In this document: piece after piece, positions 1-64,000 of the stretch
Numbering within the stretch: position 1 is the first letter of the stretch
Layout: every line of letters begins with the position of its first letter
NCBI RefSeq assembly: GCF_001294205.1
Contig: NZ_LAQT01000006.1
Location: forward strand, 1-64,000
Direction of reading: 5' to 3'
Length of the DNA: 64,000 nucleotides
Origin: Amantichitinum ursilacus
GTDB taxonomy: Bacteria > Pseudomonadota > Gammaproteobacteria > Burkholderiales > Chitinibacteraceae
Notes under the pieces: generated by a model
Databases searched by the model: none
What the model saw: only the letters and a program-made list of their open reading frames with translations
What the model was told of the DNA's origin: nothing
Program-made: the position numbers and the translations under genes

Positions 1-110
1 GGGGACAACGCACATTTCCCCGATTACGCCATGCCCCTCATTCCTTGCTGCCATCCCGATTTCGCGTTTTTGACAACTTCGGTGGCATAACCCAAATGTG
101 CGTTGCCCCT
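1..110. repeat. Inverted repeat at the window edge
   Basis: Bases 1-17 (GGGGACAACGCACATTT) match, almost perfectly, the reverse complement of bases 94-110 (AAATGTGCGTTGCCCC). About 76 bases separate the arms. The structure may continue beyond the left edge. No gene is visible in it. Confidence 0.6.
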
Positions 111-140
111 TTGGGGTAACGCACCCTACGTTTACTGCAC

Positions 141-283
141 GCCTTCGCGAGGAGGCAAACATGCGGACGTTTCGCCCGGTTGTTCTTGCATACCCCCGTG
201 AGGGGCAAGCGTGCTGGCGTTCGGGGTTTTTGCGGGCCTTCGTGAGGAGGTAAACATGCGCGGGTTCGGCCCGGCCGTTCTTG
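141..283. repeat. Imperfect 48-bp direct repeat
   Basis: Bases 141-188 and 236-283 are two diverged copies of one 48-bp unit. Both begin GCCTTCG and contain GAGGAGG(C/T)AAACATGCG, and both end in GTTCTTG. Each carries a Shine-Dalgarno-like GGAGG before an ATG, but no credible protein follows, so this looks like duplicated non-coding DNA. Confidence 0.5.
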
Positions 284-298
284 TTTGCTACTTTGGGT

Positions 299-677
299 GG
301 TGGGTCTTGACCCACCCTATGGGACCGCAGCGTAAATCAGACGAAAGCGATAAGCACACACAAACCCCATTCACTGTCACGGCCCAGCATCCACGCCCGC
401 CCGATGTTGCGCAGCAACGAGGCCAGCGCGGCTAGCAAACCAACGCCATCTCTTGAGCGCGCGAAGGGAGGCGACCCGGAGGGGCTCCGACTGAGCGTCG
501 CGTCCGCGGAGCGGCAGCTATGCAACCCAAAGGATTTGCTTGAGGCTTTTGACCTACCCCCGCATTGCGGCAGCTAAGGGCGGCCTCTTTGGTTACTTTC
601 TCGGCTGTAGGAGAAAGTGACGTGCTCCCGGGCACCCCCCGGGTATCAAAACATGCGCCGCAGGCTCAAGCGGTTAA
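299..677 (-). repeat. Composite intergenic repeat, copy 1
   Basis: Read on the minus strand from 677, this starts TTAACCGCTT, AGCCTGCGGCGCATG, then a GATACCCGGGGG / CCCGGGAGCACGT segment. It passes a stretch encoding CRSADATLSRSP in one frame and ends at the palindrome 299-316 (GGTGGGTC-TT-GACCCACC). The same order is found on the plus strand at 24572-24975 and 39320-39719. The frame is not kept intact between copies, so I treat it as a non-coding repeat rather than a gene. I see no gene in the rest of 1-998. Confidence 0.75.
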
Positions 678-947
678 GGCTTGCCCCGCAGCAGTCGAAC
701 CCAGACCCCAGACAGACAGGCTGACAGCCATACGGGGATTCTGGACATCCCCGACATCCCCGACATCAAGCATTCGCCCCAAAAATCAACGCCGCGGCCG
801 ATGCGCACCGTGTCGTTCCAGTACTGGCGATCATCCAGTTCCGGCCGTCGCTGGGTGAACAGGCTGTAGATGCGAAGCGTAAATCCCGCGTACGCAAACG
901 TCCGCCATTCCAAAAGCAACCCGCCCGCCCAGCCAGCCGCCAAAACG

Positions 948-977
948 AAAAAACGGCAGCCGAAGCTGCCGTTTGTG
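948..977 (-). terminator. Rho-independent terminator of the PEP-CTERM gene
   Basis: The stem AAACGGCAGC / GCTGCCGTTT (951-960 with 965-974) has a four-base loop. On the minus strand a T-run follows. It lies 25 bases past the stop of the minus-strand gene ending at 999. Confidence 0.85.
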
Positions 978-998
978 TCTTGCAATCGGCTAAGACGA

Positions 999-1493
999 TT
1001 ACACTGCGCGGCGACGTGCGCGGGCTGCGACCAGAGCCACCAGACCCAGACCCATCAGGGCGTAGGTTTCGGGTTCCGGAACCGGTGCAGTCGGTGCGCC
1101 GACAGCGAAGATGCCCAGCGAGAAGTTGCCGAGGCCGTTCACGCCAGTGCCCGTGCCGGTCAGGGTGTAGGTGTAGGTGCTGAACGTATCCAGCGAAACA
1201 CCCAGCCAGTGGCCAGCGGTGGTGGTGCCAACCAGCGTGCTGCCTTTGTACAGCGACAGGATGGAGTCAGAGAACGTGATGGCGCCAGGAACATCAGCCA
1301 CCGAGTAGAACGCGGTCAGCGCGCCGCCCAGGCTGGTGGTGTCCAGCGTCCACGAACCGCTGTAAGCGCCGTTGACAGGGCCGGTAGCGGTGTAGATGGA
1401 CAGGCCTTCGCTCACGGTACCCAGGTTGGTAGCGAAAGCGCCGGTGGAAGCTGCGGCCAGCGCGAGGCTGGCAATAACGGTACGAAGTTTCAT
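999..1493 (-). CDS. PEP-CTERM sorting-domain protein, function unknown
   Basis: A 164-aa secreted protein. An N-terminal signal peptide (MKLRTVIASLALAAASTGAFA) is followed by a small Gly/Thr/Ser-rich domain. The C-terminus is a textbook exosortase signal: VPEPETYALM, a hydrophobic helix and an Arg-rich tail (ARARRR). Such proteins are exported, then cleaved and anchored by an EpsH-type exosortase, often alongside exopolysaccharide production. A strong ribosome site (AAGGAGA) precedes the ATG. The mature part has no catalytic motif that I recognise; it looks like a FxDxxx-type structural domain, but that is only an impression. The exosortase is not in this window. Confidence 0.85.
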   Translation of the reverse strand: MKLRTVIASLALAAASTGAFATNLGTVSEGLSIYTATGPVNGAYSGSWTLDTTSLGGALTAFYSVADVPGAITFSDSILSLYKGSTLVGTTTAGHWLGVSLDTFSTYTYTLTGTGTGVNGLGNFSLGIFAVGAPTAPVPEPETYALMGLGLVALVAARARRRAV

Positions 1494-2042
1494 TTGTAAA
1501 TCTCCTTGGCAAGTCGGATGGTTTTGTGCCGTTGGTATTACCCTTTTGGGGTCCCCGTGACATAAGCTGTGCGTGGCCTTAGGGGGCCTGCGCCAGCAGC
1601 TCCCATTCCGGTTCGTGGCCCGGCGGGACTGCTTGATGCTGCATAGGCATCGAGACTTCTTGTGCAGGCTGAAATCGCAAAATGCGTGGCCTTTCTCACC
1701 GCGCGGTTTGCACCTGATTTCAGTGATTGCATGCTATCAAGTAAGTTGAATTCTTTCAATAACTTTTTGATTCCTGGTGAAAATCGAAGGGAATTTGTAA
1801 GAAATACAGCAAATCCTGATAAAGGTAGCGCAAAAACGGTGCTTTTTGCGTGCTTTTGCCGCACCGTGCTGGCGCGTGTCAGAATTCGGCTTATGCCCGC
1901 AACGCCCCAGCTGCAAAGGATTGCAGGCTTTATTAAAGTAAAACGTCAGATTTTGTAAGTGGATTTTTTCGACTACAGTGCGCGCAATTAAAACGGTTGC
2001 GCCACTGTGGTGCGGGGTCAGCAATCAACAGGACAGGTGTCA
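1494..2042. other. Intergenic region between the PEP-CTERM gene and earP
   Basis: About 550 bases, distinctly more AT-rich than the genes around it, particularly from 1690 to 1990. It must hold the promoters of the leftward PEP-CTERM gene and the rightward earP gene. No ORF with convincing protein character and no obvious structured RNA was seen. Confidence 0.5.
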
Positions 2043-3179
2043 GTGGCTGATAAACGGTGGGTAATCTGGTGTCGCGTGGTCGACAATTTTGGTGATATCG
2101 GCGTTTGTTGGCGTCTTGCGAGTCAACTACATCACAACTACAACGCCCAAGTGACGCTGTGGGTAGATGATCTGGCGACCTTTGCGCAGTTATTGCCAGC
2201 CGTCGCAAACGTGGCCGAGCAGGTACTGGAGGGCGTCACCATCAGACACTGGTCCGCCACGCCCGCGTTGGACGATGCGCCAGCCGATGTGGTGATTGAG
2301 GCCTTCGCCTGCGAACTGCCGCCCCTTGCGATCGCTGCGATGCGCGCGCAGCAACCGTTGCCGTTGTGGCTGAATCTGGAATATCTGTCGGCTGAGCCTT
2401 GGGTGGTGGACTGTCATGGTTTGCCGTCGCCACAGGGTGGAGGCCTGAACAAATATTTCTTCTTTCCGGGCTTTAGCGCGGGCACCGGCGGCGTATTGGG
2501 CGAGGCTGATTTGCCAGCGCGCCGCGCGGCATGGGGGCCGAGCCAGCGCGACGCCTGGTTGCATGCTCAGGGGGTGACGGCGCCGGCGCACTTTACCGTA
2601 AGCCTGTTTGCCTATGAGAACGCCGCGCTGCCTGCTTTATTAGAACAGTGGGCAGCGAGCCCCACGCCGATCAATATCCTGATGCCGCAAGGGCGCATCT
2701 GGACCTCGCTGCAAGCGGTGGTCGGGCCGCTGCAATTGGGACAACCGTTGCAACACGGCGCAGCCACAATCTATCCGCTGCCAATGCGGCCGCAAGCTGA
2801 ATACGACGCCTTGTTGTGGAGTTGCGACCTGAACTTTGTGCGCGGCGAAGACAGCTTTGTGCGTGCGCAATGGGCGGGGCTGCCCTTGGTCTGGCACATC
2901 TATCCGCAGGAAGACGCAGTGCATCTGATCAAGCTGGATGCGTTTATTGAGCTTTATCTGAAAGACGCGCCCGCGGACGCTGCCGCCGCGTTACGCGCGC
3001 TGACCTATGGCTGGAACCACGGCGACCTGACCCACGGCGGCGTCACCCACGCGTGGCAAAGTGTGGTTGCGCATTGGCCCGCCTTGCGCATGCATGCACA
3101 GCGCTGGGCCGCCCATCTGGACGCCTTGGGTAATTTGGCAGCCAATCTGGCCAGATTCGCAAATGCCAGGCTAAAATAG
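2043..3179 (+). CDS. earP: EF-P arginine rhamnosyltransferase EarP
   Basis: Transfers rhamnose from dTDP-rhamnose to Arg32 of elongation factor P, which activates EF-P to rescue ribosomes stalled at polyproline. The product is a GT-B fold inverting glycosyltransferase. From the GTG at 2043 it is 378 aa, close to known EarP proteins. The motif DNFGDIG near the N-terminus supplies the two essential aspartates (D14, D18), and RGEDSF around residue 269 gives the conserved glutamate of the nucleotide-sugar site. I chose GTG 2043 because AGGACA lies 8 bases upstream and the protein then begins [10 protein letters not shown]. Earlier in-frame GTGs at 2007 and 2037 are possible. The efp gene follows, as is usual for this family. 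Confidence 0.95.
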
Positions 3180-3270
3180 CCGGTTTTTAAAATCCCGTTT
3201 AGCGACCGGCTGCAGCGATGCCGGTTATGAACAGCAACGTTTCAGCTTATTGCAACAGGAAGATTTTGAG

Positions 3271-3834
3271 ATGAAGACCGCACAGGAAGTCCGTTCGGGT
3301 AACGTAATCATGGTCGACGGCGCGCCGCTGGTTGTGCAAAAGACCGAATACAACAAGTCGGGTCGTAACTCGGCGGTTGTAAAAATGAAGATGAAGAACC
3401 TGCTGACCGACGCACCGTCCGAAGCCATCTACAAGGCGGATGACAAGTTTGACGTCGTGGTTCTGGACAAGAAAGACTGCACCTACTCGTACTTTGCTGA
3501 CCCGATGTACGTGTTTATGGACGCTGAATTCAACCAGTACGAAGTCGAAGCCGAAAACGTCGGCGACGCCGTTGGCTTTATCGTTGATGGCATGGAAGAC
3601 CAGTGCGAAGTGACGTTCTACGACGGCAAGGCGATCTCGGTTGAACTGCCGACCACCATCGTGCGCGAAGTGGAATACACCGAACCGGCCGTCCGTGGCG
3701 ACACGTCGGGCAAGGTGATGAAGCCGGCCCGTCTGAAAGGCACTACCACCGAGATCCAGGTGGCTGCGTTTATCGAAATCGGTGATCGCATCGAAATCGA
3801 TACCCGCACCTTCGAATTCAAAAAGCGCGCCTGA
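3271..3834 (+). CDS. efp: Elongation factor P (Arg32 type)
   Basis: A 187-aa translation factor that binds between the P and E sites and promotes peptide-bond formation at consecutive prolines. The KOW-like N-domain carries the loop YNKSGRNSA, with Arg at position 32. This is the residue modified by EarP, in contrast to the Lys34 type modified by EpmA. Two OB-fold domains follow, ending in the conserved [10 protein letters not shown] region. The ATG at 3271 is preceded by AGGAAG. It lies 91 bases after earP, so the two are probably co-transcribed or have a short internal promoter. Enzyme and substrate side by side make the modification assignment secure. Confidence 0.98.
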
Positions 3835-3858
3835 TTGATCGGCCTTGCTGTTTGAATC

Positions 3859-3889
3859 AAAAAAACCCGCTTACGAGCGGGTTTTTTTT
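3859..3889. terminator. Bidirectional terminator between efp and truC
   Basis: The stem ACCCGC / GCGGGT has a short loop, with an A-run before it and eight T's after it. It can serve both the rightward efp and the leftward truC gene, whose stop lies inside the T-run. Confidence 0.9.
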
Positions 3890-4625
3890 ACGCCTGTAGA
3901 TCATCCGGGATAGCCCAACCGAGCCCGTGCACTACCTCGCCAAAGTCGGCCGCCAGCGGGCAGGTGAGGGCGAGGGTCTCGCCCGTCACCGGATGTGGAA
4001 AACGCATGGCGCTGCAGGCCAGCAACAAACGCGCATGGCCAAATACTTCGGCAAATTTGCGATTGTGCTGGCCCTTGCCGTAGGTGGCGTCGCCGATGAT
4101 GGGATGGCTGATGTGTTTAAGGTGGCGGCGCAGCTGGTGGCGCCGCCCGGTGATCGGGTTCAGTTCGACCAGCGCGTAGCGGCTTTCAGGATATTTATCG
4201 ATTTGCCACGGCTGGGTGGTGGTGGCCAGCGTCTTGTATTCGGTTACCGCATCCTGGATCGGGCCTTGCGGCGCGCCCGCGCGGATTTCTGATTCATCAA
4301 GCTGCTTGGCCAGCGCATGGTCGATGACGCCCGCGTCGCTGGGCCAGCCGCGCACAATCGCGTGATAGCGTTTGTGCACGTGCTGATGCTCAAACGCCAA
4401 CGACAAGGCGCGGCCCGCTTCCGGGTTCAGACCAAACAGCAACAAGCCAGATGTGCCCTTATCCAGCCGATGCGCTGGATACACGCGGCGGCCCAACTGG
4501 TCGCGCAGCAATTGCACGGCAAAGCGCGTTTCGTGGCGATCCAGCATCGAGCGATGCACCAACAAGCCCGAAGGCTTGTGGATGGCGACGATTTGCTCGT
4601 CCATAAACACAATCGGTAATGCCAA
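3888..4625 (-). CDS. truC: tRNA pseudouridine(65) synthase TruC
   Basis: Isomerises U65 of certain tRNAs to pseudouridine. The protein is 245 aa, of the RluA superfamily. HRLDKGTSGLLLF around residue 52 holds the catalytic Asp55. The pattern of KPSGLLVHRSMLDRHE and GRRHQLRRHLKHISHPIIGD is that of TruC rather than RluC or RluD, and there is no N-terminal S4 domain. It begins 6 bases after the uvrB stop on the same strand, so it is almost certainly translated from the uvrB message. Confidence 0.9.
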   Translation of the reverse strand: MALPIVFMDEQIVAIHKPSGLLVHRSMLDRHETRFAVQLLRDQLGRRVYPAHRLDKGTSGLLLFGLNPEAGRALSLAFEHQHVHKRYHAIVRGWPSDAGVIDHALAKQLDESEIRAGAPQGPIQDAVTEYKTLATTTQPWQIDKYPESRYALVELNPITGRRHQLRRHLKHISHPIIGDATYGKGQHNRKFAEVFGHARLLLACSAMRFPHPVTGETLALTCPLAADFGEVVHGLGWAIPDDLQA

Positions 4626-4631
4626 GGCTGT

Positions 4632-6677
4632 TTATTCCGCGCCAAACGCACGCATGCGCAAGATTCTGAGTTGATCGCGCATTTGGGCGGCCTTCTCGAA
4701 TTCCAGATTCTTGGCGGCGGCCAGCATTTCTTTTTCCAGCCGCTTGAGTTCGCGCGCCAGATCTTTCTGGTCCATTTCTTCCACCAGGCGCTGGCTCTTG
4801 GCCTCCAATCGATCGGCCGCGGCCTCTTCGGCGTTATACACGCCGTCGATAATGTCCTTGATGCGCTTGGTAATCGACTTGGGCACGATGCCGTTATCAA
4901 GGTTGAACTGCACTTGCTTGGCGCGCCGGCGCTGGGTTTCGTCGATGGCTTTGCGCATCGAGTCGGTAACCCGGTCGGCATACAGAATGGCGCGGCCGTT
5001 CAGGTTACGCGCGGCGCGGCCGATGGTCTGGATCAAGCTGCGCTCGCTGCGCAAGAAGCCTTCCTTGTCGGCATCGAGAATGGCCACCAAAGACACTTCG
5101 GGGATATCCAGACCCTCGCGCAACAAGTTGATGCCGATCAGCACATCGAACACGCCCAGCCGCAGATCGCGAATAATCTCAACCCGCTCCACCGTATCGA
5201 TGTCCGAGTGCAGATAGCGCACTTTAACGCCGTGCTCGCCCAGGTATTCGGTCAGCTGTTCGGCCATGCGCTTGGTCAGCGTGGTTACCAGCACACGCTC
5301 GCCAATGGCGGCGCGTTTATTGATTTCGGACAGCACATCGTCCACCTGCGTGCCCACCGGGCGCACTTCGATTTCCGGGTCGACCAGACCGGTAGGGCGC
5401 ACCAGTTGTTCCACCACCTGGCCCTGATGCTTTTCTTCGTAATCCGCCGGGGTGGCGGACACAAAGATGGTTTGCGGCATCATGCCTTCAAATTCTTCAA
5501 ACTTGAGCGGACGGTTATCCATGGCGCTGGGCATACGGAAACCGTAATCAACCAGGTTTTCTTTACGCGCGCGGTCACCGCGATACATGCCGCCAATCTG
5601 GCCTATCATCACGTGCGACTCATCCAGAAACATCAACGAGTTGCGCGGCAGATAGTCGATCAGCGTGGGGGGCGGCTCGCCGGCCTTTTTGCCGGAAAAG
5701 TGGCGTGAGTAGTTTTCGATGCCTTTGCAAAAGCCCATTTCATTGAGCATTTCCAGATCAAACCGCGTGCGCTGTTCCAGCCGCTGCGCTTCCACCAGTT
5801 TGTTTTCTTTGTAATAGAAGTCGAGCCGGCTTTTGAGCTCGGTTTTGATAGTCTCCACCGCGCGCAGCACGGTATCGCGCGGCGTCACGTAATGGCTGGA
5901 CGGAAAAACGGTAAACCGGCCCATGCGTTGTTTGATATGGCCGGTGAGCGGATCAAACAGGTTGATGGTTTCGATTTCGTCGTCAAACAGGCTGATGCGT
6001 ACGGCCAGCTCGGCGTTCTCGGCGGGGAAGACGTCAATGACGTCGCCACGCACGCGGAAGGTGCCGCGCGAGAACGCCATTTCATTGCGCTCGTACTGCA
6101 TCACCGTCAGGCGTTTGATGATGTCGCGCTGCGGATGGGTTTCGCCCTCTTTGAGGTGCAAAATCATCTTGTGATAATCGCTCGGGTCGCCAATACCGTA
6201 GATGGCCGAGACGGTGGCCACGATGATTACATCGGGGCGTTCCAGCATCGCTTTGGTGGCGGACAGCCGCATTTGCTCAATGTGCTCGTTGATCGAAGAG
6301 TCTTTCTCGATAAACAAATCCTTGGACGGCACATACGCTTCGGGCTGGTAGTAGTCGTAATACGAGACGAAGTATTCGACGGCATTTTCCGGAAAGAACT
6401 CACGGAATTCGGAATAAAGCTGCGCCGCCAGCGTCTTGTTGGGCGCCATCACAATCGCCGGGCGGCCCGTGCGCGCGATGACATTGGCCATCGTGTAGGT
6501 CTTGCCCGAGCCGGTTACGCCCAGCAGCGTCTGAAACTGCAAGCCATCCTCCAGACCTTCTACCAACTGGTCGATGGCCACTGGCTGGTCCCCCGACGGC
6601 GGAAAAGGCTGGAACAGCTTGTACGGCGAATTCGGGAATTCTACAAACACGGGGCTATCCTCAAGGCGTTTGCGCAA
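4632..6677 (-). CDS. uvrB: Excinuclease ABC subunit B
   Basis: The damage-verification helicase-like subunit of nucleotide excision repair, acting with UvrA and UvrC. It is 681 aa. The Walker A motif GVTGSGKT is at residues 53-60. The beta-hairpin region with [15 protein letters not shown], helicase motifs such as [16 protein letters not shown] and the SATPADYE segment are all present. A C-terminal UVR domain ([31 protein letters not shown]) contacts UvrC. It is the first gene of a two-gene operon with truC. I could not identify a convincing LexA box upstream; GAACGTTC near 6713 is too short a palindrome. Confidence 0.98.
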
Positions 6678-6908
6678 TCGATGGATTCTACGCGCAAAAA
6701 ACGGTTCATGAAACGAACGTTCTATGAGAAGTGGCGCTGGCCCGGAAAGATTTCAATATCGCCGCTGTCGCGACGAAACGGCAGCGCTTTCCTACGTGCC
6801 CCGCGCTAAGCCAGCTCCCCATCTTCGGCTTAGCCCTTGGTTTTAGCTTTAGCCCTGGCCCTGGCCCCGCGACAGCGAAGCGCCTCGCAGCATCAACAAA
6901 GCCGCGTC

Positions 6909-7028
6909 GGGGGCGGTGCAGTGCGGTCAGTTCGCATACCGCCGGAACGGAAGAACCGGAGTGGCCAGGTAGGCCATGAGGATTCTGAGTACCGCCGGGA
7001 TGCGAAATGGCCGTGCTGCACCGCCCCC
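6909..7028. repeat. Large imperfect inverted repeat
   Basis: Bases 6909-6944 (starting GGGGGCGGTGCAG) pair with 6990-7028 (ending CTGCACCGCCCCC), with scattered mismatches. About 45 bases lie between. The whole could fold into one long hairpin. No protein is encoded, and the size and shape are like a short palindromic or MITE-type element. Mobility is not shown by anything here. Confidence 0.6.
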
Positions 7029-7032
7029 TCAA

Positions 7033-7062
7033 TAAAAAAACCCCGCGGGTCTAACCGCGGGG
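7033..7062 (-). terminator. Terminator of acs
   Basis: The stem ACCCCGCGG / CCGCGGGGT has a five-base loop, and on the minus strand a run of seven T's follows. It lies just past the acs stop at 7084. Confidence 0.9.
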
Positions 7063-7083
7063 TAATGCTGTGCTGCCATGGGG

Positions 7084-9051
<1,968 letters not shown>

Positions 9052-9124
9052 GCGTGCTCCACTGCGGAGTAAGGAATAGTGTGTATGGACTCTAAAGCTG
9101 ACGATGCCTGCAATCCAATCGTGT

Positions 9125-9151
9125 TTTTTGATGCGGCGAATCAGTAACGCT
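9125..9151 (-). promoter_or_regulatory. Candidate acetate operator upstream of acs
   Basis: Read on the minus strand it is AGCGTT, AC, TGATT, CGC, CGCATCAAAAA. The dyad TGAT-N7-ATCA is preserved. It lies about 75-100 bases before the acs ATG. It matches the element at 12238-12264 upstream of yjcH at 22 of 27 positions, including both dyad arms and both flanks. Confidence 0.55.
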
Positions 9152-9316
9152 GATATTGCGCCGCAACATCGTGGCCACATTTCTGATCGCGTAATGCATG
9201 TTAGTTGCTGATTTATTGTGTTTTTTTGTGCAAGCCAAGCGCGACATTCACATAGTATTGGCCCGCCGCGCTTGCTAGATTGCCTGCCTTTTGCCTGGCA
9301 AGGGAACGCAACTATC

Positions 9317-9973
9317 ATGTTCGCAAAACATTATCTGGCCGAGTTTTTCGGCACGTTGATTCTGGTGTTATTTGGCTGTGGCGCCGCGGTGTTCGCGGGG
9401 CCGGAGATTGGCCACACGGGTATCGCTTTCGCATTTGGGCTGGCCATCGTGACGGTCGCTTATGGTTTTGGGCATTGGTCGGGCGCACACGTTAACCCGG
9501 CCGTCACGCTGGGCGTGCTGATCGCGGGCCGCATGCGGCCGCAACGGGCGCTGGGTTATATCGTGGCCCAATGCCTGGGCGCGATGGCGGGTGCGGCGAT
9601 CATTTATCTGATCGCGACCGGCCAGGGCGGCACGGCCACCCAGTTTGGCCAGAACCAGTACGCCGATGGCGCGCTGCAAGCGGCGCTGGTGTTTGAGTTC
9701 GTTGCCACACTGATTTTTGTGTCGATGATTCTGGGCGTCACGTCGCGCGCGGAAAACGCCTTGATCGCTGGCGTGGCCATCGGCCTGACGCTGACCGCGA
9801 TCCACCTGGTGGGCATTCCGCTGACCGGCACTTCGGTGAATCCGGCGCGTAGCCTGGGCCCGGCCTTGTTTGCCGGTGGCATTGCGCTGTCGCAACTGTG
9901 GTTGTTCTTGCTGGCACCCGCTGCCGCCGGCGTGATTGCCGGCATGGGTCAACGCCTGCTGGAGCGCCCATAA
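9317..9973 (+). CDS. aqpZ: Aquaporin Z, water channel
   Basis: An inner-membrane water channel of 218 aa with six membrane helices. Both NPA boxes are present (N60 and N175). The selectivity filter reads Phe40, His163, Thr172, Arg178, spaced exactly as in the E. coli water-specific AqpZ. This argues against a glycerol facilitator. The start at ATG 9317 gives [13 protein letters not shown]; a longer upstream frame exists but lacks coding character. The gene is divergent from acs across 265 bases, and no functional link between the two is evident. Confidence 0.95.
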
Positions 9974-9998
9974 GCCATAGCAAGGGTACGTACTAACG

Positions 9999-10028
9999 AA
10001 AACGCCCCGCAGCAAGCGGGGCGTTTTC
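9999..10028 (+). terminator. Terminator of aqpZ
   Basis: The stem AAAACGCCCCGC / GCGGGGCGTTTT ends in T's about 25 bases after the aqpZ stop. Its A-run on the other side could also serve actP transcripts coming from the right. Confidence 0.85.
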
Positions 10029-10104
10029 ACGAGGTGGTCCCCGTTTTTTTTGTGATGCAGTGTCATACCTTCTTTTTTTGCTTCGTCTCCGATCCTGCTA
10101 TGCC

Positions 10105-11784
10105 TTAATGGCTGGCGGCCCCTTCGGCGCCCACGCCGGTCATCGAGCGCACAAACTGCGCATCGAAAGCGGCTTTTTCTTGAGCGGCAGCAGCGCTGGT
10201 ATCCATTTTTGACACCGCCCAGATCACGATAAAGGCCAGCGGCATCGAGAAGATCGACGGGTTGTCATACGGGAAGATGGGCGCGGCATTGCCGAGAATC
10301 TTCACCCACACGGTGGGGCCAGTGACGATCATGGCCACCGCGCAGAGCAGGCCCAGCGAACCGCCCGCGACCGCGCCCCGCGTGGTCAGGCCACGCCAGA
10401 ACATGGCCAGGAACAACACCGGAAAGTTAGCCGAAGCCGCCACCGAGAAGGCCAGGCCCACCATAAAGGCGACGTTGGTTTTCTGGAACGCGATACCCAG
10501 CAGGATGGCCACTACGCCCAAGCCCAGCGTGGCGTATTTCGATACGCGGATTTCGTGCGCTTCGTTAGTACGGCCACGAGCAAACACGTTGGCGTACAAG
10601 TCATGCGAGATCGCCGATGCGCCGCTGAGCGTCAGCCCCGACACCACGGCCAGGATGGTGGCAAATGCCACGGCCGAGATGAAGCCCTGGAACATATCGC
10701 CGCCCACCGCATAAGCCAGGTGAATGGCGGGCATGTTGGCGCCCCCAATCAACTGCGTGACCTGCTTGCCTTTTTCCATCACCGTGGTGGTGTACTCGGG
10801 CTTGCCCATCACCAGCATGATTGCGCCAAAGCCGATGATGAAGGTCAGGATGTAGAAGTAGCCGATAAAGCCGGTGGCATAAAACACCGATTTGCGTGCC
10901 TCTTTAGCGTCTTTAACCGTAAAGAAGCGCATCAGGATGTGCGGCAGGCCCGCGGTACCAAACATCAACCCGATGCCCAGCGAGATGGTTTCGATGGGCG
11001 AGGTATTGCCCGGCGCCATGATGGCCAGATGCTTGGGGTGCACTGACACGGCGGTCTGGAACAGCGTTTCAAAGCTGAAGCCCGCCGCCTGCATCACCAT
11101 AAACGCCATAAACGTGGCGCCACACAACAACATCACCGCCTTGATGATCTGCACCCAGGTGGTGGCCAGCATGCCGCCAAAGGTGACATACAGCACCATC
11201 AGCACGCCGACGATAATGACGGCGGTGGCGTAGGGCAGGCCAAACAGCAACTGGATCAGCTGACCCGCGCCCACCATCTGCGCGATCAGATACAGCGTCA
11301 CCACAATCAGCGTGCCGGTGGCGGCAAAGCTGCGGATCGGGGTTTGTTTAAGGCGATACGAGGCGACATCGGCAAAGGTAAATTTGCCCAGGTTACGCAG
11401 GCGTTCGGCCACCAGAAACGTGATGATCGGCCAGCCCACCAGAAAGCCCAGCGAGTAGATCAGCCCGTCATAGCCCTTGGTAAATACCAGCGCCGAGATA
11501 CCGAGAAACGACGCGGCCGACATAAAGTCACCGGCAATGGCCAGGCCATTCTGCAAACCGGTAATGCCGCCGCCTGCCGCGTAAAAATCTTTGGCTGAGC
11601 GGGTGCGACGCGCTGCCCAGTAAGTGATGCCCAAGGTAAATGCGACAAAAATCAGAAAGATGATAATGGCGTGCCAGTTGGTCTCGCGTTGCTTGACCGG
11701 GCCTTCCAGCGCACCGGCCGCCCACGTCGGCAAACTGGACATCAAGGCGATACTGGCCAGCGTAAGGCGATCAGTTGCGCGCAT
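10105..11784 (-). CDS. actP: Cation/acetate symporter ActP
   Basis: Sodium:solute symporter family permease that takes up acetate (and glycolate) with a cation. It is 559 aa. A cleavable N-terminal segment (ending PTWAAG) is followed by about 13 membrane helices. Typical family stretches are [29 protein letters not shown] and [11 protein letters not shown]. It overlaps the end of yjcH by 14 bases, so translation is coupled. The pair yjcH-actP with acs nearby is the standard acetate-uptake set. Confidence 0.95.
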
Positions 11785-12091
11785 TGCGAGCCTCCGCGAT
11801 CACTTGTTGATTGAGCGTATCGAATTCGCCATTGGCGCGACGCACATAAATGCCAGTCAGCACAAACGCCAGCACAATCAACAACATGCCCAGTGGAATG
11901 CCGATGGTGGTGACACCGCCGGCAAACAGCGGGGTGCCCAGCACGGACGGGGCCAGCGCAATCATCAAAATCAGACCGACGTAGGCCACCAGGATGATGA
12001 TGGCCAGGGTCCAGCTGAGGCTGCTTTTTTTGTGCACCAGTTCATGAAACCTGGGATTGTTCTGGATACGCTGGATTACGGGGTCATCCAT
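11771..12091 (-). CDS. yjcH: DUF485 membrane protein YjcH, partner of ActP
   Basis: A 106-aa inner-membrane protein with a short N-terminal cytoplasmic part ([19 protein letters not shown]) and two membrane helices. DUF485 proteins nearly always precede actP, and their exact role is unknown. The ATG at 12091 has AGGAGAG upstream. The stop overlaps the actP start region by 14 bases. It is the first gene of the yjcH-actP operon, and the upstream region carries the element at 12238-12264. Confidence 0.93.
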
Positions 12092-12237
12092 GTTCTCTCT
12101 CCTGAAAATCAATGCGGTGAGACCGACGCACGCGCGCAGCTTCTTGTGGATGAAGCCTTTATCTGCAGAGTCGTACATGCCGTGTGTTCGGGTCGTGCCT
12201 CACTGTATGGAGCGCCAGGAGCGGAAGCTAATTGCAA

Positions 12238-12264
12238 TTTTTGATGCGCGAAATCAAAAACGCT
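12238..12264 (-). promoter_or_regulatory. Candidate acetate operator upstream of yjcH-actP
   Basis: Read on the minus strand it is AGCGTT, TT, TGATT, TCG, CGCATCAAAAA. The plus strand shows the perfect 8-bp arms TTTTTGAT and ATCAAAAA around a 7-base centre. It is about 150-170 bases before the yjcH ATG and about 115-140 before the divergent lysR start. The sister copy is at 9125-9151 upstream of acs. Confidence 0.55.
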
Positions 12265-12376
12265 TATGCTGCATTGCAAGAAACTGACGCAGAGCGGCGT
12301 AGTCATTGGCTTGCAGACTACACATCAGGTACGCAACGCAACACGCTCAACACGTTTCGGGCAATAATCATTTCCT

Positions 12377-13270
12377 ATGGAAATCTACCAATTACGCACT
12401 TTTGTTGCCGTCGCCCAACAGGGCCACCTGACCCAGGCCGCTGAATTGCTTCATTTATCCCAGCCCGCCGTCACCGCGCAGATCAAGGCGCTGGAGGAAG
12501 AACTGGGGATGGCGCTGTTTGAGCGCTTTCCGGGTGGTGTGCAATTAACTGAAGGCGGCAAAGCATTCCTACCGGATGCCGAGCATATTCTGGCGGTTTC
12601 ACGCGATATGCTTTACCGCGCCAAGGCAATGGTGGCCGAGCCGAAAGGAAAGGTGCGCATTGGCACCGTGGGCGTGGCCGCGCGTTTGCGGATCGGGCCG
12701 TGGCTGGCGTTGCTGCGACAGAAATGCCCGCTGATTACGGTGCAGACCACGCAGGGGATTTCGGGGGCGGTCTTGAACGACGTACGCAAAAAGACGCTGG
12801 ATGGTGGCTTTTATTTTGGCCGCAATCCGTTTCAGAACGTCAATTCCTTGCCCTTGTCGGAACTCGGTTTTTGCGTGGCGCTACCGCTGAACCTGGCGGA
12901 GCAACTGCAGCAAGCTGACTGGAAAACGCTGGGCAAAGCGCCGTGGCTGGGTTTGTCGCAGTTTATGAGTCTGAGCGGGATTACCGCCGAGCTTTGGCGC
13001 ACGCACAATATCGCGCCCAAGCGGGTGGGGGAGTTTGATGACGAAGCCACGCTGGCTGAACTGGTCAAAGCGGGGCTGGGCGTGTCTTTGCTGGCGGAAC
13101 GCACGGCACGCCGGTTTGAAGCGGAAGGCTCGATTGCCTTGTGGCGCGGTGGGGAGGTGGCGATTACTGCGCCGCTGCAGTTTATTTATTCGGCGGACCG
13201 GCAGAGTGATCCGATGTTGGCGTTATTGCTGGATTCGTTGCGCGAGATCTGGCCGCAGGCCGAAGCGTGA
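12377..13270 (+). CDS. LysR-family transcriptional regulator
   Basis: A 297-aa regulator. The N-terminal winged helix-turn-helix (MEIYQLRTFVAVAQQG through LSQPAVTAQIKALEEELGMALFER) is followed by a periplasmic-binding-like effector domain. It is divergent from yjcH-actP. LysR proteins commonly control the divergently transcribed neighbour and themselves, so acetate transport is a reasonable guess for its target. The dyad at 12238-12264 between the two genes is a possible binding site. A CrbR-type response regulator elsewhere is an alternative controller. The effector is not predictable from sequence. Confidence 0.9.
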   Translation: MEIYQLRTFVAVAQQGHLTQAAELLHLSQPAVTAQIKALEEELGMALFERFPGGVQLTEGGKAFLPDAEHILAVSRDMLYRAKAMVAEPKGKVRIGTVGVAARLRIGPWLALLRQKCPLITVQTTQGISGAVLNDVRKKTLDGGFYFGRNPFQNVNSLPLSELGFCVALPLNLAEQLQQADWKTLGKAPWLGLSQFMSLSGITAELWRTHNIAPKRVGEFDDEATLAELVKAGLGVSLLAERTARRFEAEGSIALWRGGEVAITAPLQFIYSADRQSDPMLALLLDSLREIWPQAEA

Positions 13271-13341
13271 GGTTTGGCGTGCCTTAGCACCAGTTGGACC
13301 GGCCGGACACGGGTGTGATCGGATTTGCGGGCACGCAAAAA

Positions 13342-13371
13342 CAAAAAACCCACGCATTGGTGGGTTTTTTG
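13342..13371. terminator. Bidirectional terminator between lysR and rpmG
   Basis: The stem AACCCAC / GTGGGTT is flanked by an A-run on the left and T's on the right, so it can stop both the rightward lysR and the leftward rpmB-rpmG message. Confidence 0.85.
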
Positions 13372-13434
13372 TTTTCCGTCCGGCACAGGACCAGGGAATC
13401 CGTTTGCCGTTGAACATGCCAACGACGCGCTGAA

Positions 13435-13590
13435 TTACTTCAGCTTGGTTTCCTTGTACATCACGTGCTTGCGGGCAACCGGATCGAACTTTTTGATTTC
13501 CATCTTTTCCGGCATGGTGCGCTTGTTCTTGGTGGTCGTGTAGAAGTGACCGGTACCAGCGCTGGATTCGAGCTTGATCTTTTCACGCAT
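13435..13590 (-). CDS. rpmG: 50S ribosomal protein L33
   Basis: A 51-aa ribosomal protein of the large subunit. The sequence runs [17 protein letters not shown] and continues through [24 protein letters not shown] to the end METKLK-like tail (YKETKLK). The cysteine pairs of zinc-binding L33 are absent, so this is the zinc-independent form. It begins 12 bases after rpmB ends on the same strand, the usual rpmB-rpmG operon. Confidence 0.97.
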
Positions 13591-13602
13591 GATCTTTACC
13601 TA

Positions 13603-13836
13603 TTACAGTTCGCCGCGTGCGCGGAGGTCGGCCAGAACGGTTTCGATGCCGTTCTTGTCGATGGTGCGCAGGGCAGCGTTGGATACGCGCAGGCGCACCC
13701 AGCGGTTTTCGCTCTCAACCCAGAAACGACGGGATTGGAGGTTCGGGAGAAAACGACGTTTCGTTTTGTTGTTGGCGTGGGAAACGTTGTTCCCGGTTAC
13801 CGGACGCTTGCCGGTAACGATGCATACACGTGCCAT
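13603..13836 (-). CDS. rpmB: 50S ribosomal protein L28
   Basis: A 77-aa ribosomal protein. It starts [24 protein letters not shown] and has the conserved [17 protein letters not shown] segment and the C-terminal ADLRARGEL. Only one cysteine is present, so it is the zinc-independent form. It is first in the operon with rpmG. Confidence 0.97.
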
Positions 13837-14197
13837 GGTTAGGATTCCCTGACTTCTGGAAAAACCGTGTTTATATCACGATTCAAGTTATCCGTTCAAG
13901 CCAAAATGCCATCGGCCGACGGGGGTGTTGCAGAATAGCGGAGCCGGGCGCTTAGATCAACAAGCTTTTATCGCTATGTTGATGATTCGCCTGGGAGTTT
14001 CTTACGCCCCATAGGGTGGGTCTGGACCCACCATGCAATGCCGCCGAGAAGGAATGTGATGCGTGCTTCTCGCGCGACATTGATGGGTGGGTCTGGCCCC
14101 ACCATGCAATGCCGCCGAGAAGGAATGTGATGCGTGCTTCTCGCGCGCCATTGATGGGTGGGTCATGACCCACCCTATGGGTTCCCAGGCGGTGTTG
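13837..14197. other. Intergenic region between ftsK and rpmB
   Basis: About 360 bases. It contains the rpmB promoter side and the 71-bp tandem repeat (14014-14180). No gene was seen; a minus-strand frame across the repeats is repeat-derived. Confidence 0.6.
14014..14180. repeat. 71-bp tandem repeat built on the GGTGGGTC palindrome
   Basis: Units start at 14014 and 14085, and a truncated third starts at 14156. Each opens with the palindrome GGTGGGTC-NN-GACCCACC (one mismatch in the second) followed by ATGCAATGCCGCCGAGAAGG. The third unit keeps only the palindrome and CTATGGG. The two full units are nearly identical, which suggests a recent duplication. Confidence 0.85.
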
Positions 14198-16615
14198 TCA
14201 CTCCGCCGAAGCCGCGGGCGCCAGCACCACGCGGTTGCCGTTGGTTTCCATCGGACTGACCAGCCCGGCGGTCTCCATTTGCTCGATCAAGCGTGCCGCG
14301 CGGTTGTAACCAATGCGCAGCTGGCGCTGGACTGAGGAAATCGAAGCGCGGCGGCTTTTCAGCACAAACTGCACGGCATCGTCATATAGCGGGTCGGAAT
14401 CCTCGCCCGCGCCGCCACTCGCGCCGCCTGCATCCGCCCATGGCGCGCCGCCACTGGCTGCGCCTTCCGCCTCAAACCCGCCGTTGAGAATGCCGTCGAT
14501 GTAATCGGGCTCGCCGGTCGATTTGAGAAACGCCACCACCTTGTGCACTTCTTCATCGGCCACAAACGCACCATGCACGCGTTGCGGATAGCCGGTGCCC
14601 GGCGGCAGGAACAACATATCACCCTGGCCCAGCAGCGCTTCCGCGCCCATCTGGTCCAGAATCGTGCGGCTATCAATCTTGGATGAAACCTGGAACGCCA
14701 TGCGCGTTGGAATATTGGCTTTGATCAGGCCGGTAATCACATCAACGCTGGGGCGCTGTGTCGCCAGGATCAAATGGATGCCCGCGGCACGCGCCTTCTG
14801 CGCCAGTCGGGCAATCAATTCTTCAATCTTCTTGCCCGCCACCATCATCAAGTCAGCGAATTCATCGACCACCACCACCACAAACGGCAGATGCTCTAGC
14901 TGTTCGGGCTCGTCCGGGTTAATTGAGAACGGATTGGTCAGCGGTTTGCCGGCTTTCTCGGCGTCTTTCACTTTCTGGTTAAAGCCCGCCAGATTGCGCA
15001 CACCCATCGCGCTCATCAGGCGATAGCGTTTTTCCATTTCGGCCACACACCAGTTCAGCGCGTTGGCGGCCAGTTTCATATCGGTGACCACGGGCGCCAG
15101 CAGATGCGGAATGCCGTCGTAGATCGACAATTCCAGCATTTTGGGGTCGACCATGATAAAGCGCACTTCGTCGGGCGTAGCCTTGTACAGCAGCGACAAA
15201 ATCATCGCGTTAACGCCCACTGATTTACCCGAGCCCGTGGTGCCCGCCACCAACATATGCGGCGCGCGGCCGAGGTCGGTGACGATGGGTTTGCCGGTAA
15301 TATCCTTGCCCAGCGCCATGGTCAGGCGCGAGCCCATCGCGTGGAAGGGCTCGGACGACAGGATTTCGCTCAGGCGAATCATTTGCCGCGTCGGGTTGGG
15401 CAATTCCAGACCCATACAGGTTTTGCCGGGGATGGTTTCCACTACGCGGATCGACACCAGGCCCAGCGCGCGCGACAAATCCTTCATCAGATTGACGATC
15501 TGCGAGCCTTTAACCCCCACGGCTGGTTCGATTTCGTAACGCGTAATCACCGGGCCGGGATAGGCTGCGATGACTTTGACTTCAACGTTGAAATCGCCCA
15601 GCTTGCGTTCGATCAAACGGCTGGTGAATTCCAGCGTTTCGTGGCTGATGGTTTCCTGCGCCACCGGGGCAGGGGCCAGCAGATTCAGCGGCGGCAGCGC
15701 GTTGGGCTCACCGGGCTGACGCGGCAGGTCTTCAAATTCAAACAGCGTAGGCTGCACCGCTTTTTTCTGCTCTTGCTCGGCTTTTTTCTCGGCGGCTTTG
15801 ACTACGGCCTTGGCCACCGGCACTTCCATCACCGGCTCTTCGATAATCAGCGGCGCTTTATCAACCTGCTTTTTCTTTTCGACACTGACGCGTTCTTCGC
15901 GCTGCACCGCAGCCACGCGGCCGATGCGGCGATCCTGCGCGGCGTGCCATGCGGCCACCAGTTTCAGCGCAATCCATTCCAGCGCGCCGCCCAGCTTTTC
16001 CATCAGGTCCAGCCACGACAAACCTGTAAATAAAGACATCCCGATGGCCCATGCCATCGCCAGGGCCAGGGTGGCGCCGGCAAACCCCAGCACGTGATAC
16101 AGCCAGCCACCCAGCGCCAGGCCCAGCACGCCACCGGGCGACAAAGGCAGTGGCATATGCAGGCTGTGCAGGCGCAGCGCTTCCATGCTGCAACTGGCCA
16201 CGATCATCAACATAAAGCCGATGCAGGCCAGCAGCACGACGGGGCGCGAAGATTCATTGATGCGATCGATACGGCGATAGCCCCACCAGATGGCGGCAAA
16301 CAAAAACGTCACCCACCACCAGGCCGAGAAGCCGAACACAGACAGGAAAATATCGGATAACCATGCGCCGACCACGCCAGCGCGGTTGTGCACATCGGCA
16401 TGCGTGGCGCTATGCGACCAGCCCGGATCATCCGGTGCCCAGGTCACCAGTGCCAGCACCAGATACAACACGGCCGCCACCAACAACAGCCACCATGATT
16501 CTCGCAACAGATTGGCCAGTTGCGGCGGTAGCGCCGCCTTGACCGAGGCATTGGCGACGTTTTTCTTGCGGAATAAAGCCATGTTCTTTTGAGTGGATGC
16601 TTGCGGACGGTTCAT
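14198..16615 (-). CDS. ftsK: DNA translocase FtsK
   Basis: A septum-anchored dsDNA pump that segregates chromosome termini and activates XerCD at dif. It is 805 aa. Four to five N-terminal membrane helices (residues about 40-200) precede a charged Lys/Glu/Ala-rich linker shorter than that of E. coli. The RecA-like motor has Walker A GTTGSGKS near residue 460 and Walker [14 protein letters not shown]-terminal gamma winged helix ([34 protein letters not shown]) reads KOPS. The start is uncertain: ATG 16615 or ATG 16582 (MALFRKKN); neither has a strong ribosome site. Confidence 0.95.
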
Positions 16616-16838
16616 CGACGGCCCTGGCCCGGGCTGCCGGGCGCGTCAAGTCGCTGATTAAAAGTGAGAGATTGCCACAGCGGCGCGTGCACCGCACGGA
16701 CGGACGTCGGCGCGTTCACACAGCGCGGCGCGGGGGCATGGGCGGATGTGTCAGCGCGAGTCTGACAGGGCGGTGTTGCGCCAGCGCCCTTCAGACCCGA
16801 AGCGCCAGCCCGGCGCGCGCATCCACCAACTCGCGCGT

Positions 16839-17579
16839 TCAGGTCAGAAACCCCGCCAGCTTGTTTTCCATGATGCGTGGGTTCTCGCCATTGGCGATGG
16901 TGACGATGCCTTCCATCATCATTTCGCGCCGACGCACTTCGGTGTCGATGTGCTGGCGCAGCTTGCTGTAGATCGGCAGAAAAATCAGGTTGGCCGAGCC
17001 CACGCCATAAATGGTGGCCACAAACGCCACTGCAATGCCCGCGCCCAGCTTGCCCGGGTCGGTCAGGTTTTCCATCACGTGGATCAGGCCCAGCACCGCG
17101 CCCAGAATGCCGATGGTGGGGGCATAGCCGCCCGCCGATTCCCAGATGCGCGCGGCCGCTTTGGCGCGCAGTTCCCAAGCATCGATATCCAGTTCCAGCG
17201 CTTTGCGGATCATGTCGGGTTCCGCGCCATCCACCAGCAATTGAATACCGCGTTTTACATAGGCGTCTTTCTCGGCCTGCGCGTATTGCTCCAGACCCAG
17301 CAAACCGCCACGGCGCGCTTGCTGGCTCCAGCCCATCAGTGTGGTAAGAATGCGACGAAAATCGTGCTGCGGCGGCAGGAACACCCACTTCAGCATGCGT
17401 ACGCCCGCCATAAAGTCGGGCAGGCGGCTTTGCAACATCACCGCGCCGATGGTGCCGCCAATCACGATCAGGAATGCGGTGAACTGCAACAACGACGCGA
17501 TATGGCCACCCTCGAGCCATTGGCCCAGCACGATGGCCGAAATACCCAGCACTAATCCGATTACGCTTGTTTTGTCCAT
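16839..17579 (-). CDS. motC: Flagellar motor protein MotC (MotA/PomA family)
   Basis: A stator proton-channel subunit of 246 aa with four membrane helices. Helices 1-2 are at about residues 5-50. The large cytoplasmic loop contains YVKRGIQLLVDGAEPDMIRKALE. Helices 3-4 carry APTIGILGAVLGLIHVME and VAFVATIYGVGSANL, the conserved MotA signature. It lies 54 bases after fliA on the same strand. The partner MotD (MotB family) usually follows directly, but here the next 220 bases have no such gene and ftsK comes next, so the partner must be elsewhere or missing. Confidence 0.9.
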   Translation of the reverse strand: MDKTSVIGLVLGISAIVLGQWLEGGHIASLLQFTAFLIVIGGTIGAVMLQSRLPDFMAGVRMLKWVFLPPQHDFRRILTTLMGWSQQARRGGLLGLEQYAQAEKDAYVKRGIQLLVDGAEPDMIRKALELDIDAWELRAKAAARIWESAGGYAPTIGILGAVLGLIHVMENLTDPGKLGAGIAVAFVATIYGVGSANLIFLPIYSKLRQHIDTEVRRREMMMEGIVTIANGENPRIMENKLAGFLT

Positions 17580-17633
17580 TGAGTCAGCGGGTTGATGTTG
17601 TTCTTGAGAGCCAGATCGCGGCCCGGGCTGGCT

Positions 17634-18425
17634 TTAGCGATGCAGCCAGTCTTGCACGCGACTGCGTAAACGCGCTACGGCCTGGCTATGCAATTGCGAA
17701 ACACGAGACTCGGTAACGCCCAGTACGGCGCCGATTTCTTTCAGGTTCAGCTCTTCATCGTAGTACAAGGCCATCACCAGTTGTTCGCGCTCGGGCAACA
17801 GCGCAATGCCTTCAATCAACAGTTTTTTAAAGCCGCTGTCTTCCAGTTGCGCCAACGGATTGGCGTGATGGTCGGCGGTAAACTGGTCCAGCTGATCGTT
17901 TTCGTCTTCGTCTTCAAAATCTTCGTAATACACCAGCTGATGCCCGCGCGCGTCGGCCAGCATGGCCTGGTATTCGTCCAGCGGCATGCTCATCGACGTG
18001 GCCACTTCGGCTTCATGCGGCGCGCGGCCCAGTTTTTGTTCGAGCGCGTGGATGGCTTTTTCGATATCGCGCATGTTCTTGCGCGTCTGGCGCGGCGCCC
18101 AGTCGGCGCTGCGCAGTTCATCCAGCATGGCACCGCGGATGCGTTGCGTGGCAAAGGTCTCGAATTGCACCCCGGCATTGGGATCGAAATTGCGTGCGGC
18201 TTCCATCAGGCCAATCAGGCCCACCTGGATCAGATCTTCCACTTCAACACTGGCAGGCAGCCGCGACACCAGGTGGTAAGCGATGCGCTTGACCAGCGGG
18301 GCGTGCCGGGCGACGCGGTCGTCGTCGCTCGAAGCCTGGGTCTGACGATAAAGGTGCAATGCGCGTTGTGCGGGCATACCAGGATTACGGGTCTCTGTGC
18401 GATCAATCAAGGGCGGCAGTGTCAT
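17634..18425 (-). CDS. fliA: RNA polymerase sigma factor for flagellar operons (sigma-28)
   Basis: Directs RNA polymerase to late flagellar promoters and is held in check by FlgM. The product is 263 aa, the typical FliA size. Region 2 (residues about 45-110) contains DLIQVGLIGLMEAARNFDP and QFETFATQRIRGAMLDELR. Region 3 and region 4 follow, with LPEREQLVMALYYDEELNLKEIGAVLGVTESRVSQ as the -35 recognition helix-turn-helix. It is followed by motC, which places both in the flagellar regulon. The rest of the flagellar cluster presumably lies elsewhere, since its right neighbour is rsgA. Confidence 0.95.
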   Translation of the reverse strand: MTLPPLIDRTETRNPGMPAQRALHLYRQTQASSDDDRVARHAPLVKRIAYHLVSRLPASVEVEDLIQVGLIGLMEAARNFDPNAGVQFETFATQRIRGAMLDELRSADWAPRQTRKNMRDIEKAIHALEQKLGRAPHEAEVATSMSMPLDEYQAMLADARGHQLVYYEDFEDEDENDQLDQFTADHHANPLAQLEDSGFKKLLIEGIALLPEREQLVMALYYDEELNLKEIGAVLGVTESRVSQLHSQAVARLRSRVQDWLHR

Positions 18426-18520
18426 GGCGCCAACCTGCCCCTCACGCCGCGCGCCGAGCCGCTACGCGCTGCGTGTTCAAGACCAGAATAGTACAGCGGC
18501 ATGCAATGGTCCGTCGCCTC

Positions 18521-19420
18521 TTAATAAGTATCCATCTGGGCCAGTTCGTCCTGCAGTCGATGCAGCAACTGCAGGCGCGACGCGGGCACCGTGCCGGCTT
18601 CCACCGCGGCCTTCAGCGCGCACGACGGTTCTTGCCGATGGCGGCAGTTATGAAAGCGGCACTGCCCTTGCAGCGGCCGGAAATCCGGCATCAGCCCCGG
18701 CAGTTGTTCTTCTTTAACGTGCGCCAGGCCAAACGACTGCAAACCCGGCGAATCGATCAGCGCCGCACCCTCTACCTGATCATCCAGATGGTAGAAGGTG
18801 GCGTGCGTGGTGGTGTGCTTGCCCGAATCCAGCGCCTCCGAGATATCGTTGACGCGCGCATTCGCCTCGGGCACCAGTGCATTGAGCAGCGTGGATTTAC
18901 CCATGCCCGACTGACCCACCAGCACCGAGATATGCCCTTGCAGCCGTTCGCGCAGCGGCGCGACATCGGCCTTGGCCGACAAGGCCAGCAGCGGATAGCC
19001 CAGTTCTTCGTAATAGCGCAGCGCCTCACGCGCGGCCGCCGCCTGGGGCAGATCGCATTTATTCAGCACAATCAGCGGCTCGATGTCTTCGGCTTCGGCG
19101 GCGATCAGCGCGCGGCCGATCAGCTCGTCCAGATAGCTGGGCACCGGCGCCACCACAATCGCAATCTGCGTGACATTGGCGGCAATGATTTTGGAGCGCC
19201 ACTGGTCCGAGCGGTACAGCAGCGTTTTGCGCGGCAAGGCTTTTTCGATGACGGCCTGTTCGGCATTCAGCGGCTTGATCTGCACCAGATCGCCGCAGGC
19301 AAAGTCCGACTTTTTGCCGCGCGCGCTGCAATTAAGCCGGCTGCGATCGGGTAGCTCCACCATGTAACTGCGGCCATGGCTGGCCACGATGCGGGCGATG
19401 TGGGTCAGCGGCGCGGTCAT
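18521..19420 (-). CDS. rsgA: Ribosome small-subunit-dependent GTPase A
   Basis: A circularly permuted GTPase that helps late 30S maturation. It is 299 aa. It has an N-terminal OB fold, then permuted G motifs in the order G4 (LNKCDL), G1 (GQSGMGKST), G3 (DSPGLQSFGL). A C-terminal zinc-binding part with C..H.C (CRFHNCRHRQEPSC) follows. Such genes often neighbour orn, and orn is about 2.5 kb to the right here. Confidence 0.96.
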   Translation of the reverse strand: MTAPLTHIARIVASHGRSYMVELPDRSRLNCSARGKKSDFACGDLVQIKPLNAEQAVIEKALPRKTLLYRSDQWRSKIIAANVTQIAIVVAPVPSYLDELIGRALIAAEAEDIEPLIVLNKCDLPQAAAAREALRYYEELGYPLLALSAKADVAPLRERLQGHISVLVGQSGMGKSTLLNALVPEANARVNDISEALDSGKHTTTHATFYHLDDQVEGAALIDSPGLQSFGLAHVKEEQLPGLMPDFRPLQGQCRFHNCRHRQEPSCALKAAVEAGTVPASRLQLLHRLQDELAQMDTY

Positions 19421-19468
19421 CGGCTCGGGCCCGCGCGGTGGGCAAGGTACGGCAAGGGGGAGGTCATC

Positions 19469-19795
19469 TTAATCAAACAGGGCATCAACTCGGGCTGCGC
19501 AAATAAAATCGTTACGGGTAAGGCCGCCAGCCGAATGCGTCGTCCAGACCAGGGCGCAATGGTTGTAGCTGACGCTCATGTCGGGGTGATGATCTTCGGT
19601 ATCGGCAATAAAGGCGACGGCGTTTACAAACGCCATCGTCTGATAAAAATTCTTGAAATCCCACGCTTTGTGCAGGGTGGCATCCACCCGCTTCCAGCCC
19701 GGCAACTGCGCCAGCAGGGCTTCCGCCGCGGTCGTGTCCAGTTTCAAGGCATCGTTCTGGCAGTGCTCTTTACTGATGGAAAGGTGTGCGGACAT
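19469..19795 (-). CDS. phhB: 4a-hydroxytetrahydrobiopterin dehydratase
   Basis: Recycles the pterin cofactor of aromatic amino acid hydroxylases. It is a 108-aa single-domain protein. The conserved FKNFYQTMAFVNAVAFIADTEDHHPDMSVSYN segment contains the active-site histidine pair and the Pro-Asp. It lies between the M48 protease and rsgA, all on the minus strand with short gaps. This set (protease, dehydratase, RsgA) is a common order in Betaproteobacteria. Phenylalanine hydroxylase is not in the window. Confidence 0.92.
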   Translation of the reverse strand: MSAHLSISKEHCQNDALKLDTTAAEALLAQLPGWKRVDATLHKAWDFKNFYQTMAFVNAVAFIADTEDHHPDMSVSYNHCALVWTTHSAGGLTRNDFICAARVDALFD

Positions 19796-19819
19796 CGGCG
19801 GCTCCTGGCAAGGCGGGGA

Positions 19820-21067
19820 TCAGGCCTGCTGTTTGAGCGCGGCGACGCGCAAGCTGGCAGGTGGGTGGCTGTCGTAATACACGCTGTGCAACGGATCGGG
19901 CGTCAGCGTTGAGGCGTTGTCGCGGTACAGCTTGACCAGCGCGCGGATCAGATCGGTGGCCGAAGCTTGTTGCGCGGCAAAGGCATCGGCTTCGTATTCG
20001 TGCTTGCGCGACATATACGAGCCCAGCGGCGCAAACAAAAAGGTAAATACCGGCAGCACCATAAAGAATAGCGTCAATGCGGTGGCAGTATTGGCCGTTT
20101 GCACGCCGAGGCCTTGATAGAACCACGCGGCGGGCAGCAACTGGCCCAGCACAAACAGCAGCACGGCCATCAAACCAAACGACCAGATGCGCGATTTAAC
20201 AATGTGGTTGCGCTTGAAATGGCCCAGCTCGTGCGCCAGCACCGCTTCAATTTCATCACCGTCCAGGCGTTGGATTAGCGTATCGAAAAACACGATGCGC
20301 TTGTTGTTGCCCATGCCGGTGAAATACGCATTGCCATGGCTGGAGCGCTTGGAGCCATCCATGGTGAAAATCCCGTTGGAAACAAAGCCGCAGCGATTCA
20401 GCAGCGCTTCGATGCGTTGGCGCAGGCTTTCATCGGCCAGCGGTTCAAACTTGTTGAACAGCGGGGCAATCCAGGTGGGAAACACCCACATGATAAAGAA
20501 CATGAAGGCAACGGTAGCCACCCACACATAAGCCCACCAGTACGTGCCCATGCGGCCCATCAGCCATAGCACCAGCGCGACAAACGGCAGGCCGATGACC
20601 GCCATTAACAGGCTCTGGCGCACCGCGTCGCTGATAAACAGTTTTTTCGACATCTGGTTAAAGCCAAAGCGTTCTTCGATGCTGAAGGTGCTATGCCACG
20701 AAAACGGCAGGCCGATGACCAACTGGATCAGGCCCAGCAAAGCAATCATCGCCACGCCCGCCAGTATGCCCGGGCCAAACCAGCCTTCAGTCAGTCGCAT
20801 CAAGGCATCGATACCGCCGCCCAGCGTAAACGCCAGCAGCACCATCGCCTCAAACACGGTGTTGATCATGCCAAAGCGGCTTTTCACCACCGTGTAATCG
20901 GCAGCGCGCTGGTGCGACGCCAGCGAGATATTGGCGGCAAACGCCTCGGGCACGGCATTGCGATGGCGGCGCACATGATTGATCTGGCGCAGCGCCAGCC
21001 ACAGTTGCAGCAGCACGCTGGCCACCAACGCAAACACAAACAGGGCGGAAAACTGATGGGAAGTCAT
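19820..21067 (-). CDS. M48-family membrane zinc metallopeptidase (Ste24/CAAX prenyl protease 1 type)
   Basis: An integral membrane endopeptidase of 415 aa. Seven or so membrane helices surround the catalytic HELGH motif at residues 279-283. The downstream EADAFAAQ supplies the third zinc ligand. The stretch PLGSYMSRKHEYEAD is typical of Ste24-like members. Bacterial homologues probably act in membrane-protein quality control, and the substrate is unknown. Confidence 0.92.
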   Translation of the reverse strand: MTSHQFSALFVFALVASVLLQLWLALRQINHVRRHRNAVPEAFAANISLASHQRAADYTVVKSRFGMINTVFEAMVLLAFTLGGGIDALMRLTEGWFGPGILAGVAMIALLGLIQLVIGLPFSWHSTFSIEERFGFNQMSKKLFISDAVRQSLLMAVIGLPFVALVLWLMGRMGTYWWAYVWVATVAFMFFIMWVFPTWIAPLFNKFEPLADESLRQRIEALLNRCGFVSNGIFTMDGSKRSSHGNAYFTGMGNNKRIVFFDTLIQRLDGDEIEAVLAHELGHFKRNHIVKSRIWSFGLMAVLLFVLGQLLPAAWFYQGLGVQTANTATALTLFFMVLPVFTFLFAPLGSYMSRKHEYEADAFAAQQASATDLIRALVKLYRDNASTLTPDPLHSVYYDSHPPASLRVAALKQQA

Positions 21068-21178
21068 ACGGGATATTCTGCAGCGGTCATTGCGAAGAAG
21101 TGCAGAGTATAGGGTAAAGCACCTCGCCCGGCGTCAGCGCAAAGCGGGCCGGGCGGGTTGCTGTACTGCGCAGGCGGC

Positions 21179-21652
21179 TTAATCGTGCTTGCCGCGCGTG
21201 GCCAGCGCCACCACGGCAATGCCGGCCGCCACGATCAGCAAATCTTCGATCAGGCCGCTTTTAGTCTGGCCGATTTCCGCCATGGCCTTCTTGCGACCAT
21301 CCAGCGTGGCATACGCCAATGGCACGGCGGTGGCGACCGCAATGGCGGCGCCTTCTTTTTCCTGGCCCTTGGGCGCGAGCGCAGCGCCCGCAATACCGGC
21401 ACTGGCCACACGCGCCAGCAACCCCAGAAACACGGTGCGATCGGGCGCGGATTTCATTTTGTCGCCCGCCAGTTCGCCTGCGCCCATCGCCAGCGCGCCA
21501 TATTTAAAAACGGGATGATCCAGCAGTTCCAGCTTGCCTGGCGTTTTGCGGCCCAACAGGCGCGCGGCGGCCAGCGCGGCCATCGGCGTCATCGAGCGGG
21601 CGCTGGCCACGGCGCCGATCAGGGCGGAGGCGATCAGGCTACGAATTTTCAT
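21179..21652 (-). CDS. DUF4126-type membrane protein
   Basis: A 157-aa Ala/Gly-rich hydrophobic protein with probably four membrane segments. The N-terminus MKIRSLIASALIGAVASARS with SMTPMAALAAARLLGR resembles the DUF4126 family, for which no function is known. It stands alone between the M48 protease and the divergent orn. The coding strand is supported by a normal composition and by the absence of a better frame. Confidence 0.7.
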   Translation of the reverse strand: MKIRSLIASALIGAVASARSMTPMAALAAARLLGRKTPGKLELLDHPVFKYGALAMGAGELAGDKMKSAPDRTVFLGLLARVASAGIAGAALAPKGQEKEGAAIAVATAVPLAYATLDGRKKAMAEIGQTKSGLIEDLLIVAAGIAVVALATRGKHD

Positions 21653-21913
21653 CTTTATAAGCTCCGGTTTGGCGACGTGGCGGGTGGGTCACGCCGGGTG
21701 GGCAGGTTTGCATGAGGGTGTGCTTCGATGCTACGACCCGCCTCGGCGCGCTGATACCGGACGCCCGCCGTAGCCCGTGTCGGATTTAGCGTAAATGGCC
21801 CGAGCCCGATTCTGGCGTGCGCCGACACCGTTGCACCGCCATCGCGCCGTAGCCCGCGTGACATATAATGCGGAGCTGACGAACTTAATGCTTGCCGAGC
21901 AGGAGCCCCATCA

Positions 21914-22483
21914 ATGGCGCAAGACCAGAATCACCTTATCTGGCTGGACATGGAAATGACCGGCCTCGACCCGCAAAATGACCGCATCATCGAACTGGCG
22001 CTGGTCATCACCGACGGGCATCTCAACGTGGTGGCCGAAAGCCCGGCCTGGGCCGTGCATCAGGATGACGCCGTGCTCGATGCCATGGACGACTGGAACA
22101 AAGGCACGCATGGCCGCTCCGGCCTGATCGACCGCGTTAAAGCCTCCACCCAGAGCGTGGACGATGTGCAGAAAGCCGCCATGGAATTTCTGGCCGAGTG
22201 GGTGCCGCAACGCGCTTCGCCCATGTGTGGCAACAGCATCTGTCAGGACCGCCGCTTTATGGCGCGCTGGATGCCCGAGCTTGAAACCTGGTTCCACTAC
22301 CGCAATCTGGATGTCTCGACGCTGAAAGAACTGTGCAAACGCTGGCAGCCCGAGATTCATCGCCAGTTTAAAAAGCAGGGCAAACATACTGCGCTGGCCG
22401 ATATTCATGAATCGATCGACGAGCTCAAGTTCTATCGCGAACACTTTTTGCGCGTGCCCTCGGCGCCGCTGGAAGTGGATTGA
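21914..22483 (+). CDS. orn: Oligoribonuclease
   Basis: A 3'-5' exoribonuclease that degrades RNA dinucleotides, including pGpG from cyclic-di-GMP turnover. It is 189 aa. The DEDDh catalytic residues are visible: D12 and E14 in [10 protein letters not shown], the central Asp in [11 protein letters not shown], and the His/Asp of [25 protein letters not shown] stretch precedes the ATG. A terminator follows at 22504. Confidence 0.97.
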
Positions 22484-22503
22484 GGCAACCCGTTACAAGC
22501 AGT

Positions 22504-22527
22504 CCGGCCGGCAACGGCCGGTTTTTA
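22504..22527 (+). terminator. Terminator of orn
   Basis: The stem CCGGCCG / CGGCCGG with loop GCAA is followed by TTTTT, 20 bases past the orn stop. Confidence 0.85.
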
Positions 22528-22539
22528 CATTAGAGAGCC

Positions 22540-23061
22540 ATGTCTATCCCGACCACCGCCCTGGCAGATGCCGATACGTTGACTTTGACGCTGGCGACGC
22601 AAGTGGGCCAGTTGCTGGCCGCGCGTGGCCATCAGGTCACCACCGCTGAATCGTGCACGGGCGGGTTGATCGCCGGTGCGATTACCGAGGTGGCGGGCTC
22701 CAGCGCGTGGTTCGAGCGCGGTTTTGTCACTTACGCCAATCAGGCCAAGGTGGACATGCTGGCGGTGCCGCCCGGATTTCTGCAAACGCTGGGCGCGGTC
22801 AGCGAGCCCGTGGTGGCGGCGATGGCGCAAGGCGCGGCCGAAGCGGCGCAGGCGCAATGGGCCGTGGCGGTCTCCGGCATTGCTGGCCCCGGTGGGGGCA
22901 GCGCTGACAAACCGGTGGGCACCGTCTGGCTGGCCTGGGCTTGCCCGCACGGCATCTTTACCGAGCGCCAGTGGTTTGGCGGTGATCGCAGCGCTATCCG
23001 TACCCAGACCGTGCAGCGCGCGCTGCAACGGCTGATTGAATTGATCAAGGAAACTGCATGA
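22540..23061 (+). CDS. pncC: Nicotinamide-nucleotide amidohydrolase (CinA C-terminal domain)
   Basis: Converts nicotinamide mononucleotide to nicotinic acid mononucleotide in the pyridine nucleotide salvage cycle. The product is 173 aa and has only the CinA C-terminal domain. Motifs are TTAESCTGGLIAGAI, the GFVTYANQAKVDML segment and AVSGIAGPGGGS. Its stop overlaps the ATG of the next gene (ATGA), so the two are translationally coupled. Part of an orn, pncC, proteasome-homologue, hslO run on the plus strand. Confidence 0.93.
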   Translation: MSIPTTALADADTLTLTLATQVGQLLAARGHQVTTAESCTGGLIAGAITEVAGSSAWFERGFVTYANQAKVDMLAVPPGFLQTLGAVSEPVVAAMAQGAAEAAQAQWAVAVSGIAGPGGGSADKPVGTVWLAWACPHGIFTERQWFGGDRSAIRTQTVQRALQRLIELIKETA

Positions 23062-23633
23062 CCACGGTGGTGGTAGTTCGCAAAAAAAACGAGATCGCCA
23101 TCGCGGCCGACAGTCAGTCGACCTTCGGCGACACCCGCCTGAGCGCCAGCATGGATGCGCGCTGGGACAAGATTTTTGAATCGCATGGCGGCTATTTTTC
23201 GATTTCGGGCAGCGCAGCGCATGATCTGGTGTTGCAGGCCGCGCTGAAGAAAAACCCCAAACTGAGCTTTGCCAGCCGTCCGGCCATCTTTGAGAGCTTT
23301 CGCAAACTGCATCCCAAGCTCAAAGAAGAATTCTTCATGAAGCCGGACGAAGAAGAAGACGATCCGTACGAATCGAGCCAGATCACCGCGTTGCTGGCCA
23401 ATCCAAACGGGATTTTTGGCGTCTACAGCCTGCGCGAAGTCTATGAATACGAACGTTTCTGGGCCATCGGCAGTGGCGCCGATTATGCCCTCGGCGCGAT
23501 GCAGGCCGTGTATGACAATCCGAAACTGAGCGCGGCAGATATCGCCCGCGCCGGCGTGGAAGCCGGTTGCGTGTTTGACGTCAATTCGTCGCTGCCCATG
23601 ACGCTTTACACCACCAGCGCCGCCCGGCGCTGA
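23058..23633 (+). CDS. Betaproteobacterial proteasome homologue (Ntn hydrolase)
   Basis: A 191-aa protein of the proteasome beta/HslV superfamily. After removal of Met1 it begins with Thr, the expected nucleophile (TTVVVVRKKNEIAIAADSQ). The aspartate in AADS falls exactly at mature position 17, as in proteasome subunits, and a lysine (ARWDKIF) follows at mature position 37. GGYFSISGSAAHDLVLQAAL and FWAIGSGADYALGAM match the family core. Known members (BPH) form double heptameric rings and lack a recognised unfoldase partner. The gene overlaps pncC by four bases, and hslO, encoding a redox chaperone, follows by 20 bases. Confidence 0.8.
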   Translation: MTTVVVVRKKNEIAIAADSQSTFGDTRLSASMDARWDKIFESHGGYFSISGSAAHDLVLQAALKKNPKLSFASRPAIFESFRKLHPKLKEEFFMKPDEEEDDPYESSQITALLANPNGIFGVYSLREVYEYERFWAIGSGADYALGAMQAVYDNPKLSAADIARAGVEAGCVFDVNSSLPMTLYTTSAARR

Positions 23634-23653
23634 CGCTACGCAGGATCAAACCC

Positions 23654-24523
23654 ATGCAAGATATTCTTGAACGCTTTGTTTTTGACGATGCCCCCGTGCG
23701 TGGCGAACTGGTGCAATTGCACGACACGCTGCACGAGGTGCTGGACCGCCACGCCTATCCGCCGGTGCTGCAAAAGATTATTGGCGAGCTGATGGCCGCC
23801 GCGTCGCTGCTGTCGGCCACGCTCAAGTTTGAAGGCACCCTGATCATGCAGTTGCATGGCAGCGGGCCGGTCAAACTGATTGTGGTGGAATGCACCAGCG
23901 ACATGACCATGCGCGCCACCGCGCGCTGGGATGGCGAAGTGCCGGAAGGCACGCTGTCCGATCTGCTGGGCGAAGGCAAGTTCGTGATGACGCTGGACCC
24001 GGATGAAGGCGAGCCGTATCAGGGCATCGTGGCGTACCAGCCGGGCCAGTCGGTGGCCGAGATCATCGAGCATTACATGCGCAGCTCCGAGCAGCTGGAA
24101 ACGCGCATCTGGCTGGCCAGCCAGAACAGCGGCGCGGCGGGTTTGCTGGTGCAGAAGATGCCGGCGGGCAAAGGCGATGCCGACGCGTGGGATCGTATCC
24201 AGAAATTGTCCGAGACCATTACGCGGGAAGAGTTGTTGGGCCTGGCGCCGCGTGATGTGCTGTATCGCTTGTTTAACCAGGAACTGGTGCGCGTGTTTGA
24301 CCCGCAGACGCCGCGCTTTGCCTGCACGTGTTCGCGGGAACGCGTGGGTGGCATGTTGAAAATGGTCGGTCATGAAGAGGTTGAGGGCGTGATCGAGGAG
24401 CGCGGCAAGGTGGAAGTGACTTGCGAGTTCTGCGGTAAGGAATACGGGTTTGATGCGGTGGATGTGGCGCAGTTGTTTGCGGGTGGGTCGACGACGATTG
24501 CGCCGGGGAATCAGGTGCATTAA
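23654..24523 (+). CDS. hslO: Redox-regulated molecular chaperone Hsp33
   Basis: A holdase chaperone switched on by oxidative unfolding. It is 289 aa. The N-terminal domain contains MQDILERFVFDDAPVRGELV. The C-terminal redox switch has CTC (ACTCSRERV) and CEFC (VTCEFCGKEYG), the four zinc-binding cysteines. It starts 20 bases after the proteasome homologue, so it is likely in the same operon. The composite repeat copy 2 begins about 50 bases after its stop. Confidence 0.96.
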   Translation: MQDILERFVFDDAPVRGELVQLHDTLHEVLDRHAYPPVLQKIIGELMAAASLLSATLKFEGTLIMQLHGSGPVKLIVVECTSDMTMRATARWDGEVPEGTLSDLLGEGKFVMTLDPDEGEPYQGIVAYQPGQSVAEIIEHYMRSSEQLETRIWLASQNSGAAGLLVQKMPAGKGDADAWDRIQKLSETITREELLGLAPRDVLYRLFNQELVRVFDPQTPRFACTCSRERVGGMLKMVGHEEVEGVIEERGKVEVTCEFCGKEYGFDAVDVAQLFAGGSTTIAPGNQVH

Positions 24524-25297
24524 GCGGCCTGCGGCGCATGTTGGGACGTCCCGCTTTGGCGGGACAAACCTTTAACCGCTTAGCCTGCGGCGCATGTTTG
24601 ATACCCGGGGGTGCCCGGGAGCACGTCACTTTTCTTTGCTTCGCCAAAGAAAAGTAAGCAAAAGAAAGGCGACCCCACTCGCGAATCCTTCGCTCGCAAG
24701 GGGGCCCGCAGGTCAAAAGCCGAAACTAACCGTCTGCATAACCGGATTTTGTGGCTGCCGCTCCGCGGACGCGACGCTCAGTCGGAGCCCGATAGGGCTG
24801 GTCTCCTACCTTCGCGCGCTCAGGAGATGGCGCTGGTTTGCCGGGCTGGCTGCCTCGTTGCTACGCAACATCGGGTGGGCGTGGATGCTGAGCCGTGACA
24901 GTGAACCTCGTCCGCGCCCGCTTATCGCACCGCGCCTGGCGTAAAACCACTGTATAGGGTGGGTCATGACCCACCACCCAAAGCCATCAAACAAAGCGCC
25001 ACCGCAAACCGATCGGCCGCGCTGCCGACGCAAAAATCCACCATCGCTACCCACCTCCGCAACATCCCTGCTGCATACCGATTTTCGGCGCAAACGCGGG
25101 CGGCATGCCCGAATACCCGGATCGGATGAACCCTGTCGGGGCAGCTGGCTTTGCTAGCCTTCGCGCCGCATAACCCACCCGTGCACACCGCATGACCCCA
25201 CTTTTCGCGCTGACCCGCAACACTTCCATGCCATCCCGGCATTGTCTTTTTCTTCCCGGCTTCTAAGGTAATTACATCCGCACTTGAGAAGCCAGAA
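24524..25297. other. Intergenic region between hslO and the ABC transporter
   Basis: About 770 bases, mostly occupied by the composite repeat (24572-24975). The remaining 320 bases (24976-25297) hold the promoter side of the transporter operon. Several overlapping frames cross the repeat, but none is conserved intact among the copies, so I annotate no gene here. Confidence 0.6.
24572..24975 (+). repeat. Composite intergenic repeat, copy 2
   Basis: It begins TTAACCGCTT, then GCCTGCGGCGCATGTTTG, ATACCCGGGGGTGCCCGGGA and CACGTCACTTTTCTTTG. It continues through the inverted pair TTTTCTTTGC / GCAAAAGAAA and a segment encoding CRSADATLSRSP, and ends at the palindrome 24958-24975 (GGTGGGTC-AT-GACCCACC). 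The order is the same as copies 1 and 3. A shorter echo, GCCTGCGGCGCATGTTGG, precedes it at about 24528. Confidence 0.8.
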
Positions 25298-26266
25298 ATG
25301 AAAACACCGTTCCGCTGTCTCTGCCTCGCCCTGGCGCTGGTCGCCGCGCATGCCTGTGCCGACGATGACACCATCCGTCTCGGCAATCTCAAATTCGCGC
25401 ATTACGGTGCGATTTCTTATCTGAAAGAGCTGGCGCCCAAGTGTGGCATCAAGGTGGAGGAGCGCATGTTCGCCAAGGGCCTCGATATCATGCCGGCCAT
25501 TACCGCGGGTGAGATCGATGTGGCCGCCAGCGCGGCCGATGCGGCGATTGCCGGGCGCGCCAGTGGGGTGCCGATTTACGCGGTGGCGGGGTTTGCCAAG
25601 GGTGGGGCGCGGATTGTGGCGGCGCAGGGTAGCAATATCAAAAAGATGGCCGACTTCAAGGGCAAGAAGGTGGGCGTGGCGCGCGGTGGGGCGCAGGAAT
25701 TGTTGCTGTTGGCCGAACTGGCCAAGGTCAATCTGACGTGGTCGGACAAGCCGGGCAAGGATGTGCTGATCGTGTATTTGCCGTTTGCCGATCTCAACCA
25801 GGCCTTGATGCAAAAGCAGATCGATGCAATGGCGCAATCCGAGCCGCAAGCATCGCAAGCGCTCAATAAAGGCTTCGGCACGGAAGTCCTCAAACCGTAT
25901 GACACACCGATGGGCGAGCCGGTGCGCACGCTGGTGATGACCGAAAAGCTCTACAACAATCACGCGCTGGCGCAAAAGCTGATGCGCTGTTTTGTGCAAT
26001 CGACCAAATTGTTTATCGACGACCCCAAGCTGGCCGAAAACTATGTGCGCACCAGCATGTTCAAGGGCCAGATCACCTCGGATGACTATCAGGACGCGAT
26101 CGGCAATTCGCCGTATTCGTATGACCTGACCATTGAGCACATCCAGACCACCACCGATTTGATGGTCAAGTATGGCGTTGGCCGTATGGCCAAACCGCCC
26201 GTGGCCAAGGATTGGGTCAAGCTGGATTTGCTCAACGACGCGCGCAAAGCCGCAGGCGTGCAATAA
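25298..26266 (+). CDS. ABC transporter substrate-binding protein (SsuA/TauA/NMT1 type)
   Basis: A periplasmic binding protein of 322 aa. The signal peptide (MKTPFRCLCLALALVAAHACA) is followed by a two-lobe fold with LGNLKFAHYGAISYLKE, GEIDVAASAADAAIAGRASG and MADFKGKKVGVARGGAQE. This family binds small anions or thiamine precursors: alkanesulfonates, taurine, nitrate, aromatic sulfonates or hydroxymethylpyrimidine. The sequence does not tell which. First gene of a three-gene operon with permease and ATPase; no sulfonate monooxygenase gene is adjacent. Confidence 0.88.
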   Translation: MKTPFRCLCLALALVAAHACADDDTIRLGNLKFAHYGAISYLKELAPKCGIKVEERMFAKGLDIMPAITAGEIDVAASAADAAIAGRASGVPIYAVAGFAKGGARIVAAQGSNIKKMADFKGKKVGVARGGAQELLLLAELAKVNLTWSDKPGKDVLIVYLPFADLNQALMQKQIDAMAQSEPQASQALNKGFGTEVLKPYDTPMGEPVRTLVMTEKLYNNHALAQKLMRCFVQSTKLFIDDPKLAENYVRTSMFKGQITSDDYQDAIGNSPYSYDLTIEHIQTTTDLMVKYGVGRMAKPPVAKDWVKLDLLNDARKAAGVQ

Positions 26267-26268
26267 CC

Positions 26269-27099
26269 GTGGCGGCGCGGCGGTGGTCCACGCGCACGCT
26301 GCTGCGCGGTTTATGGTTGCCGGTGACGTTGCTGGTGGCGTGGCAAGGTGCGGCCGTGCTGGGCTGGCTTAATCCGCAAGTATTGCCGTCGCCATGGCAG
26401 GTGCTGCAACGCTGGTGGGTGTATGCGTTGCCAGCCGATCCGTACGACCCCAGCCAGTCGCGGCTGACTTGGTTGCTGTCGGGCGAGTTGGTGCACGATG
26501 CCTGGGGCAGCCTGGGCCGCGTGCTGGCGGGCTTTGCCATCGGCGCCGTGCTTGCTTTGCCGCTGGGTTTGCTGATGGGCGCCAGCCAGCGCGTCTACGA
26601 GTGGTTTAATCCGCTGCTGCAGGTGCTGCGGCCGATTCCGCCGATTGCCTGGATTCCGCTGTCCATCCTCTGGTTTGGCCTCGGCAATCCGCCCGCCATT
26701 TTCCTGATCGCATTGGGCGCGTTTTTTCCGGTGTTGATGAATACGATTGCGGGTGTGCGCAATGTCGACAGCATTTATATCCGCGCAGCGCTCAACCTGG
26801 GCGCCAATCAACGCGTGCTGTTTACCCGAGTGATGTTGCCCGCTGCGATGCCGTATATCCTGGCGGGCGCGCGCATCGGTATGGGCACGGCGTTTATTGT
26901 GGTGATCGTGTCCGAGATGATCGCGGTGAATAACGGCCTGGGTTTTCGCATTCTGGAAGCGCGCGAGTATTTCTGGTCCGACAAAATCATCGCCGGCATG
27001 CTCAGCATCGGTTTGCTCGGCCTGGCCATCGATATGGTGATGGCCGCGCTCAACCATCATCTGCTGCGTTGGCATCGTGGCCAGGAGAACGACGCATGA
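26269..27099 (+). CDS. ABC transporter permease (SsuC/TauC type)
   Basis: An inner-membrane permease of the BPD_transp_1 family with about six helices. The coupling loop is visible as NLGANQRVLFTRVMLPAAMPYILAGARIGMG. I start it at GTG 26269 (MAARRWSTRTLL), three bases after the substrate-binding protein stop, giving 276 aa. There is no in-frame ATG near, and an upstream start would overlap the previous gene by more than 50 bases. The stop overlaps the next ATG (ATGA), so permease and ATPase are coupled. Confidence 0.88.
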   Translation: MAARRWSTRTLLRGLWLPVTLLVAWQGAAVLGWLNPQVLPSPWQVLQRWWVYALPADPYDPSQSRLTWLLSGELVHDAWGSLGRVLAGFAIGAVLALPLGLLMGASQRVYEWFNPLLQVLRPIPPIAWIPLSILWFGLGNPPAIFLIALGAFFPVLMNTIAGVRNVDSIYIRAALNLGANQRVLFTRVMLPAAMPYILAGARIGMGTAFIVVIVSEMIAVNNGLGFRILEAREYFWSDKIIAGMLSIGLLGLAIDMVMAALNHHLLRWHRGQENDA

Positions 27100-27893
27100 G
27101 CGCCGCCCAGATCCACATCGCCGGTGTGCACAAGGTGTTTGGCCAGGGCGCGCAGCAAGTGGTGGCGCTGCAAGGTATAGATCTCAGCATCGCGCCGGGC
27201 CAGTTTGTCTGTCTGCTGGGGCCGTCGGGCTGCGGCAAGTCAACGCTGCTTAATGCCGTGGCCGGGTTTGCGCCGCCTACGTCCGGCCGCATCAGCGTGG
27301 CGGGCCAGCCGGTGCAAGGCGCCGGGCCGGATCGCGGCATGGTGTTTCAGGAATACGCTTTGTTTCCGTGGATGACGGTGGAGGACAACATCGGCTTTGG
27401 CCTCAAGATTCGCCATACGCCCGTCGCCGAGCGCAACGTCACGGTCGACCGCTTGCTGCAGATGCTGGGCCTGAGCGAATTCCGCCTGCGCTATCCCAAG
27501 GATCTGTCCGGCGGCATGCGCCAGCGCGTGGCCATTGCGCGCATTCTGGCGCTGGATTCACCCATCCTGTTGATGGACGAACCGTTTGGCGCGCTGGATG
27601 CGTTAACGCGGCGCAGCCTGCAAGACGAGTTGCTGCAAATCCAGGCGCAATGGCAAAAGACGGTGCTGTTTGTCACGCACAGTATCGATGAGGCGATTTA
27701 TCTGGCTGATCGCGTGGTGGTGCTGACTTATCGCCCCGGCACCATCAAGCTGGATCTGCCCATTGCTTTGCCACGCCCGCGCGATAGCAGCTCGGCCGGT
27801 TTTAACGAACTGAAACGCGAGCTGGGCGCGGTGGTGATGCAGGAACAGCAGCGCCATCAGCAGGCCGAGCAACGCGGTCTGGCCATCGATTGA
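27096..27893 (+). CDS. ABC transporter ATP-binding protein (SsuB/TauB type)
   Basis: The ATPase of the preceding importer, 265 aa. Walker A is LLGPSGCGKSTLL, the Q-loop is in VFQEYALFPWM, the signature is LSGGMRQRVAIAR and Walker B is ILLMDEPFGALD, followed by the H-loop in FVTHSIDEA. PFGALDALTR is typical of nitrate/sulfonate/taurine transporters. The start at ATG 27096 overlaps the permease stop by four bases. Confidence 0.93.
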   Translation: MSAAQIHIAGVHKVFGQGAQQVVALQGIDLSIAPGQFVCLLGPSGCGKSTLLNAVAGFAPPTSGRISVAGQPVQGAGPDRGMVFQEYALFPWMTVEDNIGFGLKIRHTPVAERNVTVDRLLQMLGLSEFRLRYPKDLSGGMRQRVAIARILALDSPILLMDEPFGALDALTRRSLQDELLQIQAQWQKTVLFVTHSIDEAIYLADRVVVLTYRPGTIKLDLPIALPRPRDSSSAGFNELKRELGAVVMQEQQRHQQAEQRGLAID

Positions 27894-27906
27894 AGGTGGC
27901 GGCGCG

Positions 27907-28560
27907 CTAATAACCGCGTGGGTTTGCGGCCAGATACGCCAGTTCTTCTGGCGTGCTGCTGCGGCCGAAGAGCGTGTTGCGATGCGGAAAGCGGCCAAAG
28001 CGCGTGACGACATCGCAATGCGTAACGGCCGAGGTATAGAAGTTTTCCAGCCCGGCCACATCGCGATAGGGCGTAAACAATTCCACCGCCTGGCGTTGCA
28101 GGGCGACGTCTTCGGCATGTTCCAACGGCAGATATAGAAACGCGCGTTGCAACAGCGGCAATTGCTGATCCCATCCTTGGGCAATGGCATGCAGCGCCCA
28201 CTGCAAGGCGTTGGCGTCATGCGCATAGGTGGCGGCGCTGCGGCGCTGCAGATTGCGGCTGAACTGGTCCAATACCAATATCAACGCCAGCGTGCCGCGC
28301 GCATCGACGGCCCAGCCATCCAGCTTGCCTTTGCCCGCTGCCTGCCAGGTGGCCAGAAAATGACGGCGCACCGCGGCGTCGAAGGCGTCATCGGCGGTCC
28401 ACCAGCGTGCCTTGTTCTGGCCGTAATCGGGGTCGTCGGGGCAGCCGAACCAGAAGGTCAGCACCGCCTCGGGCGTGGCGTAGGGACTCTTTGCTTGCGG
28501 GCGCCCGGATTTGACATTGCCTTCGGGGCTAAGACGGCGGATCAGAGGAGCGTCGGCCAT
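27907..28560 (-). CDS. DUF924 family protein
   Basis: A 217-aa all-helical protein of unknown function. Family hallmarks are VLTFWFGCPDDP, KARWWTADDAFDAAVRRHF, LILVLDQFSRN and FLYLPLEHAEDVALQ. The TPR-like fold is known, but no activity has been firmly assigned. The ATG at 28560 has GGAG seven bases upstream. The open frame continues far upstream through the antisense of trpS without coding character, so the short version is correct. Confidence 0.88.
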   Translation of the reverse strand: MADAPLIRRLSPEGNVKSGRPQAKSPYATPEAVLTFWFGCPDDPDYGQNKARWWTADDAFDAAVRRHFLATWQAAGKGKLDGWAVDARGTLALILVLDQFSRNLQRRSAATYAHDANALQWALHAIAQGWDQQLPLLQRAFLYLPLEHAEDVALQRQAVELFTPYRDVAGLENFYTSAVTHCDVVTRFGRFPHRNTLFGRSSTPEELAYLAANPRGY

Positions 28561-28695
28561 GGTGATTTCTCCATCAAACAGGCCCGGATTGTAGCTCACG
28601 CGGCACGGCCTGACCGGGCGGCTTGACCGGCTGACGGCCCGCCGCCAAACTACCTGGCCCCGCCGGGCGGCCAATATTTTTATCCGAGATCTCCC

Positions 28696-29718
28696 ATGAG
28701 CACGCAAGCCGTTACATCGCAAGACATTATCCTGACCGGTGACCGCACCACCGGCCCGCTGCACCTTGGCCACTACGTCGGTTCTTTGCAAAACCGCATC
28801 AAGCTGCAAGACGTGTGCCGCCAGTATCTGCTGCTGGCCGACGCGCAAGCGCTGACCGACAACATGGGCAATTACGTCAAAGTGCGCGATAACGTGCTGC
28901 AAGTGGCGCTCGATTATCTGGCGGCGGGCATTGATCCGGCCAAATCCACCATCTTTATCCAGAGCCTGGTGCCGGAACTGCCCGAGCTGTTTTCGTACTA
29001 CCTGAACCTGGTGACCGTGTCGCGCCTGGAGCGCAACCCCACCATCAAGGACGAAATCAAACTGCGCGGCTTTGAGCGCGATATTCCGTCCGGCTTTATG
29101 ACGTATCCGGTGGCGCAAGCGGCCGACATCAGCGCCTTCAAGGCCACTGTGGTGCCGGTGGGCGCCGATCAGATTCCGATGATCGAGCAAACCAACGAAG
29201 TGGTGCGCAAGTTCAACGCCAGCGTTAACCAGGACATTCTGGTGGAATGCCGCGCGCTGGTGCCGGAAAACGGCGCGCGTCTGCCCGGCATCGACGGCAA
29301 GGCCAAGATGTCGAAATCGCTGGGCAACTCGCTGACGCTGGGGGCTTCGGCCGAGGACATCACCAAGGCTGTCAAGATGATGTACACCGATCCCAACCAC
29401 CTGCGCGTGGCCGACCCGGGCCAGGTGGAAGGCAATGTGGTGTTTACCTATCTGGATATCTTTGACACCGATACCGCCGCCGTTGAAGAACTGAAAGCGC
29501 ATTACCGTCGCGGTGGCCTCGGCGATATGGTGATCAAACGCCGCCTGGAAGAAATCCTGCAAACGCTGCTGGCCCCGATCCGCGCGCGCCGCGAACAATT
29601 GGCGGCTGATCCGGAGCATGTGATGGGCATCCTGCGCGCCGGTACGGACAAGGCGCGCGAGCAAACCGCCGCAACATTGGACGCAGTAAAACGCGCCATG
29701 GGCATCGTCTACTTTTAA
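28696..29718 (+). CDS. trpS: Tryptophanyl-tRNA synthetase
   Basis: Charges tRNA-Trp. It is a class Ic synthetase of 340 aa. The HIGH-type motif is [12 protein letters not shown] and the KMSKS motif is [10 protein letters not shown]. The DAQALTDN segment and the polar [15 protein letters not shown] region are standard. Length and motifs are normal and the ATG follows a purine-rich stretch. It is divergent from the DUF924 gene. Confidence 0.97.
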
Positions 29719-29856
29719 GCAGCCCGATGCCTGCTGCGCGTGGGCGCGCCGAACCCCGGCGGTGCTCGACCTGCCCGCGCTCGCGCCGCGCACGGCATTG
29801 CAAAACCGCAAAAGCCACTGACCTGTACAATCCCGCTGGTAAAAGCGAGGACAACG

Positions 29857-31032
29857 ATGTCAGTGAAGCAAGTCGATGTAGTGGTGGTGGGCGCCGGGGC
29901 GGCCGGGATGATGGCGGCGGCAACGGCGGGCCAGCGCGGCCGCAGCGTGCTGCTGCTGGACCATGCGGCCAAACTGGCGGAAAAAATCCGCATCTCGGGC
30001 GGCGGCCGCTGCAACTTCACCAATCTGGATGCGCGGCCGGAATGTTATTTGTCCGAGAACCCGCACTATGTGAAATCGGCGCTGGCGCGCTATACGCAGC
30101 ACGACTTTATCAAGCTGGTGGAACGCTACGGCCTGGGTTATCACGAGAAAACCCTGGGCCAGCTGTTTTGCGATGACGGTTCGCAAGCCATCATCGATAT
30201 GCTCAAAGCCGAGGTGGACGCCGGTGGCGCCATCTGGCGCATGGAAACCGCGATCGAAGCGGTGACGGCGGTGGAGGGCGGTGGCTTTGTGGTGCAGACC
30301 GGCAAAGAAACCTGGCAATGCCAATCGCTGATCGTTGCCAGCGGCGGCTTGTCTATTCCACAAATCGGGGCCACGGCTTGGGGTTACGAGCTGGCCAGAC
30401 AATTTGGCTTGGGCATCGTGCCGACCACTGCCGCGCTGGTGCCGCTGACGTTTCAGCCGCAGGATTTGTGGACCGAACTAGCGGGCGTCGCCATCGATCC
30501 GGCCGAAGTACGTAGCGGCAAAGGCAAATTCCGCGAAGCCATTCTGTTTACGCATCGCGGCGTATCCGGCCCGGCCATCCTGCAAATCTCGTCGTACTGG
30601 CAAGCGGGCCAGCCGATCAGCATCAATCTGCTGCCTGACGTCGATCTGCAAGAACACTTCGCCAACGCCAGCCGCGAAGCGCATCTGGTGACCGTGCTGG
30701 CCGAAGTACTGCCGCGCAGCTTTGCCACCGTGCTGGTCAACAGCCTTGGCCCGAATGCGCCGCTGAAGCAATACACCCCCAAACAACTGAGCGTACTGAT
30801 CGAACGCATCCAGCACTGGCAAATCATTCCGTCCGGCACCGTGGGGTACAAAAAAGCCGAAGTGACGCGCGGCGGCGTGGATACACGCCAGCTCGATTCC
30901 AAAACCATGATGGCGAAAGCGGTGCCGGGGCTGTTTTTTATCGGCGAAGTGGTCGATGTGACCGGCTGGCTGGGCGGCTATAACTTTCAGTGGGCATGGT
31001 CGTCGGGCTATGCGGCGGGGAGTTTTGCTTGA
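29857..31032 (+). CDS. BaiN/RdsA-family NAD(P)/FAD-dependent oxidoreductase (HI0933-like)
   Basis: A flavoprotein of 391 aa. The FAD-binding VVGAGAAGMMAAATAGQRG is followed by the family signature KIRISGGGRCNFTN. A C-terminal FAD motif, FFIGEVVDVTGWLGGYNFQWAWSSG, is also present. The physiological substrate of most members is unknown. ATG 29857 is preceded by GAGG; an upstream frame back to 29740 lacks support. A terminator follows. Confidence 0.9.
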   Translation: MSVKQVDVVVVGAGAAGMMAAATAGQRGRSVLLLDHAAKLAEKIRISGGGRCNFTNLDARPECYLSENPHYVKSALARYTQHDFIKLVERYGLGYHEKTLGQLFCDDGSQAIIDMLKAEVDAGGAIWRMETAIEAVTAVEGGGFVVQTGKETWQCQSLIVASGGLSIPQIGATAWGYELARQFGLGIVPTTAALVPLTFQPQDLWTELAGVAIDPAEVRSGKGKFREAILFTHRGVSGPAILQISSYWQAGQPISINLLPDVDLQEHFANASREAHLVTVLAEVLPRSFATVLVNSLGPNAPLKQYTPKQLSVLIERIQHWQIIPSGTVGYKKAEVTRGGVDTRQLDSKTMMAKAVPGLFFIGEVVDVTGWLGGYNFQWAWSSGYAAGSFA

Positions 31033-31056
31033 GGCGCTGGCGGGATTCACCCAAAT

Positions 31057-31089
31057 AGAAAAACGGTGGCATCGAGCCACCGTTTTTTT
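31057..31089. terminator. Bidirectional terminator between the flavoprotein gene and dapB
   Basis: The stem AAAACGGTGGC / GCCACCGTTTT with loop ATCGA is followed by T's. It lies between converging genes, with A's on the left side for the leftward dapB message. Confidence 0.9.
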
Positions 31090-31108
31090 ATCCAGCGCCG
31101 CCGAGCGC

Positions 31109-31909
31109 TCACTTCAGGCCCAGCACATCCTGCATATCGAACAAGCCGCTGCTTTGCTGCATCAAAAACCGCGCCGCACGCAGTGAGCCACTGGCGTAGA
31201 TCATGCGGCTGGAGGCCTTGTGCGTAACTTCCACGCGTTCGCCCATGCCGGCAAACACCACAGTATGGTCGCCCACCACGTCGCCGCCGCGCAGCGTGGC
31301 AAAGCCAATGCTGGACGGGTCCCGCTCGCCAGTGATGCCTTCGCGGTCGTATACGGCCACGTCTTTCAGATCGCGGCCCAGCGCGCCCGCCACCACTTCG
31401 CCCATGCGCAAGGCCGTGCCCGATGGCGCGTCCACTTTCATCCGATGGTGCATTTCGACGATTTCAATGTCATAGCCGGTGGCCAGTACTTTGGCCGCCA
31501 CATCCAGCAACTTGAACACCAGGTTAACGCCGACGCTCATGTTCTGCGCGTAGACGATGCCGATGTCTTTGGCGGCGTCGGCGATGGCGGCTTTGCCCGC
31601 GTCGTCAAAGCCGGTGGCGCCGACGATGACGCGCGTGCCGCTGGCGCGGCAAACTCCCAGATGCTTGAGCACGCCATCGGGCTTGGTAAAGTCGATCAGC
31701 ACATCGGCGTTAGCTAGCTGGTTGATGTCATCGCTGATCAACACGCCCGAGCTTTTGCCGAGAAAGGCAGCGGCATCCTGGCCGATGGCCGGATTGCCGG
31801 GCCGGGCCAGCGCCACGGTCAGCACGCTATCGGCGCTTTGCGTGACGGCTTCGATCAACATGCGACCCATGCGCCCGGTGGCGCCGGTAATGGCTATCTT
31901 CACAGACAT
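31109..31909 (-). CDS. dapB: 4-hydroxy-tetrahydrodipicolinate reductase
   Basis: Second committed step of lysine and diaminopimelate synthesis, using NAD(P)H. It is 266 aa. The nucleotide motif is [10 protein letters not shown] near the N-terminus. The catalytic segment [22 protein letters not shown] holds the His-His and Lys of the active site. It follows bamE on the same strand. Confidence 0.97.
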
Positions 31910-31980
31910 GAGCAGTTTCCGTTAAAACGCCACGGACTCAGCCGTGGCGTGGGGTGTTGCGGGGGCCGGACCGGCCCGGA

Positions 31981-32442
31981 TTATTTCTTGGCGGCGGCGC
32001 TGTCGGAGGCCACTTGCGCAATCGGCGTACTCGACGTCGCGACATTGGCGGCGGCCGGATCATCCAGCGCGACCGGTGCGCTGGCCATATCGCCCAGCTT
32101 GATCAGGCGCGAGGCGGGCAGGGTATCGCCTTGCCAGCTCTTCAGCTTGTCGCCTTCAAATTCGAGCGTGAACTTGCGTTCCAGATGCATGGTACCGCCC
32201 TTGGCTTCGCTATAGACATAGTCCCAGCGGTTGCCATGGAAAGCGTCGGTCAGCAGTGGCGTGCCCAGCACGTAGCGCACTTGCTGGCGGGTCATGCCTT
32301 GTTTGAGCTGGGCAACCTGATCAGCGGTGATCTCGTTGCCCTGGGGAATTTGCAGCTTGTACGGAGCCAGCACGTTGCCGACGCTACAACCCGCCAGCAG
32401 CGCAGCGGCGCAGATTGCAATAAAGGAATGTTTGATTTGCAT
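31981..32442 (-). CDS. bamE: Outer membrane protein assembly factor BamE
   Basis: A small lipoprotein of the BAM complex, 153 aa. The signal peptide ends at lipobox LLAGC with Cys19 as the acylation site. The SmpA/OmlA domain has ITADQVAQLKQGMTRQQVRYVLGTPLLTDAFHGNRWDYVY. The C-terminal Ala/Ser-rich tail (after residue 125) is longer than in E. coli. It is divergent from fur, an arrangement conserved across Beta- and Gammaproteobacteria. Confidence 0.96.
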   Translation of the reverse strand: MQIKHSFIAICAAALLAGCSVGNVLAPYKLQIPQGNEITADQVAQLKQGMTRQQVRYVLGTPLLTDAFHGNRWDYVYSEAKGGTMHLERKFTLEFEGDKLKSWQGDTLPASRLIKLGDMASAPVALDDPAAANVATSSTPIAQVASDSAAAKK

Positions 32443-32627
32443 GCGTCAGGTGTTTCACGTCGAGGAAAAAGTGAGGGCGGTATTGGCCGCCCGGAAAACG
32501 CTATATCATAACCCGATCTTGCCGCCCGGAGCAGATGCGGCAGCAAGTTGCGGAATGTATCATCCGCCCGCACTTGATATCTCCGGATCGTAATTTGATC
32601 TTCTTTGACCAACAGACGGGATTAGCC

Positions 32628-33059
32628 ATGAGTTCTGCCGCTGAACTGAAGGGCATGGGGCTGAAAGCCACCGGCCCCCGCCTGCGCATACTTAATCTTT
32701 TTGAGACCAGCGCCCAACGCCACCTGACGGCGGAGGACGTGTATCGCATTTTATTAACCGAAAATATCGACATCGGCCTGGCCACCGTTTATCGCGTGCT
32801 GACGCAGTTTGAACAGGCCGGCATTCTGGTGCGCCATCATTTTGAAAGCGGCAAAGCCGTGTTCGAAATGAACCAGGGCGGCCACCACGACCATCTGGTG
32901 TGCATGAAGTGTGGCAAGGTCGAAGAGTTTTTTGACCCCGAAATCGAGCAACGCCAGGACGCCATTGCCGAACGCCACGGCTTTGAAATCCAGGACCACG
33001 AGATGTACTTGTACGGCCTGTGCGCCGATTGCAAAGTCATCAAACCCAAAAAGCCCTGA
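32628..33059 (+). CDS. fur: Ferric uptake regulator Fur
   Basis: Iron-responsive repressor of 143 aa. The winged helix is followed by metal sites [18 protein letters not shown] and the C-terminal CADCK pair. The helix-turn-helix reads [11 protein letters not shown] and [18 protein letters not shown] start it at ATG 32628 ([18 protein letters not shown]), the usual Fur N-terminus. It is divergent from bamE, and aat follows 13 bases downstream. Confidence 0.97.
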
Positions 33060-33072
33060 TCCCGTTCGCTGC

Positions 33073-33777
33073 ATGATCGCCTGGCTCGATCACACCCCGC
33101 GTTTTCCGCCCGTCAGCCATGCCACGCGTGACCCCAACGGTCTGCTGGCGGCTGGCGGCGATTTGTCACGCGAGCGCTTGCTGGCGGCGTATCAACTGGG
33201 CATTTTTCCGTGGACCATGCCCGGCGAACCGCTGCTGTGGTGGAGCCCCGATCCGCGCATGGTGCTGCGCCCGGCCGATCTGCACGTGCCCACCTCGCTG
33301 GGCAAAGTCATTCGCAACCGGCCATATCGGGTGGCGTTTGATACCGATTTTGCCGGGGTGATGCGCGGTTGCGCGGCGCCGCGGCGCGATACTGATCAGA
33401 CCTGGATCAGCGATGACATGATCGCGGCGTATACCGATCTGCATGCCATCGGCTACGCCCACAGCGCTGAGTGCTATATCGATGGTCAGCTGGCGGGCGG
33501 CCTGTATGGCGTGGCCATCGGGAATATGTTCTATGGTGAATCCATGTTCGCCATTCGACCGGATGCCTCCAAAATCGCCTTTGTGCATCTGGTCCGCTAT
33601 TTGCAGCAACAGGGATTCGGCCTGATCGACTGCCAGATGCACACCGAGCATCTGGCCCGCTTTGGCGCAGCAGAAGTGCCCAGAGCCACGTTTACGGCCG
33701 ATTTGAGCCAGCTGGTCAGGCATACCCGCATACCGGGCCGCTGGCACTATAACGATGAGAACCCGGGAGCCCCATGA
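33073..33777 (+). CDS. aat: Leucyl/phenylalanyl-tRNA--protein transferase
   Basis: Adds Leu or Phe to proteins bearing N-terminal Arg or Lys, marking them for ClpS/ClpAP. It is 234 aa. Motifs are [38 protein letters not shown] and the [18 protein letters not shown] core. ATG 33073 is the only start that gives the canonical N-terminus. The stop overlaps the next ATG by four bases, coupling it to bpt. Confidence 0.96.
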
Positions 33778-34502
33778 ATCCCCGCGGACACACGCTCCAG
33801 TTACAGTTTTATGCCACCACGTCGTACCCGTGCAGCTATCTGCCTGAGCGCATGGCGCGCTCGCAAGTGGCGGTGCCCTCCGAGCTGATCGATGCGCGCA
33901 CCTATAGCCAGCTGGTGTTGCATGGCTTTCGCCGCAGCGGCCAGTTTGTGTATCGCCCGCATTGTGATCACTGTCAGGCCTGCGTGCCGGTGCGCATTCC
34001 GGTGGCCGAATTCGAGCCCAATCGCACGCAACGGCGCACGCAAAAGCATCATGGCAATCTCAAAACCCGCTTGCTGGGGCTGGAGTATTCCGAGGCCCAT
34101 TTCCAGCTGTACCAGCGCTATCAACTGGTGCGCCATGCGGGCGGCGGCATGGACCAGGATAATCGCGAGCAGTACGAGAACTTCATTCTTAAAAGCAATG
34201 TGGCCAGCTTTCTGGCGGAATTCCGCGAAGAGGGCCAGGTGCGCATGGTCAGCCTGATTGATCAGCTCGATGACGGCTTGTCATCGGTCTACACCTTTTA
34301 TGACCCCGATATCGTCGGGGCCAGCTTTGGCGTGTTTAACATCCTGTGGCAGATCGGGCTGGCCAAGCAGTTGGGCTTGCCCTATCTGTATCTGGGCTAC
34401 TGGATCGAGGAATGCCGCAAGATGGCGTACAAAACGCGCTATCACCCGATTGAAGGCTTGATCAACGGCGAATGGCAGCCGCTCAAGTTGCAACCCGAAT
34501 AA
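33774..34502 (+). CDS. bpt: Aspartate/glutamate leucyltransferase Bpt
   Basis: Transfers Leu to proteins with N-terminal Asp or Glu, an ATE1-like fold with bacterial specificity. It is 242 aa. The N-domain carries the cysteine cluster ([13 protein letters not shown] and [15 protein letters not shown]), and the C-domain has [16 protein letters not shown] and [15 protein letters not shown]. With the coupled aat it provides both bacterial N-degron transferases; clpS is not in the window. A terminator follows. Confidence 0.95.
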
Positions 34503-34526
34503 CCGGGCCGCGACCGCGATCCAGTG

Positions 34527-34558
34527 TAAAAAAAGGGCGCTATCCAGCGCCCTTTTTG
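34527..34558. terminator. Bidirectional terminator after bpt
   Basis: The stem AAAGGGCGCT / AGCGCCCTTT with loop ATCC has A's before and T's after. It separates bpt from the converging peptidase gene. Confidence 0.9.
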
Positions 34559-34582
34559 CGTCTGCAAGCCGGCGTAAAGCGT

Positions 34583-36376
34583 TTACGGCAGCACCACGGT
34601 CAGGCTGGTCCCGGCTGGCACGGCGACGCTTTCGGTCCACGTTGCGCCCAGATTGCGTCGCAGCGTAGGGAACATACCGTGGCTGACCAGATAAGACGGC
34701 TGGCTACCCGGCAATGCGCTGTCGCGCTCCGCGGTGTAATCGCTGCCAGCTAGCGCGGGCAGGGTAAAGGTGGTGCCGTTAACGGCCTCCACATACTGCG
34801 GATAGCCATACGTAGCGGGCGGCGTCGCCGAGAACAACGCCACCGACGCCTGCCAGTGCCGCAATGCGCTCGCCAATGTGGCGGGCGTACCCGGTTTGCT
34901 GGCGGCGGCTGCGCGGATGGTGTTATCCAGCAGCGTCAGGCTATCGGTGCTGGTGAAATTGGTGAGCAGTTGCTGGTAGAAATTGGCCACGCCGTATTGC
35001 CGCGTCAGATAGCCGATGAAAGCACCGCCGGTGCTGTAACTAAAGCAGGTGGCCGTCGTATCGTTATTGAACAGATCGAAGCCGCAGTTATAGCCGCCCG
35101 CGCCCAGCCAGTCGCTAAAGCGCAGATCGCGCACCGCGTTGTAGGCCGGATTGATTTGCGTATCCACGATGTCTTCCATGCCCATCGCGGTCATTTCTTC
35201 CAGCCAGTTGGCGTTGTCATACACGCTGCCGCGCAGCACGGTGCGCTGGTAGAAATTGATCATGTGGGTAAATTCGTGCGCCAGCGTGCTTAGCTCGTAA
35301 TCCATGCCGGTGGTGTTGTGGCGAGACGGGGTCCGGGCGTAATAAATCGTTTCCGAGTCGAGAAAGAACGACAGTGATTCATTGCTGGACGCCACATAGC
35401 TTGCACGATAGTTGTTGCGCTCAAAAAAGTAACCAACAGTGCCGAATGGCGCCTGGTCTCTTTTGATATTGATGATCACGATATCTATGGGTTGACTGGC
35501 ATCGATTAACTGGCTGGCTTTGCTCGCCGGAATCGCGCCCCAAGGCTGGCCAGCAAGGTTGGTGACCATCGAATAAATAGAGGTTGCAGGATCTGCCGGG
35601 TTACTGGTGCCGCTGGCAAAAGCGTTGCCCAACGCGGTGACATCGGCTGCCGTAACGCTAACGGCCTGATTCGTGCCAAATTCGAGGTCTTCCACCCAGA
35701 TATTGACCACACGGCCATCGGCCGTGGTCCAGCTCTGGCGCAGCGTGGTGGCATGGGAGCCATTGTCCGCGTCGATCCAGTTACGCGGCGAGCCTACCGT
35801 ATACGCCACGCGTTGAGAGGGCTTGAGCGCCAGCTTGCTCTGGCTGGCAACCTGCGCGGCGGTGGGGCGTACAAAGTCGCGCACGCTGGCCGGAATCTGG
35901 TTAATCGGCGGCGTTTTCAGCTTGCCCGCGCGCATCTGGCTGGCGCTGACGGCCGCCTGGGTCGAGGTCTGGATCGGGATGTTGTACATCGTCACCGGAT
36001 AGCTGCTGGTGTTGCTGACGACCAGCGCGCCGGTGCGGCCCAGCGTGTTGGCGATATTGATATCCACCAGCACGGTGGCGGAGGTCGTGTTGTCATAGCT
36101 CCACGTGCCGCTGACACCGGCCGCGCCCGCGGTGTTGGCATCCAGCGCGCCACAATCAGCGCCATTGCAATCCGCGGTCAGACTGGCGTGCGCCGAAGGC
36201 GGCGCAGTAGGTAGCGGCGTGGGGACGGGCGTGGGCGTTGGTGTGGGGGCGCCGGGTGTGGGCGTCGGCGTTGGCGCCGGGATTTCGTTACCACCACCAC
36301 CGCCGCCACAGGCGCTTAACGCCACCAGCGCGCTAACGGCCAACCAGGACCGAACCACTGCTTTACCCACTGCCAT
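34583..36376 (-). CDS. M30-like (hyicolysin-type) zinc peptidase lipoprotein
   Basis: A 597-aa secreted lipoprotein. The signal peptide ends LSAC with a GGGGGG start of the mature chain, followed by a Pro-Thr repeat linker (residues about 33-60). A long beta-rich domain follows. The catalytic segment is STLAHEFTHMINFYQR with HExxH, and EEMTAMGMEDI after it supplies the likely third ligand. This pattern resembles peptidase family M30. ATG 36376 gives a clean lipoprotein signal; an upstream TTG at 36403 is less likely. Substrate unknown. It stands alone between two terminators. Confidence 0.75.
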   Translation of the reverse strand: MAVGKAVVRSWLAVSALVALSACGGGGGGNEIPAPTPTPTPGAPTPTPTPVPTPLPTAPPSAHASLTADCNGADCGALDANTAGAAGVSGTWSYDNTTSATVLVDINIANTLGRTGALVVSNTSSYPVTMYNIPIQTSTQAAVSASQMRAGKLKTPPINQIPASVRDFVRPTAAQVASQSKLALKPSQRVAYTVGSPRNWIDADNGSHATTLRQSWTTADGRVVNIWVEDLEFGTNQAVSVTAADVTALGNAFASGTSNPADPATSIYSMVTNLAGQPWGAIPASKASQLIDASQPIDIVIINIKRDQAPFGTVGYFFERNNYRASYVASSNESLSFFLDSETIYYARTPSRHNTTGMDYELSTLAHEFTHMINFYQRTVLRGSVYDNANWLEEMTAMGMEDIVDTQINPAYNAVRDLRFSDWLGAGGYNCGFDLFNNDTTATCFSYSTGGAFIGYLTRQYGVANFYQQLLTNFTSTDSLTLLDNTIRAAAASKPGTPATLASALRHWQASVALFSATPPATYGYPQYVEAVNGTTFTLPALAGSDYTAERDSALPGSQPSYLVSHGMFPTLRRNLGATWTESVAVPAGTSLTVVLP

Positions 36377-36531
36377 TGCTGATACCCCAACACCCAGAGT
36401 CAAAAAACGCCCGTCTCTTTACGCGGGCGGGTCGATCTGAATCGTATATCAGAAATGTCTCAATCGTCCGGCGCGGTTACCTTTTGTCGAAAGTTCGACA
36501 CAAGCGCCGTGATGCACGCTACATCACGCGG

Positions 36532-36564
36532 AAAAAAAACGGGCAAGCCGTAGCTCGCCCGTTT
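36532..36564 (-). terminator. Terminator of prlC
   Basis: The inverted arms ACGGGC and GCCCGT flank an 11-12-base centre that can pair further. On the minus strand a run of eight T's follows, 20 bases after the prlC stop. Confidence 0.8.
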
Positions 36565-36580
36565 CCGCTTGCGGCAGGGA

Positions 36581-38608
36581 TTAGCCCTGCAGTCCGTTGT
36601 GACGCAGCAGCGCGTCGTTGCTTGGTGCGCGACCACGGAAGGCAATAAACGATTCCAGCGCCGGACGGCTGCCGCCGCGCGCCAGGATCTCCTTGCGGAA
36701 ACGCGCACCGGTTTCTGCACTCAGCACACCGGTTTCTTCAAACGCGGCATAAGCATCGGCGGACAGCACTTCTGCCCACTTGTAGCTGTAATAGCCAGCC
36801 GAATAACCCCCGGCAAAGATATGGCTAAAGCTATTGGGAAAGCGGTGATATTCCGGCACGCGTGGCGCATCAAATTCTTCCAGCAACTGGAAGTAGCGTT
36901 GCAGCGCCTGCGGGCCGGTGGTGTCGACGTGCAGTTCCATATCAAAAATCGAGAACACCACCTGACGGATCATTTGCGAACCCGACATGAAGTTTTTAGC
37001 CGCCAGCATCTTGTCGAACAATTCGCGCGGCAACGGTTCGCCTGTGTCAACGTGGCGTGTCAGCTGCGGCAGCAACTGCCATTCCCAGCAGAAGTTCTCC
37101 ATAAACTGGCTGGGCAACTCGACCGCATCCCACTCCACGCCATTGATGCCGGAGACATCGCGCTCATCCACTTCGGTGAGCAAATGATGCAGCGCGTGGC
37201 CGGTTTCGTGGAACAGCGTGATCACGTCATCGTGCGGCAGCAGCGCGGGCTTGCCGTCCACGCCTTCGGCAAAGTTACACACGATCAACGCCACCGGCGT
37301 CTGGATGCCGCCATCGGCCAGCGCATGGCGGCTGCGCACTTCATTCATCCACGCGCCGCCTTGTTTGCCTTCGCGCGCGTACATATCCATATACAGGCCA
37401 CCGACCAGGCTGCCGTCTTTGTTACGCAACTCGTAATAGCGCACGTCTTTGTGCCACACCGGCGCTTCGGCCGGCACAAACTGCAGGCCGTACAGCGTTT
37501 CCACCAGGTGGAACAAGCCGGAAATCACCGTCGGCTCGGTAAAGTACTGTTTTACTTCTTGCTCCGAGAACGCATAGCGTTGTTCGCGCAGTTTTTCCGC
37601 GGCAAAGGCCTGGTCCCACGGCTGCATATCGTCGATGCCGAGCGTGTCTTTGGCGAATGCCGACAATTCGGCGCGATCCGCCTGCATATACGGCCGCGCG
37701 CGCTGGCCCAGGTCACGCAAGAACGCCAGTACTTCGGCGGGCGAGGTGGCCATCTTGGTTTCCAGCGATTCGGCGGCGTAGCTCTCAAAGCCCAACAGCG
37801 CGGCGGCTTGCTGGCGCAGATTGTGGATCTCGTCGATCAGCGGGGTGTTGTTCCACTCGCTTTTGCCAAACTCGGCGGCGCGGGTGGCGTAAGCGTGATA
37901 AATCTTTTCGCGCAGGGCCCGGTTGTTGGCGTATTGCATTACCGGAAAATAGCTCGGCATTTTCAGCGTCAGCTTGTAGCCCGGCTTGCCATCGGCTTCG
38001 GCGGCGGCGCGCGCGGCGGCCAGGTTATCGGCAGGCACGCCGTCCAGCTCGGCCGCGTCATCGATATACAGCGCAAATTCGTCGGTCGCGTCGAGCACGT
38101 TCTGTGAAAAGCGCGTGGTCAGATCGGATAATTTTTCAGCGATTTCTTTGTATTGTGCTTTCTGCGCCGGGGCCAGTTCGGCACCAGACAAGCGGAAGCC
38201 GCGAATCGCGTGCGACAACACCATCTTGCGTTCGTCGCTGTAACCGGCAAATTCGGCGCTCTCGGCCAGTGCCTTGTAATGCGCATACAAGGCTTCGTTC
38301 TGGCCCAGATCGGTAAAGAAGTTGGACATGCGCGGGATATTGCTGTTGTACGCTTCGCGCAGTTCCGGCGTGTTGACCACGCTTTCCAGATGCGCCACGG
38401 TGCCCCAGGCGCGGCCCAGTTGTTCCAGCGCTTCTTCGGCCGGCAACACAAAGGTATCCCAGGTCGGGTTGGTCAGCGTTTCGGCGGCCTTGATCGCGGC
38501 ATCGGCGCGGGCCAGCAACTCGTCCAGCGCGGGCGTTACATGTTCGGGGCGGATTTCGGCATAGCGCGGCAGGCCCGAGAAATCGAGCAACGGGTTGGCT
38601 TGGGTCAT
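36581..38608 (-). CDS. prlC: Oligopeptidase A
   Basis: A cytosolic M3 zinc metallopeptidase that degrades small peptides, including cleaved signal peptides. It is 675 aa. The active site ITLFHETGHALHHLLTE contains HExxH. Downstream is the Tyr-rich SHIFAGGYSAGYYSYKWAEV segment that closes on the substrate. Length is usual for PrlC. It is divergent from the gamma carbonic anhydrase gene. Confidence 0.96.
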   Translation of the reverse strand: MTQANPLLDFSGLPRYAEIRPEHVTPALDELLARADAAIKAAETLTNPTWDTFVLPAEEALEQLGRAWGTVAHLESVVNTPELREAYNSNIPRMSNFFTDLGQNEALYAHYKALAESAEFAGYSDERKMVLSHAIRGFRLSGAELAPAQKAQYKEIAEKLSDLTTRFSQNVLDATDEFALYIDDAAELDGVPADNLAAARAAAEADGKPGYKLTLKMPSYFPVMQYANNRALREKIYHAYATRAAEFGKSEWNNTPLIDEIHNLRQQAAALLGFESYAAESLETKMATSPAEVLAFLRDLGQRARPYMQADRAELSAFAKDTLGIDDMQPWDQAFAAEKLREQRYAFSEQEVKQYFTEPTVISGLFHLVETLYGLQFVPAEAPVWHKDVRYYELRNKDGSLVGGLYMDMYAREGKQGGAWMNEVRSRHALADGGIQTPVALIVCNFAEGVDGKPALLPHDDVITLFHETGHALHHLLTEVDERDVSGINGVEWDAVELPSQFMENFCWEWQLLPQLTRHVDTGEPLPRELFDKMLAAKNFMSGSQMIRQVVFSIFDMELHVDTTGPQALQRYFQLLEEFDAPRVPEYHRFPNSFSHIFAGGYSAGYYSYKWAEVLSADAYAAFEETGVLSAETGARFRKEILARGGSRPALESFIAFRGRAPSNDALLRHNGLQG

Positions 38609-38706
38609 AGGTGCTCTCGGTTAGAATTGGGCGTGCAGCCCGGTCGGGCTGGATCATCGGTTTAAATACATGACCGCGCAAGCGGCGATTTTCAAGCGAG
38701 CACAAC

Positions 38707-39237
38707 ATGGCGATCGAAGCATTTGAATCTATCTGGCCGCAACTGGCGCAAGGCGCGTGGGTGCATGCCAGCGCGCAGGTGATCGGCGAGGTTACGCTGG
38801 GCGCCAACAGCTCGGTGTGGCCGGGCGCGGTCATTCGCGGCGATGTCAATTTCATCCGCATAGGCGCGGACAGCAATATTCAGGATTGCAGCGTGCTGCA
38901 TACCACGCATCGGCGGCCCGACGATCCGGACGGCGCGCCGTTGGTGATTGGCGATCGGGTGACGGTAGGGCATGGGGTGATGTTGCATGGCTGCACGATC
39001 GGCAATGAGTGTCTGATTGGCATGGGCAGTATTGTGCTGGATCGGGTGGTGATCGAAGACCGCGTGATGTTGGGGGCGGGGTCGTTGGTGCCGCCGGGCA
39101 AGGTGTTGCGGTCGGGGTATTTGTATATGGGGCGGCCGGCGAAGGAAGTGCGGCCGTTAACGGAGGGGGAGTTGGCGCATTTTGCTTATTCGGCGGGGCA
39201 TTATGTGCGGTTGATGGGGAAGTATGTGGCGGGCTAA
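38707..39237 (+). CDS. Gamma carbonic anhydrase family protein (YrdA-like)
   Basis: A trimeric left-handed beta-helix protein of 176 aa made of hexapeptide repeats (for example IGEVTLGANSSVWPGAVIRGD). The zinc-ligand histidines are present: one or both of H65/H68, and H89 and H94 in VGHGVMLHGC, with the 5-residue spacing of Cam-type enzymes. Many YrdA members show little carbonic anhydrase activity, so the enzymatic role is uncertain. Divergent from prlC; the composite repeat copy 3 follows its stop. Confidence 0.9.
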   Translation: MAIEAFESIWPQLAQGAWVHASAQVIGEVTLGANSSVWPGAVIRGDVNFIRIGADSNIQDCSVLHTTHRRPDDPDGAPLVIGDRVTVGHGVMLHGCTIGNECLIGMGSIVLDRVVIEDRVMLGAGSLVPPGKVLRSGYLYMGRPAKEVRPLTEGELAHFAYSAGHYVRLMGKYVAG

Positions 39238-39319
39238 GGGGGTGGTGGGGGGCGAGGGGGTTCAATGGCCTAGCCTGCGGCGCATGTCTGGATGTTCGGC
39301 TTTGTCTGACCTGGAACCC

Positions 39320-39719
39320 TTAACCGCTTGAGCCTGCGGCGCATTTTTGATACCCGGGGGTGCCCGGGAGCACGTTACTTTTCTTTGTCTCGCCAAAGAA
39401 AAGTAAGCAAAAGAAAGGCGACCCTCCGCGCGGTAAAGCTGCGCAGAAGGGATAAGGTCAAAAGCCGAAACTAACCGTCTGCATAACCGGGTTTTGTAGC
39501 TGCCGCTCCGCGGACGCGAGGCTCAGTCGGAGCCGCTGCGCTGTCTCCTACCTTCGCCCGCTCAGGAAATGGTTGGGGTTTTGCACGCGGGGTCGCCTCG
39601 TTGCTGCGCAACATCGGGTGGGCGTGGATACTGAGCCGTGACGGTGAACGGCTGTAGCGCGAGCTGATCGCGTCACTTTTGCGCAAACCACTCCCTCATA
39701 CGGTGGGTCTAGACCCACC
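39320..39719 (+). repeat. Composite intergenic repeat, copy 3
   Basis: It has the same order as copy 2: TTAACCGCTTGAGCCTGCGG, then the CCCGGGGGTGCCCGGGAGCA block, TTTTCTTTG and AAAGAAAAG arms, the GTCAAAAGCCGAAACTAACC block and the CGCTCCGCGGACGCGA block. It ends at the palindrome 39702-39719 (GGTGGGTC-TA-GACCCACC). Its reading frame is shifted after the CRSAD segment relative to the other copies. A shorter GCCTGCGGCGCATGTCTGG echo precedes it at about 39272. Confidence 0.8.
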
Positions 39720-39875
39720 ATCCAAAGCCATTCCCAAGAATGATTCGCTGGACGTTTTACTCGCGAGCCGATCGCGTCACCTCTGCGCAAACTACCGCCT
39801 CATACGGTGGGTCTAGACCCACCACCCAAAGCCATTCCCAAGAATGATTCGCTGGATGTTTTTTACTTTCCCACT
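39665..39875. repeat. 104-bp tandem duplication around the palindrome
   Basis: Two copies, with palindromes at 39702-39719 and 39806-39823. Each contains GATCGCGTCAC, the palindrome, CCAAAGCCATTCCCAAGAAT and GATTCGCTGGA. The first copy is fused to the end of composite repeat copy 3. Confidence 0.8.
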
Positions 39876-39993
39876 TTGAGCGCCCCTGCGCCCGTGCGGG
39901 CACCTGCGCCGGCAACACTTGGCGTATCGCTCTCGTATCGCATCGCATGCATTCGTATATCGATGCTTTCTAATAAATAACATAAACCTGACT

Positions 39994-40011
39994 TCGTCAT
40001 AAAACGGTCAC
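39994..40011 (+). promoter_or_regulatory. Candidate Pho box
   Basis: The sequence TCGTCAT-AAAA-CGGTCAC has two 7-base half-sites in direct repeat, 11 bases apart. Each matches the PhoB consensus CTGTCAT at 5 of 7 positions. A -10-like CAGAAT lies 11 bases downstream (40023-40028), the spacing expected for a PhoB-activated promoter. It is 70 bases before the phytase-like gene. Confidence 0.5.
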
Positions 40012-40080
40012 TGTCCACCCGGCAGAATCGCGTCGTTTTACGCACGCCCTTCGCCCCGAACCCTCCGCCTGGACTCTGCC

Positions 40081-41493
40081 ATGAAGCTCAAAACCATCGC
40101 TTTTACCTTGTTGGCCGCTACGGCTGCCGTTGTTGTTGTTCCCGCGCACGCCAGTATCGAGTTGTTGGCCACCGCCAGCATTGCGGGCAACAGCACCGAC
40201 CTTTCCGGTTTGACCAATACGTTGGAAAACGGCGCACCCAATAACCTGCTGGGTGGTTTTGGTTCGGGGATTGCCTATGCCGGCAATGGCACGTTTGTGG
40301 CGATGCCGGATCGGGGGCCGAATGCGGTTTCTTATAATTCGGCGCTGGATGACACCACCAGTTATATCGACCGTTTCCAGACCTTCAAGCTCACACTCAG
40401 TGCCAGCAGCGGCGGCAATCTGCCGTTTACGCTAACGCCCACGCTCACCAAAACCACGCTGTTGAGCAGCAGCACGCCGCTGGTTTATGGCAGCGGCGCG
40501 GGTCTGGGTGTGGGGAGCGGGGCACCGTCGCAAAACACGGCCAGCACCAATTACTTTACCGGTCGCTCGGATGGCTTCGATCCGACCAAACTGTCGGGCA
40601 GCCCGAACAATGCGCGGCTGGACCCGGAAAGCATTCGCGTGTCCAACGACGGCAAGTCGGTGTTTATTTCGGATGAATATGGCCCGTACGTTTATCAATT
40701 TGATAAAGCCACCGGCCAGCGCATCAAAACCTATTCGCTGCCCGCGTATTACGACGTGGCCCATCTCAGCCCGGTGGGCAATACCGAAATCAGCGGCAAC
40801 AGCACCGGCCGCGTGGCCAACAAAGGCATGGAAGGCCTGGCCATTACGCCCGATGGCAAGACGCTGGTGGGTGTGATGCAAAGCCCGTTGATTCAGGACG
40901 GCGGCACCAAAGGCCTGCAGACCCGCATCATCACCATCGACGTGGCCACCGGCGAGACGCATGAATATGTCTACACGCTGGCCAACAAGAAAAACACCGT
41001 CAGCGACATTATCGCCATCAACGACCATGAGTTTCTGGTGGATGAGCGCGATGGCAACGGCGGCACCGATGCGGCCACCAAAAAGCTGGTGCGCGTGGAT
41101 ATCACCGGCGCCACCGATGTCAGCGGCGATGTAACCCTGCCAACCAGCCTGACGCCGGTCAGCCAGTCGCTGTTCCTCGATCTGCTGGACCCCAAATACG
41201 GCCTGGCGGGCAGCAGCTTTCCGGCCAAGATTGAAGGCCTGGCCTTTGGCGATGACGTCACCCTCAACGGCCAGACGCTGCACACGTTGGTAGTGACCAA
41301 CGACAACGATTTTCTGACTGACGCCAGCAGCAATTTCTATGTATTCGGCTTTACCAACGCCGATTTGCCGGGCTACGTGGCGCAGCAACTGGCGGCCGTG
41401 CCAGAACCGGAAACCTATGCATTGATGGGGCTGGGGCTGGTCGGTCTGGTGGCGGCGCGCAAACGTAAAACGCGCGCTGCGGCACACGCATAA
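40081..41493 (+). CDS. Esterase-like-activity-of-phytase family protein with PEP-CTERM signal
   Basis: An exported protein of 470 aa. The signal peptide (MKLKTIAFTLLAATAAVVVVPAHA) is followed by a beta-propeller-like domain. Hallmarks are SGIAYAGNGTFVAMPDRGPN, LDPESIRVSNDGKSVFISDEYGPYV and NKGMEGLAITPDGKTLVGVMQ, matching the phytase-esterase domain. It ends in VPEPETYALMGLGLVGLVAARKRK, an exosortase sorting signal almost identical to that of the protein at 999-1493. Phosphate-ester hydrolysis at the cell surface is plausible but unproven. A candidate Pho box upstream fits such a role. Confidence 0.85.
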   Translation: MKLKTIAFTLLAATAAVVVVPAHASIELLATASIAGNSTDLSGLTNTLENGAPNNLLGGFGSGIAYAGNGTFVAMPDRGPNAVSYNSALDDTTSYIDRFQTFKLTLSASSGGNLPFTLTPTLTKTTLLSSSTPLVYGSGAGLGVGSGAPSQNTASTNYFTGRSDGFDPTKLSGSPNNARLDPESIRVSNDGKSVFISDEYGPYVYQFDKATGQRIKTYSLPAYYDVAHLSPVGNTEISGNSTGRVANKGMEGLAITPDGKTLVGVMQSPLIQDGGTKGLQTRIITIDVATGETHEYVYTLANKKNTVSDIIAINDHEFLVDERDGNGGTDAATKKLVRVDITGATDVSGDVTLPTSLTPVSQSLFLDLLDPKYGLAGSSFPAKIEGLAFGDDVTLNGQTLHTLVVTNDNDFLTDASSNFYVFGFTNADLPGYVAQQLAAVPEPETYALMGLGLVGLVAARKRKTRAAAHA

Positions 41494-41598
41494 ACGCATC
41501 GCCATTCAGGCCATGATTGACGGCGCGGGCCGGGTCCGCGCCGTTTTTCTCTACGATGCGCCCCGGTACCTGCAACCAGAGAACGGAAGGCAGCAGGC

Positions 41599-42540
41599 TC
41601 AGGCCAGGCCCACTAGCAGCGCCGAATCATTCCACAGCGCCAGCGCGCGCCCTTCGTCGTAGGACACCTTCGAGGAGCGTGCCTCGATCAGCCGGCCGTC
41701 GTTGGACTGAAAATAACGGCCGGACGCAGCGGCATATTCCGCATCCACCGCCACCCGCGCCAGACATTGCCCCGAGAATTCGGGGCTGCCGATCGTCACG
41801 CCCAGGCGCCGCATGATCCACGGCATCAGCGGGGATTGAGCCAGCCATTGCACCGGCTTGGGCATGGATCGCAGAAAGCCGGTGCCCGGCGCGGAACCCG
41901 GATCAAACGCCAGCGCGGCCACCGTGCTATCGGCCCGCCGTAACCGGCGATGCAGCTGATACGCATACAAGAAATTGCATAGCTTCGAAGTCGAATATCT
42001 GACCCCGGATGAATGCGGTTTCTTGCCGTCCTTGCCGTCATTGGCCAGTGCAATGGCATCCGGTTCGGCTGCCGCGCCCACCATCTTTCCATCCATCGTA
42101 TCGGGGTCATGCGTGCCACTGGCGGTATACACCACGCGGCCGTGCGCATGAATCTGATCCAGCAGCAGTTCCACCAGCAAAAAATGTCCCAGGCAGTTGG
42201 TCGCAAACGTTTCTTCATAACCGTCGACGGAATACGTGGGCGCGCCACTCAAACGAACGCCTGCGTTACACAAAATGGCCTGCAGCGTATCGATCGTCCC
42301 GGCGGCCAATAGCGCGCGGCACTGCGCCGCCGCGCTGCGCACCGACGCCAGCGACGACGTATCCAGTTCCAGCGGGTAAACGTGGACGCCATGCCGTCGG
42401 GCCAGTTCAAGCGCAACGGGCTGGATGCGTGCCAGATTGCGCCCGGCCAGCACCAGGTTCATCCGGTAGTGCGACGCCAGATACTTGCTGCATTCCAGCC
42501 CCAGGCCGCCGTGGCCGCCGGTAATAAGAACGGTTGGCAT
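41599..42540 (-). CDS. SDR-family NAD(P)-dependent oxidoreductase
   Basis: A 313-aa short-chain dehydrogenase resembling the protochlorophyllide-reductase/retinol-dehydrogenase-like branch. The cofactor motif is TGGHGGLG, the NAG motif is ILCNAGVRL and the catalytic YxxxK is YSTSK. The C-terminal extension (after residue 215) is longer than in classical SDRs. It begins two bases after the stop of the unknown gene to its right, on the same strand, with AAGGA upstream. Last gene of a three-gene operon. Confidence 0.85.
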   Translation of the reverse strand: MPTVLITGGHGGLGLECSKYLASHYRMNLVLAGRNLARIQPVALELARRHGVHVYPLELDTSSLASVRSAAAQCRALLAAGTIDTLQAILCNAGVRLSGAPTYSVDGYEETFATNCLGHFLLVELLLDQIHAHGRVVYTASGTHDPDTMDGKMVGAAAEPDAIALANDGKDGKKPHSSGVRYSTSKLCNFLYAYQLHRRLRRADSTVAALAFDPGSAPGTGFLRSMPKPVQWLAQSPLMPWIMRRLGVTIGSPEFSGQCLARVAVDAEYAAASGRYFQSNDGRLIEARSSKVSYDEGRALALWNDSALLVGLA

Positions 42541-42542
42541 GG

Positions 42543-43331
42543 TTATTCCTTTTGCGCGCTTGAATCCGCCGCCGCGATGGTGCGGGCAAAGCCCAGAAAC
42601 TCCAGCGCCAGGTGCAGCTTGTGCCCCTCAACCATCTCGTCAGGTGCTGCCGCAGGAAAACAGCAGCCCGCTTTAACCTTGAGCCCATTGTCGATCGGCT
42701 TGAACTGCATGAAGGCCGGCGCGTTGGATACGGTGCCATCGGGCAAGGTCGCGACCGCGCCAAACGCAAACGGATAGCTCTCGTCGCGCGGGATCGGCAG
42801 CGAGATATCCTGCACCGGGGTCAGGCACATTTCTGACGGGCCGCCGTACATGCCAAATGTCTCGACGCCTTGCAGCTTGCCGTTGTCTTTGGCAATGAAA
42901 AAATGGTCGGGATGCAAGCTCGGGTAATCCTGCAAGAACGGCGTTTGCGCCTGCATATTGCGGGCAAATTCATCAAACGAAATGCCCGTGATCGTGATGT
43001 CGGCCACGCAAGCGCGCAGCGGCTGCCCGACCGATGAGGCGTTCATGTCGCGCCATCGTTGCTGCGAATCCGCCAACTGGGTTTTGAACATCGTGCGGAT
43101 CTGGTCCGGACTGCACGATTTGCGCACCGCCACCGAAATCGCCAACGCTTGGCTCGCGTCCAGCAGATTGATGTCGTCGTGCGACAACACTGCGCCCGCC
43201 GTTTCGATCACCGCCCCGGCGCGCTTCATTTCATGCAGGACATGCAGATCGCGGTGATATCGGATCAACGCCAGCAGACCCAGCGAATAGTCTTGCCCGT
43301 CGATGTTGCACTCGAAAGTAAATTCACGCAT
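42543..43331 (-). CDS. Protein of unknown function in an SDR operon
   Basis: A 262-aa soluble protein that I do not recognise. No signal peptide or membrane helix is seen. The first 55 residues are compact and hydrophobic (SLGLLALIRYHRDLHVLHEM). The C-terminal half carries conserved-looking stretches: DHFFIAKDNGKLQGVETFGM, YGGPSEMCLTP and AFMQFKPIDNGLKVKAGCCF. GGAGG precedes the ATG by six bases, an unusually good ribosome site for this window. It sits between two SDR genes, with gaps of 2 and 30 bases, so it probably acts on the same substrate. Confidence 0.8.
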   Translation of the reverse strand: MREFTFECNIDGQDYSLGLLALIRYHRDLHVLHEMKRAGAVIETAGAVLSHDDINLLDASQALAISVAVRKSCSPDQIRTMFKTQLADSQQRWRDMNASSVGQPLRACVADITITGISFDEFARNMQAQTPFLQDYPSLHPDHFFIAKDNGKLQGVETFGMYGGPSEMCLTPVQDISLPIPRDESYPFAFGAVATLPDGTVSNAPAFMQFKPIDNGLKVKAGCCFPAAAPDEMVEGHKLHLALEFLGFARTIAAADSSAQKE

Positions 43332-43361
43332 GCATGGCCTCCGCCAAAAAGTCTGTTGAAA

Positions 43362-44111
43362 TCAGCCTGCCTCGGCCATCCAGGCCACCGCATCGGCGCC
43401 CGCTGCGATGCGAAAGGGGGACGTGGCGTCAGTTGCGGCGCGCCAGATGGCCTCGGTGACGTCGGACGTTTGCGTGGTCGGTTCTGTGCTGTCGCGCATC
43501 TGCGCTACAACGCGGGCAATCATCGGCGCGTAGTCGGGATGCTCGCTGCCGCGCAGATGCGGGAAGGCGTTGTTGCCGAATTGCGTTTCGGGCGCGCGCC
43601 CGGGGATGACCAGATGCACCCGCACGCCAAAGGGCCGGGTTTCTTCCGCCAGCGATTCGGTCAAGGCGTTCACCGCCGCCTTGCTGGCGCGGTACAGGCC
43701 CACCAGCGGCAGCGGCTTGAGCGTGGTGGAAGAGCTGACGTTGACAATGACGCCAGCGCGGCGCTGGCGCAACGCGGGCAACACCGCCTGGATGACCGCC
43801 AGTGTGCCCAGCGTATTGGTCTCAAACAGCGCCCGCGCCATATCGGGTTCAGTCAGTTCTATCGGTGAGGGAACGCCGAAACCGGCGTTGTTAACCAATA
43901 CGTCAATGGGCCCCGCGGCCTCGACCGCGCGCGCAATGCTGGCGGCGTCGGTGACATCCAGTTGCAGCATGCGCAGCCGCTCGGAAGGCGGCAGCAGCGT
44001 CGGGTCGGGCTTGCGCAGCGTGGCGACGACGTCCCACCCGCGATCCAGAAACAAGCGGGCGGTTGCCAGACCAAAGCCAGAAGAACAACCGGTAATCAGG
44101 ATGCGTGGCAT
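43362..44111 (-). CDS. SDR-family NAD(P)-dependent oxidoreductase
   Basis: A classical short-chain dehydrogenase of 249 aa. Motifs are TGCSSGFGLA for the cofactor, DVLVNNAGFGVPSP, the catalytic Ser region VIVNVSSSTTL and YRASK. I start it at ATG 44111 (MPRILITGCSS), preceded by GGAG; an upstream in-frame ATG is weaker. First gene of the operon with the unknown protein and the second SDR, and divergent from an AraC regulator. Confidence 0.88.
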   Translation of the reverse strand: MPRILITGCSSGFGLATARLFLDRGWDVVATLRKPDPTLLPPSERLRMLQLDVTDAASIARAVEAAGPIDVLVNNAGFGVPSPIELTEPDMARALFETNTLGTLAVIQAVLPALRQRRAGVIVNVSSSTTLKPLPLVGLYRASKAAVNALTESLAEETRPFGVRVHLVIPGRAPETQFGNNAFPHLRGSEHPDYAPMIARVVAQMRDSTEPTTQTSDVTEAIWRAATDATSPFRIAAGADAVAWMAEAG

Positions 44112-44161
44112 AAAAATCTCCAAGGGTTGATGCCACAAAAGCGTAGCCCTGCGGACCGGTA

Positions 44162-44210
44162 CTTGATATGGTCTTTGGTCTCAGTTTCTTTGGAGATAGT
44201 CTTGATATGG
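44162..44210. promoter_or_regulatory. Direct repeat in the SDR/AraC divergent promoter
   Basis: The 10-mer CTTGATATGG occurs at 44162-44171 and again at 44201-44210, overlapping the AraC start codon. TCTTTGG also occurs twice between them. Direct half-sites in a divergent promoter next to an AraC gene are typical of an AraC-family operator. The spacing of 39 bases is compatible with four helical turns. Confidence 0.35.
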
Positions 44211-45142
44211 CTACCGATCCGCTCGCCGATGTCGTGATGCTGCTGCAACCGGCAGTCCGGTTTTCCAAGCTGGTTGAATGTGCGGGTCTCTGGAAAATCC
44301 AGCGCGCGGGCACGGGCGACCCGTTTTACTGCGCGATTCTGGATGGCCATTGCCGCGTGACGGTGGATGGGCTGCCGCCCGTTGTACTGAGCGCGGGTGA
44401 TTTTTTGCTGGTGCCAGCCATGTATGGCCTGGTGCACGAAAGCCTGGAGCCGGCAGCACAAGAAACCACGGTAGAGCCGGTGGAAATCAGCGAGGGTTGC
44501 TTTCGCGTGGGCAGCCTGGAAGGCCCGGCGGATCTGCGTATGCAGATGGGACACTGCCGCTTTGGCGCGCCCGATGCCGAGTTGTTGGTGCCCTTGCTGC
44601 CGCAAGTGATTCTGGCGCGCGGCGAGCCGCGGTTTGCCACGCTGATGCAGTTGGTCGCCGCGGAAACGCGCGCACGCCGACCGGCGCGCGAACTGGTGCT
44701 GGAACGATTGTTAGAGCTGTTGCTGATCGAAGCCATGCGCAGCGGCGGCGAAACCACGTCCGCGCCGGGCCTGGCCCGCGGCCTGGCCGACCATCGCCTG
44801 GCGATCGCCCTGCGCGCATTGCATGCCAGCCCCGAGCGCCCGTGGACCATCGCGGAGCTGGCCGCGCAAGCCGCGTTGTCGCGTTCGGTTTTCTTTGCCC
44901 GCTTTAGCCGCACCGTGGGTTTAAAGCCGATGGAATATTTGCTGGCATGGCGTATGGCCTTGGCGCGGCGGCTTTTAAGCGAGCGCAAGCTGGGCATGGA
45001 GGAGATTGCGGGCCGGGTCGGCTACAGCTCCGCCAGCACGTTCAGCACCGCGTTTGCCCGGCACACGGGGATGCCGCCCGCCCGTTACGGCCGCCTGGCC
45101 GGGTCTGGATCAGCGCAGGCTTTCGCAGAAAACCCACGCTGA
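44207..45142 (+). CDS. AraC-family transcriptional regulator (cupin_6 type)
   Basis: A 311-aa regulator. The N-terminal cupin-like sensing domain contains LDGHCRVTVDG and LSAGDFLLVP. The C-terminal pair of helix-turn-helices has ALHASPERPWTIAELAAQAALSRSVFFARFSRTVG and MEEIAGRVGYSSASTFSTAFARHTGMPP. ATG 44207 has TGGAGA upstream; an upstream ATG at 44168 is less likely. Genes of this type often control a divergent SDR gene, as here. Confidence 0.88.
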   Translation: MATDPLADVVMLLQPAVRFSKLVECAGLWKIQRAGTGDPFYCAILDGHCRVTVDGLPPVVLSAGDFLLVPAMYGLVHESLEPAAQETTVEPVEISEGCFRVGSLEGPADLRMQMGHCRFGAPDAELLVPLLPQVILARGEPRFATLMQLVAAETRARRPARELVLERLLELLLIEAMRSGGETTSAPGLARGLADHRLAIALRALHASPERPWTIAELAAQAALSRSVFFARFSRTVGLKPMEYLLAWRMALARRLLSERKLGMEEIAGRVGYSSASTFSTAFARHTGMPPARYGRLAGSGSAQAFAENPR

Positions 45143-45173
45143 CGCGGTGGCCGCGCCCAGCCCCGCCAGCGGG

Positions 45174-45383
45174 TCAAAACCGCACCACCTGGCGCCGATG
45201 CACCCAGCCATCCGCGCCGACGACAGCATCAGGCTCGTGCAGATAGCTCATGGTGTCGCGCCAGAAGCGGCGGCCGCGCGTGGGCGGGGTCGAGGTCCGC
45301 TGTGCCGCAGGCAGTGCGGGCGTCAGCGCGCGGGCCTGGGCTGGGGTAAACAGCGCAAACGTGTGTAAAGGCAGGCCGATCAT
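45174..45383 (-). CDS. Small protein coupled to the EIIA gene
   Basis: A 69-aa basic protein of unknown function. It starts MIGLPLHTFALFTPAQARAL and ends WRDTMSYLHEPDAVVGADGW, then VHRRQVVRF. Its ATG overlaps the stop of the EIIA gene (ATGA), which makes it very likely to be translated. There is no signal peptide or membrane helix. I do not recognise the family. It probably works with, or is regulated with, the EIIA protein. Confidence 0.55.
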   Translation of the reverse strand: MIGLPLHTFALFTPAQARALTPALPAAQRTSTPPTRGRRFWRDTMSYLHEPDAVVGADGWVHRRQVVRF

Positions 45384-45874
45384 GCGCGTGCCTCCTGTTG
45401 CTGACGCTGCGCCAGCGTGCGCACCGGCATGCTGCTGAGCAAGAGATTGATGGCCGGTGCGCTGGTGGCGGCGTGCAGCGCTTGGCGAAAATACCGGTCG
45501 TGCAGGGCGGACACCAGATCGGCCAGCACTTGCAGATGCAGCTGCACGGTTTTGGCCGGCATCAGCAGCACAAAAAAGTCCTGCACCGCTTTGCCATCGG
45601 GCGCATCGCAGTCGATGGCTTGCAGGGTGCGTACAAACAGCAAATACGGCGCGGCCAGGCCAGCGATGCGCGCATGCGGAATCGCCACGCCGCGGCCCAG
45701 GCTGGTGGGGCCGATGCGTTCGCGGTCCTGCAATTGCTGCAGCAAGACGCTGGCGCGCACGCCAGTGGCCGGGGCGGCCAGGTTGGCGCAATACGTCAGC
45801 AGCGCATTGCGGTCAGTGAGCGGGGCGTCCAGCACAATCTGCTGCACCGGACAAAGATCAGCCAGGGTGGCCAT
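45380..45874 (-). CDS. PTS EIIA domain protein (EIIA-Ntr/fructose type)
   Basis: A 164-aa single-domain protein. The phosphorylation site is the His in SLGRGVAIPHARI, followed by LQVLADLVSALHDRYFRQAL, as in PtsN. I start it at ATG 45874, with AAGGAG upstream. There are no permease or EIIB genes nearby, so a regulatory role is likely. It is divergent from kdpFABCDE. In E. coli unphosphorylated EIIA-Ntr stimulates KdpD, so this may be a dedicated K+ regulator. That is inference; the main ptsN copy would be expected near rpoN. Confidence 0.82.
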   Translation of the reverse strand: MATLADLCPVQQIVLDAPLTDRNALLTYCANLAAPATGVRASVLLQQLQDRERIGPTSLGRGVAIPHARIAGLAAPYLLFVRTLQAIDCDAPDGKAVQDFFVLLMPAKTVQLHLQVLADLVSALHDRYFRQALHAATSAPAINLLLSSMPVRTLAQRQQQEARA

Positions 45875-45957
45875 ATGCGTTTCTCCTTGCGTAACAAGAT
45901 GCGACCAGCCTGGACAAGCCGGCATAAAAAAGCCGTAAAAACTGCGGGCTGCGGCGA

Positions 45958-45976
45958 TTTTTATATTTTGTTTACA
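45958..45976 (+). promoter_or_regulatory. Candidate KdpE binding site
   Basis: TTTTTATATTTTGTTTACA resembles the E. coli KdpE box as I remember it (TTTTTATA, then TTTTTTTACA), differing by a one-base gap and one substitution. It lies about 107-125 bases before the first kdp start, in the only T-rich stretch of the intergenic region. Confidence 0.5.
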
Positions 45977-46082
45977 GCGCCCACCCCAGCCTTTATCTGG
46001 CGTTTACGCGGCCGCGCCTAGAGTCCAGCGTGTTCTCCGACCCGGCATCTCGACCGGGCGGAGGGTTCTGGAGAATAAGTAC

Positions 46083-46175
46083 ATGGACGCTGTATATCTG
46101 GGGTTGATCGCCGTGTTCTGCGCGGCGGTCTGGGGGGTGATGGCGCTGTGCCATTACCTGGAGGCGCGCCAATGA
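46083..46175 (+). CDS. 30-aa membrane peptide at the head of the kdp operon
   Basis: A very short gene: MDAVYLGLIAVFCAAVWGVM continues [10 protein letters not shown]. One membrane helix is predicted, with a charged C-terminus. GGAGAATAAGTAC precedes the ATG. Its stop overlaps the kdpF ATG (ATGA), so translation is coupled. It has the same length as KdpF but not its YLVYALxNAE motif. It may be an extra small subunit or a leader peptide; nothing in the sequence decides. Confidence 0.6.
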   Translation: MDAVYLGLIAVFCAAVWGVMALCHYLEARQ

Positions 46176-46264
46176 ACTGGCTCTATTTGCTGGCCGCGGC
46201 CTTGTTCGTCTTGCTGTTGGCGTATCTGGTGTACGCGCTGTTTAACGCGGAGGACGTGGCATGA
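46172..46264 (+). CDS. kdpF: K+-transporting ATPase subunit F
   Basis: A 30-aa single-helix peptide that stabilises the Kdp complex. It starts [20 protein letters not shown] and ends [10 protein letters not shown]; the YLVYALxNAE part matches E. coli KdpF. Its stop overlaps the kdpA ATG. Confidence 0.9.
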
Positions 46265-48057
46265 ACTCGTCCATCGTGTTTCAGACTGGTCTGTACTTAT
46301 TGATATTGGCGGCGCTGGCGTGGCCGTTAAGCCGCTATCTGGCCAGCTTGCTGGATGGCAGCCTGGCCGCGCGCCATGGCTGGATTGGCCAGGTAGATCG
46401 CGCCGTGTGCCGCCTGCTGGGCACCGATGCGGAAGAAGACATGAGCTGGTGGCGCTACGCCATGGCGCTGTTGTTGTTCCATGTGGCGGGCACGGTGTTT
46501 GTGTATGCGCTGCAACGGCTGCAAGGCGTGCTGCCGCTTAACCCGCAGCAACTGGGCGCGATCTCGCCCGATTCCTCGTTCAACACCGCGATCTCGTTTC
46601 TGACCAATACCAACTGGCAGGGCTACGCCGGTGAATCCACGATGAGCAATCTGACGCAGATGCTGGCGTTGGCGGTGCAGAACTTTGTTTCGGCCGCGAC
46701 CGGTATCGCCGTGGTGTGCGCGCTGATTCGCGGCTTTGTGCGGCGTAAAGCCAGTGGTGTGGGCAATGCCTGGCTGGATCTGCATCGCGCCACCACGTGG
46801 TTGCTGCTGCCGCTTTCGATTGTGCTGGCGCTGGCGCTGGTCAGCCAGGGCGTAATCCAGAACTTCAAGCCCAACCAGACCGCGCAATTGACCGAGGCCG
46901 TGGTTTATCAGCAGCCCAAAACCGGCGCGGATGGCCAGCCGTTGAAGGACGCCAAAGGCAACCCGGTGCTGGAAACCGTTAAAGCCAGCACACAAACCTT
47001 GCCGATGGGCCCGGTGGCCTCGCAAGAAGCCATCAAGATGCTGGGCACCAATGGCGGCGGCTTCTTTAACGCCAACTCGGCGCACCCGTATGAGAACCCG
47101 ACGCCGCTGGCCAATTTTCTGCAAATGCTGGCGATTTTTCTGATTCCGGCCGCGCTGGTGTTCATGTTTGGACGCTGGGTGGGCGACTGGCGTCAGGGCG
47201 CGACCATTATTGCGGCGATGACCTTGTTGTTTGTCGCCATGGTGGGCGTCGAATACTGGGCCGAAAGCCACGCCAACCCGCTGCTGGTGCAGCTGGGCAT
47301 GGATGGCCACGCCGGCAATCTGGAAGGCAAGGAAACGCGCTTTGGTCTGGCTGCCTCCGCGCTGTTTACCGTGATTACCACGGCGGCCTCGTGCGGCGCG
47401 GTCAACACCATGCATGACTCGCTGATGCCGCTGGGTGGGCTGGTGCCGATGTGGCTGATGAAGCTGGGCGAAGTGGTGTTTGGCGGCGTGGGCGCGGGCC
47501 TGTACGGCATGCTGATCTACGCAATTCTGGCGGTGTTTCTGTCGGGCCTGATGATCGGCCGCACGCCGGAATACCTCGGCAAAAAAATCGACGCCTTCGA
47601 AATGAAAATGGTGGCCTTCGCCATCCTGGCCACGCCGATGCTGGTGCTGGGCGGCACGGCGTTAAGCGTGATGCTGGACGTGGGCAAAGCCGGCATGGCC
47701 AACCCGGGCGCGCATGGTTTTTCGGAGGTGCTGTACGCGTTTACCTCGGCCGCCAATAACAACGGCTCCGCGTTTGCCGGTCTGAGCGCCAACACGCCGT
47801 ATTACAACCTGATGCTGGCGATTGCGATGTGGGTGGGGCGCTTTACCGTCATCGTGCCGGTGCTGGCGATTGCCGGCCGCCTGGCCAGCAAACCGCGTCT
47901 GGCCGTCACCGCGGGCACCTTGCCCACGCACGGTCCGCTGTTTACTGCCTTGCTGATTGGCACCGTGGTGATTGTGGGCGCGCTGACGTATATCCCGGCG
48001 CTGGCGCTGGGTCCGATTGTTGAACACTTGCAGTTGTTTGGGGAGGTGGCGCGATGA
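46261..48057 (+). CDS. kdpA: K+-transporting ATPase subunit A
   Basis: The ion-translocating, SKT-superfamily subunit of the high-affinity K+ pump. It is 598 aa with ten helices. The four selectivity-filter loops are visible: [43 protein letters not shown] and [11 protein letters not shown]. It starts within the kdpF stop and ends within the kdpB start, so the subunits are tightly coupled. Confidence 0.98.
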
Positions 48058-50183
48058 GTCACTCTAAAAATCTGGCGTTATTTGATCGCACGCTGGCCGT
48101 GCCCGCCTTGGTGGAGGCATTACGCAAACTGTCGCCCACCGCGCAGTGGCGTAATCCGGTGATGTTTGTGGTGTGGGTAGGCAGTGTGCTGACCACGGTG
48201 CTGGGTGTGCAGGCCAGCCTGGGCCATGGCGAAGCGCCAGCCGGGCTGATCTGGAGTATCAGCGCATGGCTGTGGTTTACCGTGTTGTTTGCCAACTTTG
48301 CCGAGGCGCTGGCCGAAGGGCGCGGCAAGGCGCAAGCCGCCGCATTGCGCGCCACGCGCAAGAATGTGGTGGCCAAAAAACTGGCCAGCCCCAGCCGGAC
48401 CGCCAAAGTGCAGGTGCTGGATTCGGCCTCGCTGCGCAAGGACGATCTGGTGCTGGTGGAAGCGGGCGATATCGTGCCCGCCGATGGCGAAGTACTGGAT
48501 GGTGTGGCCTCGGTGGATGAATCGGCCATTACCGGCGAATCGGCCCCCGTAATCCGCGAATCGGGTGGTGATTTCTCGGCGCTGACTGGCGGCACGCGCG
48601 TGCTGTCGGACTGGCTGGTGGTGCGCGTGACGGCCAATCCGGGCGAAGCGTTTCTCGACCGCATGATTGCGATGGTGGAAAACGCCAAGCGCAAAAAAAC
48701 GCCGAACGAAGTGGCGCTGACCATTTTGCTGGTGGCGCTGACGCTGACGTTTTTGGTGGTGTGCGCGTCGCTGTTGCCGTTCTCGATTTACAGCGTGGCC
48801 GCCGCTGGGGCCGGTGCGCCGGTCAGCATCACCGTATTGGTGGCGCTGCTGGTGTGTCTGATTCCGACCACGATCGGCGGCTTGTTGTCGGCGATTGGCG
48901 TGGCGGGCATGAGCCGCATGATGCAGGCCAATGTGATCGCCACTTCGGGCCGCGCGGTGGAAGCCGCCGGCGACGTCGATGTGCTGCTGCTGGACAAGAC
49001 CGGCACCATCACGCTGGGCAATCGCCAAGCCGCCGCGTTTATCCCGGCCCCCGGCATCAGCGAGCAGCAACTGGCTGATGCCGCGCAACTGGCGTCGCTG
49101 GCCGACGAAACGCCGGAAGGCCGTTCGATTGTGGTGCTGGCCAAGCAGTTGTTTGACCTGCGCAGCCGGCCCTTGCACGACGCCGTGTTTATCCCGTTTA
49201 CCGCGCAAACCCGCATGTCGGGCGTGGATATCGGCGGTGTGGCCGCAGCGATGGCGGAAGAGGGCGATGTGGCGGTGGATATCAAAGCCGCCACGCGCCA
49301 GATTCGCAAAGGCGCAGCCAGCGCCATCAAGCAATATGTGGTGGCGCAAGGCGGTGTGTTTTCGGATGCGGTTACGCAAAGCGTGGACGACGCCGCGCGC
49401 CGCGGCAGTACACCGCTGGTGGTGGCCGAAGGCGCACGCGTGCTGGGCGTGGTGGAGCTGAAAGACATCGTCAAAGGCGGCATCAAAACCCGCTTTGCCG
49501 AGCTGCGCCAGATGGGGATCAAAACCATCATGATCACCGGCGATAACCGCCTGACCGCGGCGGCGATTGCGGCCGAAGCCGGCGTGGATGACTTCCTGGC
49601 CGAAGCGCGGCCGGAAGACAAGCTGGCGCTGATCCGCGAGCACCAGCATGCGGGCCGGCTGGTGGCCATGACCGGTGACGGCACCAACGATGCGCCCGCG
49701 CTGGCGCAAGCCGATGTGGCGGTGGCGATGAACTCGGGCACGCAGGCGGCCAAAGAGGCCGGCAATATGGTCGATCTGGATAGCAATCCAACCAAGCTGA
49801 TCGAGATTGTCGAAATCGGCAAACAGATGCTGATGACGCGCGGTGCGCTGACCACCTTTAGCGTGGCTAACGATGTGGCGAAGTACTTCGCCATTATCCC
49901 GGCTGCGTTTGCGGTGACGTATCCGCAACTGAAAGCGTTGGACGTGATGCATTTAACCAGCCCGGCCACGGCGATTCTGTCGGCGGTGATCTTTAATGCG
50001 CTGATCATCATGGCCTTGATTCCGCTGGCGCTGAAAGGCGTGCGTTATCGCGCGCTGGGCGCGGCCACGCTGCTGCGGCGCAATCTGCTGGTGTATGGCG
50101 TGGGCGGCATTCTGGTGCCGTTTGTGGGCATCAAACTGATCGATATGGCGCTGGGCGCCACCGGCTGGTTACAGGGGATTTGA
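48054..50183 (+). CDS. kdpB: K+-transporting ATPase subunit B
   Basis: The P-type ATPase subunit, 709 aa. The phosphorylated Asp is D314 in [14 protein letters not shown]. The TGES loop of the A-domain ([10 protein letters not shown]) contains the regulatory serine. The hinge [21 protein letters not shown] completes the P-domain. It overlaps kdpA by four bases. Confidence 0.98.
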
Positions 50184-50755
50184 TGATGAGTACATTAAAG
50201 ATGGTGCGTCCAGCCGTGACTTTGTTTGCGCTGCTGACGCTGGTGACCGGCGTGGTTTATCCGCTGGTGGTGGCGGGCGTGGCGCAAGCAGTGATGCCGG
50301 GCAAGGCCAATGGCAGCGTGCTGCAACACAATGGCCAGATCGTCGGCTCCAGCTTGATCGGCCAGCATTTTGAGGGGCCTGGTTATTTCTGGAGCCGGCC
50401 TTCCGCCACCGGCCCGATGCCCAATAACGGCCTGGCGTCGTCGGGCAGCAACCTGGGGCCGCTGAATCCGGCGCTGCAAGATGCGGTGAAGGGCCGGATT
50501 GCGGCGCTCAAAACCATCCAGCCGGGGCAGTATGGCGCGGTGCCCGCGGACCTGGTGACGGCGTCGGCCAGCGGGCTGGACCCGCATATTTCGCCTGCCG
50601 CGGCCTTGTATCAGGTCCATCGCGTGGCGCAGGCGCGCGGCCTGCCGGAGGAGGAGGTGATCGCGCGCGTTAGGCGGCATACTGACACCCCGTTGCTGTT
50701 TGGCGAGCCGGTGGTGAATGTGCTCGAACTGAACCTTGACCTGGCTGCATCCTGA
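50183..50755 (+). CDS. kdpC: K+-transporting ATPase subunit C
   Basis: A small single-helix subunit that raises ATP affinity, 190 aa from ATG 50183 (TGATG overlap with kdpB); the next ATG at 50186 is equally possible. Family motifs are FWSRPSATGPMPNNGLASSG SNLGPLNP (split here for length), TASASGLDPHISPAAALYQV and GEPVVNVLELN. Confidence 0.96.
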   Translation: MMSTLKMVRPAVTLFALLTLVTGVVYPLVVAGVAQAVMPGKANGSVLQHNGQIVGSSLIGQHFEGPGYFWSRPSATGPMPNNGLASSGSNLGPLNPALQDAVKGRIAALKTIQPGQYGAVPADLVTASASGLDPHISPAAALYQVHRVAQARGLPEEEVIARVRRHTDTPLLFGEPVVNVLELNLDLAAS

Positions 50756-50772
50756 TCTGACAAGGAAACCGC

Positions 50773-53400
50773 GTGCAAGCATCACGCCCTGATCCCGACC
50801 AGTTGTTGGCGCAATTGCGCGCCGAAACGCCCGACCGGGGGCGGCTGAAGATTTTTTTTGGCGCCAACGCGGGCGTCGGCAAAACCTTTGCCATGCTGCA
50901 ACAAGCGCAACGCCAGCGCGCCGATGGCGTCGATGTGCTGGTCGGGCTGGTGGAAACGCATGGCCGCGTCGAGACCGCTGCCTTGCTGGACGGGTTGGCG
51001 GTGTTGCCGCGCGCCACCTTGCAATGGCGCGGGCACGCGGTGACCGAGTTCGATCTGGATACCGCGCTGGCGCGCGCGCCGCAATTGATATTGGTGGACG
51101 AGCTGGCGCACAGCAATGTGCCCGGCAGCCGCCATGCGCGCCGTTGGCAGGATGTGGAAGAACTGCTGGCGGCGGGCATTGACGTCTACACCACTATCAA
51201 CGTGCAGCATCTGGAAAGTCTGAACGATGTGGTAGGCAGCCTCACCGGCGTGCGTGTGCGCGAGACCGTGCCTGATCATGTGTTTGATGCCGCCACCGAA
51301 GTCGCGCTGGTGGATTTGCCGCCCGATGAACTGTTGCAACGTTTGCGTGAAGGCAAGGTGTATCTGGCCGACGCGGCCGAGCGCGCGCGCGAGCATTTTT
51401 TTCGCAAAGGCAATCTGATTGCGCTGCGCGAACTGGCCTTGCGCCGCACCGCCGACCGCGTCGACGCCGATTTGCGCCGCACGCCTGCGGTGGGCGTCGC
51501 GCCCGGCGAGACGCTGGCGGTGGCGGTACTACCTGGACCAGCGGGCGAATTGCTGGTGCGGCATGCCGCGCGGCTGGCGGCGCGGCTAAAGACGGACTGG
51601 TTTGCCGTCGTGGTCGAAACGCCCGCGCTGTTGCGCGACGCCACGCAGCACGCCAGCGCGCAGCAACATCTGCATCTGGCCAGCACGTTGGGCGCGGAAA
51701 CCGCGTTGCTGAGCGGTATGGACAGCGCGCAAACGCTGGCGCTGTGGTGTGCCGATCGCGGCGTGGGCATTTTGCTGTTGGGCCAGCCGCCGCGGCGCGG
51801 ATGGCAACGCTCGCTGGCCAGCCGCATCGCGCAGCACGCACCGCAACTGGCGGTGCAAACCATCGCCATTGATCCCCCCGCGGCCACGCCGTGGCAATTG
51901 CAACGCCAGCTACGGCGACGCTGGACCGGCGTGGCCTGGGCCTTGGGCGCGGCCGTGGTCAGCACCTTGCTGGCGCAGCAACTGAGCCGGGTGTTCGATC
52001 TGGCCAATGTCATCATGTTGTATCTGCTGGCGGTACTGCTGGTGTCGGTGCGCTTTGGCCGGCTGGCCGGGGGATTGGCGTCGCTGCTATCGGTGGCCGC
52101 GTTTGATTACTTTTTTGTGCCACCGACGCTGTCGTTTACGGTGGCCGATACGCAATATCTGCTGACCTTTGCGGTGATGCTGACCGTGGCGCTGACGCTA
52201 AGCCAGTTGTCGGCGCGGCTGCGGTTTCAGGCTGATGCCGCCACGGGGCGCGAACGCCGCACGGCCGCGTTGTATGCGCTGGCGCGCGCTTTGGCCGGCG
52301 CGTTGATGCGCGAGCAGGTCACCGAGATCGCGCTGGCGCATCTGGCCCCGCGTTTTAATGGCCAGGTGGGATTGGCGTTGCCGACGCTGGATGAACAATT
52401 GCAGCAAGGCGGCGGCATGGCGCTGGATCTGGCGGTGGCGGACTGGGTGTATCGACATGGCGCGGAAGCTGGCCATGGCACCGATACCTTGCCGGCGGCG
52501 CAGGCGTTTTATCTGCCGCTGACGGCGCCGATGCGCGTGCGCGGTGTGCTGGCGTTACAACCACGTGGCGAGATCGACACCGAAGAACAGCGTTTTCTGC
52601 AAACCTGCGCCGCGCAAATCGGCTTGGCGCTGGAACGCGTGCATTTTGTGGAAGTGGCGCAGAACGCGCTGGTAAGCATGGAAGGCGAGCGCTTGCGCAA
52701 CCATCTGCTGGCTGCCATTTCGCATGATCTACGTACGCCGATTACGGTGTTGCTGGGCCTGGCCAGCACGCTAACCGAAAGCCCTTACGCCGCGCCCCCC
52801 GCGCGCGCCATCGCGCAGCAACTAACCGGCGAAATCCGCCGCATGAGCGATCTGGTCAACAACCTGCTGGATATGGCGCGCTTGCAGGCGGGCGAGGTGC
52901 AATTGCGTATGGATTGGCAATCGGTGGAAGAACTGGTGGGGGCCAGTTTGCGCGCGCTGGAATTGCGGCTGGAACAGCATCCGGTGGCGCTAGAGATTCC
53001 GGCCGGTTTGCCGCTGGTGGAATGCGATGCGGTGCTGATGGAGCGCGTGCTGGTTAACCTGATCGACAACGCCATCAAATACACGCCGTTTGGCACGCCG
53101 ATTACATTGCGGGCGCAGGCTTTGCCCGCGCAGATGTTGATTGAGGTGGCCGATACCGGGCCCGGTTTGCCCGCAGGCCAGGAAGACGCGTTGTTCCAGA
53201 AATTTGTACGCGGCCAGGTCGAATCGAACACCAGCGGCGTGGGGCTGGGCCTGGCGTTATGCCGCGCCATTGTGGAGGCGCACGGTGGTACGATCAGCGC
53301 GCGTTCCACCGCGGGCGCGGTGACGGGGGCCACCTTCCGCATCGTCTTGCCGCGCCGCGAGCTGCCGCCCCTCCCTGATCTGGAAAGTCCATTGCAATGA
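50773..53400 (+). CDS. kdpD: Sensor histidine kinase KdpD
   Basis: A K+-limitation sensor of 875 aa starting at GTG 50773, with AAGGA upstream. The order is: KdpD domain with Walker A FFGANAGVGKT (residues about 28-38) and LVDELAHSNVPG; a USP domain; four membrane helices (about 375-480); a GAF-like region; and a HisKA domain with H651 in AISHDLRTPI. HATPase follows with LIDNAIKYTP and GVGLGLALCRAIVE. The stop overlaps the kdpE start by four bases. EIIA-Ntr is known to modulate KdpD in E. coli. Confidence 0.97.
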   Translation: MQASRPDPDQLLAQLRAETPDRGRLKIFFGANAGVGKTFAMLQQAQRQRADGVDVLVGLVETHGRVETAALLDGLAVLPRATLQWRGHAVTEFDLDTALARAPQLILVDELAHSNVPGSRHARRWQDVEELLAAGIDVYTTINVQHLESLNDVVGSLTGVRVRETVPDHVFDAATEVALVDLPPDELLQRLREGKVYLADAAERAREHFFRKGNLIALRELALRRTADRVDADLRRTPAVGVAPGETLAVAVLPGPAGELLVRHAARLAARLKTDWFAVVVETPALLRDATQHASAQQHLHLASTLGAETALLSGMDSAQTLALWCADRGVGILLLGQPPRRGWQRSLASRIAQHAPQLAVQTIAIDPPAATPWQLQRQLRRRWTGVAWALGAAVVSTLLAQQLSRVFDLANVIMLYLLAVLLVSVRFGRLAGGLASLLSVAAFDYFFVPPTLSFTVADTQYLLTFAVMLTVALTLSQLSARLRFQADAATGRERRTAALYALARALAGALMREQVTEIALAHLAPRFNGQVGLALPTLDEQLQQGGGMALDLAVADWVYRHGAEAGHGTDTLPAAQAFYLPLTAPMRVRGVLALQPRGEIDTEEQRFLQTCAAQIGLALERVHFVEVAQNALVSMEGERLRNHLLAAISHDLRTPITVLLGLASTLTESPYAAPPARAIAQQLTGEIRRMSDLVNNLLDMARLQAGEVQLRMDWQSVEELVGASLRALELRLEQHPVALEIPAGLPLVECDAVLMERVLVNLIDNAIKYTPFGTPITLRAQALPAQMLIEVADTGPGLPAGQEDALFQKFVRGQVESNTSGVGLGLALCRAIVEAHGGTISARSTAGAVTGATFRIVLPRRELPPLPDLESPLQ

Positions 53401-54095
53401 CCGCTCCACACAACGCGCCGACCCTGGTGCTGATCGAAGATGAACCGCAAATCGCCCGCTTTGTGGCCATGACGGCCGAAGCGGCGGGGTTGCAATGCTG
53501 GCACGCCGCCACGGCGCGCCAGGGGCTGGTGGAAGCGGGCACGCGCCAGCCGGATCTGATCATCATGGATCTGGGTCTGCCCGATGGCGATGGCGTGGCG
53601 TTGATCGGCGAGATTCGTGGTTTTAGCGCGGTGCCGATTCTGGTGCTGTCGGCGCGCAGCCAGGAGGCCGACAAGGTGAATGCGCTGGATGCGGGCGCTG
53701 ATGATTATCTGACCAAACCGTTCGGCACCAATGAACTGATGGCGCGTGTGCGCGTGTTGCTGCGCCGCCATGCGCGCGATAGCCAGGGTGGCATTGCGGC
53801 GTTGGCGCTGGGCGACGTCAGCGTGGATCTGGTGGCGCGTAGCGTCACCCGCGCGGGCCAGCCGGTGCATCTAACCCCGACGGAATACCGGCTACTGGCT
53901 ACGCTGATCCGTCACGCCGGCAAGGTGCTGACGCATCGCCAGTTATTACTGGAGGTGTGGGGCCCGGCCTATGTGGAACACAGCCACTATCTGCGCATTT
54001 ATATGGGCCACCTGCGGCAAAAGCTGGAAGCCGATCCGGCCCGGCCGGCCCATTTGCTGACCGAATCGGGCGTCGGCTATCGACTGGTGATCTAG
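53397..54095 (+). CDS. kdpE: Response regulator KdpE
   Basis: An OmpR/PhoB-family activator of kdpFABC, 232 aa. The receiver domain carries acidic residues ED near the N-terminus, phospho-Asp D58 in LIIMDLGLPDGDG and the Lys in DYLTKPFG. The winged helix contains LTPTEYRLLATLIRHAGKVL and YLRIYMGHLRQKLE. Last gene of the kdp operon. Confidence 0.97.
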   Translation: MTAPHNAPTLVLIEDEPQIARFVAMTAEAAGLQCWHAATARQGLVEAGTRQPDLIIMDLGLPDGDGVALIGEIRGFSAVPILVLSARSQEADKVNALDAGADDYLTKPFGTNELMARVRVLLRRHARDSQGGIAALALGDVSVDLVARSVTRAGQPVHLTPTEYRLLATLIRHAGKVLTHRQLLLEVWGPAYVEHSHYLRIYMGHLRQKLEADPARPAHLLTESGVGYRLVI

Positions 54096-54117
54096 CCGGG
54101 GGAGGGCAACGCGCGTG

Positions 54118-55806
54118 CTAGCGTTGCGCCACGGTCTGGCTGTCGGGCGCGGCACACCAGTTGCGCGCGGCCACAATGCCGCCATTGGGCGAGTGATAAC
54201 CGAGGCAGCCCAGCACCGAATCAAACAAGGTGTCATGCGCTTGCACCGTCCCGGCCTTGCGTCGTAATTGCGCAAAGGCGGCAGCGCTGTGGGGTTGCTG
54301 CAAAAACGAATCCGAGGCCCACACCAGCATTGGCACGCGGCGTTGTTCGGGCGGCGCAATCTTGCGCGGCGTGGCATGCAGATGCGCGTTATCGCTAATC
54401 GATTCGCCATGGTCCGCCGCGTAGAACACCAGCGCGCGCTTGTCGCGTACCTGGTCGATGACGCCATGAATAATGTGGTCGGTGTACAGCACGCTGTTAT
54501 CAAACGCGTTAATCAGACTGGCTTTGTTGCAGTGCGCATCAATAGCCATGCATTCGGGGCCAAAGCGGGCGAATTCGCGTGGGTAGCGTTGCGAATATTG
54601 ATAATGCGAGCCCTTGGTATGCAACACGATCAGATGCTTGCCGGCCGGGTGGCGCGCCAGCGAATCGGCCACTTCGGGCAACAGCGAAGCGTCGTCGATG
54701 GGTTTGTCTTTATTGCGCGCTTCGGCGGCGATCATTTCGCGATAGAGATAATGGTCGGGCTCGGCCTGGTTGTAGAACCACACCTCGCTTTGCATGGCAA
54801 ACAAGTCCGAACTGAAACCCAACTGATGCAGCACCGAGAACACGTTCTTTTCGCGCAGCGTGCGCTGGTCGTTGTCGGCGGTGCCATTGGGACGCACAAA
54901 CATGCAGCGCAACGACAATTTGGTGGCGGTATCGCAAGACACGCCACGTAAGGCCACCAGATTGGGCTCCGCCGCCAGCAACGGCGTGGTGGCGCGGTCG
55001 TAGCCGAACAACTGCATATGATCCCAGCGTGTGGTTTCGCCGATGATAAAGATCACATAGGTCTGGTCGATGCCTGCGGGTGCCACATACGTGTATTGGG
55101 CCGCCGGGTTGAGCAAGGGGCGGCCGCTGTATCGTTCGGCCGTCGTCATATAGCCGAATAAGGCGGTGGCGCTGAGCCAGTTAACCGGCAGATAGCTATA
55201 GGCCAGCGTGCCGGTGTAATCGGGCATGTCGGCGTTGGCCAGCTTGCCGGCATGCTTGTGCCAGATATTGAGCGCTTTAAGCGGTACGGCCATTGTTACG
55301 AGCGCCAGCAGCAGCACCCCCCAGGCGGGTGCGGCGGTAACACGATGGCGCGATTGTTGCAGCAGCGTGGCGTTGGCGCGGTTGCCCCAGATCAGCAGCA
55401 AGGGCAGCACGCTGGCCGCGACCAGCCACAAAACAAAACCCGCGCTGACCACTTCAACCGACAAATCGATATCGGTAGTCAGCACCGAGGCAATCACGCC
55501 GTAGCCGATAATCAGATTGAATTGCGCGATATACCACGCGGCGGCAGCCGAGATGACGACGAGCAGCGACGCCAACAACTGAAAGGCGCGTCTACCCAAT
55601 AGCGACAGCAATCGCAACAGCACAAAGGTGAACACGGCGATGATGCTCAGTTCCAGCACAATCAGGCCGGTGTGCAACACCGGATGTCTGGCGACGGCCA
55701 GATCGCCCAGCCGTTGTCGCGCTGCAGGCGCATTGAGCAATACGCCGATATAAAACGCCAACAGCAGACAAATGCTGCTGTTGGTCCATGTGCGAAACAC
55801 GTTCAT
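54118..55806 (-). CDS. Phosphoethanolamine transferase (EptA/EptB family)
   Basis: An inner-membrane enzyme that decorates lipid A or core sugars with phosphoethanolamine, lowering negative charge. It is 562 aa. Five N-terminal helices (residues about 10-180) precede a periplasmic alkaline-phosphatase-like domain. Motifs are IIGETTRWDHMQLFGYDR, the nucleophile Thr region SCDTATKLSLRCMF and FYAADHGESIS. Which acceptor it uses cannot be told from sequence. Converges on kdpE with only 22 bases between. Confidence 0.9.
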   Translation of the reverse strand: MNVFRTWTNSSICLLLAFYIGVLLNAPAARQRLGDLAVARHPVLHTGLIVLELSIIAVFTFVLLRLLSLLGRRAFQLLASLLVVISAAAAWYIAQFNLIIGYGVIASVLTTDIDLSVEVVSAGFVLWLVAASVLPLLLIWGNRANATLLQQSRHRVTAAPAWGVLLLALVTMAVPLKALNIWHKHAGKLANADMPDYTGTLAYSYLPVNWLSATALFGYMTTAERYSGRPLLNPAAQYTYVAPAGIDQTYVIFIIGETTRWDHMQLFGYDRATTPLLAAEPNLVALRGVSCDTATKLSLRCMFVRPNGTADNDQRTLREKNVFSVLHQLGFSSDLFAMQSEVWFYNQAEPDHYLYREMIAAEARNKDKPIDDASLLPEVADSLARHPAGKHLIVLHTKGSHYQYSQRYPREFARFGPECMAIDAHCNKASLINAFDNSVLYTDHIIHGVIDQVRDKRALVFYAADHGESISDNAHLHATPRKIAPPEQRRVPMLVWASDSFLQQPHSAAAFAQLRRKAGTVQAHDTLFDSVLGCLGYHSPNGGIVAARNWCAAPDSQTVAQR

Positions 55807-55896
55807 GCCACCGCCTTGTATTGAAAAGTGCGGCGACTATTACATTAGTGCTACGCACGTCGTATAAAAATTTTGCTATTGGTAATGCGCCATGCC

Positions 55897-56835
55897 TTAT
55901 TGGCGCGCCTGACGCAATGCAAACGAGGTCATCATTTTGTGACGTTGGCCTGCGTCATCGATGTAATTCGAATGGATCACGCCGCCAAATTCATTGGCGC
56001 TGGGGCCATAAAACAAACCTTCCGCCGACAGATAACCGGGCTGATTCTGATTGACGCCGTAGTTGCCGTCTTTGGCCTGCATCAGGATCTCCGCGTTGAT
56101 GACCAGGCGCGCGCTGTCCACGGTTAGCGCGCCGGGGCTGGCGTTGGCCAGGCGCGGGTTGGCGCCCACGGCCACGGTCATGGTGCCCTTGGCGTAATCG
56201 AACACCGCCGTGGCGTTGCTGATGTAAATCACACGCCGATCGCCGCCATGCGGATTCGTCGAGTTGCTGGCGTTGTTATCGATGATGGTCTGATATGCCT
56301 CGCCCTTGAATGCGGCGGTACCGGTCTTGCCCGCCGCCGCAGTGCGCCAGTTGGCGGGGACATAACCTGCGGTGGACTGGCCGATCTGGTTGCTGCCATC
56401 CTGGTATTCCCATAACACATGCTGCAACGACTGGTAGCCGGTGGGATTAAGCAGTCGGTATGCCATCCGCTCCGAGCTCATGGTCAGCACCACTTCCTGT
56501 CCGGATAGCGTGACGCCCGCGCCCAGTGTCACTGGCGAAGTCCATACCAGCGGGCCGAGGCCATTGGTGCGGCGCAATTCGGTATGCAGTTTTTGGGTCG
56601 CGGTGAGTGTGGTGGTTGAATCGGGCGAGGTAAAGATATTGTTGTACGTGTTGTCGCGGTAAACCTCAGCGTTGCCGATGGTCATGTTGTCGAGCTGGGG
56701 AGTGGTCGCGACGGGCTGGGGGCCTGTATCTGGCAGGTCGACATGCTTGCCGATACGTTCATCGCCACCGCCGCAACCGCTGAGCGAGGCACACAAAACC
56801 GGAATAACAAAACAAGACAGGATGGCGCGTTTCAT
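55897..56835 (-). CDS. Lipoprotein with transferrin-binding-protein-B-like beta-barrel domain
   Basis: A 312-aa lipoprotein. The signal MKRAILSCFVIPVLCASLSGC ends in a lipobox with GGGDE after the Cys. The C-terminal third ends in an eight-strand-barrel-like segment with the family hallmark AEGLFYGPSANEFGGVIHS, as in TbpB/HpuA-type surface lipoproteins. Those are often exported by Slam proteins, but no Slam gene is next to it. The ligand is unknown. ATG 56835 gives the best signal peptide; an ATG 18 bases upstream is possible. Confidence 0.7.
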   Translation of the reverse strand: MKRAILSCFVIPVLCASLSGCGGGDERIGKHVDLPDTGPQPVATTPQLDNMTIGNAEVYRDNTYNNIFTSPDSTTTLTATQKLHTELRRTNGLGPLVWTSPVTLGAGVTLSGQEVVLTMSSERMAYRLLNPTGYQSLQHVLWEYQDGSNQIGQSTAGYVPANWRTAAAGKTGTAAFKGEAYQTIIDNNASNSTNPHGGDRRVIYISNATAVFDYAKGTMTVAVGANPRLANASPGALTVDSARLVINAEILMQAKDGNYGVNQNQPGYLSAEGLFYGPSANEFGGVIHSNYIDDAGQRHKMMTSFALRQARQ

Positions 56836-57140
56836 CAGATGAACCCCCGACATGATGAGCGCCAGCAGGGGCTGGCGCGGAAGTGCTCATTGTCCGGAGG
56901 GGCGCACAATAGCGAATAAGAGGATTCGCAAAAATGGTCGGCATGGGGGCTGGACCCACCATCTAGCGTCCGTCAACGGCCTTTGAAATCAGCGCCATTG
57001 CAAGGCGGGTGACGGCCCATCCCATGCTTGGGTTAGCCCGCCATGGGCAAGGCTTGATTGGGTGTTTTCTTGACGCCCAAATAAAACAACGCGCCCCGTT
57101 GCCGGTGGCGCGTTGTGGTATTGCCCAGGCCGAAGCCGCT
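56836..57140. other. Intergenic region between the lipoprotein gene and tpx
   Basis: About 305 bases. It contains the lipoprotein promoter side, a decayed half of the GGTGGGTC palindrome family (GGACCCACCATCTAG near 56952) and the tpx terminator. No gene was seen. Confidence 0.5.
57081..57117 (-). terminator. Terminator of tpx
   Basis: The stem CAACGCGCC / GGCGCGTTG with an 11-base loop is followed, on the minus strand, by a T-rich run, about 25 bases after the tpx stop. Confidence 0.8.
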
Positions 57141-57641
57141 TTACTTGAGTGCCGCCAGCGCCGAATCGTAATCCGGTTCGTTCTTGATTTCGGGCACCAG
57201 CTCGGAATACAGCACCTTGTCGTTGGCATCCAGCACCACCACGGCGCGTGCCGCCACGCCTTTCAGCGGGCCACCAGCGATAGCCACACCATAGTCGTTC
57301 AGGAATTCGCGGCCGCGCATGGCCGACAGCGTGACCACATTGGCCAGGCCTTCCGCGCCACAGAAACGCGCCTGGGCAAACGGCAGATCGGCCGAGATGC
57401 ACAGCACGACTGTGTTTTCGAGCTTGGAGGCCGATTCGTTAAAGCGGCGCACCGAGGTGGCGCAAGTCGGGGTGTCGATGCTGGGGAAAATATTCAGCAC
57501 TTTGTTTTTGCCGGCAAAGCTGGCCAGCGAGACGTCGGCCAGGTCTTTGCCCACCAGCGTAAACGGCTTGGCCGCATCGCCTTGCGCCGGGAAAGCGCCG
57601 TCAACCGGAATGGCGTTACCGCCGAGAGTCACTTGAGACAT
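57141..57641 (-). CDS. tpx: Thiol peroxidase Tpx
   Basis: An atypical 2-Cys peroxiredoxin that reduces lipid hydroperoxides with thioredoxin, 166 aa. The peroxidatic Cys60 lies in [15 protein letters not shown], with Thr57 in place. The resolving Cys94 is in [12 protein letters not shown], and Arg132 completes the catalytic site. The ATG is preceded by CAGGAGC. A cysteine-free paralogue lies 252 bases upstream in the same orientation. Confidence 0.96.
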
Positions 57642-57893
57642 CGAACAAGCTCCTGGGAGTTGGAATTCTGTGGGCAGCCCCGGTGGGGCCGCCAGTCCTT
57701 TGTAGATTTTGTTGGCGCCTTTTTTGAGCAGCGCTCTGCGCCGGCCTCAGTGCGGTGGTGGGGGTAACCCACAACCGGAACCGGGCTGGCGGCACTTTAC
57801 GTGCGGCCAGCCCAGGTTATTTCAAGCGCGCAACCTATGACATATGCATGACGAAATGTACGAGATCACATACCGTCCTGTTTTATTGCGCGA

Positions 57894-58427
57894 TCAAGCC
57901 ACCAGACTCGGATTTTGCGGCACAGGCGGAATCAGGGCGGCGGCCAGCGCTTCGTAATCCGGTTCCTTGTTCAGGTCGGACACCAGTTCGGCATGTACCA
58001 CGTTGTCATTGACGTCGATGCCGATCAGCGCGGTGGTCATCAGCCCGGACAGCGGCACGTCGGTGATCATCACGCCGTAATCCTTGTGGAAATCGCGGCC
58101 GCGCAGCGTGGACAACAACTGCACGCGATGAAAACCTTCTTGCTGGATGATGCGCGACAAGGCGTACGGCGTGTCCACCGACACCACCAGCACCACCGTG
58201 TTATCGAGCGCGCTGGCCACGCCTTCCAACCGTCGCGCAATGGTCAGGCCGATCGACGCATCAATGCTGGGGATGACGCCGATGACTTTGCGGCGGCCAT
58301 AAAAGCGGGAAAGCGGAACATCTTGCAGATTGGTATCCACCAGCATAAAGCTGTGGGCCGGGTCACCTACGCGGGGAAAACGGCCACCGACGCTGATGGG
58401 CGTGCCGTTGAGCATCACTGTCGCCAT
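57894..58427 (-). CDS. Cysteine-less Tpx paralogue (catalytically dead peroxiredoxin fold)
   Basis: A 177-aa homologue of Tpx that aligns to it without gaps over the first 150 or so residues (shared PSID, LDNTVVL, LRGRDF.KDYGV, NEPDY-like KEPDY). Every catalytic residue is replaced: Cys60 becomes Gly, Thr57 becomes Ala, Cys94 becomes Ile and Arg132 becomes Thr. The protein has no cysteine at all. The frame is intact with an AAGGAGG ribosome site, so it is not a pseudogene. It has a 12-residue Pro-rich C-terminal extension. A structural, sensory or partner role is possible; none is shown. Confidence 0.85.
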   Translation of the reverse strand: MATVMLNGTPISVGGRFPRVGDPAHSFMLVDTNLQDVPLSRFYGRRKVIGVIPSIDASIGLTIARRLEGVASALDNTVVLVVSVDTPYALSRIIQQEGFHRVQLLSTLRGRDFHKDYGVMITDVPLSGLMTTALIGIDVNDNVVHAELVSDLNKEPDYEALAAALIPPVPQNPSLVA

Positions 58428-58503
58428 GACGGGCCTCCTTGGGGCGGGTCTTATGTGCCTTCCAGTATGGTATGCCGTCGCGCAAATACAAGCCTGCTGG
58501 CGG

Positions 58504-59883
58504 CTACGGGTAGAACCAGTTCAGCGTGTAACCGGTGGAATGCAAAGCGCCCGCGTCCAGCTGCAAAAACACGTGCAGCTCGTCGTTAACGCCCAGTGAC
58601 GCGCGTTTCTTTTCGTTGGCGGCCAGGTATTCGCTGGCTTTGAATACCTTTTTGGCCACCACTTCATCCGAGGCGTTGGTCAGCGTCAGTTCGAGCGACG
58701 GCAACGCCTGGTCATACGGCGCGAGGTTGCGCAGCGAAGCGGAGAGCTGGATCAAATCCGGGCGATCCGGCACAAACACCAGCTCGGAATATTCATTGCG
58801 TAGCAGCGTAGCATCGCGCGGCAACGGCATCTCGCAACCGAGCACGCCGCAGACGCTGACCAACGGCGCGCGCAGCCATGGGAAATCGGTGCTGATGGTA
58901 TTGCGATAGCGCAGGCCGACTTGCACCAGCAGCAGCGCCAACAGCAGCAAAACCAACGGCACTAGCAACAGACGCAGTGGCGAGCGTTTGACCGGCAGCG
59001 CCAGCAGCGCGTCGTCTTCGGCGGTGTGGATCGGCTGATATTGCGGCGCGGACGCGGTATGGGCCAGCGGCTGTTGGCCATGGACCAGCACGGTGGCGAC
59101 GGCTTCGGGTGCGGTGGCCGGGTCGTGGTCCAGCGCTTCGGCTTCGGCGGCCATGGCGGCGACGGCGGGGACATACGCGTGCTGCAACCAGTCGCTGACT
59201 GATTCTTCGGTTTCGGCGGTGGCCTCTACGGCATGGGTATCGCGGGCGGGCTGGCCAGGCTCAGTTTCGTGATGAACGGGGGCGGTTGTCGTTCCGCCGG
59301 GGGCGTGCACCTCGATCAGTTCGGCTTGCGCGGGTATCTGGTTCAGCGCATCGCGATACGCCGCTTCGATGGCGGCGTTGAATTCGTCCAGATGCGCATC
59401 ATCGGCGGCTTCGGCGGGCGCGTAATCGGTGCTAACGGTTTCGGTGCGCAGATCAAAGCGTTCTGCTTTGACCGGAAAGGGCTCGGGTTCGTCGTCGGGT
59501 TCGGCTGGGTGCGCGGCGTCTGTGGCGACTTCGGGCGCTGGCGCAGGGTCAGCGAAATCAGGTTCGAAGGCAGGTTCTGTAGACGGCGCAAAGGCGGCTT
59601 CGGCTTCGGGGACGAACACCGGCGCGGGTTCTGGCTCGGGCGCAAATACTGGCGCGGGCGACGGGGCCGGGATCGCAACCGCTGCGGGTGCAGGCGTGGC
59701 CACGAGGGCTGGCGCAGCTTCCGCCACCACTGGCGCAGGTGCCGGCGCTTCTTCCAGGCAGTCACGCGCATTAAAAACGAATGCGCATTTGCCGCAGCGC
59801 ACTTTGCCGCCATGAGCGGCGAGTTGCGTGTCGGAAACCTTGAAGGCGGTGCGGCAGTTGGGGCAGCGCGTGACGTGATTCAT
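58504..59883 (-). CDS. DUF3426 protein with N-terminal MJ0042 zinc finger
   Basis: A 459-aa membrane protein. The N-terminal zinc ribbon (TRCPNCRTAFKVSDTQLAAHG, then KVRCGKCAFVFNARDCLEE) is followed by a 250-residue Ala/Pro/Glu-rich low-complexity linker. One membrane helix (LLLVPLVLLLLALLLVQVGL) comes next, then the DUF3426 domain with NEYSELVFVPDRPDLIQLSA and LELTLTNASDEVVAKKVF. Function unknown. In Betaproteobacteria this gene usually follows prmA; here the MATE gene and repeats separate them. Confidence 0.85.
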   Translation of the reverse strand: MNHVTRCPNCRTAFKVSDTQLAAHGGKVRCGKCAFVFNARDCLEEAPAPAPVVAEAAPALVATPAPAAVAIPAPSPAPVFAPEPEPAPVFVPEAEAAFAPSTEPAFEPDFADPAPAPEVATDAAHPAEPDDEPEPFPVKAERFDLRTETVSTDYAPAEAADDAHLDEFNAAIEAAYRDALNQIPAQAELIEVHAPGGTTTAPVHHETEPGQPARDTHAVEATAETEESVSDWLQHAYVPAVAAMAAEAEALDHDPATAPEAVATVLVHGQQPLAHTASAPQYQPIHTAEDDALLALPVKRSPLRLLLVPLVLLLLALLLVQVGLRYRNTISTDFPWLRAPLVSVCGVLGCEMPLPRDATLLRNEYSELVFVPDRPDLIQLSASLRNLAPYDQALPSLELTLTNASDEVVAKKVFKASEYLAANEKKRASLGVNDELHVFLQLDAGALHSTGYTLNWFYP

Positions 59884-59997
59884 AGTGCGCGATTCTAGCC
59901 GGTAAACGGGCCGCTGGTCATTAACCCGCAGTGTGTTTGCAACGCCGATGCGCACGCCAGGGCCAGCGCATGAGCCAGCTATGCGATCATCGCGGCC

Positions 59998-61338
59998 ATG
60001 ACGATCCAGCTGACCGCATCCAGTCTGCCACCCGTAACGCATCGCCGCGTATTGGGGCTGGCATTGCCCATGGCCCTGGCCAATCTGACGCAGCCGTTGC
60101 TGGCCGCCGTCGATACCGCCATGGCCGGACATTTGCCGCAATTAGCGGCGCTGGGTGGCGTGGCGTTGGGCGGTGTGTTTTTTAATTTTGTGCTGTGGGG
60201 CTTCGGCTTTTTGCGCATGGGCACTACCGGCCTGGTGGCGCAGGCCCACGGCGCGGGCGACGCGCTGGCGTTACGCGATGCGGTCGTGCGCGCGTTATTG
60301 CTGGCGCTGGGTCTCGGCGTATTGGTGATTGCGCTGCGTGGCCCCTTGCTGGCGTTGGCGCTGCACCTGCTGGGCGGCTCCGCAGCGGTACAGGACGCAG
60401 CGCGTGCTTATGTGCACACGCGCATCTGGTCCGCGCCGATGGCGCTGGCTAACTATGTGGTGCTGGGTTATCTGATTGGCGTGCAGCGAGTGCGGTTGGC
60501 GCTGGCGCTGCAGCTATTGATCAATCTGGCCAACGTGGCGGCAGTGTTTGCCCTGGTGCGTGGCAGCGGTCTGGGCGTAGCGGGCATCGGCGCTGCGACC
60601 GCGATTGCCGATGCGCTGGGCTGTGTAAGTGGGCTGATGCTGTTGTGGCAACAGCGCCCCCACGGCGTCGCGCCTGCACTCCGGCCAGCGCTGTGGCGTG
60701 ATGGTGCGGCGTGGCGCAGATTGGCGGCGTTAAATCGTGATCTGTTTTTGCGCACGATGCTGTTGCTGGGCGCATTTGGCTGGTTTGCCCATGCGGGCGC
60801 CAAAGCGGGCGAGATTACGCTGGCGGCGAATGCGTTGCTGCTTAATTTCCAGACTTTTATGGCGTATGGCCTAGATGGCCTGGCGCACGCGGTTGAAGCG
60901 CTCACGGGCGAGGCCATCGGCGTGCGCGATCGATCGCGGCTGGTGGTGGCCATCCGCCTGAGCGTGTTGTGGGCGTTGGTGTTGGCGCTGATCTTCAGCG
61001 CGGTGTACGCCCTGGCGGGCGCGGACATCATCGATCTACTGACCGACCAGGCGGCGGTGCGCGCGATGACCCTGCGTTATCTGCCGTGGGCCGTGCTGAC
61101 ACCAGTCATTTCGGTGTGGGGATTCATGCTGGATGGTGTATTCATAGGCGCGACGCGCACGCATACGTTGATGCGCTGCATGGCCATTTGTGTGGCGGCG
61201 CTGGCGCTGGGCATGTTGACCTTGCCGCCGCTGTGGGGCAATCACGGGGTATGGCTGGCGCTGATGCTGTTTATGGCGCTGCGCGGCGTAACGCTGGCCA
61301 CGCAGCTACCCCGCTTGTTGAGAACGCTGCGGCAATAG
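59998..61338 (+). CDS. MATE-family efflux transporter (DinF-like)
   Basis: A multidrug/toxin:cation antiporter of 446 aa with twelve membrane helices in two halves. The N-terminal part contains LALPMALANLTQPLLAAVDT and MAGHLPQLAALGGVALGG, and GFLRMGTTGLVAQAHGAGD is the conserved helix 2-3 region. DGLAHAVEALTGEAIG mirrors it in the second half and is typical of the DinF branch. Substrate unknown. It is divergent from the DUF3426 gene and ends at the edge of a tandem repeat array. Confidence 0.9.
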   Translation: MTIQLTASSLPPVTHRRVLGLALPMALANLTQPLLAAVDTAMAGHLPQLAALGGVALGGVFFNFVLWGFGFLRMGTTGLVAQAHGAGDALALRDAVVRALLLALGLGVLVIALRGPLLALALHLLGGSAAVQDAARAYVHTRIWSAPMALANYVVLGYLIGVQRVRLALALQLLINLANVAAVFALVRGSGLGVAGIGAATAIADALGCVSGLMLLWQQRPHGVAPALRPALWRDGAAWRRLAALNRDLFLRTMLLLGAFGWFAHAGAKAGEITLAANALLLNFQTFMAYGLDGLAHAVEALTGEAIGVRDRSRLVVAIRLSVLWALVLALIFSAVYALAGADIIDLLTDQAAVRAMTLRYLPWAVLTPVISVWGFMLDGVFIGATRTHTLMRCMAICVAALALGMLTLPPLWGNHGVWLALMLFMALRGVTLATQLPRLLRTLRQ

Positions 61339-61847
61339 CGTGGGTCTAGCCCCACATTTCAAGCCAATTGCGAGGAACCGCGATACTTGGGAATCCTCTC
61401 GCTAGACCAGCTGGGCCAGCTAGACCCACGGGGCCCACCAAGCCTGCTGGTGAGTCCCGCCCATTTCGCTTTTTTCTTGATGGCTCTGGATGGTGGGTCG
61501 AGACCCACCCCATGCGGTAGCCCGTCGCTTTGCCGCCTGCTGAAGTCGCTGCGGCGATAGGGTGGGTCTAGACCCACCATCCAAAGCCAATTGCAAGGAT
61601 CCGCGATACTCGGGAGTCCTCCCGCTAAACCAGCTGGGCCTGCCAAACCTGCTGGAGAGACCGCCCATTTCGCGTTCTTCTTGATGGCTCTGGATGGTGG
61701 GTCGAGACCCACCCTATGCGGTAGCCCATCGCTTTGCCGCCTGCTGAAGTCGCTGCGGCGATAGGGTGGGTCAAGACCCACCATCCAAAGCCAATTGCGA
61801 GGATCCGCGATACTTGGGAATCCTCCCGCTAGATCCACCCCGTGCCG
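61339..61847. repeat. About 204-bp tandem repeat array after the MATE gene
   Basis: Unit A (61339-61560, diverged), unit B (61561-61764) and a truncated unit C (61765-61833). Each starts with GGTGGGTC-NN-GACCCACC or a decayed form, then CCAAAGCCAATTGC and CGCGATACT. A and B carry a second palindrome (61492-61509, 61696-61713) and end in CGCTGCGGCGATAG. That ending resembles the last bases of the MATE gene (ACGCTGCGGCAATAG, ending at 61338). No gene was found here. Confidence 0.85.
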
Positions 61848-62744
61848 TTATTCCGTGGCTTTGCGGGTGCCGGACAGGCAGACCCAGCCTTCTTCCGCAG
61901 CGGGCGGCAAAAAGTTGAACCACACGCCGTAGATCGCCATTACTTCTTCAGCTTGTTCTTCCAGAATGCCTGACAGCGCGATATGCCCGCCGGCATGCAC
62001 GCGGCCGGCCAGCAGCGGCGCGAGCGTCTTCAGCGGGTTGGTCAGGATGTTGGCCACCACCACGTCATATTCGCGATGCGGTGCGGCGTCGGGCAGATAG
62101 AAATCAACCTGTACGCCGTTTTGCTCTGCGTTTTGACGCGAGGCGATCATCGCTTGCGCGTCGATATCCACGCCATCGGTCGCGCCCGCGCCCAGCTTGC
62201 GCGCGGCAATCGCCAGGATGCCGGAGCCGCAACCGTAATCCAGCACGGTTTCGCCGCCAACAATATTGCGATCCAGCCATTTCAGGCACAAACGTGTGGT
62301 GGGGTGGCTGCCGGTGCCAAAGGCCAGACCGGGGTCGAGCGCGATATTGATGGCATTGCCGGACGGCGCTTCGTGCCACGTGGGCGTAATCCACAGCCGA
62401 TCAGAGATGCGGATCGGGTCGAATTGCGATTGTGTCAGGCGCACCCAATCCTGTTCTTCTACCGTGGACACGGTAAATTTCGGCTGGGCCAGTCCGATGG
62501 CGTTGGCGGCTGCGGCCACGATGAATTCGGGCGCGATGCCTTCATCAAACAGGGCCACCACCACGCTGTGATCCCACATCTGATCCACCGGCTCGCCCGG
62601 TTCGCCAAAAATCGGCTTCTCGTCGGCGGTGCCGGCGGTGGCGTCTTCGATCGAGACGGCCAGCGCGCTCAGATCGAACAAGGCGTCAGACAATGCTTCG
62701 GCACGGTTGGAATCAGTTTCAATACGAAGTTCTTGCCAAGGCAT
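61848..62744 (-). CDS. prmA: Ribosomal protein L11 methyltransferase
   Basis: Trimethylates L11 with S-adenosylmethionine. It is 298 aa. The N-terminal L11-binding domain (MPWQELRIETDSNRAEALSD) and linker are followed by the methyltransferase motif DYGCGSGILAIAARKLGA and NILTNPLKTLAPLL, the NPPY-equivalent. ATG 62744 has GAGG upstream. The accC gene lies directly upstream, the usual accBC-prmA order. Confidence 0.96.
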   Translation of the reverse strand: MPWQELRIETDSNRAEALSDALFDLSALAVSIEDATAGTADEKPIFGEPGEPVDQMWDHSVVVALFDEGIAPEFIVAAAANAIGLAQPKFTVSTVEEQDWVRLTQSQFDPIRISDRLWITPTWHEAPSGNAINIALDPGLAFGTGSHPTTRLCLKWLDRNIVGGETVLDYGCGSGILAIAARKLGAGATDGVDIDAQAMIASRQNAEQNGVQVDFYLPDAAPHREYDVVVANILTNPLKTLAPLLAGRVHAGGHIALSGILEEQAEEVMAIYGVWFNFLPPAAEEGWVCLSGTRKATE

Positions 62745-62846
62745 GTGCAACCTCAGAGCCAAATAACCATTCTCGCATCGCAGCAATACTTAAGAAAAGC
62801 ATGACGTTAGATGCAGTTGCGGATGTCGCAGCAAATGGGAAATAGA

Positions 62847-62876
62847 AAAAACAAAACGGGGCCTCAAGGCCCCGTT
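62847..62876 (-). terminator. Terminator of accC
   Basis: The stem AACGGGGCC / GGCCCCGTT with loop TCAA is followed on the minus strand by TTTGTTTTTT. It separates accC from prmA, so prmA probably has its own promoter in 62745-62846. Confidence 0.88.
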
Positions 62877-62896
62877 GCGATGAACCACCGGCGCGC

Positions 62897-64000
62897 TTAT
62901 GCGTTCTGGGCGGTTTGCGCCTCAACCAGCGCGCGGATTTCCGGCATCTTGTGCTCCAGGTAATGGATGCTGGTGCCGCCTTTGATAAATTCGGCGTCGA
63001 GCAACAATTGCTGGTGCAGCGGGATGTTGGTGTGGATGCCTTGCACCACCGTTTCTGACAGCGCAATGCGCATGCGTGCCATGGCCTGCTCGCGCGTATC
63101 GCCATAAGTGATGATCTTGCCGATCATCGAGTCATAGTTGGGCGGCACAAAATAGCCTTGATACACGTGCGAATCCACGCGTACGCCAGGGCCACCGGGT
63201 GCATGGTAGCTGGTGATGCGGCCCGGGCTCGGTACGAACTTGAGCGGGTCTTCGGCGTTGATCCGGCATTCCATGGCGTGGCCTTTGAGCTTGACGTCCT
63301 TCTGCGTGTAACGCAGTTGTTCGCCCGCAGCCACACGGATCTGTTCCTGCACGATATCGATGCCGGTAATCAGTTCGGTGACCGGATGTTCCACCTGCAC
63401 GCGCGTGTTCATTTCAATGAAATAGAACTCGCCGTTTTCAAACAGGAACTCAAAGGTGCCCGCACCGCGATAACCAATCTTGCGGCACGCTTCAGCGCAG
63501 GCTTCGCCCACGCGTTTGCGTTGCGCATCGGTAATGCCCGGCGCCGGTGCTTCTTCGATCACTTTCTGGTGACGACGCTGCATCGAGCAATCGCGCTCGC
63601 CCAGATAGATGGCGTGACCATGTTGGTCGGCCAGTACCTGGATTTCGATATGCCGCGGGTTTTGCAGGAATTTCTCCATGTAAACCACGGGGTTACCGAA
63701 CGCGGATTGCGCTTCGCTCTTGGTCATCTCCACCGAGCGCAGCAATTCTTCTTCAGCATGCACCACGCGCATACCGCGGCCACCACCGCCGCCAGCGGCT
63801 TTGATGATGACGGGGTAACCGACTTCGCGGCCCAGCTTGAGCACCGAGGCGTCGTCGTCGGGCAGCGCGCCGTCCGAACCCGGCACGCACGGTACGCCGG
63901 CAGCCTTCATCGCGTTTTTGGCCGAAACCTTGTCGCCCATCAGGCGAATCGATTCCGGGGTCGGGCCGATAAAGACAAAGCCCGACTCTTCCACGCGTTG
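62897..64000 (-). CDS. accC: Acetyl-CoA carboxylase biotin carboxylase subunit (partial, N-terminus outside window)
   Basis: Carboxylates biotin on AccB, the first step of fatty acid synthesis. About 368 C-terminal residues are in the window, and the gene runs off the right edge with the frame open. Visible are the ATP-grasp loop [31 protein letters not shown] and [16 protein letters not shown] with catalytic Glu/Asn/Arg. The biotin carboxylase C-terminal domain ([13 protein letters not shown]) is complete. Confidence 0.97.

Follow-up and report, generated by a model that had tools for sequence, protein, structure and literature searches.

The 64-kb stretch of Amantichitinum ursilacus DNA analysed here (64,000 nucleotides, called the window below) carries a predicted Pho promoter directly in front of a gene for a tagged protein with a phytase-like domain. 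In our preferred reading, to which we assign a probability of about 0.75, the gene is activated by PhoB and encodes a surface-tagged beta-propeller protein whose most likely function is to release phosphate from organic phosphoesters. Pho regulation of the promoter is close to certain as far as a computation on sequence can go: the original prediction had proposed it, and footprinting of orthologous upstream regions with controls gives it strong support. The features concerned are the following.

39994..40000, plus strand: first half-site of the Pho box, TCGTCAT (sequence; preset, pstS-derived and combined matrices)
40005..40011, plus strand: second half-site of the Pho box, CGGTCAC, at an 11-bp period (sequence and the same three matrices)
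40023..40028, plus strand: minus-10 element CAGAAT, after an 11-bp spacer behind the box
40081..41493, plus strand: ORF of 470 aa with its ATG at 40081 (PF13449 and PEP-CTERM matches)

The whole box, TCGTCAT-AAAA-CGGTCAC, was read directly at 39994-40011, and the ORF from 40081 is the next one on the same strand. The box, the 11-base period of its half-sites and the CAGAAT 11 bases further on had all been predicted, and coordinates and letters proved exact. The minus-10 element stands where a Pho layout without a minus-35 element wants one, at 11 bp here against about 10 bp expected. Further upstream of the gene, at 39658-39862, we observed two copies of a 101-bp element that are 92% alike and 104 bp apart. 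Each copy holds the perfect palindrome GGTGGGTCTAGACCCACC, found at 76 places in the genome against 0 for the reversed control; the element is a dispersed repeat.

We envisage that at low phosphate PhoR would phosphorylate PhoB, which would then bind the two half-sites at 39994-40011 with their 11-bp spacing. Bound PhoB would replace a minus-35 element and bring RNA polymerase to the minus-10 element at 40023-40028, leading to induction. The transcript would give rise to an exported beta-propeller protein with a C-terminal PEP-CTERM tag; an exosortase would handle the tag, so that the protein might stay attached to the cell surface or the extracellular matrix. There it would most likely release phosphate from organic phosphoesters. 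Of this scheme, we observe the site with its spacing and its conservation in front of orthologues, and the genome encodes PhoB, PstS, an exosortase and a kinase resembling PhoR.

In the protein, the PF13449 match spans residues 57-411 and scores 195.3 bits against a cut-off of 27.6; the PEP-CTERM match spans residues 439-462 and scores 32.5 bits against a cut-off of 20.7. At E 0.001 the genome has no other PF13449 match. The N-terminus of the protein is signal-like by eye. The genome encodes one exosortase, EpsH, on contig C13 (236.3 bits). The phytase-like protein with an exosortase tag that had been postulated is thus borne out by two matches over their cut-offs and by EpsH, and the data support an exosortase-tagged surface protein with predicted anchoring. 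The Pfam name of PF13449, on the other hand, is no proof of phytase activity. In an alignment of 45 sequences, in which the 44 orthologues are 53–62% identical to the window protein, many Asp, Glu, Arg and Lys residues are invariant (for example D77 R78, D198 E199, E251, R323 D324, E385 and D408 D410). The AlphaFold model is a beta-propeller (pLDDT 86.3, pTM 0.85). Its closest fold among the matches listed is the C-terminal domain of E. coli YjiK (Z 20.5, rmsd 2.5 over 228 aligned residues); human apyrase follows further down (Z 15.0), and none of the 50 structural matches listed is a phytase by name, an absence that carries no weight. Beta-propellers serve many functions, and the YjiK fold match settles no chemistry. 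A search of the PDB by sequence gave no solved relative of the window protein, and we therefore can only infer an enzymatic activity.

The protein is probably a phosphate-releasing enzyme and a putative phosphate scavenger. The scavenging role belonged to the original prediction and is supported indirectly, by the regulation, by the invariant acidic residues and by the induction under P limitation of a gene annotated to this family in Nodularia spumigena, as given in the available part of that report (PMC9846622). As to the substrate, phytate would be one candidate, as a guess. A rather unlikely alternative is that the promoter is PhoB-dependent, but that the protein is a structural or binding beta-propeller which alters the surface or matrix under starvation. 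The best fold match, YjiK, is titled without a function, and many propellers are scaffolds. The orthologue neighbours also lend themselves to this view, as none of the ten flanking ORFs of L117, L129, L112, L124, L102 and L078 has a phosphate theme; two are without a family match and one (at L112) is another PEP-CTERM protein. Variation in the flanking genes is what one would expect of a lone gene driven from its own promoter. A PEP-CTERM gene of Aquincola has moreover been linked to floc formation, not to phosphate, in the accessible text of the study (PMC9850573). Against a structural role, the invariant Asp, Glu, Arg and Lys would better fit a metal-dependent active site, and we favour phosphate release.

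The box differs at 3 of 18 positions from the E. coli Pho-box consensus. The pattern CTGTCATNNNNCTGTCAY, allowing up to 3 mismatches, has 353 matches in the 4.93-Mb genome, where its reversed control has 269; the string alone therefore proves little. The ORFs following the other strong pattern matches (C3:214806, C38:62113 and three at C36) are not phosphate-gene-like by eye. A scan of both window strands with a preset matrix left just three sites within 1 bit of the score at 39994 or above it: 39994 itself (plus strand, 13.2), 57854 (minus, 14.8) and 11677 (minus, 12.5). The Pho-box-like sequence at 57854, TCGTCATGCATATGTCAT, scores 1.6 bits above the reported site with this matrix and lies 195 bp before an ORF that resembles thiol peroxidase by eye; with a combined box-plus-minus-10 model it does not outscore the 39994 site.

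We derived a second matrix from pstS upstream regions; 30 of the 43 family genomes contributed one, own included. A common box beginning TTGTAATA, mostly TTGTAATATTTCGGAAAC, is found in 29 of these 30 regions. By this matrix the 39994 site scores highest in the 250-bp upstream region of the gene; across the window, its score is reached at 10 of about 128,000 positions, the site itself counted. Scoring with a PhoB matrix, the check suggested for the site, thus places it among the three top window sites (preset matrix) and first in its 250-bp upstream region (pstS matrix), with a low absolute score in the latter case. This absolute fit is poor: the site scores 0.7–1.3 bits, compared with 29.9 for the pstS box of this genome, to which the preset matrix in turn gives just 7.2. 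From these crossed scores it follows that the pstS and the phytase-like promoters carry rather different versions of the box.

This difference bears on the regulator. Another OmpR/PhoB-type regulator with similar direct repeats might bind the site instead of PhoB; the genome has many PhoB-like regulators under the PhoB cut-off, and the site is clearly unlike the pstS box. We regard this as improbable, since PhoB (contig C3, 358.9 bits) is the sole regulator over the PhoB cut-off, the next best reaching 216.8 bits, and since the cyanobacterial orthologues bear the form bound by SphR, which like PhoB binds tandem repeats, here of 8 bp with a 3-bp linker, according to the part of the report at hand (PMC1906773). 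The remaining Pho machinery comprises a histidine-kinase-like ORF directly 3' of phoB, PhoR-like by eye and position, and PstS on contig C2, preceded by the Pho box TTGTAATATTTTGGAAAT. Immediately 5' of pstS and co-oriented with it is a pair of PEP-CTERM genes that overlap each other (L150:11877-13243, G000 C2, minus strand); no Pho box precedes this pair, the best scores in the 300 bp ahead of its first gene being 2.5 and -1.7.

The cyanobacterial loci give an independent check on the predicted Pho control of the gene. We scanned all 13 of them with a preset matrix of three YTTAAYYW-like repeats at gaps 0–8. The mean was 19.6 at gap 3 against 3.3–10.1 at other gaps, and the reverse strand at gap 3 gave a mean of 11.7. 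At least 12.8 bits were reached in 12 of the 13 loci, the exception being L073 with 8.0. Lineages whose Pho boxes differ in sequence therefore each have their own form in front of this gene.

The orthologue set consisted of the best 80 of 227 relatives from a GTDB genome scan plus two from a family search; these 82 loci comprise 13 cyanobacterial loci and 69 others, and related loci are not independent samples. Within the family, the gene is carried by 3 of 43 genomes, own included, and the site is present in 3/3. In the 69 non-cyanobacterial loci, we scanned the preset half-site matrix over gaps 0–11. A signal appeared at gap 4 only and on the forward strand only (mean 9.97, compared with 3.40 on the reverse strand). 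Scores of at least 10 bits were found in 35 of 69 loci, while 200 dinucleotide shuffles gave a mean of 1.66 and a maximum of 7. L081, L082 and L088, in which the frame or the start of the match is broken, were kept in this gap scan and left out of the counts on 66 upstream regions, the leave-one-out analysis, its controls and the tree.

At a threshold of at least 9.5 bits, the box was detected in 39 of 66 upstream regions, against 75 of 2624 tiles from the same loci and 6 of 163 upstream regions of other genes. The matrix used for this detection is blind to the minus-10 element. Of the 39 detected orthologue sites, 29 have an xAxxxT at a distance of exactly 10 bp from the end of the last half-site, and 2 have it at 11 bp; the 11-bp spacing of the present site thus differs from that of the majority. 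In the passing tiles the corresponding counts were 11/75 at 10 bp and 6/75 at 11 bp, and in the passing other-gene upstream regions 3/6 and 1/6.

The combined box-plus-minus-10 model was started from preset matrices and refined on the 66 orthologue upstream regions, with the window excluded. With it the 39994 site scores 19.5. No other of the 127,932 window positions scores as high, and 99.7% of the 2624 control tiles lie below this value. In the leave-one-out analysis over the 66 regions, 44 exceeded the 99th, 51 the 98th and 59 the 95th percentile of the control tiles; 22 of the orthologues consequently stay under the 1% threshold and 7 under the 5% threshold. When the model was trained identically on control sets of 66 sequences, three sets of other-gene upstream regions gave 2, 0 and 0 passes, three sets of shuffles gave 0, 1 and 0, the reversed upstream regions gave 3 and the reverse-complemented ones 7. 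The expected occurrence of the site upstream of orthologues was therefore found in 44 of 66 cases at the 1% control threshold, against 0–2 of 66 for other genes and shuffles. A chance match in front of an ordinary housekeeping promoter, for which the pattern counts given above could be cited, is very improbable in view of the footprint, its register and strand bias, the minus-10 register and the cyanobacterial form.

Pho regulation does not appear to be a general property of PEP-CTERM genes. We collected 27 other PEP-CTERM loci by similarity to the tail of this protein, a sample short of a complete census. A tagged ORF was obtained from 25 of them; with two duplicates removed, 23 were distinct, their starts chosen mechanically. 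The best boxes scored 10.0 (L018, a weak candidate with TAGTAA 10 bp on) and 9.3 (L003) against 12.7 for the site, and we rejected the idea that such genes are generally Pho-regulated.

A PEP-CTERM-like end is present in 48 of the 80 rows of the tree, on which this label requires 5 changes. The labels were assigned by regular expression, and two rows that look tagged are labelled untagged (L090, a contig end, and L111, where a long tail follows the tag). Untagged rows include all ten of the Paraburkholderia group and 12 of 13 cyanobacterial ones; 9 of the ten in the Paraburkholderia group have upstream regions above the 1% Pho-promoter threshold. On the tree the window protein, itself tagged, is placed next to the untagged group (support 89/81, not starred). 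In eight members of the Paraburkholderia group (L092, L097, L101, L115, L125, L132, L138 and L142), an Asp/His-rich tail replaces PEP-CTERM. This tail is perhaps a metal-binding or secretion end.

Tentatively, and at somewhat short of even odds, we suggest that a subfamily of PF13449 forms a class of extracellular phosphoesterases under Pho control that is widespread across phyla and separate from PhoA, PhoD, PhoX and PafA, with anchoring as a swappable module on a single conserved enzyme of phosphate starvation. Within the same suggestion, and judged jointly with it, the protein would be tethered by PEP-CTERM in exosortase bearers and untagged in Nostoc and Paraburkholderia. Our analysis provides a likely role and a testable inducer for one PEP-CTERM protein, and it carries the cyanobacterial phosphate-stress pattern of phytase-like proteins over to the Proteobacteria. 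If the enzyme is active, phosphate release bound to the surface or matrix in biofilms and flocs follows directly.

Promoters of the E. coli phoA/pstS type likewise have two 7-bp half-sites with an 11-bp period and a minus-10 element about 10–11 bp downstream. Unlike these, the present promoter drives a PEP-CTERM-tagged PF13449 protein. PEP-CTERM/exosortase surface proteins such as the floc protein PepA share the C-terminal PEP motif, hydrophobic stretch and basic end; the window protein matches mainly the tail of the models for these families and scores under their cut-offs. A role of this kind had been described as rarely tied to PEP-CTERM proteins, and provisionally we found no tie of PEP-CTERM to the Pho regulon, PhoB, phosphate limitation, alkaline phosphatase or phytase in the open-access literature, as far as its accessible text goes. 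Phosphate induction of phytase-like proteins itself is already known in cyanobacteria, to judge from the available portions of two reports. In Nodularia spumigena, NSP_RS03145 is listed as an 'atypical alkaline phosphatase (esterase-like activity of phytase family protein)', and the gene annotated to the phytase-like family is raised by log2 5.53 at day 7 and 3.82 at day 14 of P limitation (PMC9846622, available portion). For marine Synechococcus, the text at hand includes two phytase-like proteins in its set of P-stress alkaline phosphatases (PMC11020310). These proteins are phytase-like by annotation and, in those portions, raised under P limitation, a likeness to the window protein by annotation alone. 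Both organisms are cyanobacteria, the group in which 12 of our 13 loci are without a PEP-CTERM-like end.
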